Source of the DNA: Oscillospiraceae bacterium
Lineage (GTDB): Bacteria; Bacillota; Clostridia; Oscillospirales; Oscillospiraceae
Assembly (NCBI GenBank): GCA_015067605.1
Contig: SVME01000012.1
Coordinates: 1 to 33,069 of the forward strand
Length of the DNA stretch: 33,069 nucleotides
Reading direction: 5' to 3'
The first letter of the stretch is position 1. Each line of letters opens with the position of its first letter. The translations under genes and the position numbers were made by a program. Below, piece by piece: positions 1 through 33,069 of the stretch. The notes under the pieces are model-generated. The model did no database searches and was not told the DNA's origin. It saw only the letters and a program-made list of their open reading frames with translations.

Positions 1-103
1 AGTCTGAAAAGGCGTAAAATGGTTTAAGCATTCTCCCGTATTCCCCTTCCGGCGCTGCGCGCCACCTTCCCCTCGGGGGAAGGCATGGCACCTGCGTTTC
101 TTG

Positions 104-123
104 CTGCGCTAAACGATAATTTA
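104..123. repeat. Right terminal inverted repeat of a MITE-like intergenic element truncated by the window edge
   Basis: ctgcgctaaacgataattta is the reverse complement of the AAATTATCGTTTAGCG terminus seen at several other loci; the preceding ccttcccctcgggggaagg hairpin also matches the element at 14962-15263. Confidence 0.6.
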
Positions 124-172
124 TTTTTCTCACACAAATCGCCCGGAGCAAATGCTCCGGGCGATCGATGTA

Positions 173-1432
173 TTACAGTGCGTCACGGATGGCACCGATG
201 GAGTACAGGGAGCCGAAGCTCAGCACCACGCCGTCCTTACCAGCCTTTTCAATGGCGGTGCGGACGCCCTCCTCGATGGAATCGCAAGCCGTTGCCACTG
301 CGCCAGCCTGCCGCAGATGCTCCGCCAGCTCCATCGCCTCCAACTTTCTGGGGCTGGGGGGCGTGATACAGACGAACTCCGCCGCATAGGCAATCACCGG
401 CTTGTACATATCCGCATAGTCCTTGTCAGCTAGCACGCCTGTCAGGACAATCAGCCGTTGGCCGGCCAGATAATCCTGAATGTTTTTCACCAGCGCCTCG
501 ATGCACTGGGGGTTGTGACCACCGTCGATGATGAACAGAGGGTCACGCTGCATGATATCAAACCGACCGGGCCAACGGGTATCCCGCAGGCCGTCACGAA
601 TGTTTTCCTCGGAGATGCTCCAGCCGCCCTCAACCAGAGAATCGGCGATGGACAGCACCACGGCGGCGTTGTGCAGCTGATGGTCGCCCAGCAGGGGCAG
701 GAACAGATTCTCACGGCTGCCACAGTCGAAAACCTGTCCTTCAAGGCTGTGGGAGCGCAGGTGCAGCCCCTCAAAATCCGCCTTTTTCAGGCTGACATTC
801 CGCTGAGCGCAGACATTTTCAAACACTTCCTCCACGGAGGGGGTACTGCGGTAGACCACCGCACGACCACCATCCTTGAAGATGCCGGACTTGGTTTCGG
901 CGATTTTCTCCAGCGTGTCGCCCAGCACTTCCGTGTGATCCAGACCGATGTTGGTGATGACTGCCACTTCCGGCGCTTCGATGACGTTGGTAGCATCGAA
1001 GGCACCGCCCATGCCCACCTCCAACACCACGATGTCGCAGTTTTGCCGGAGGAAATACTCAAAAGCGATGCAGCACACCAGCTCAAATTCCGTAGGAGAT
1101 TCGACCATGGACTGAGCCAGGGGCTTAACGTATTCGGTGATGGCCGCCAGATCCTCGTCGGAGATCTCCACCCCGTCCACCTGCATCCGCTCGTGGAACC
1201 GGTAGATAAAGGGGGAGGTGTACAGGCCCGTCCGATAGCCAGCCTTGCGGAGAATCGAGGCGGTCATGGCGGCGGTGGATCCTTTGCCGTTAGTGCCAGC
1301 GATGTGGACAAATTTCAGCTTCTTCTCCGGATTGCCCATCTTGGCCAGCAGCTCCTGCGTCCGACCCAAGCCGGGGATGCTGCCCTTCCAGCAAACGGAG
1401 TGGATATATTCGATGGCTTCAGTAGCGTTCAT
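173..1432 (-). CDS. folC: Bifunctional folylpolyglutamate synthase/dihydrofolate synthase
   Basis: Protein from MNATEAIEYIHSV with Mur-ligase-like motifs HIAGTNGKGSTAAM, LEVGMGGAFDATN, GLDHTEVLG, IIDGGHNP. The ORF-track extension upstream of 1432 overlaps folT and is not expected to be translated. Confidence 0.95.
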   Translation of the reverse strand: MNATEAIEYIHSVCWKGSIPGLGRTQELLAKMGNPEKKLKFVHIAGTNGKGSTAAMTASILRKAGYRTGLYTSPFIYRFHERMQVDGVEISDEDLAAITEYVKPLAQSMVESPTEFELVCCIAFEYFLRQNCDIVVLEVGMGGAFDATNVIEAPEVAVITNIGLDHTEVLGDTLEKIAETKSGIFKDGGRAVVYRSTPSVEEVFENVCAQRNVSLKKADFEGLHLRSHSLEGQVFDCGSRENLFLPLLGDHQLHNAAVVLSIADSLVEGGWSISEENIRDGLRDTRWPGRFDIMQRDPLFIIDGGHNPQCIEALVKNIQDYLAGQRLIVLTGVLADKDYADMYKPVIAYAAEFVCITPPSPRKLEAMELAEHLRQAGAVATACDSIEEGVRTAIEKAGKDGVVLSFGSLYSIGAIRDAL

Positions 1433-1995
1433 GAAGACTTTCCTTTCTGGGGCCATACCCCTAAACGTTGGAAGATATTTGCCTTGCACAGCAGATAAAT
1501 AATCATCACATCCAGCACGAAGGTGATGCCGAACTGGATGGAGCGGGTGGTCAGATAAAAGAGAAATCCTGCCCAAAGACCGCCATCGAAGTACATATAG
1601 GACAGGGTCAGGCTCTGATACAGGATGGAACCCAGCACCACGGGAAACAGCAGGGCAACGGACAGTCGGGGGAGGGTAAGCTGCCCTTGGTTTGCCAGCA
1701 GAAAGCTTCTGAACAGGCCGGCAAACAGGCCGTAGAGGATGGGGGGTACGGAGAAAATGGGATTGTAGCCGAAGGGGGAGAACAGGCACCCCACAAAATC
1801 GGCGGCGAAGCCCACCAACGCCCCTGGGATGGGGCCAAAGAGTATTCCAGCGAGGAAAATCGGAACCGCTTCGATAGAGAAGCGGGTATCGGCGGCGGGC
1901 ATTGGGATGACCAGCCGTGCCAGCACGACGCTCAGTGCCGCCAACAAGGCGCAGTAGGTCAGGGTTTTGGTGGTCATGGAACGCTTGGATTGCAT
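1429..1995 (-). CDS. folT: Folate ECF transporter S component
   Basis: MQSKRSMTTKTLTYCALLAALSVVLARL...ADTRFSIEAVPIFLAGILFGPIPGALVGFAADFVG is typical of ECF S components; overlaps the folC start and lies behind a THF-type riboswitch. Confidence 0.85.
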   Translation of the reverse strand: MQSKRSMTTKTLTYCALLAALSVVLARLVIPMPAADTRFSIEAVPIFLAGILFGPIPGALVGFAADFVGCLFSPFGYNPIFSVPPILYGLFAGLFRSFLLANQGQLTLPRLSVALLFPVVLGSILYQSLTLSYMYFDGGLWAGFLFYLTTRSIQFGITFVLDVMIIYLLCKANIFQRLGVWPQKGKSS

Positions 1996-2034
1996 AATGA
2001 AACCTCCTTCAATTGAGGGCGACGGCCTACGGAT

Positions 2035-2066
2035 ACAAAAACCCCCTGCGGCAAGCCGCAAGGGGA
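2035..2066 (-). terminator. Intrinsic terminator in the folT leader
   Basis: Minus strand CCCCTTGCGGC-TTG-CCGCAGGGGG followed by TTTTTG, between riboswitch and folT. Confidence 0.8.
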
Positions 2067-2163
2067 GCGTAAACATAGTCCCAATCGGTCAATGGCAGCA
2101 AAAATACAGCCGACCCTTCGCCCGACCGAGTATCGTTGCTTCATAAAGGAGGCAAGTCCATTA

Positions 2164-2270
2164 TGGCGCAGCGGGTGCGGTGATTCCATCGCGGGCATAA
2201 GCCCTTCGTCTGCCACACAACTCCCCATTTTGACAGCACTTCACGCAGAATCTCCTACTCTGTTCGCAGC
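2164..2270 (-). promoter_or_regulatory. THF (tetrahydrofolate) riboswitch upstream of folT-folC
   Basis: Minus strand AGAGTAGGAGATTCTGCGTGAAGTG...AATGGGGAGTTGTGTGGCAGACGAAGGGC..GCCCGCGATGGAATCACCGCACCCGCT follows the THF riboswitch pattern (AGAGTAG...GCGTTAAGTG...ACGAAG...GCGCGGTGAATC...CATCCGCT). Confidence 0.85.
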
Positions 2271-2364
2271 TATCATACACGAAATTATTGAAAAAGTAAA
2301 TAGTTATTTTGTTTTTATCCCTATTAATAGACAAGAAAGCACATCCTTGGCGTCAAGAAAACAT

Positions 2365-2460
2365 AAATTATCGTTTAGCAGCGTATCGAACAACGCACGT
2401 CATTGCGAGGGCCGTAGGCCCGTGGCAATGACAGCTTTATTGTAACGTAAACGGTAACTT
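2365..2460. repeat. Short MITE-like intergenic element with degenerate TIRs and a collapsed GTCATTGC palindrome core
   Basis: Left aaattatcgtttagc, right gtaaacggtaactt; centre gtcattgcgagggccgtaggcccgtggcaatgac. Confidence 0.6.
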
Positions 2461-2586
2461 ACAGTAATACAGCACTCTTTCGACACACGCAGAGAAAAAA
2501 ATGAAAATAATCTTGATTTGTGCAACCTCCCTCAAAGAGGGAGGCCAACGGCTGGAAGTTTATTCACAAAAAGTTAAAAATTAAGC

Positions 2587-2615
2587 TTGACAAAATTTGT
2601 CGGTCTATGTATAAT
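2587..2615 (+). promoter_or_regulatory. Sigma-A type promoter for the zinc-ribbon/DUF4190-like gene
   Basis: TTGACA, 17-nt spacer, TATAAT. Confidence 0.85.
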
Positions 2616-2681
2616 CATTCCATAATATCGCTGCTCCCTGCGCGGTGGGCAGGATAAATACTTATTATGGAGGATAAGCTT

Positions 2682-3119
2682 ATGTTCTGTCCCAACTGTG
2701 GCGCTCAGAATGCGGATAACGCTCCCTTCTGCGCTAACTGCGGTTCCCGCTTTGAGCAGCAGGCTCCTGCCGCTCCTACCTATGCACCCCCTGTAGCTCC
2801 GGCTTACGCTCCCACTACTGGCTACGTTCCCGCTGCCGTTTCCAACCCCGGTAAGGGTGTGGGCATCGCTGCCATGATTCTGGGTATCCTTTCTCTGGTC
2901 CTGTGGTGCTATATCTGGGTTTCTATCCCTGCTGGTCTGGTCGGCCTGATTCTGGGTGCTATCGGCATCAAGAAGTCCAAGGACGCTGGCATGGGCAACG
3001 GTATGGCTGTCGCCGGTCTGGTTACTTCTATCGTTGGCATTGCTCTGTGGGTGCTGATGTTCGCTATCTATGGCGAAGAAATCATGTTCGCTATGGAATT
3101 CATGGAGTTCCTGATGTAA
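2682..3119 (+). CDS. Zinc-ribbon membrane protein (DUF4190-like)
   Basis: MFCPNCGAQNADNAPFCANCGSRF zinc ribbon, proline-rich linker, then GKGVGIAAMILGILSLVLW...AGLVGLILGAIGI...GMAVAGLVTSIVG. The track start at 2667 is an alternative. Confidence 0.8.
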   Translation: MFCPNCGAQNADNAPFCANCGSRFEQQAPAAPTYAPPVAPAYAPTTGYVPAAVSNPGKGVGIAAMILGILSLVLWCYIWVSIPAGLVGLILGAIGIKKSKDAGMGNGMAVAGLVTSIVGIALWVLMFAIYGEEIMFAMEFMEFLM

Positions 3120-3128
3120 TCAATGCAT

Positions 3129-3161
3129 AAAAAAGCAATTGCTTCGGCAATTGCTTTTTTT
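3129..3161 (+). terminator. Intrinsic terminator
   Basis: aaaaaagcaattgc-ttcg-gcaattgctttttt. Confidence 0.85.
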
Positions 3162-3174
3162 ACGAGGTTCTGCT

Positions 3175-3549
3175 ATGAAAAAGAAAATTATGGTGCTGGG
3201 GCTGGATGCGGGACTGCTGTTGCTGTATTTCGTCATTGGATTCATTACGGATTCCATGCTGACGCTGCCTACCGGCTGCGTGCTGGCGACGCTGGGGATG
3301 GAGTGTCCCTCCTGCGGCGGCACCCGATGCGTCCGGTATCTGGCCTCCGGACAATTTTTGAAGGCCTTTCAGATTAATCCCTATTTCTTTGTGTCCATTT
3401 TTTATCTGGGATTTTTGCTGGTGCTGCTGAACAGCGCAGTGCTGTTTGGCAAGGGGGAAAAGCTGCTGAAAAAGGTGGCCACCCCCACCGCCGCCATCAT
3501 CTGGGCGGTGGGACTGATTCCCTTCACCATCCTGCGTAATATCTTTTGA
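3175..3549 (+). CDS. DUF2752-like membrane protein
   Basis: MECPSCGGTRCVRYLASGQFLKAFQINPYFF matches the CPxCGxTR pattern of DUF2752 proteins; hydrophobic segments around it. Start at atgaaaaagaaa. Confidence 0.8.
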   Translation: MKKKIMVLGLDAGLLLLYFVIGFITDSMLTLPTGCVLATLGMECPSCGGTRCVRYLASGQFLKAFQINPYFFVSIFYLGFLLVLLNSAVLFGKGEKLLKKVATPTAAIIWAVGLIPFTILRNIF

Positions 3550-3632
3550 ACCATGCCCCTGCCCCTTAGCAGGGGCATAAACTATCGTTGTGGTTATCCC
3601 TTTTAGTAAGCAAGCCAACTACAAGCAACCTA

Positions 3633-3810
3633 TGTCATTGCGAGGGCCGTAGGCCCGTGGCAATCTCCTGCTGAAATGCTGCATCAATAATGAGCGTTGA
3701 GGAATGCAAATGACGTTTTGACGTTGTTTTCATTTCTGTGGAGCTGATATAGTACAAACGCTGTACCGGGAGATTGCCACGTCGCCCCTTCAGGGCTCCT
3801 CGCAATGACA
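3633..3810. repeat. ~180-bp long imperfect palindromic element (copy 1)
   Basis: tgtcattgcgagggcc...ggcaatctcctg ... gggagattgccacgtc...tcctcgcaatgaca; second full copy at 19193-19371. Confidence 0.8.
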
Positions 3811-3851
3811 GCTTCTTCGCTACGTTTTTGTTGATTTGTGATTGTGCTTAC

Positions 3852-3959
3852 TTAATATCGTTTAGCGGTGCAGCCACCAAAGCCTCCCTCTGCGGCTCTT
3901 GGCGAGTCGCAGAGGAGGCCTTGGCGTATATAAACCTACTGCGCTAAACGATAAGTTAT
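3852..3959. repeat. ~105-bp MITE-like element with TIRs
   Basis: Left ttaatatcgtttagcggtgcag; right ctactgcgctaaacgataagtta. Confidence 0.65.
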
Positions 3960-4044
3960 ACGTTCATATTGTGGAGGAGATTCCCATGGGTTTACGCGAA
4001 ACAATGGTTGAGAACGGTGGAAAGCTGTGATATAATGGTGTCCA

Positions 4045-4938
4045 ATGAACAAGGAGCGTAACGATATGACCATTTCCGACCTGCATATTCCGGAGGCAGA
4101 TGCCCGCCGGCTGCTGGGCGCCGCCAACGGCGATGCGCTGCTGCTGTACATATATATCCGCTGCGGCAACGACCCTGCCACAGCGGCTTCAGCGCTGCGC
4201 CTTACGGAGCAGCGCTGCTCCTGCGCGGCGGCCACTTTGCGTCAGCTGGGGATGTGGCCGGAGGAAAAGCGGCTGACCATCGCCGCCGGGGAACGTCCCA
4301 ACTACACAGAGCGGGACGTGCTGGATACGCTGGATCGGGAGCCGTCCTTCCGCAGTCTGTACGGTGAGATCCAGCGGCGGCTGGGCAAGCCCCTGAACAC
4401 CGAGGAACTGAAAATTCTGCTGTCCTTCGTTCGATATCTGGGACTGCCGGAGGAAGTGATTTGCGTGCTGGTCAGCTACTGTCAGGAGCGGGCACGGCGC
4501 AAGGGTAGCCTGCGTAATCCCAGCCTGCGCACCATCGAGAAGGAAGCCTACGCATGGGCGGAGCGGGGCATCGATACCATGGAGGAGGCGGCGGCCTTCA
4601 TTCAGGCACAAAATGTCTACCACAGTCGCCTGTCCGGCCTGATGCGGATTTTGCAGATTCGTGGCCGGAGCCTTACCGCCGCCGAGGAAAAATACGCCCG
4701 GGCGTGGCTGGATATGGATCTGGAGGATGAGCTGATCGCCATGGCCTACGAGCGCACCTGCCTGAATACCGGCGGGCTCAGCTGGGCGTACATGAATAAA
4801 ATTTTGCTGCGCTGGAAGCAGTCCGGCTTCCGCACTGCCGAGGACGTGCGCCGTGGGGACCGGAAAAATGCCCCCGCCGAACGCAGACCGGATGCGGACG
4901 AGCAGGCGGCCATTCGGCGGATGCTGCAGGAGGGATAA
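4045..4938 (+). CDS. DnaD domain-containing replication protein
   Basis: C-terminal region GIDTMEEAAAFIQAQNVYHSRLSGLMRILQIRGRSLTAAEEKYARAWLDMDLEDELIAMAYERTCLNTGGLSWAYMNKILLRWKQSGFRTAEDV is DnaD-like; followed by a DnaC/DnaI-like gene. Confidence 0.8.
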   Translation: MNKERNDMTISDLHIPEADARRLLGAANGDALLLYIYIRCGNDPATAASALRLTEQRCSCAAATLRQLGMWPEEKRLTIAAGERPNYTERDVLDTLDREPSFRSLYGEIQRRLGKPLNTEELKILLSFVRYLGLPEEVICVLVSYCQERARRKGSLRNPSLRTIEKEAYAWAERGIDTMEEAAAFIQAQNVYHSRLSGLMRILQIRGRSLTAAEEKYARAWLDMDLEDELIAMAYERTCLNTGGLSWAYMNKILLRWKQSGFRTAEDVRRGDRKNAPAERRPDADEQAAIRRMLQEG

Positions 4939-4940
4939 GC

Positions 4941-5924
4941 ATGGCATATGATAGCGAAGTGGTCCGTCGGGCCAGAGAGCGTCTGGCGCAAGCCAGAGCG
5001 GAGCGGGAATCTGAAAATCTGCGGCATCTGATGGATGCCTATGGTCGGGTGCCTCGCCTTCGGGAAATCGATTTGGAGCTGCGCCGTTCCATGACGGCGG
5101 CGGCCCGTGCGGTGTTCACCGCCGGCGGCGACGGCAAGGGCGCCATGGAATCGGTGAAGCAGGCCAATCTGGCGCTGCAGCAGGAGCGTCAGGCGCTGAT
5201 TGAGGAATATTTTGAGGAGGGCTATCTGGACGACAGCCCCATTTGCGACCACTGCGGCGGCACCGGCTATGTGGGCTCTGCCATGTGCGAGTGCCTGCGG
5301 GAGCTGTGCCGGCAGGAGCAGAAGCGGGAGCTGACCTTCCTGAACGTGGGCAAGGAAACCTTCGACCAGTTCCGGCTGGACTATTACCCTGATAGAATCG
5401 ACCCCAATCTGGGGGTGAATGTCCGTGCGGTGATGGAGAAAACCTTCCAGATTTGCCGCCGGTACGGAGCGGAATTTACGGAGCGTGCGGGGAATCTGCT
5501 GTTCTCCGGCGGCACGGGACTGGGCAAAACCTTCCTGTCCGCCTGCATCGCCCGTGCGGTGGCGGATCGGGGCTACTCGGTGATGTACGAAAGCGCCGGC
5601 CACCTGTTTGCCAAGCTGGAGCGTGCCAAGTTCGGCGGCGACGAGGAGGCTCGTCGGGATGCGGAGAAGTACAGCCTTTGCGATTTGCTGATCATCGACG
5701 ATTTGGGCACCGAAATGGGCGGCCAGTTCACCACGGCGGCGCTGTATACGCTGGTCAATGACCGGATTCTCAGCGGCAAGGCCACCATCGTGTCCACCAA
5801 CCTGACCACCGAGGAGCTGGAGAAGCGGTATTCTCCCGCCATCGCCTCCCGCCTGCGGGGCAACTACCGGCGGATCCCCTTTATTGGCGAGGATATCCGG
5901 CTGAAAAAGGATCGGATGCTGTGA
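4941..5924 (+). CDS. DnaC/DnaI-like ATP-binding helicase loader
   Basis: Zinc motif CDHCGGTGYVGSAMCEC, Walker A FSGGTGLGKTFLS, Walker B LLIIDDLGTE, STNLT sensor motif. Confidence 0.9.
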   Translation: MAYDSEVVRRARERLAQARAERESENLRHLMDAYGRVPRLREIDLELRRSMTAAARAVFTAGGDGKGAMESVKQANLALQQERQALIEEYFEEGYLDDSPICDHCGGTGYVGSAMCECLRELCRQEQKRELTFLNVGKETFDQFRLDYYPDRIDPNLGVNVRAVMEKTFQICRRYGAEFTERAGNLLFSGGTGLGKTFLSACIARAVADRGYSVMYESAGHLFAKLERAKFGGDEEARRDAEKYSLCDLLIIDDLGTEMGGQFTTAALYTLVNDRILSGKATIVSTNLTTEELEKRYSPAIASRLRGNYRRIPFIGEDIRLKKDRML

Positions 5925-6550
5925 AAATAGGCGTATTGTTCGATTTGGACGGCACTCTGCTGGATACGCTGGAGGACTTGATGGATGCTACCAATGCGGC
6001 GCTGGCCCAGTTCAGTTACCCGCCACGGACGCTGGAGGAAATTCGGCGGTTCGTGGGGAACGGTGCCGCACGGCTGATTCAGCTGGCGGTGCCGGAGGGG
6101 GCGGCAACGGAGCCGGTACTGGCGGCGTTCCAGCAGTATTACCGCACCCATTGTCAGGGCAGAACCGCTCCCTATGCGGGTGTGGTGGAGGCCATACAGA
6201 GGCTGGATATGCCTATGGCGATTGTGTCCAATAAGCCGGACGTGGCGGTGAAAGCCCTGTGCGAGAAGTATTTTTCAGGGGTCTATGCCCTCGGGGAGAG
6301 TGCCGACTGCCCCCGGAAACCTGCGCCGGATATGGTGCGTAAGGCTATGGCGGTCATCGGCGTGGAGCGGTGCGTGTACGTGGGCGATAGCGAGGTGGAC
6401 GTGGCCACGGCTCGGAATGCCGGCGTACCCTGTCTGAGCGTCCTCTGGGGCTTTCGAGATGAGGCTCAGCTGCGTGCTGCCGGTGCGACTCATTTTTGCC
6501 GCCGACCGGAGGATTTGCCAACACTAATCCGTGACTTGACGGCGCAGTAA
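5921..6550 (+). CDS. HAD family hydrolase (phosphoglycolate phosphatase-like)
   Basis: LFDLDGTLLDT, IVSNKP, CVYVGDSEVDVATARNAGV; GTG start overlapping the upstream stop. Confidence 0.9.
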   Translation: MKIGVLFDLDGTLLDTLEDLMDATNAALAQFSYPPRTLEEIRRFVGNGAARLIQLAVPEGAATEPVLAAFQQYYRTHCQGRTAPYAGVVEAIQRLDMPMAIVSNKPDVAVKALCEKYFSGVYALGESADCPRKPAPDMVRKAMAVIGVERCVYVGDSEVDVATARNAGVPCLSVLWGFRDEAQLRAAGATHFCRRPEDLPTLIRDLTAQ

Positions 6551-6564
6551 AAATATGTTATGAT
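6536..6564 (+). promoter_or_regulatory. Sigma-A type promoter for tRNA-Leu
   Basis: TTGACG, 17-nt spacer, TATGAT, 12 nt before the tRNA 5' end; overlaps the 3' end of the HAD gene. Confidence 0.65.
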
Positions 6565-6575
6565 GCTACCTAGCC

Positions 6576-6662
6576 GCCGTTGTGGTGGAATCGGTAGACA
6601 CAGGGGACTTAAAATCCCCCGGTAGTGATACTGTACGGGTTCGAGTCCCGTCAACGGCACCA
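6576..6662 (+). tRNA. tRNA-Leu(UAA), CCA encoded
   Basis: Acceptor GCCGTTG/CAACGGC, anticodon arm GGGGA-CTTAAAA-TCCCC (anticodon TAA), long variable arm, T-arm GGGTTCGAGTCCC, 3' ACCA. Confidence 0.95.
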
Positions 6663-6664
6663 AT

Positions 6665-6701
6665 AAATCCCATAGTGAATGATACATTCACTATGGGATT
6701 T
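6665..6701 (+). terminator. Hairpin/terminator after tRNA-Leu
   Basis: aaatcccatagtgaatg-ata-cattcactatgggattt perfect inverted repeat. Confidence 0.6.
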
Positions 6702-8301
6702 CAGTCTGTCGAAAAAGCTCAGTGAAAGCTGGGCTTTTTCGTTTTTTTATGGTATAATGATTTCGGGTGATGAAAGATGCTGGAACGCGGAAAAATGGAA
6801 CGGGGAATCTTTGAAATTGTGGACACCGAAAGTTTGGTGCCCAAAGAACATTTGCTGCGGAAAATTGACGCAGCAGTAGATTTTAGCAAAATCTACGATA
6901 TGGTAGAACCTTTATACTGTGCAGACAATGGCCGCCCCAGTGTGGATCCGGTTGTCTTGTTTAAGATGGTTCTCATTCAGCATCTGTATGGTCTGGGTTC
7001 CTTGCGCCGGGCAGCACAGGAAGTGTCCCTGAATATTGCATACCGCTGGTTTCTGGGTTACCGTCTGCAGGAGGAAACACCCCATTTCTCCACCATCAGC
7101 TATAACTTCCGTCACCGCTTCACTTCCGAAACTGTCGATCAGATCTTCAACTGGATCCTCATGGAGATGGTGGAAGCCGGTTATGTGGCACCCGGCGTGG
7201 TATTTGTGGATGGTACTCATATCAAGGCAAATGCCAATACCAAAAAGGTCGTAAAGAAGGAAGTGCCTGTCGCGGCCAAACGGTATGCGGAAGAACTTAT
7301 GGAAGAAGTAAACGCAGACCGGGAAGCTCACGGTAAGAAACCCTTTGAGGACGATTCTGAGGATGATAACAGCAACGAACCGCCTATCCCTCCAAAGAAG
7401 AAGCGGGATAATACCTCCAAGAAGAAACTGAAAAAGCGCAAGAAGGAAGGCAAGAAGAAAACCATTACTGTCAGTACTACCGACCCCGAATGCGGTCTGT
7501 TCGTAAAGGGTGACCACAAGAAGCAGCTGGCCTACGAAGCCCATACTGCTTGCGATGTCCACGGTGTTGTTTTGGCAGTGGAAGTCACCCCTGGCAATGT
7601 CCATGACAGTGTTCCCTTTGACGATGTTTACGATAAAGTAGTAGAAAAGTTCCCTAATGTAAACGCTTTTGTGGCAGACAGTGCCTATAAGACCCCTCAT
7701 ATTTGCAAGAAAGTATTTTCTGACGGCAGAGTTTTATCCACCGCTTATAAGCGTCCCCAAACCATGAAGGGTGGGCATGAATGGTGGAAGTACGTATACG
7801 ATGAACATTTCGACTGCATCATCTGTCCAGAGTACCAAGTACTGAACTACAGCACTACAAACCGGGATGGATACCGGGAATACAAAAGCGATCCGAAGGT
7901 ATGCGCCAATTGTCCAACTAGGCACCTTTGCACAAGGAGTAAGGACTGTGTGAAGACAGTCACCCGGCACATCTGGAAGAATTATGAGGAACTGGCAGAC
8001 GATGCCCGGTACACACCGATTTACCAGCGGATGTACAAGGCGAGAAAAGAAACCATAGAGCGTGTCTTTGCGGATGCGAAGGAGCAGCATGGGATGCGCT
8101 ATACCCGATATACAGGCTTGGCTCAGGTCACGAATTGGGTCAAGCTCAAATTTGCTGCCATGAATTTGAAAAAATTCGCAAAGTGGAGTTGGAGGGATAC
8201 TCACTCCAACCTTGTTTTCAGCATAATTTCCTTCCTTTTCCCGAAATATGCAGTGAACCCCTGTCTTGCTTGATGCAAAACAGGGGTTTTTCTACGGTCT
8301 G
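6702..8301 (+). mobile_element. IS1182 family-like insertion sequence
   Basis: Terminal inverted repeats CAGTCTGTCGAAAAA (left) and CAGACCGTAGAAAAA (reverse complement of right end) bracket a single full-length transposase ORF. Confidence 0.8.
6777..8273 (+). CDS. IS1182 family-like DDE transposase
   Basis: SVDPVVLFKMVLIQHLYGLGSLRRAAQEVSLNIAYRWFLG N-terminus; FVDGTHIKANANTKK; HTACDVHGVVLAVEVTPGNVHDS; FVADSAYKT; ERVFADAKEQHGMRYTRYTGL. Confidence 0.9.
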   Translation: MLERGKMERGIFEIVDTESLVPKEHLLRKIDAAVDFSKIYDMVEPLYCADNGRPSVDPVVLFKMVLIQHLYGLGSLRRAAQEVSLNIAYRWFLGYRLQEETPHFSTISYNFRHRFTSETVDQIFNWILMEMVEAGYVAPGVVFVDGTHIKANANTKKVVKKEVPVAAKRYAEELMEEVNADREAHGKKPFEDDSEDDNSNEPPIPPKKKRDNTSKKKLKKRKKEGKKKTITVSTTDPECGLFVKGDHKKQLAYEAHTACDVHGVVLAVEVTPGNVHDSVPFDDVYDKVVEKFPNVNAFVADSAYKTPHICKKVFSDGRVLSTAYKRPQTMKGGHEWWKYVYDEHFDCIICPEYQVLNYSTTNRDGYREYKSDPKVCANCPTRHLCTRSKDCVKTVTRHIWKNYEELADDARYTPIYQRMYKARKETIERVFADAKEQHGMRYTRYTGLAQVTNWVKLKFAAMNLKKFAKWSWRDTHSNLVFSIISFLFPKYAVNPCLA

Positions 8302-8336
8302 AAACTGCCCCACTCCGGTGGGGCAGTTTTCTATAT
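8302..8336. terminator. Hairpin immediately after the IS right end
   Basis: aaactgccccac-tccg-gtggggcagtttt. Confidence 0.6.
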
Positions 8337-8381
8337 CCGCCTCCTCGTAGTAGGGGCGAGCATTGCTCGTCCGCTGCTATG

Positions 8382-8456
8382 ATATCGTTTAGCGTGTCAA
8401 CATATCAAACAACCATGTCATTGCGAGGAGCGAAGCGACGTGGCAATCTCCTAGTA
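8382..8456. repeat. Half element: one TIR plus a short TGTCATTGCGAGG hairpin
   Basis: atatcgtttagcg at 8383 followed by tgtcattgcgaggagcgaagcgacgtggcaatctcct at 8416; no matching right half seen. Confidence 0.6.
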
Positions 8457-8550
8457 CAATTATCCGTGATAGATTCTTCGGATGTATCGCTGATTGATAA
8501 CTCAGACACCCCCAAATCCTCCGGTGCATAGAATAGCCGGAGGTGATTTT

Positions 8551-9471
8551 TTGTCTATCGTGAAAACCGATGTACCTATCAGCTCCGAGAGCTGTCGGCA
8601 AATGATTCAAATGCTTACAGAAGCGTATCCCTTTTGCCGCTCCGAAACATTGACCCAAACGGCCTTTGGCCGTCCTGTTCAAACGCTTGTTATCGGCAAC
8701 GGCCCCCGAAAGGTGCTGTATACCGCCGCGCACCATGCCAATGAGTGGATTACCGCTTTGGTGCTGTTGAAATTTGCCGAGGACTTAGCGCAGGCCATTG
8801 TGGATGGTACCACCGTTGGCGGCGTAGATGCCCGTGCCATCAGTGAGGGAACGACCATATATATGGTACCGTTGGTGAATCCGGACGGTGTGGATTTGGT
8901 GACCGGTGCCATTGCGGCGGGATCTTTTCAGTATGAAACAGCCCGTGCGTTGTCGGAATTTTATCCTCAAATTCCGTTTCCCGATGGCTGGAAAGCGAAT
9001 CTGATGGGGGTGGACTTGAATCTGCAGTACCCAGCCGGCTGGCTGCAGGCTCGTGAGATAAAATTTTCTCAGGGCTACACCCGCCCCGGCCCACGGGATT
9101 ATGTGGGTCGTGCGCCTTTGAGTCAGCTGGAGAGCCGTGCGCTGGCGGGATATACAGAGGTGATTGATCCAGCGCTGGTGCTGGCCTATCATACGCAGGG
9201 GGAGGTCATTTATTGGCAGTTTGGGCCAGAGGTGCCCGGTGCCCGGGAGTTGGGGGAGCGATTTGCGGCGGTCAGTGGTTACGAGCTGTCGGATACCCCC
9301 TATGAATCCGGCTTTGCCGGCTATAAGGACTGGTTCATCCAAAATTTCCGTCGCCCCGGCTATACCATCGAGGTGGGGAGAGGGGAGAACCCGCTGCCAA
9401 TCAGCCAATTTGACGAAATTTATAAAGATAATTTAGGCATTCTGACAATCGCTGCCCTACCGGATGCATAA
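8551..9471 (+). CDS. M14 family zinc carboxypeptidase
   Basis: AAHHANEWITALVLL, YMVPLVNPDGVDLV, LGMVDLNLQYP-like MGVDLNLQYPAGW, LAYHTQGEVIYW, YTIEVGRG. TTG start with ggaggtgatt ribosome site preferred; the track ATG at 8494 is an alternative. Confidence 0.85.
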   Translation: MSIVKTDVPISSESCRQMIQMLTEAYPFCRSETLTQTAFGRPVQTLVIGNGPRKVLYTAAHHANEWITALVLLKFAEDLAQAIVDGTTVGGVDARAISEGTTIYMVPLVNPDGVDLVTGAIAAGSFQYETARALSEFYPQIPFPDGWKANLMGVDLNLQYPAGWLQAREIKFSQGYTRPGPRDYVGRAPLSQLESRALAGYTEVIDPALVLAYHTQGEVIYWQFGPEVPGARELGERFAAVSGYELSDTPYESGFAGYKDWFIQNFRRPGYTIEVGRGENPLPISQFDEIYKDNLGILTIAALPDA

Positions 9472-9497
9472 TCTGAAAAGGCTTCGTCCATCCTATC

Positions 9498-9950
9498 ATG
9501 GGAGGGATGGAAATGACCGAAAAGGAATATGACCACTTAATAAAAAAATTATCGCCCCCGTCGCCTATCTGGAAGGACTGTCTGGGAGCGTTTGTGATTG
9601 GCGGCCTGATTTGTACGTTAGGACAGTGGCTGCTAAACCGGTACAGTGGATGGGGACTGGAGGAAACTGCCGCGGGAACGGCCACCTCCATGACTCTTGT
9701 GGCGCTATCGGCGCTGTTGACGGGCTTGAGCCTGTATGATAACATTGCAAAATACGCCGGCGCCGGTACGCTGGTGCCTATCACCGGCTTCGCCAATGCC
9801 ATCGCCGCCCCAGCGGTGGAGTTCAAAACAGAGGGTTTCATCCTCGGTGTCGGCGCAAAAATTTTCACCATCGCCGGCCCTGTTATCCTATACGGCGTGA
9901 CTGCCAGCGTGGTCTACGGCCTGATTTATTGGATAACCACGTTATTTTAA
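9498..9950 (+). CDS. spoVAC: Stage V sporulation protein AC
   Basis: AFVIGGLICTLGQ...AGAGTLVPITGFANAIAAPAVEFKTEGFILGVGAKIFTIAGPVILYGVTASVVYGLIY is characteristic of SpoVAC/SpoVAE-type proteins. Confidence 0.85.
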   Translation: MGGMEMTEKEYDHLIKKLSPPSPIWKDCLGAFVIGGLICTLGQWLLNRYSGWGLEETAAGTATSMTLVALSALLTGLSLYDNIAKYAGAGTLVPITGFANAIAAPAVEFKTEGFILGVGAKIFTIAGPVILYGVTASVVYGLIYWITTLF

Positions 9951-10077
9951 ATGTAGGGGCGGTTTTTCCGTCCCTACTTGTCCAATTCGGTTAGCTAAAT
10001 ATTGTGCGGGCGATGTGCCTGGGGATTGCTATTTTGGAGCATCCATAATATAATCAATGCATTAGGAGGGGGATTGG

Positions 10078-10947
10078 GTGTATCGAACTGCGAATGAATA
10101 CTATCAGGCGAAATATGGTTGCAAGGTGTACAAGCTTTCGCTCGACGGCGGCTTCACCTGTCCCAATCGGGATGGCACCATATCCACTGGCGGCTGTATT
10201 TTCTGCTCCGCCCTTGGCGGGGGAGAGTTTGCCGAACGGGGCACGGATATCCGGCAGCAATTAGAGCTGGCGAAAAAACGGGTTGCCTCCAAAAACAAAA
10301 GCGGCAGGTATATTGCCTTTTTTCAGTCCTTCACCAACACTTACGCCCCGAATGATAGACTGCGTACCCTGTTTTATGAAGCGATAGCACCTGAGGAAAT
10401 CGTGGGGCTGAATATTGCCACTCGACCGGACTGTCTACCCGACAGTACCATAGAATTGCTCAAAGAATTGAATGGCATCAAGCCGGTAACGGTGGAACTG
10501 GGACTCCAGACATCGGACGATGCCGTGGCAGTCTACATAAACCGTGGATATAAAACCGAGGTCTATAAAGATGCCGTTTTACGCTTGAAGCGTGCGGGGC
10601 TGGAGGTGATTACCCATATAATAATAGGGCTTCCCTCTGATGATGCTGTAATGACTACAAAATATGCGGTGGACAGTGGCACAGATGGTGTAAAATTTCA
10701 CCTGTTGCATATACTCAAAAACACCCGTCTGGCAAAGGAATATGAAAATGGCAAGGTAAAACCGCTGACATTGGAAGAATACGCCGCAAAACTCAAGGCG
10801 TGTATTTCTGTCTTGCCGCAGGATATCGTGGTGCACAGAATAACGGGTGACGGCGCCAAAAAAGACCTGATTGCCCCTTTGTGGTCGGCAGACAAGAAGC
10901 GGACACTAAACTTTCTGAACCTTTATCTAAAATGTGCGACAGATTAA
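10078..10947 (+). CDS. Radical SAM protein, TIGR01212/YhcC-like
   Basis: KLSLDGGFTCPNRDGTISTGGCIFCS cluster motif, QSFTNTYAP, NIATRPDCL, VELGLQT, HIIIGLP; GTG start with aggaggg upstream. Confidence 0.9.
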   Translation: MYRTANEYYQAKYGCKVYKLSLDGGFTCPNRDGTISTGGCIFCSALGGGEFAERGTDIRQQLELAKKRVASKNKSGRYIAFFQSFTNTYAPNDRLRTLFYEAIAPEEIVGLNIATRPDCLPDSTIELLKELNGIKPVTVELGLQTSDDAVAVYINRGYKTEVYKDAVLRLKRAGLEVITHIIIGLPSDDAVMTTKYAVDSGTDGVKFHLLHILKNTRLAKEYENGKVKPLTLEEYAAKLKACISVLPQDIVVHRITGDGAKKDLIAPLWSADKKRTLNFLNLYLKCATD

Positions 10948-11029
10948 TATTTTTTTGTTGTAAACTCTTTTCAATCGATGATAATTGTGGTATACTCTAA
11001 CCATCAACAAATTAATGGAGGGATATCCT

Positions 11030-11569
11030 ATGGCTAACAAATACGCTGGTACACAAACCGAGAAGAACCTGATGGCCGCCTTTTCCGGTGAGTCCGAGGC
11101 TCGCAACAAGTATACCTACTTTGCATCCAAGGCTAAGAAGGAGGGCTTCGAGCAGATTGCGGCCCTGTTCCTGAAGACTGCGGATAACGAGAAGGAGCAC
11201 GCTAAGCTGTGGTTCAAGGAGCTGAACGGCATTGGTGACACGGCAGAGAATCTGGCGGCAGCCGCTGCAGGCGAGAACTACGAGTGGACGGATATGTATG
11301 ACGGCTTTGCCAAGACTGCTGAGGAGGAGGGCTTCCCCGAGCTGGCAGCCAAGTTCCGTCTGGTTGCGGAAGTTGAGCGTCATCATGAGGAGCGCTACCG
11401 CGCTTTGCTAAAGAATGTGGAAACCGCTCAGGTCTTTGCTAAGAGTGAAGTGAAGGTTTGGGAGTGCCGCAACTGTGGCCACATCGTTGTGGGCACCGCA
11501 GCCCCCGACCTGTGCCCCACCTGCGCCCATCCCCAGAGCTATTTCGAGATCCACGCAGAAAATTATTGA
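11030..11569 (+). CDS. Rubrerythrin
   Basis: [50 protein letters not shown]-terminal rubredoxin-like [29 protein letters not shown]. Confidence 0.95.
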
Positions 11570-11600
11570 GAAAAAAGCCGCCGTGAGGCGGCTTTTTTCT
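11570..11600 (+). terminator. Intrinsic terminator after rubrerythrin
   Basis: gaaaaaagccgccgtgaggcggcttttttc. Confidence 0.9.
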
Positions 11601-11661
11601 GCCTGAAATTGAATGTGATAAATAAAAGGAGGGATGTGCAAAATAGAATGGGAGGTGGAGC

Positions 11662-12051
11662 ATGAAAAAACGTGTGATTTTTATCGTGCTGGCGGTGTTG
11701 CTGCTCAGCGGCTTCTTCCGCCCCAAGACCGCCCATCAGCAGCGGGTGCTGTCCCGCATTGTTGTCATCCGGCAGGAGCATCAAACAATCTACACCGACC
11801 CAAGCAAAATGTCCCAAATCATGAATGCACTGCGCCAGCCTATGCAGCTTACGCTGGCGGAGATGGATCCGGATACATTATCTGCGTCTACCTGCCAGAT
11901 TATTCTGGAGCGAACCGATGGTAGCCGGCGGGTCTACCATATCCGTGGGGAGCGCTATATTCGGCGGGATGAGGGGGCGTGGAAACAGGCGCCCCCTCAG
12001 GCGCTGGAGCCGCTTATCAGTCTGCTGTCCCAGCTACCGCCGGATGGATGA
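11662..12051 (+). CDS. Hypothetical secreted or membrane-anchored protein
   Basis: Signal/TM-like [19 protein letters not shown]; ggaggtgg ribosome site. Confidence 0.6.
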
Positions 12052-12074
12052 TTAAAATGCCGATGCATTTCCTC

Positions 12075-12103
12075 TTGTGTCGAATGTGATTTCATGGTAT
12101 AAT
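12075..12103 (+). promoter_or_regulatory. Sigma-A type promoter for uvrA
   Basis: TTGTGT, 17-nt spacer, TATAAT. Confidence 0.75.
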
Positions 12104-12132
12104 ATATGGAACGAAATTTACGAGGTGAGTGT

Positions 12133-14955
12133 ATGCACGATACCATCCGCATCAAGGGTGCCCGAGAGAATAACCTGAAAAATATCGATTTGGAGATTCC
12201 ACGGGATAAGCTGGTGGTTTTTACGGGCCTATCCGGTTCGGGAAAATCCAGTCTGGCATTTGATACGATATACGCTGAGGGCCAGCGGCGGTATGTGGAG
12301 AGCCTCAGCTCTTACGCCCGTCAGTTCTTGGGTCAGATGGACAAGCCAGACGTGGACTCCATCGATGGTCTGTCGCCAGCCATCTCCATCGACCAGAAGA
12401 CCACCTCTAAGAACCCCCGTTCCACCGTGGGCACGGTGACGGAGATATATGATTACCTGCGTCTGCTGTGGGCACGTGTGGGTATTCCCCATTGCCCCAA
12501 ATGCGGCCGTGAGATTGCCCGCCAGACCATCGACCAAATCGTGGATCGGGTGGAGGCACTGGGGGAGGGGACGAAATTTATCGTGCTTTCGCCGGTGATT
12601 CGTGGCAAAAAAGGCGAACACCAGAAGGTGTTCGAGGATGCCCGCAAGGGTGGTTTTGCCCGTGTCCGTGTGGACGGCATCCTGTACGACCTGAACGAAG
12701 AAATCAAGTGCGAGAAAAACAAGAAGCACACCATTGAGCTAGTGGTAGACCGGCTGATTATTAAGGAGGGCCAGCGCCGCCGCTTGACGGACTCCATCGA
12801 AACCGCCTGTTCCCACTCCGGCGGGCTGGTGACGATCCAACTGCCAGCCACCGATGAGGAGCTGAGCTTTTCTCAGAACTACGCTTGTGAGGATTGCGGC
12901 ATTAGCCTGACGGAGCTGGAGCCCAGAATGTTTTCTTTTAACAATCCGGCAGGCGCCTGTCCGGACTGTACAGGACTGGGCTTTCAGCTGATTGCCGATG
13001 CGGATTTGGTGATTCCGGATAAGGAAAAGTCCATATTCGACGGTGCTATTCAGGTTTCCGGCTGGAACAGCGCCCGCACGGATTCCATATTCCGGATGTA
13101 TTTTGAGGCGCTGGCACAGAAATACCATTTTTCTTTGACGGTACCTGTGAAGGAGCTTTCCGAAGAAGCCATGAATGTGATTCTCTACGGCACAAGGGGA
13201 GAGAAACTTCGCATGAGCTATAATCGGGGCAACGGCATGGGCGTGCTGGAGCAGCCCTTCGAGGGTATATTGAATAATATCAGCCGCCGCTTCAAGGAAA
13301 CACAGTCCGACGCAGCCCGCAAGGAGCTGGAGGAGTGTATGTCCACGGCACCCTGTCCCCGTTGCCATGGGGACCGACTGTCGGAAATCGCCCGTGCGGT
13401 GACGGTTGGGGGCATCGGCATCATGGATTTCTGCCGGATGAGCATCCGTCAGGCGCTGGAGTTTATCAATACCCTTCATTTGGAAGGCAGCATGGCGCTG
13501 GTGGCAGAGCAAATTCTGCGGGAAATTCGTTCCCGCCTGCAATTTTTGACGGACGTTGGTCTGGAGTATTTGACGCTGTCCAGAGCCTCCGGCACTCTGT
13601 CCGGCGGCGAGAGCCAGCGGATTCGGCTGGCCACCCAGATTGGCTCGTCCCTGATGGGCGTGCTGTACATTCTGGACGAGCCCTCCATCGGCCTGCACCA
13701 GCGGGATAACGATAAACTGCTGGGCACCTTGCGGAGCCTGCGGGATTTGGGTAACACCCTGATTGTGGTGGAGCACGACGAGGATACCATGCGAGCGGCG
13801 GATTTTATTGTGGATGTGGGTCCCGGAGCTGGCAGCCGTGGCGGTGAAATCGTGGCGGCGGGCTCTCTGGAGGAAATCATCGCCCAGCCCCGCTCCGTCA
13901 CCGGCCAGTACCTGTCCGGCGTGAAGAAGATTCCCGTTCCCTCTGCCAGACGTTTCGGTAATGGAAAGTGCTTGATGATTCGGGGTGCTGCTGAAAATAA
14001 CTTGAAAGAAATTGACGTATCCATCCCTCTGGGGACGCTGACCTGCGTCACCGGCGTGTCTGGCTCCGGCAAGTCCAGCCTTGTGGGGGAGGTGCTGAAT
14101 AAAACCCTGCTGGGTAGGCTAAATCATGCGAGAACCCGCCCCGGAAAATGCCGTTGTGTAGATGGAATCGAGCATCTGGATAAGGTGATTGATATTGACC
14201 AAAGCCCCATCGGCCGTACCCCTCGCTCCAATCCGGCCACCTATACGGGACTGTTCAATGATATTCGGGATTTGTTTGCCTCCACCAACGATGCCAAAAT
14301 CCGTGGCTACGGCCCCGGCCGATTCAGCTTCAATGTGAAGGGCGGCCGGTGCGAGGCCTGCTCCGGCGACGGACTGGTAAAAATCGAGATGCATTTTCTG
14401 GCGGACGTGTATGTGCCCTGCGAGGTCTGCCGTGGCGCCCGCTATAATCGGGAAACGCTTGAGGTTCAGTACAAGGGTAAGAATATCTCTCAGGTTCTGG
14501 ACATGACGGCTGAGGAGGCGCTGGAGTTTTTTGAGAACCTGCCGAAGATACGCCGCAAGGTGCAAACGCTGGTAGAGGTTGGCCTTGGCTACGTGAAGCT
14601 AGGGCAGTCCAGCACTACTCTGTCCGGCGGCGAGGCACAGCGTGTGAAGCTGGCCACGGAGCTGGCCCGCACCTCCACCGGTCGTACCATCTACGTTTTG
14701 GATGAGCCCACCACCGGTCTTCATGCGGCGGATGTGCATAAGCTGATTGAAGTGCTACAGCAGCTGGTGGATGGCGGCAATACGGTGCTGGTCATCGAGC
14801 ATAATCTGGATGTAATCAAGACGGCGGATTATATCATCGATCTTGGCCCTGAAGGCGGCAATGCAGGCGGCCATGTGGTTGCCTGCGGCACACCGGAGCA
14901 GGTGGCTGCCACGGAAGGCAGCTACACCGGCGCATACCTCAAGCGCTACGTGTAA
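12133..14955 (+). CDS. uvrA: Excinuclease ABC subunit A
   Basis: [62 protein letters not shown]; two ABC signatures ([22 protein letters not shown]); CxxC zinc motifs. Confidence 0.98.
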
Positions 14956-14961
14956 GGCGAA

Positions 14962-15263
14962 AAATTATCGTTTAGCGCACTAGCGGCGAAGCCGCAATCC
15001 CTTCTCCCGGGGAGAAGGTGCCCCCGAAGGGGGTGGTGCTCCGCGCAGCGGATTTAAATTGTGTATAATCTCCGGTGGAGATTATACCATAACTAATCGG
15101 AAGTGGAAAGCGGGCGGAAACGTTATGGTTTCCTCTCTATATCAGGCTTATTACCAGCTTTCAGATTTCGCCATTCCCCTTCCGAGCCGCCTAAAGGCGG
15201 CCCACCTTCCCCTCGGGGGAAGGTATAGCGCCTGCGGCGCTTAATTCGCCAAACGATAATTTA
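14962..15263. repeat. ~300-bp MITE-like element with TIRs and internal hairpins
   Basis: Left aaaattatcgtttagcgc, right cgccaaacgataattta; internal ccttctcccggggagaagg, tataatctccggtggagattata and ccttcccctcgggggaagg palindromes; no supported ORF. Confidence 0.75.
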
Positions 15264-15310
15264 TGGTACGTTTTTTAGCAAAAAAACGTGCCGCCGAGGC
15301 AGCACGTTGA
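15264..15310 (-). terminator. Intrinsic terminator of the histidine-kinase-like gene
   Basis: Minus strand aacgtgctgcctcggcggcacgttttttt. Confidence 0.7.
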
Positions 15311-15311
15311 T

Positions 15312-16352
15312 TTAGAAATACAGCTCCGGCGGCAGCAGATCTGCCAGCTCCAGCAGTCCGTGATCCTGCTCTCCCGCATAGTCGAAAGGGAGGGTGGTGG
15401 AGCGCAAGAGGTTTTCCGAATTTTTCTGGATGGAGAGGCTCATGGTTACCCGGGTGCCCACCTCATCGGGATGATCAACCAGCAGAGTGCCCCCGTGGGC
15501 TGTGGCGGCGGAGCGAATCAGGGTCATGCCCAACCCCAGCCCCTCCTGTCTGCTGTCCAGACCGGGCTGACGAAGATACCGGTTGTAGAGGGTTCCCTGG
15601 ATACTTTCAGGGATACCACTGCCAAAATCCCGAACGCACAGATAAAGCCGGTTTTTCGCCCATGTGAGCTTGGCTTCGATGGTGCCCCCCTTTTCGGTCG
15701 CCTTCATGGCGTTGGACACCATGTTGTACAGTGCCCGCTCCAGCATTTCTGTGTTCAGCATGGTTAGAATCTGCTCTCTGGGGCAGATGTAAACCAGTTT
15801 GATGTCATTTTTGGCGGCCAGAAGCTCGATGTGCTGGAACAGCTCCTCCACCACAGCGCAAATGTCCATATACACCATTCTGCCGGGGTAGTTGCTGGTG
15901 TAGCGGGCGGCGTCTGCCATATTAAATACCAGCCGCTGTATCTGAAACAGCCGCCGATTTAAATGGCCAAGGTAAGGGAACTCCTTTTGGGAAGGCAGCC
16001 TTTGTAAGATGGACAGCACATCGGACAGGGGATCCCGAAGCTGAATGGCGGCCAGGGACATGACCTGCAGCTCCGTTTGCTGCTCCACCACGAATATATC
16101 CATATCCCCCAAACGACTAACGCAGGCTCCCAGAGCCTGCCCTGGGAGCATCAGGGTCAGATACAGGGAGCCACTCTGAAAACGGGCGTAGTCTTCGGCG
16201 GCCTCGCCCAGAAGCTCAGCGACAGGGAGCTGCGGCTCTAAAAACAGCTGAGCAGCCGGCTGATTCCGGCAGACAATCAGCCCATTTCGGGCGCAGAAGA
16301 TTGGCTGCGGCAGTAGATTCAGGATATTGGCAATATCTTTATTATCTTCCAT
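15312..16352 (-). CDS. Histidine-kinase-like ATPase (HATPase_c) lacking the H-box histidine
   Basis: N box LYNMVSNAMKAT, G1 DFGSGIPE, G2 GLGLGMTLI; H-box position reads AAIQLRDPLSDV; no obvious TM segments. Confidence 0.85.
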   Translation of the reverse strand: MEDNKDIANILNLLPQPIFCARNGLIVCRNQPAAQLFLEPQLPVAELLGEAAEDYARFQSGSLYLTLMLPGQALGACVSRLGDMDIFVVEQQTELQVMSLAAIQLRDPLSDVLSILQRLPSQKEFPYLGHLNRRLFQIQRLVFNMADAARYTSNYPGRMVYMDICAVVEELFQHIELLAAKNDIKLVYICPREQILTMLNTEMLERALYNMVSNAMKATEKGGTIEAKLTWAKNRLYLCVRDFGSGIPESIQGTLYNRYLRQPGLDSRQEGLGLGMTLIRSAATAHGGTLLVDHPDEVGTRVTMSLSIQKNSENLLRSTTLPFDYAGEQDHGLLELADLLPPELYF

Positions 16353-16476
16353 GACAAACCTCCTTGCGGTATATCATGCGCAAAAACCTGCGAATTATTT
16401 TCGAATTGATTCGACAGGATTATTCTAACTGCAAAAGCGAAAAATAGCAAGGGAATCCTTATCGGAGGAGAAAAAT

Positions 16477-17187
16477 ATGTCGAAAACACCCATACACGAC
16501 GGCCATCGGGAACGGCTTCGAGCTCGTTTTCAGGCAGAGGGACTGGATAACTTTACGGAATTTCAGGTTCTGGAGCTACTGCTCTTTTACTGCATCCCCC
16601 GTCAGGACACCAACGAGCTGGCCCATGCGCTGATTGACCAGTTCGGAAGTCTGCCGCAGGTGCTGGAAACCGGCACGAAGGAATTGATGACCGTGAAGGG
16701 CATCGGGCAAAATACCGCTACGTTTTTGAATCTGATTCCGGCGGTGGCTCGCTACTACGGTGTGGAACGGAGTAAGCGGGAAGAGAAGCCACTGCTGACC
16801 ATCAACGACTGTGGCGAATACCTGCGCCAGCGCTTCAAGGGACAGAGCAATGAAACGGTTTATCTGCTGTGCCTGGATGCCAAATGTAAGCCTCTGTGTT
16901 GTCCGAAGATAGGGGAGGGCAGCGTTAATTCGGCCGGCGTGCCCATACGGCGTGTGGTGGAGGCGGCGCTGGGAGCCAATGCCACCAGCGCCATATTGGC
17001 CCATAACCACCCCAGCGGTCTTGCGTTGCCATCTCACGAGGACGTGGTTACCACCCGACGTGTGGCGGCGGCGCTGGACGCGGTGGAGGTGCGTCTGGCA
17101 GATCATATCGTTATGGCGGATAATGATTTTACATCCATGCTTCAGTCAGGCTATTACCGCCCTGACGAATGCGTGTTGCGTTATTAA
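16477..17187 (+). CDS. radC: RadC family JAB-domain protein
   Basis: HRERLRARFQAEGLDNFTEFQVLELLLFY, KGIGQNTATFL, JAMM motif HNHPSGLALPSHED. Confidence 0.95.
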   Translation: MSKTPIHDGHRERLRARFQAEGLDNFTEFQVLELLLFYCIPRQDTNELAHALIDQFGSLPQVLETGTKELMTVKGIGQNTATFLNLIPAVARYYGVERSKREEKPLLTINDCGEYLRQRFKGQSNETVYLLCLDAKCKPLCCPKIGEGSVNSAGVPIRRVVEAALGANATSAILAHNHPSGLALPSHEDVVTTRRVAAALDAVEVRLADHIVMADNDFTSMLQSGYYRPDECVLRY

Positions 17188-17199
17188 GGAGGCGGCACC

Positions 17200-19167
17200 A
17201 TGGATTTTAAGCTGGTATCATCCTATAAGCCCTCCGGCGACCAGCCGGCTGCTATTGAGGGGCTGGTCAACGGCGTAAACTGGGGCTTGCGGGAGCAGAC
17301 GCTGCTGGGCGTCACCGGCTCCGGCAAGACCTTTACCATGGCGTCGGTGATTGAAAAGCTGAACCGCCCTACGCTGGTGCTGGCCCATAATAAAACTCTC
17401 GCCGCCCAGCTTTGCAGCGAATTTCGGGAGTTTTTCCCGGAAAATGCGGTGGAATATTTTATTTCCTATTACGATTATTACCAGCCAGAGGCCTACATCG
17501 CCCACACGGATACCTATATCGAGAAGGACGCATCGGTGAACGAGGAAATCGACCGGCTCCGCCATAGCGCCACCTCGGCACTGTTTGAGCGGCGGGATGT
17601 GATTGTGGTGTCCTCGGTGAGCTGTCTGTACGGTCTGGGCGACCCCATCGACTATAAGAGCATGGTGATTTCTTTGCGAGTGGGGCAGGAGCGACCCTTG
17701 GATGACATCCTACGCAAGCTCACCGAAATTCGTTACGAGCGCAACGACTTGGACTTCTCCCGTAATAAGTTCCGCCTTCGTGGGGATACGCTGGAAATCT
17801 ACCCGGCCTACTGGTCGGGACGTGCCATACGGGTGGAGTTTTTCGGAGATGAGATCGACCGAATTTCTGAGATTAATGCGGTGTCCGGCATGGCGGAGCG
17901 GTATATCGACCATGTGGCCATCTATCCGGCCAGCCACTATGTAGCTTCACGGGAAAAGCTTCAGCGGGCCATGCTGGAGATTCAGCGGGAGTGCGACGAG
18001 CAGGTGGCGTGGTTCCGTGCCCGAGATAAGCTGCTGGAAGCTCAGCGCATTGCCCAACGCACTGCATACGATTTGGAGATGTTGACGGAAATCGGCTTCT
18101 GTAACGGCATTGAAAACTATTCCAGAGTGATTCAGGGAAGAGCCCCCGGCACGCCCCCCACCACACTGCTGGATTATTTTCCGGAGGATTTTCTGCTGTT
18201 TGTGGACGAGAGCCATGTGACGCTGCCTCAGTGCCGTGCCATGTACGCCGGTGACCGGAGCCGGAAGGATGCGCTGGTGAACTATGGTTTCCGGCTGCCC
18301 TCGGCTTACGATAACCGTCCCCTGAACTTTACGGAATTTGACAGCAAGCTCAATCAGGTGATTTACGTTTCCGCTACCCCTGCTGAGTATGAGCGTACCC
18401 GTTCCGGCCAGACAGTAGAGCAGGTGATTCGCCCCACCGGCTTGCTGGATCCCATTGTGGAAGTACGTCCTATCGATGGCCAGATTGATGACCTGATAGG
18501 AGAAATCAACACCCGTTCGGTGAAAAATGAACGGACGCTGGTGACTACCCTGACCAAGAAAATGGCGGAGGATTTGACAGTGTACCTGCAAAAGGCGGGC
18601 ATCAAGGTGCGGTATATGCACTCTGACATTGGCGCTATGGAGCGAATGGAGATTATTCGGGATTTGCGTCTAGCAAAGTTTGATGTACTGGTGGGAATCA
18701 ACCTGCTTCGAGAGGGACTGGATTTGCCGGAGGTAAGTCTGGTGGCCATTCTGGATGCGGACAAGGAGGGCTTCCTGCGCAGTGAAACCAGTCTGATTCA
18801 GACCATCGGCCGTGCGGCGAGAAACGCCGAGGGGCGGGTCATTATGTATGCTGACGGCATTACCCCCTCCATGCGTGCCGCTATAGATGAAACGGAGCGC
18901 CGCCGCTCCATTCAGGATGCCTATAATCAGGCCAACGGCATCGTGCCAAAAACGGTCATCAAATCCGTTCGTGATTTGATTGAGATATCCTCGCCCAACG
19001 CAGAGCGGAAGGGACGTACCGGTGTGAAGATGACCAAGGCAGAGAAGGAAAAGGAAATCGCCCGCTTGGAGAAGCAGATGAAGGAAGCCGCACGGATGAT
19101 GGAGTACGAATACGCCGCTATCTTGCGCGATCAAATCATCGAACTCCGTGGCAACGGGTTAAAGTGA
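17200..19167 (+). CDS. uvrB: Excinuclease ABC subunit B
   Basis: [85 protein letters not shown]-terminal UVR motif. Confidence 0.98.
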
Positions 19168-19404
19168 ATTATTGTTTACGTTACAATAAAGCTGTCATTG
19201 CGAGGGCCGCAGGCCCGTGGCAATCTCCTGCTGTATGGTTTCGTCAATTAATAAACGTTGAGGGATGAGAACGACGTTTTTGCGGTGTTTTCATTCCTTA
19301 TAGGCCGGTAGACAACAAACGCTGTACCAGGAGATTGCCACGTCGGCCTATTCGGCCTCCTCGCAATGACATGGTTGTTCGGTACGTTGATGCAGTAAAC
19401 GATA
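19167..19404. repeat. ~240-bp MITE-like element containing the ~180-bp palindromic core (copy 2)
   Basis: Outer aattattgtttacgtt ... gcagtaaacgatagc; inner tgtcattgcgagggcc ... tcctcgcaatgaca at about 19193-19371. Confidence 0.75.
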
Positions 19405-19429
19405 GCCGATGATATATTTGACAGCAAAA

Positions 19430-19457
19430 AGGACGTGCGTGAAGCACGTCCTTTTCG
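19430..19457. terminator. Hairpin after the SF1 helicase/nuclease gene
   Basis: aaaaggacgtgc-gtgaa-gcacgtcctttt, T-run on either strand. Confidence 0.7.
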
Positions 19458-22400
19458 TCAATTCAGGGTCTTTTCTGCTTCTGATAGCGCGCAGATGCCG
19501 TTGCTGTCTACCGCAATGGTTCCGGTGGATTGGGCGTAGGCCAGTGCGTTTTCCAGCGCAACGGTCACGTTTCCACCCAGACGGGCGTAGCCCAGTAGCT
19601 TCACCGTCTGCCGCAGCAGATCTTCACGGGACATACTGAGCTGCTCGCTGAGTACATGCCGCAGACCATTGGCCAGCTCCTGCACAGCTACCTCACGAAT
19701 ATCCCGTTTCACATCGCCGTTGCAACGGAATCCGTCATATACCTCCGGTCCTTGGTCGGGCAGCCAGTAGAAGATGTGTTCTTCCTGCGTGGTTGTGGGT
19801 AACGCCATGGCGGATAGAATCGTTTCCATGTGGGTTTGGATTTTGCCTGTGGCACGGGAAATGCCAAAGCTCTGCACTACTGTTTTGATGAGTCGATCTT
19901 GGCGTACCGGTGCTTCTTGGAGCAGCACCTGATGGATGCGCCCACGAATCTGCAGACGGAAGGCACCGGACAAAAACTCTTCCGGTTCCAGTGCTACGGT
20001 CGCAAAGGATGTAGCAGTGTAGACCTCCGGCTCCTCCGGTTCCTCTGGCACTATTGTGGGCGTTGGTTCCGGAGTGGATGCTTCCGGCTCGGGGGAGGGG
20101 ACATCAGGGCCTTCTGCGCGCAGTCGCTCCAGCTCACGCAGAATGCGTCCCAACTCTTTTTCGGTGTTGTCCCACCAATCCATAGACCAAACCCGTATCA
20201 GGTTCCATCCCAGTCCGGTCAGAACACTCATCTGGGCAATCTCACGGTCACGGGTGGTTTTGGCGGTGCCGTAGCTGTCGCCATCCAGAAGAATGCCCAG
20301 TAGATAACGCTCCGGATCCTCCGGATCCACCACGCCGATATCGATGCGGTATTCCGAGCGTCCTACCCGTAAATCTGTTTGATAGCCCTCAGCTTGCAGT
20401 GCCCTGCAAATTCGCTGGGCAATACCGCTGGGCTGGAAGCTTCGACGGACAGTGCGCTCCGGTTCCGGCAACGGCTTGCCGCCGGCGTATTCTAGAAATC
20501 CCTTCAAAGCCGCCACGCCCTCCGCAGAGGTCTTGGACAAATTGATTTGATCCGGCTTCAGGGTGGCGTAAACCACCATTTCCTGCCTTGCACGGGAGAT
20601 GGCAACGTTCAGTCGCCGCCAGCCGCCGTCACGGTTCAGGGGCCCAAAATTCATGTACACCTTACCACTCTCATCCGGACCGTAGCCGATGGAGAATAGG
20701 ATCACATCCCGTTCATCACCCTGAACGTTTTCCAGATTCTTGATGAATACCGGTTCTGCGGATTCGTAAACCCATTTTTCCAGTGTTGGATCTGTGGCGC
20801 AGGCGGCGGTCAGCAGATCGTCGATAAGATGCTGCTGATTGACGTTGAAGGTCACCACACCCACACTCTGACCGGATAGCTCCGAATCATAACAACGACG
20901 CTTCAATTCTTCTACCACAGCCTCCGCTTCTGCCCGATTCTGGCGGCTCTTACCCCGGTCGAATACGCCATCTACGTTGACCAGCCGCACCTTGGATGCA
21001 CGGTCGTTGACGGAGGGGAAGGTGAATAGCTTGCTGTCGTAGAAACGGTTGTTGCTGTAAGCAATCAGACTTTCATGACGGCTGCGGTAGTGCCATAGCA
21101 GATGGGTCTGGGGCATATTCATAGCCAAACAATCATCCAGAATGCTCTCCAAATCCTCTGTATCCAGCGCCTCCTCGTCGGTGGAGTTGGTAGCGAAGAA
21201 GGCGGTGGGGGGCATCTGCTTGGGATCGCCTACAATTACGGCTTCCTGTCCCCGAGCCAGCGCACCCACTGCCTTGCAGGTAGGCATCTGGGAAGCCTCG
21301 TCGAATACCACCAGATGAAACGGTTCTCGCTTGGGATCCAGATATTGAGCAGCGGAAATGGGGCTCATCAGCATACAGGGGCACAAACGAGGCAGCAGCT
21401 CCGGTATCTGCTCGAAGAGCTTGCGAATGCTCTGTCCACGACCGCCGCTGCGAATGGCACGTTGAAGAATGCCCACCTCCGAGCTGTGAGCTGCTTCCTT
21501 GGTAAAGTTTGGAATCCGGCTGGCCAGCCGGCAGTAGATTTCCTGACGGGTCAGTGCTGTCAGTTCTTTGTCCAGACGCTTAAATTGTTCTATTTTTTCG
21601 TTAAACTGAGCGCCGGAGAAGGTGTTCAGCACCGGTGCGGCCTCAATTGCCAGCATGGCCAGCGACTGATAGCAGGCCTTCTCGTAGGCGGGCAGAATCT
21701 GTTCATGACCCATGCCGTTCATATAGGCATCTACAATCGAACCCAAATCCAGCGCCCGTGCTTCGTCAGCCAATGCGCTCCAGAGAATCCATTCTTTCAG
21801 TTGGTCAGCGTGGGCTGTAATCTCATCCAGCAACGCCAACTGGTCGTCCAGTCGCTCTGGATTTGCTGCCGACGGGGAGATTTGCAAAGCCGTCAGGAAG
21901 GCGGCTCTGGCTTGCTCCGCCCCTGCCCATGCCTGATTCATGGCCTGGATCTGAGGTTGGAGGGACTGCACACCGGCGCAGCGTAGACGAATGCTGTCTG
22001 CCCGATATTCTTCGATTAGCCGCTTGGCGCTCTTGATGGCTCGCTGTACCCATTCTACGATGGCCTGCCAGTCAATCTGGCCATTCTGCGCCAAAATCTC
22101 CAGCCCCACGCCGTATTGCGCCAACAGGCTTTGGGCAGCGGCACTCTCACGCTGATACAAAGACAGTCTGTCCAGATGCCGGAACAAATCCTCCTTGGGC
22201 ACAGATTCCTTTGCCCATGCCTGAAGCCGTTTGGAGAAGCTGTTCTTGCCCAGTGCCTTGGGAAGGAACCATTTTTCAGAGATGTTCTTGTATTCCTCCG
22301 CCAGTGCGGCACCGTTTTGGGAAAGGAAATCTTCCTTCCAGCATTGTGTCAGCCAATCCCGATGGGCTTGCGCCATAAGATGATGCTGCGCCAGCTCCAG

Positions 22401-25187
22401 TACACCTTTGAGGTGCTTGCCAAGTTCCGCACATTCAGCCCATTCTCTGGGCAGCTTTAGCCACAGCTCCAGCTCCTGCCCGATGGCACTGAGTCGTTCA
22501 ATGCCGGTTTTTGTGGATGATGATTCTTCGCCGATGGCGGCAGCGAATTCCTCCACCACAGTACCAAGCCGCTCCAGCGACTGCCGGTACGCCGCTACGG
22601 ATTCTCGTAGGGCATTGCGCAGAGTCTGAGAGTATTGCTTGCAGCCAATCACCGCAAGGGGATGGTGCGCGGGATGCCCCACAGCCTTAGCCGCCCCAAT
22701 CAGCCGTTCTACCATGGTGTGCTGTTTTTCCAGACGATTTTTGTCGATGGCTTGGGCTTGTTGACGGGTAAATAGCCGGATATCATCGGCGGAGCGTACC
22801 AGCTCATAGCTGTCGATTAGTTGAAAAAGGCTTTTTCCACAGGGCTGCGCCTGATGCAGCGCCTGGGCATAGCCATCCAGATCCTTGCGGTTGACGCTGA
22901 TTTGCTCCGCCTTGGCGGCGAAGGCTTCGGGGGACATTTGCTTTGTGACCTCGGTGGCGCGGCGAAGCTGCTCCAGAACGTTCTTTTTCTTGGATTTGTT
23001 GGAGTGAAGCTCCAGACAGAAGGAGCCCAACCCCATATTTTCCAGACGCTTTTGCACAACCTCCAGCGCGGCCATCTTTTCGGCCACAAACAGCACGGTT
23101 TTCTCCTGTGCCAGCGCATTTGCAATCAGACCGGTGATGGTCTGGGACTTGCCGGTGCCAGGAGGGCCGTGGAGTACAAAGCTTTCTCCGTTGCAGGCAG
23201 CCTGAATGGCAAAAAGCTGTGAAGCATCTGCCGCCATGGGTAGCAACACATCACTCTCAGGGACAGTGGAGCCGATTTTCATATCCGTAGCGTCCCACGC
23301 CAGTTTACCATCAATGAGGCTCCGGACAATTTTGCTGCGCTGCAGATCCTCACACCGGTTACGGATATCATTCCACATTACGAATTGTGAGAAGGAGAAT
23401 ATACCAAGGTAGGCTGATTCCAGTGTGTCCCAACGCTTCTGAGACATCACCGCTTTGCGTAGAATGGTCAGCACACGGCGCACATCGATGCCGTGTTCGT
23501 CCTGAGGCAGAGGGTCCAGCCCTTCCACAGTGATGCCGGAGTCCTGCTTCAGCTTTTCCAGCATGGTGATGTTCATCTGGGGTTCTTCGTCACGAAGACG
23601 AATCACATACCCCTGTGCGGCAGATTTGCGAAGAATATCCACCGGTACCAGCATAATAGGTGCGTAGCGAGCCTTGGTGGAGCGGTCAGTTTCGTACCAC
23701 CGAAGCAAGCCCAGTGCTAGATATAGTGTGTTGGCACCGTTTTCCTCCAGAGCTGTCCGAGCATTGCGGTATAGATCTTTGATGGTTTTGCCCAGCTCTG
23801 CGTCGGTGTAAATGGTGCGTAGACGACGGTTTCCAAATTCCGACTGGATTACCGATGCGGCTGTGCCCAAATCGTGCATGGTGTCGAAGCAGGTTTCCTT
23901 CACCGGCCAGTCGCTGGGACGGGAGAGAATGGAAAAATCCTTTCCATCCGAAAGGGCATTCTCCAAATCATCCAGAGAGGTGGTCATGATGGGGAGGATG
24001 GTTTTGGTCAATCGCATGTTAATTAGTTGATTGCGAAGCCCCAAATCCAGTAGTTTCCGCTCCCATTGGGTCTGCCGAGTGGCAGGTGATGCGTTTGCGA
24101 TGCAGTCGATGTGAACCTTCTCTTCCAGTGGAGCAGGTGCATCGGAAATTTGCCTACGGGGCAGGGGAACGTTTTCAATACGCCAGCCGCTGTCTGTGGG
24201 GATTCGCAGAGGCAGCGGTGTAATACCACTGAGCCGAGAACGCCGCACATCTATGAAATACTCGATATCCGATAGCTCCTTTGCGGCACACTGCATAGCG
24301 CTATCGAAGTCAGCATCCTTTCCGTCGGTAAATAGGGTGCATTCTACCACGGCGATTTCGTTGACACCCTTGGCCAGCCGCTTGGTCAGCAAGGAGCTAT
24401 CGTCCTGAACCGCCTCGGGGAAGGTTTGATCTTCCAGCCACACACCGGCGAAGATGTGCCCCTCTTTCAGAATCAGCAACGGATGCAAGCCGGCAGCCTC
24501 AAGGCATCCGGCGTATAGCAGCGTCAAGTCCAAACAGGTGCCCAGCTTTTGCTGCATCACGCCGTCGCATAGCCGCACCCGCTGTCCCACAGCCTCAAAG
24601 CTGGCAGGCGGCATGGCGTAGCGAATCCGTTGCTCCTGCAAGGCGGCGTAAATAGCACCGGCCTGTGCCAGAGCCCGATTGCTGTCGCCGGTCTGATACC
24701 CGTCTATGGACGGGTCGGCGGTCCATTGTCCCAGATAGTCAGCGCTGCGGGCGATGATATTGATGATTTCCGGATGGTTGGGGGTGACGAATGCAGTGAG
24801 CAACTCTGGATAGTAGCCGCAGCCCTGCCACTCGTCAAAGGCCAGCGCCGTAACAGGGTAATCCTGTGCGTAAAGAATCTGCCCATCCCGTTCGATGGAG
24901 AAATGCAAATTTGCCTGAATCTTTTCGGTTAACTCCCCCAGAAAAGCTACATCCAGAACAGGATTGATATCGTCAAGCCTGCAAGCGGTGGCAGCGGGCA
25001 GAAGATCGATGTGCCGTTGATAGGGCAGACAGATAGCGGGACTGGCGGTGATTCTCAGTTCCAAGTCCTCCAGCACATCGCCGTCGTTGATCAGCGTGAT
25101 TTCCTGAATCATCTTCACACGGTTCTGCTGGAGCGCATAGTTCACCACCGGAGTCAAAGTGATATCAAAACGCAGTGTTCTCTCCAT
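19458..25187 (-). CDS. Large SF1 helicase with Vsr/MTES_1575-like nuclease region (DUF4011/DUF3320-type architecture)
   Basis: Walker A HGPPGTGKSQTITGLIANAL, Walker B VVFDEASQMP, GDPKQMPP, WHYRSRHESLIAYSN, NVQGDERDVILFSIGYGPD, LNVAISRARQEMVVYATL; then RIDIGVVDPEDPERYLLGILLDGDSY...RDREIAQMSVLTGLGWNLIRVWSMDWW nuclease-like segment and a C-terminal region resembling DUF3320. Confidence 0.85.
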   Translation of the reverse strand: MERTLRFDITLTPVVNYALQQNRVKMIQEITLINDGDVLEDLELRITASPAICLPYQRHIDLLPAATACRLDDINPVLDVAFLGELTEKIQANLHFSIERDGQILYAQDYPVTALAFDEWQGCGYYPELLTAFVTPNHPEIINIIARSADYLGQWTADPSIDGYQTGDSNRALAQAGAIYAALQEQRIRYAMPPASFEAVGQRVRLCDGVMQQKLGTCLDLTLLYAGCLEAAGLHPLLILKEGHIFAGVWLEDQTFPEAVQDDSSLLTKRLAKGVNEIAVVECTLFTDGKDADFDSAMQCAAKELSDIEYFIDVRRSRLSGITPLPLRIPTDSGWRIENVPLPRRQISDAPAPLEEKVHIDCIANASPATRQTQWERKLLDLGLRNQLINMRLTKTILPIMTTSLDDLENALSDGKDFSILSRPSDWPVKETCFDTMHDLGTAASVIQSEFGNRRLRTIYTDAELGKTIKDLYRNARTALEENGANTLYLALGLLRWYETDRSTKARYAPIMLVPVDILRKSAAQGYVIRLRDEEPQMNITMLEKLKQDSGITVEGLDPLPQDEHGIDVRRVLTILRKAVMSQKRWDTLESAYLGIFSFSQFVMWNDIRNRCEDLQRSKIVRSLIDGKLAWDATDMKIGSTVPESDVLLPMAADASQLFAIQAACNGESFVLHGPPGTGKSQTITGLIANALAQEKTVLFVAEKMAALEVVQKRLENMGLGSFCLELHSNKSKKKNVLEQLRRATEVTKQMSPEAFAAKAEQISVNRKDLDGYAQALHQAQPCGKSLFQLIDSYELVRSADDIRLFTRQQAQAIDKNRLEKQHTMVERLIGAAKAVGHPAHHPLAVIGCKQYSQTLRNALRESVAAYRQSLERLGTVVEEFAAAIGEESSSTKTGIERLSAIGQELELWLKLPREWAECAELGKHLKGVLELAQHHLMAQAHRDWLTQCWKEDFLSQNGAALAEEYKNISEKWFLPKALGKNSFSKRLQAWAKESVPKEDLFRHLDRLSLYQRESAAAQSLLAQYGVGLEILAQNGQIDWQAIVEWVQRAIKSAKRLIEEYRADSIRLRCAGVQSLQPQIQAMNQAWAGAEQARAAFLTALQISPSAANPERLDDQLALLDEITAHADQLKEWILWSALADEARALDLGSIVDAYMNGMGHEQILPAYEKACYQSLAMLAIEAAPVLNTFSGAQFNEKIEQFKRLDKELTALTRQEIYCRLASRIPNFTKEAAHSSEVGILQRAIRSGGRGQSIRKLFEQIPELLPRLCPCMLMSPISAAQYLDPKREPFHLVVFDEASQMPTCKAVGALARGQEAVIVGDPKQMPPTAFFATNSTDEEALDTEDLESILDDCLAMNMPQTHLLWHYRSRHESLIAYSNNRFYDSKLFTFPSVNDRASKVRLVNVDGVFDRGKSRQNRAEAEAVVEELKRRCYDSELSGQSVGVVTFNVNQQHLIDDLLTAACATDPTLEKWVYESAEPVFIKNLENVQGDERDVILFSIGYGPDESGKVYMNFGPLNRDGGWRRLNVAISRARQEMVVYATLKPDQINLSKTSAEGVAALKGFLEYAGGKPLPEPERTVRRSFQPSGIAQRICRALQAEGYQTDLRVGRSEYRIDIGVVDPEDPERYLLGILLDGDSYGTAKTTRDREIAQMSVLTGLGWNLIRVWSMDWWDNTEKELGRILRELERLRAEGPDVPSPEPEASTPEPTPTIVPEEPEEPEVYTATSFATVALEPEEFLSGAFRLQIRGRIHQVLLQEAPVRQDRLIKTVVQSFGISRATGKIQTHMETILSAMALPTTTQEEHIFYWLPDQGPEVYDGFRCNGDVKRDIREVAVQELANGLRHVLSEQLSMSREDLLRQTVKLLGYARLGGNVTVALENALAYAQSTGTIAVDSNGICALSEAEKTLN

Positions 25188-25264
25188 GGGGAAAGCACCT
25201 CACTTTACGAATCATATGGATATATTTTACGATTAAACGGCTCAAAAGTCAAACAATTTGGATA

Positions 25265-25298
25265 AGAAAAAACGTGCGCCTGAGCGCACGCTTGAAAA
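25265..25298 (-). terminator. Intrinsic terminator of the ArsC/Spx-like gene
   Basis: Minus strand aagcgtgcgctcaggcgcacgttttttc. Confidence 0.85.
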
Positions 25299-25652
25299 TC
25301 ACAGAAGCCGTTCCCATTCTGCCTCCTTGAAGCCGGTGGTGATACCCTTGTCGGTGATGAGGATAGGCCGCTTCACCAGCATCCCGTCGGTGGCCAGCAG
25401 ACGAAGCTGTTCTTCTTCGGACAGATCGGGAAGCCGCTCCTTGAGATTCATGGACTTGTAAACTAGACCGCTGGTGTTGAAGAAACGTTTCAGAGGCAGA
25501 CCGCTTTGCTGATGCCAGAGCTTCAGCTCTTCATAGGTAGGCGGATTCTCCTTGATGTGTCTGCTGACGTAAGAAACACCTTTGTCATCCAGCCACGCTT
25601 TTGCCTTCTTGCAGGTAGAGCAGGGGGGATATTCGATGAATAACATACACAT
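25299..25652 (-). CDS. ArsC/Spx family thioredoxin-fold protein
   Basis: MLFIEYPPCSTCKKAKAWLDDKGVSYVSRHIKENPPTYEELKLWHQQSGLPLKRFFNTSG...KRPILITDKGITTGFKEAEW. Confidence 0.9.
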   Translation of the reverse strand: MCMLFIEYPPCSTCKKAKAWLDDKGVSYVSRHIKENPPTYEELKLWHQQSGLPLKRFFNTSGLVYKSMNLKERLPDLSEEEQLRLLATDGMLVKRPILITDKGITTGFKEAEWERLL

Positions 25653-25810
25653 TCACTCGCTTTCGTTTTTGTTTATCATAGCATAGTATAAACTGTTTTT
25701 CAACAAAAAAGCCCTGCTTGGTGCAGATTACCGTAGCGAAAAATCATATAATTACGAGAATACCATTGTCCCGTTCAAAGAATAGTGGTATAATATTAGG
25801 GGTGATTAAA

Positions 25811-26323
25811 ATGAAAATAAGGAAAACGGTCTGTTTAGCATACTTGATGATCATCTGTTGCTTGCTGTGCGCCTGCGATCCTGGATCTTACTCGATTGAC
25901 CGAGCGGCGTTGGATAACGTCGTTAGCGTTGAACTGATTGAATATAAAAACCCAGACCAAAAACATTTTGCCACTTGGGTATCGAATCAGTTTGATAAGC
26001 TAGCCCCGTTTGATTCGGCCAATGCTACGGTTCTTGAAACATTGCCTGCGGAAAAAATGGATGACTTTTTGGATGCATTTTCAAAAACAGACATACTTGC
26101 GTCCTACTATGCGTACGACTCCCCAAAGGGCATTTGCCTGCGACTCAATTATGCAAACGATAATTTCCTGATTATTTGGGCGAACTACGCAGAGGATAAG
26201 CATTCCGGCTACATCGGGGAATATTCATCAGACGGAACCGTTTTGTCTTTCTGGGGTTCTTTCAGTGCTTTGAGAGATTATGAGGATTTGGTGAATCAAT
26301 ATTTTTCACATAGCTTGCCGTAA
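25811..26323 (+). CDS. Putative lipoprotein
   Basis: MKIRKTVCLAYLMIICCLLCACDPGSYS signal peptide with lipobox-like LCAC. Confidence 0.7.
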   Translation: MKIRKTVCLAYLMIICCLLCACDPGSYSIDRAALDNVVSVELIEYKNPDQKHFATWVSNQFDKLAPFDSANATVLETLPAEKMDDFLDAFSKTDILASYYAYDSPKGICLRLNYANDNFLIIWANYAEDKHSGYIGEYSSDGTVLSFWGSFSALRDYEDLVNQYFSHSLP

Positions 26324-26327
26324 GAAT

Positions 26328-26382
26328 AAGTACGCCCCTTCCAGCCTTCCTGCATGAGAGGAAGGCTGGAAGGGGCGTGCTT
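26328..26382. repeat. Long inverted repeat (~25-bp stem) downstream of the lipoprotein gene
   Basis: aagtacgccccttccagccttcct-gcatgag-aggaaggctggaaggggcgtgctt. Confidence 0.8.
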
Positions 26383-26462
26383 GCTTCAAGGGATACATTT
26401 TCCATAAAAAATTCTGTCCCCAAATAAATTAATGAGAAGTATCGGCTATCGACGATGTGAAG

Positions 26463-26720
26463 TTATGCCAATGGCATAGCGAAGTAGGGGTGGTTGAACC
26501 TTGCCGGACTTGTTTTGGGGATGTCAGCAAAGTATTCCAGAATCTCAATCTTCAGTACATCCACATCCAAAGTATTCTGCGATTGTGCAAGAAACTTGTC
26601 GATGTACTTTTTGTAGTCGCTCAGCGTTCTCTCACGGACTTTCTGAGCCTTTTTCAGGGCGAGAAATTCATTAGCAACCTCTCGCAGCGTGCGGTCATCG
26701 CAGACCATTTTCATTCGCAT
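26463..26720 (-). pseudogene. Truncated tyrosine recombinase/integrase (N-terminal core-binding domain only)
   Basis: CDDRTLREVANEFLALKKAQKVRERTLSDYKKYIDKFLAQSQNTLDVDVLKIEILEYFADIPKTSPARFNHPYF resembles a phage integrase SAM-like domain; no catalytic domain follows. Confidence 0.65.
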
Positions 26721-26810
26721 AATCTACACCTCACAATTTGTCAAAACCGTAGGCCTAGAAGATGTTTTTGGCTCTTCCGAAATCCGTATTTCTAACTTTT
26801 TGACAAACAA

Positions 26811-26845
26811 AAAAGGGAATTTACAAGTAAAACTTGTAAATTCCC
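26811..26845 (-). terminator. Intrinsic terminator next to a tRNA-like 3' end
   Basis: Minus strand gggaatttacaagt-ttt-acttgtaaattccctttttt. Confidence 0.8.
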
Positions 26846-26852
26846 AATCTTG

Positions 26853-26879
26853 GCAGGGGCACTAGGACTTGAATTCTCG
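26853..26879 (-). other. tRNA-Trp-like 3' end; possible att site remnant
   Basis: Minus strand GAATTCAAGTCCTAGTGCCCCTGCCA resembles T-arm plus acceptor 3' strand and CCA of a tRNA-Trp; no 5' half found nearby. Confidence 0.5.
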
Positions 26880-27195
26880 GTTGTTCAGCATTTAACTATC
26901 ATTTGTTGCTATCATTAACCAAAACTCGGCAATCTCGGAACATTTAGTTGCCATTACTAATCTCCCTTAACCCCCGTTTACCTTCCCCGCAAGGGAGAAA
27001 ATAAGGGAGAAAACCACCGCATCGTCGCATAGCAGGTATGCATTTACCCTTAGGCACAAACTTCCGTTTGTAGAAACAGCACCATTCTATTAAAAAAGCA
27101 ATTATTGTTTCTACTTCTCTTTAGCTAGGCAACATGCAGTACTCCAAATTTGAACCGATTCATTTACCAGTAATTATGAAGATGACCCAAACATT

Positions 27196-29493
27196 TCAAG
27201 ATTCTAGCTCAAGGTATCCAGCATTGAGTGAATGATCCAAGCAAGACGAAATACCATTCATATTTGAGCCCATAATGGTCACCATAAATCTGGCCCTTGA
27301 TATTGCTAAATAAAGCATATTATATGCTGAGTACATAATAAAATGCTTCGAAATGTCGCTCGTTCCAGATGTTTGAGGCACTCGTCCCTCATCTACGCCA
27401 ATCAGGATTACCCCTTGAAACTCAAGACCGTTAATCGAAAAAGGAGATGCAAGCGTCAATTTTGTACAATCGCGTTCGTCACCTTGATCCAATACATTAA
27501 ATTGTCTTCCGGTTTGCTTTTCAAGCATTGCTACCCCTTCTTGGGAAAGCCACTTTTCATCAAAGGAAATTATCGCAATATCGCTCAGGCGACACTGCAA
27601 GGTTTTTACAAACTTACCTACTACTTGGCCTAGGTTGCCTATCAATCTGTCATCATTATCGTACATGTGCAGCTTTGGACGCTCAGCTTTCTCTTCATCG
27701 CTGCTTGTAAAGCAATACTGGGGATTATTATAAGGATTAGAAAACGTAGTTCCAAACATTAGCGTTCCTGAAGCAGCTATGGATGCACACAGTTCAGCAA
27801 TTTGCGGACTGCTTCTGAATACAGTTTGGAGGTTCTTAGATTCTGGTGTTCCAAATGCTTTTTCGGAGATATAGTCTGCACTTACATCTCCCTGATCTCC
27901 GATAGCCTGTGCATAGTCCAACGCAAAGCAAATCGGAATCTCTTTTACAGTAGGATTCTTCGTCAGAAAGTGAAACACACTTTGTTCATTGATGTTAAAC
28001 AAATGCACTTCATCTGCGAAAATATAATCAAACCCTTCATTTACACGCTCTCTACGCCAAATGGGGGCATTTAATCTCGAAAGTGCTTCCATTGTAACAT
28101 CATCAACATCAAACGTACCATAATCTTGCAAGCCTTTTTGATAATCCAAGAAAATCGAGAATACGAATTCCTTGTCTGCTTTTGTTACACAAGGAATACC
28201 ATTCTCAATAGATTTAATGTCATAATAGCTTTCTATAGTACAATCTGTCCGCCCTTTAATTTGAACGCTAAACTCATGCTGAAGCATATTATACAAAACT
28301 TGTTTATGCGTTTTTTCCTCACAAAACAAATCCTGCACCCCTTGGCTAATAATCGGGAAGTATGTTTTCAGTCTCTTGCTAGAAATCGCTTTCTGAACCG
28401 ACTCGTGAATCAACATCAGCTGATAATTCTTTGATTCAAGTGCATCCGCTTCCAGGAGCATACTATCTGCAATCCTTGCAAAACGACTACAAAAAGACAT
28501 TAGTGTTTCGAAGCGAATTGACTGTGCAGAATTAGGATCCAAGAAACGTGCATAATCATCATAATAAGAGAACAGTTCCTTGTTACGGACCGATGTTGAT
28601 TCACTATGAGCAAAAAAGGCTATTTTAAATGGCTTCCCTTCGCACTCTTTTTGTTTCAACAGTTTGTATGCACGCATTATCATCGAAATAGTTTTGCCGG
28701 TACCCGCAGCCCCTTCAATGCGAAGTGGCGTATCGAGCGAAGCATAGTCAACAATAGCACGTTGCGAATCTGTCAGCATCTGGTACTGCCTGTCAATCCC
28801 CCAATAAATAAAATCACTTCTTTCCTCGAGAGATGTTGATTCTACCAGTTCAAGAGCCTGCGTGCGTGCTGTATTATCTTGTGTCTGAATGCCTATATGT
28901 TTACTAATCAGCAGACGATACGTAGATGCATACACTTCCCCAGCTTCTCTCAAAATAGAAGTATCAACGACATCTTTCACTTGAGAGGGTTCCTCTGCAT
29001 TATATTTATATGCTAATAAGGGGTGATCTATTCCTCTGTTTGTTAATCTAAGGACTGTATTTGATCTTTCAATGACAATCCGAGAGTGATCCGGTTGGGG
29101 GAATGGGAACAAAATGGATTTTGTCTCATAGTATCTCTCCGACAGCGAAAACGGGTGTCGATCCCATATTTTCAATGCCAAACGTAAGGTTTTTTGAATC
29201 AGGGTTAATAGTCTGGCAGGATTCTCTCTTTCAATCATTATGTTGCATTGCTCTAGATCAATGCAAAAAATGCGGGCACCCTTTTGTGAGTTATCTTGTT
29301 CTTTTTTTAGTCCAACAAACTGTATGCCACTAGAACAATAATCCACTACTGTATTATGGAATTGCTCACTCTGGAGTTCGCCGCATATATGTTGAACAAA
29401 CCTTCTACCTTCACCATATTCCACACTTTGCAATTGTGTATCTGCTATATATGTAGAAATAGCACTTTGATCAAAAAGCAAATACTTAATCAT
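27196..29493 (-). CDS. UvrD-like SF1 helicase with unassigned N-terminal region
   Basis: Walker A RIEGAAGTGKTISMIMRAY, Walker B FDYIFADEVHLFN, CFALDYAQAIGD, TVFRSSPQIAELC, SINGLEFQGVILIGVDEGRVPQ, YNMLYLAISRARFMVTIMGS. Start taken at MIKYLLFDQ (29493), forming ATGA with the upstream stop. Confidence 0.85.
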   Translation of the reverse strand: MIKYLLFDQSAISTYIADTQLQSVEYGEGRRFVQHICGELQSEQFHNTVVDYCSSGIQFVGLKKEQDNSQKGARIFCIDLEQCNIMIERENPARLLTLIQKTLRLALKIWDRHPFSLSERYYETKSILFPFPQPDHSRIVIERSNTVLRLTNRGIDHPLLAYKYNAEEPSQVKDVVDTSILREAGEVYASTYRLLISKHIGIQTQDNTARTQALELVESTSLEERSDFIYWGIDRQYQMLTDSQRAIVDYASLDTPLRIEGAAGTGKTISMIMRAYKLLKQKECEGKPFKIAFFAHSESTSVRNKELFSYYDDYARFLDPNSAQSIRFETLMSFCSRFARIADSMLLEADALESKNYQLMLIHESVQKAISSKRLKTYFPIISQGVQDLFCEEKTHKQVLYNMLQHEFSVQIKGRTDCTIESYYDIKSIENGIPCVTKADKEFVFSIFLDYQKGLQDYGTFDVDDVTMEALSRLNAPIWRRERVNEGFDYIFADEVHLFNINEQSVFHFLTKNPTVKEIPICFALDYAQAIGDQGDVSADYISEKAFGTPESKNLQTVFRSSPQIAELCASIAASGTLMFGTTFSNPYNNPQYCFTSSDEEKAERPKLHMYDNDDRLIGNLGQVVGKFVKTLQCRLSDIAIISFDEKWLSQEGVAMLEKQTGRQFNVLDQGDERDCTKLTLASPFSINGLEFQGVILIGVDEGRVPQTSGTSDISKHFIMYSAYNMLYLAISRARFMVTIMGSNMNGISSCLDHSLNAGYLELES

Positions 29494-30422
29494 TTTGTCA
29501 CCTCCGTATAACATCTTGTAATAACATCTGAATAATCCTTTTGAGTTGGATTGTCGATCCCAATGCGAATAAACGCATTAGAGAACCTTTGCATCAGATG
29601 CTCACACCAGGGCGACTGAATCACGCCCTCAATTGCTACATAATCAGAATCATCGTTAAGCCAATAATTTGTCGATAACCGTCTATTCTCATGAATACCA
29701 CTTAGCATCCGATCTATTTCTTGTTGGATACCTGTATTTACCACATCAATCATATCTTCGGGAGATGGAAGTTTGGGGAGAACCTGATAGTCAATACCAG
29801 GAGACTTGATCATTTCTGCATCTTTTATAGACAATTTCCCGATTTCAAGCAAATCAACGATAAGGCCTTTATTGTATACCGAATTCTGTAAATATGCGTG
29901 TTGGGGTAAATAATAGTAATGATTTCTGTCCCCTTTGTCTATTCTCGTGAGTTCTTCTATTGAAGGTCTAGGTTTTCTCTTTATAGCCTCACTCCTATGC
30001 ATATCAGTCATATCTTTTCTAATAAAAATGTAGTATTCCTTTATTCTGCTTAACAAACTATCGACTTTTCCAGTTTGTTTTTTATTCCCAGAATACTCGA
30101 TCCGTTTTTGGGAAATAACTGTTTCCAAATCACTTCTGCTTAATGAGATTAGGACATCACCATTTAAGTCAATTTCACTTGCCATAGAAGAAATGCCGTT
30201 TCTTAGATTCTGAATTATTTCCCGATAAACAATATTATATCCGTGTTCCGTACAAAACCAATCTGAAGCGTCCACCGCAACCAAGAAATAGTACTTAGGT
30301 ACTTTCTTCTGTGCAATATCGCACCTAGCAGTAATAATTACAGCATAACACGGGATGGTTGGGTATTTTGAGGAACGAACTCCATAAATAACTGTACCTT
30401 GGTCAATTGAGAAACTATTCAT
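29490..30422 (-). CDS. Uncharacterised 310-aa protein, coupled to the downstream SF1 helicase
   Basis: Single long ORF MNSFSIDQGTVIYGVRSSKYPTIPCYAVIITARCDIAQKKVPKYYFLVAVDASDWF...; stop overlaps the helicase start as ATGA. Confidence 0.8.
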   Translation of the reverse strand: MNSFSIDQGTVIYGVRSSKYPTIPCYAVIITARCDIAQKKVPKYYFLVAVDASDWFCTEHGYNIVYREIIQNLRNGISSMASEIDLNGDVLISLSRSDLETVISQKRIEYSGNKKQTGKVDSLLSRIKEYYIFIRKDMTDMHRSEAIKRKPRPSIEELTRIDKGDRNHYYYLPQHAYLQNSVYNKGLIVDLLEIGKLSIKDAEMIKSPGIDYQVLPKLPSPEDMIDVVNTGIQQEIDRMLSGIHENRRLSTNYWLNDDSDYVAIEGVIQSPWCEHLMQRFSNAFIRIGIDNPTQKDYSDVITRCYTEVTK

Positions 30423-30734
30423 TCTATCTATACTCCTCGACTGAACTGATATTTACAAGTAACTACAAGGAACTATAACATATTTTTGACATTATTCTAC
30501 CCCAAAAATTCTAAAATGTAAATACAATCCATTTCAAATATCAACCTTAAGTTTAATAATAACGATATTTTACTTATAATAAGAGTTCACCTTTCAATAA
30601 CAATCTACAACAACACATTGGTTGCATCATTCCCTGCAACCGTTTTATGCATCCTCTATAATTCATCCCGAATTATTTATCCTATAACTCTATTGTTTCT
30701 GAATGGATGCAAATCTAATGTCATATGGTTTTCG

Positions 30735-30775
30735 TGCAAAAGCGGTGCCCGAAACCGAGCACCGCTTTTGCCTAT
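30735..30775 (-). terminator. Intrinsic terminator of the excisionase-like gene
   Basis: gcaaaagcggtgc-ccgaaaccga-gcaccgcttttgc. Confidence 0.75.
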
Positions 30776-30778
30776 GGA

Positions 30779-30970
30779 CTAGATGATCGCATTCTTCATT
30801 CGACGTTCAATCCACCGGTCGAGGTCTCCGGGCCGCACATAGCGCCGTCCGTTCGCTTTGAAGGACGGAAAACCCGGAGATTTAATCAGCTTGTACACGC
30901 TCGATCTGCTACATGAAAAAATCCGCTGCAAATCATCAGTCGTGTAAAGCTCAGCACAAATCTTACACAT
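30779..30970 (-). CDS. Helix-turn-helix excisionase-like protein
   Basis: YTTDDLQRIFSCSRSSVYKLIKSPGFPSFKANGRRYVRPGDLDRWIERR, typical of AlpA/Xis-like helix_turn_helix_17 proteins. Confidence 0.8.
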   Translation of the reverse strand: MCKICAELYTTDDLQRIFSCSRSSVYKLIKSPGFPSFKANGRRYVRPGDLDRWIERRMKNAII

Positions 30971-31043
30971 TGATATTACCTCCTTGAATTATTCTCTTTT
31001 ATTACGGGTCAATATTATTATGATTTTTGAACATGACTCACAA

Positions 31044-31080
31044 CAAAAAACGCCGATGCATCGTGCATCGGCGGCTTGTT
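31044..31080 (-). terminator. Intrinsic terminator
   Basis: Minus strand caagccgccgatgca-cga-tgcatcggcgttttttgttg. Confidence 0.75.
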
Positions 31081-31147
31081 GTATAAAGAAAACCACCGGC
31101 AGTGCCGGTGGTTCTAAAAAGCTTTAGCTATGCATAGAAAAAATATC

Positions 31148-31206
31148 CTCCTTAAGTTATAGTGATGGTGGTCTGCCAACCGCCATCACAGAACTTAAGG
31201 AGGAAT
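31148..31206 (+). promoter_or_regulatory. 5'UTR hairpin that would sequester the tnpA ribosome-binding site
   Basis: tcctccttaagtt ... aacttaaggagga; the right arm is the Shine-Dalgarno just upstream of the tnpA ATG. Confidence 0.75.
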
Positions 31207-31215
31207 CAAGTCCAG

Positions 31216-31692
31216 ATGAAACTTGACACTAATAGTTTAGCACACACGAAGTGGGAATGCAAATATTATATCGTATTCGCTCCAAAATATCGTCGTCAGA
31301 TTATCTACGGCAAAATTAAAGCGGATATAGGTCAAATGCTTAGAAAGCTATGCGAGTATAAGGGAATCGAGATAATAGAAGCGGAAGCGTGCAAGTATCA
31401 CATCCATATGCTCGTATCAATCCCACCCAAGTATAGTGTAGCACAGATTATGGGCTATCTCAAAGGAAAGAGCAGCCTAATGATCTTCGAGAAGTACGCC
31501 AATCTCAAGTACAAGTATGGTAACCGGCATTTCTGGTGCCGGGGATATTATGTGAGTACAGTAGGCGCTAATAAGAAGGCCATACAGGAGTACATCCGAA
31601 ATCAGCTACAGGAAGATTATTCCGACGACCAAATGAGTATAAAAGAGTATGTCGACCCGTTCACGGGTCAGCCGGTAAAAGAGGGCAAATAA
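31216..31692 (+). CDS. tnpA: IS200/IS605 family transposase TnpA (Y1 HUH)
   Basis: KWECKYYIVFAPKYRRQIIYG, ACKYHIHMLVSIPPKYSVAQIMGYLKGKSS, FWCRGYYVSTVGANKKAIQEYIRNQ. Confidence 0.95.
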   Translation: MKLDTNSLAHTKWECKYYIVFAPKYRRQIIYGKIKADIGQMLRKLCEYKGIEIIEAEACKYHIHMLVSIPPKYSVAQIMGYLKGKSSLMIFEKYANLKYKYGNRHFWCRGYYVSTVGANKKAIQEYIRNQLQEDYSDDQMSIKEYVDPFTGQPVKEGK

Positions 31693-31827
31693 ACAAAAGC
31701 CCCTTTAGGGGCAGCCCGTGAAATCTGCGCGGTTGGCAGACTTTTCGGCGAGCCTATAGGCTCAGCCCAGGGCATGCCCCAAGGGGGCTAGTGCATACCA
31801 CCGGCACGGCCGGTGGTTATGATTCCA

Positions 31828-32913
31828 TCATTTTATATACCCCATCTTCTTCAGGTACGACAGATAGCGTTGGAGCTGAACATCAATCATGTCATCGGAG
31901 TTTACGAAGTCAATAAATTCTGCTTCGCTGATCCATTTGTAGGATACGGTTTCGCCTTCCTGGAGTGTGATTGAATTCTTGTCACAGTCGGTGACGCAGA
32001 GGAAGGTTTCATAAATCGTATTGTGAGATACGAAGCGTCCAATGCTTGTGAGATTGCCAGACCGGATGCCAGTTTCTTCCCACAGTTCTCGCTTGGCGCA
32101 GAAATATGCATCCTCGCCTTTCAGGGCAGATCCGCCAGCGGTGGCTTCAAAGAAACCGCCGTAGTTGGGTTTCCGGTGATCCCGCTGCATCAGCAGATAG
32201 TCGCCATCGATATGCCGAACAAGAACCTCGCTGACTAGATGATACAGTCCATCAGGAATCGGTTCACCCCGAACCAAATTACAACCAGCGAGGGTGCCAT
32301 CAGTATGATAGGCATCCCAGATTTCCTTAGAGTGCCAATAATCCACCCATGCCATAACCTTTTGTCCCAATTTCTCCGGGGTCAGGTCATCCACATCCAG
32401 CACATCCACATCCGAGCGGCCAAGGAACCACGCCTTTTTCAGCGGCAGGAAGTGCTGCAAGTAATGGTCAAAGAAATTCCGGGAACGGGTGGAATCGTTT
32501 TGTTTGTTCCTGCGCAGGGTTTCTAATGACGCATTTAGAAATAGAATCCGGTCGGGCATACACGCTTTCACAGCATCCAGCTCCGGTTTCAGCGCATCGG
32601 CTACGTCCCAGTCCATACCGATGGTTTTGGGATAATTCAGAGTATAAAACTCAATCTCCTCTGCACCGAAGTCCATGACTGTGCAGGGATATTGCCGTGC
32701 CTTCTCCCAACGCTGAACTTCTTTGCCAAGCCACAGCCGCTGAATTTCCAGATAGTCCTCATATTTGTTCTTGTCCAGATTTCTCGCTTTGATTTGGGCA
32801 ATCACATCAGAATTATCCTCATAGCTAATGTGGATCTCCGGGGCGTGTTCCTGTAAGTAACGGACTGCAGTGGTCTTTCCAACAGCCATGCAGCCTTGAA
32901 GTGAGAGTATCAT
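31828..32913 (-). CDS. Fusion of P-loop (d)NMP/nucleoside kinase-like domain with NUDIX hydrolase
   Basis: N-terminal Walker A LQGCMAVGKTTAVRYL; C-terminal NUDIX box GSALKGEDAYFCAKRELWEETGI. Confidence 0.85.
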   Translation of the reverse strand: MILSLQGCMAVGKTTAVRYLQEHAPEIHISYEDNSDVIAQIKARNLDKNKYEDYLEIQRLWLGKEVQRWEKARQYPCTVMDFGAEEIEFYTLNYPKTIGMDWDVADALKPELDAVKACMPDRILFLNASLETLRRNKQNDSTRSRNFFDHYLQHFLPLKKAWFLGRSDVDVLDVDDLTPEKLGQKVMAWVDYWHSKEIWDAYHTDGTLAGCNLVRGEPIPDGLYHLVSEVLVRHIDGDYLLMQRDHRKPNYGGFFEATAGGSALKGEDAYFCAKRELWEETGIRSGNLTSIGRFVSHNTIYETFLCVTDCDKNSITLQEGETVSYKWISEAEFIDFVNSDDMIDVQLQRYLSYLKKMGYIK

Positions 32914-32937
32914 AAAGTTCTCCCTCCCAGTACGCTG

Positions 32938-33069
32938 TTATATGATTGCTTCCAATTCCAAGCACTTCACATCTTCACCCATCAGGTGATAATACTCCGG
33001 CTCGTCCATGGGAGCATCCTTAAATCCGGCTGCTTTATAGCAGTGGTAGGCGCCGGGATTGTTTTCCAG
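32938..33069 (-). CDS. GNAT-type acetyltransferase, C-terminal part (truncated by window)
   Basis: Minus-strand translation LENNPGAYHCYKAAGFKDAPMDEPEYYHLMGEDVKCLELEAII*, with the typical NPGAYHCYKAAGF acetyltransferase motif. Confidence 0.65.
   Translation of the reverse strand: MENNPGAYHCYKAAGFKDAPMDEPEYYHLMGEDVKCLELEAII

Follow-up and report, generated by a model that had tools for sequence, protein, structure and literature searches.

A conserved Cys-Asp protein coupled to a UvrD-like helicase: a candidate two-gene anti-phage system on mobile DNA

An AT-rich island of an Oscillospiraceae genome carries two overlapping genes, one for a UvrD-like helicase and one for a 310-aa partner protein, which raises the question of whether the pair is a defence system and, if so, of which kind. 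We analysed the window, i.e. the whole 33,069-nucleotide stretch of contig SVME01000012.1, together with relatives of both proteins in other genomes, plasmids and phages. Both genes are located on the minus strand, the partner gene first (29490..30422, 310 aa in the ORF list) and the helicase gene behind it (27196..29493, 765 aa), and the stop codon of the former and the start codon of the latter share the tetranucleotide ATGA (29490..29493; junction TACGGAGGTGACAAAATGATT). This two-gene unit and its overlap had been proposed in an earlier note made from the letters of the window; both ORFs and the ATGA are present in the sequence, and a 4-nt overlap was also observed in seven of the 12 relatives measured. 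A ribosome-binding site, GGAGGTG, lies within the 3' end of the partner gene, 5 nt before the start codon of the helicase (ATG at 29493). The program-made ORF list begins the helicase at the first ATG, 29514 (772 aa); the 765-aa version appears to have the better start because of the ATGA overlap, the GGAGGTGACAAAATG preceding its ATG and the alignment with the starts of its relatives. The AT-rich intergenic region 5' of the pair (30423..30778, GC content ~36–37%) presumably contains its promoter.

The flanks described in the earlier note, namely an integrase remnant with a tRNA-like attachment site on one side and an excisionase-like gene and an IS200 element on the other, were all recovered, and the island itself has a GC content of 36–41% compared with ~55% to its left. 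On this left side, an exact 23-nt copy of the 3' end of tRNA-Trp including CCA (TTCAAGTCCTAGTGCCCCTGCCA, 26851..26873, minus strand) constitutes an attachment-site remnant that bounds the island, and a tyrosine integrase remnant of 85 aa (26463..26720, minus strand) retains the N-terminal SAM-like domain only (PF14659, E-value 0.0012). The 390-bp stretch with the integrase N-terminus and the tRNA-Trp end (26484-26873) recurs in six genomes of the same genus with 83–94% identity, directly downstream of an intact tRNA-Trp; the integrase is sometimes truncated in these copies, and one of them has a 308-aa ORF. Because of this recurrence, tRNA-Trp seems to serve repeatedly as an integration site in the genus. 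The intact tRNA-Trp of the genome under study is located on its contig 86, where it adjoins a full 404-aa integrase. On the right side, a 63-aa excisionase/AlpA-like HTH_17 protein (30779..30970, minus strand; PF12728, 2e-12; phrog_66 excisionase, 3.7e-7) is probably encoded by a mobile-element gene outside the two-gene core, and the plasmid and phage relatives that we read have no HTH_17 gene annotated as an immediate neighbour of the pair. The IS200-type transposase gene (31162..31692, plus strand) lies between hairpin palindromes (inverted repeats 31091-31112 and 31797-31818) and is a neighbour outside the system. In an empty-site comparison, genome G425 retains nothing but the right flank (94% identity) and the same-genus genomes retain the integrase-attachment stretch beside the intact tRNA-Trp, so that no exact insertion boundary on the right followed from it.

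The larger protein is a UvrD/PcrA/Rep-like SF1 helicase with intact motor motifs, in agreement with its earlier classification. It matches Pfam UvrD-helicase (PF00580) with 2.4e-9 and 37.7 bits against a cut-off of 23 bits, and UvrD_C with 0.0017, which is under the Pfam cut-off. The Walker A motif GAAGTGKT at residue 261, motif II DEVHLF at 494, motif IV VFRSS at 558 and motif VI ISRA at 731 are present, and the motor motifs are largely invariant in the alignment of its relatives. The predicted structure is of low confidence (pLDDT 68.6, pTM 0.43); its best Foldseek matches in the PDB are PcrA, UvrD and Rep helicases (1e-13 to 1e-10, with PcrA at 2.5e-13). The motor occupies approximately residues 240–745 and is preceded by an N-terminal domain of ~230 aa (residues 1–235), for which the searches returned no match and no nuclease signature. 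The assignment of this domain to PD-(D/E)XK nucleases was rejected, as the alignment of the relatives contains no conserved D...ExK.

For the partner protein, the copies of Pfam, NCBIfam, PHROGs and PADLOC searched gave no family match, a PDB sequence search was likewise empty, and the protein has no recognised catalytic fold. Judged by its relatives in 13 other lineages, it represents a conserved family of its own, in which a Cys-Asp pair is invariant. The residues Q8, G9, A32, C34, D35, Q278 and G288 are invariant in a 13-member alignment, and the family signature can be written as 'QG-x-I ... TARCD ... SPxxEHLMQxFxNxFxRIG' with a helical insert. In the AlphaFold model (pLDDT 73, pTM 0.66), strands at residues 10–15, 25–29, 43–51, 169–198 and 263–268 are interrupted by a helical block at 59–162, which is variable among the relatives, and the closing helix carries SPWCEHLMQRFSNAFIRIG. 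The earlier statement that the partner has no OLD or TOPRIM motif holds in the profile searches, which gave no TOPRIM/OLD match and set the protein apart as a separate undescribed family.

Is the pairing itself conserved? In all 14 lineages with a readable gene upstream of the helicase, the partner comes first and lies within −14 to +8 nt of it, and the pairing is conserved across phyla; its recurrence in 14 lineages exceeds chance. Besides another Oscillospiraceae genome (52% and 58% identity for the partner and helicase relatives, respectively), the pair was identified in the Klebsiella P2-like phage MK416015 and a viral-contig relative of it, on plasmids of E. coli, Klebsiella and Shigella, in Paraburkholderia, Azoarcus, Rhizobium and Undibacterium, in two divergent Agrobacterium lineages and on four further viral contigs (L014, L016, L017 and L023). 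In Rhizobium and Undibacterium, the helicase gene is disrupted or split, and three helicases that lack a visible partner begin at the end of a contig (L020, L022 and L089). Two short matches (L006 and L007, 41% identity over 37 aa), located among phage structural genes, were discarded as chance. Of 297 relatives, only the genome under study has an intact copy, and ~400 genomes of the Bacillota yielded no further full match; such rarity is as expected of horizontal cargo. Among E. coli, 120 of 5426 genomes have a DNA match (~2% of complete genomes), exclusively on plasmids, including ColV and NDM plasmids, and 109 of these 120 matches cover at least 80% of the pair. The copies on IncF plasmids are found among insertion sequences with no clear defence island.

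The guess of the earlier note that the pair serves in defence was drawn from the context of one island, and it gains support from the neighbourhoods of the relatives, where recurrence in defence loci was counted by inspection. In phage MK416015, the pair is inserted between the portal gene and a 683-aa gene that takes the place of gpA, the identity of the latter being assigned from position. The portal-gpA interval of P2 is a defence hotspot where old and tin lie (Rousset et al., PMC9122126). Two viral contigs, L014 and L017, are P4-like satellites by appearance: in both, an integrase adjoins the pair and a primase bears a zinc ribbon of the phage type, the primase of L014 being a full D5-type helicase-primase. 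On contig L016, GmrSD_N and HEPN_RiboL-PSP genes adjoin the pair. Multiubiquitin and ThiF genes, which we take to belong to candidate ubiquitin-like defence operons, adjoin the pair on three plasmids, two of Agrobacterium and one of Undibacterium (L010, L012 and L134). The Agrobacterium loci also have a DUF6527 gene and a UvrD/PDDEXK helicase, and the Undibacterium locus a WYL gene. The pair is thus recurrently located in defence loci.

A profile search with the partner family also matched compact proteins of ~180 aa (176–196 aa), which are remote homologues of the partner. The alignment of the two families covers the C-terminal half of the partner with an hhalign probability of 98.3% and a score of 97.6, compared with 18.7 for the best of 40 column-shuffled alignments. 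The QGDI and CDL motifs occur in the same order in both families, as seen in a second alignment that is weaker and, taken alone, falls short of significance. Unlike the partner, the compact proteins have no helical insert, have other neighbour genes and are not accompanied by a helicase. Members include L093:1069-1620, L094:1063-1593, L097:5144-5716, L118:4962-5540 and L121:1498-2088. Their operons are sporadic and found near restriction-modification and Abi genes: compact proteins adjoin TIGR04255 proteins with a small gene between, one is encoded beside hsdM (L096), one beside AbiJ_NTD3/Abi_C on a Methylocystis plasmid (L118), and others follow two other small genes (L095 and L123). A locus considered as a second pair (L025) was dismissed after its weak match (E-value 8e-4) led to a compact-family protein. 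The partner's domain was also recognized in the C-terminal half of a 325-aa protein (L122:961-1938 and L124; hhalign probability 94%), the gene for which follows GHKL/HATPase genes, an ORF resembling DNA glycosylases and another that contains DLFCGAGG, the signature motif of C5 DNA methylases. The N-terminal part of this protein looks receiver-like by eye. In those of the compact and 325-aa proteins that were scanned, no Pfam family covered the partner-type domain. The signature of the wider family is QG-x-I ... C-D ... SP/RE-x-x-Q-x-F-x-x-x-x-R-I/V-G.

Could the pair be a divergent member of a helicase system that has already been described, such as Gabija, Helicase+DUF2290, Nhi or AbiO? The profile search for known systems placed the pair in none of them, and we consider membership very improbable. 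Two of the outcomes that the earlier note named as refuting its proposal, a placement in a known system and a lack of conserved pairing, thus did not occur. The helicase core does give weak matches to the PADLOC models of GajB, RTasHel and AbiO, and its motor aligns with DUF2290-linked helicases; all of these matches reflect the shared UvrD core and leave the N-terminal domain unaligned. The best GajB model reaches 1.9e-12 and 44.6 bits, its best stretch comprising only residues 438–574, as is expected for any UvrD-type helicase. The comparison with Gabija made in the earlier note stands as an analogy of layout, since both are sporadic and mobile two-gene units with a UvrD-like SF1 helicase, and does not extend further. 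GajA is an OLD-type ATPase-TOPRIM nuclease about twice the size of the partner described here, which is unrelated to it by any profile used, and the helicase differs from GajB by its 230-aa N-terminal extension. Assignment to Gabija was rejected on the grounds that the defining nuclease GajA is absent and the partner has no Pfam, PADLOC or NCBIfam match. A likeness in architecture is also offered by Helicase+DUF2290, described from P4-like satellites (Rousset et al. 2022, PMC9122126). Both have a UvrD-type helicase with an N-terminal extension (~700–720 aa in the DUF2290 loci) and a closely coupled small partner; however, the helicase gene comes first in three such loci (L042-L044), whereas the partner gene is first here. 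The helicases are alike only in the motor (25–33 bits; hhalign probability 98%). PF10053 (DUF2290) was detected neither in the genome under study nor in any partner homologue, and the partner profile gave an hhalign probability of 0.2% against three DUF2290 proteins. With an unrelated partner profile and a reversed gene order, this assignment was rejected as well. A helicase with a small partner is thus a known layout, and the partner family is without description in the sources searched; the literature search, which largely left subscription papers outside and could therefore miss a report, returned no description of the pair or of TIGR04255 partners.

Two further explanations ascribe other activities to the pair. 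It could act in the manner of a toxin-antitoxin or abortive infection module, in which the helicase would restrain or trigger the partner, and the latter would be an RNase of the MazF/PemK type that contains a helical insert. A Foldseek search of the PDB with the partner model gives MazF/PemK proteins as all of its top 33 matches (E-values 0.16–1.5), PemK-like proteins recur among the matches in a viral library, and the order QG(D/T)I ... VIIT-x-x-CD resembles the GDI ... VLI-x-x-ND layout of MazF. Against this, no match passes an E-value of 0.001, the partner profile compared with 40 MazF sequences yielded an hhalign probability of 1.3% (the result of an earlier run was no different from those of shuffled controls), the family has no conserved Arg like the catalytic one of MazF, and the partner is nearly three times longer than MazF/PemK proteins. 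Membership in the MazF family is accordingly not supported by the profiles, the predicted MazF-like fold is kept as a lead only, and the toxin-like reading appears improbable. A less remote alternative, which we nevertheless regard as unlikely, is that the pair has no role in immunity and helps plasmids, prophages and satellites to replicate, recombine or persist. Its carriers are indeed for the most part mobile DNA, helicases of the UvrD/Rep/PcrA type take part in rolling-circle replication and in repair, and the E. coli copies on IncF plasmids are located ~3 kb from partition genes. However, only a few members of each element type possess the pair (2 of 50,697 phage records, both of the same phage, and 92 of 72,556 plasmids), which is the distribution of cargo, and the element types concerned are unrelated. 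In addition, IS1 occupies the partner's place 5' of the helicase in one E. coli plasmid, and the repeated defence-gene neighbours and the P2 hotspot position also speak against maintenance.

We therefore favour, as a probable explanation inferred from association, that the two genes constitute a system against phages or mobile elements which moves horizontally. It occurs on prophages, satellites and plasmids and repeatedly in defence loci, and the remote relatives of the partner are encoded beside hsdM, AbiJ/Abi_C, TIGR04255 genes and GHKL-ATPase genes with a DLFCGAGG methylase-like ORF; on the other side, mobile elements also carry genes that are not for defence. In such a system, the partner and the helicase would form a complex in which the SF1 helicase serves as sensor or motor. 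By analogy with GajB in Gabija, the helicase may engage DNA ends, forks or recombination intermediates from an invading phage, and its ATP-driven loading or translocation would switch on or deliver the partner as an effector or adaptor. This division of roles is suggested because the helicase is intact, the insert of the partner is variable and the partner core recurs with other genes. Our most likely guess for the partner is a nucleic-acid-acting role around the invariant C34-D35. More tentatively, and with doubt outweighing confidence, the partner may be one of an undescribed family of effectors or adaptors in immunity, used in at least three kinds of modules (with a UvrD-like helicase, of the TIGR04255 type and with a GHKL-ATPase) and sharing a Cys-Asp-centred chemistry.

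If the defence reading is true, an unnamed defence system that the databases searched would miss is present in ~2% of complete E. coli genomes, for instance on ColV and resistance plasmids, and also in gut Bacillota, in P4-like satellites and in a P2-like phage. The partner would open a family that is also found beside other defence genes, so that one structure or mutant series of an E. coli or Klebsiella copy could explain several systems, and the natural E. coli versions, such as the plasmid-borne WP_039052447.1 with the gene upstream of it, make the pair directly testable in laboratory strains.

Several other genes of the window deserve mention. At a distance of 2 kb from the pair and in host-like GC content, a 1909-aa DUF4011/AAA_11/AAA_12/MTES_1575 helicase-nuclease is encoded at 19458-25187 (minus strand), which matches the NCBIfam model NF058533 'anti-phage protein ProA' with 2056 bits against a cut-off of 1500, as well as PADLOC PDC-S37. 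This ProA-type gene is a probable second defence gene near the pair. A 201-aa ORF at 25718-26323 (plus strand) carries a signal resembling that of lipoproteins, LMIICCLLCAC, and matches no family; behind it lies a strong hairpin of 24 bp (26328-26382). At 31828-32913 (minus strand), a kinase-like P-loop domain is fused to a NUDIX domain. The 94% identity of this gene to genome G425 ends at position 32335, at about the domain joint, and in genome G487 its halves align to different positions of a single contig, which may point to a recent domain fusion or fission.
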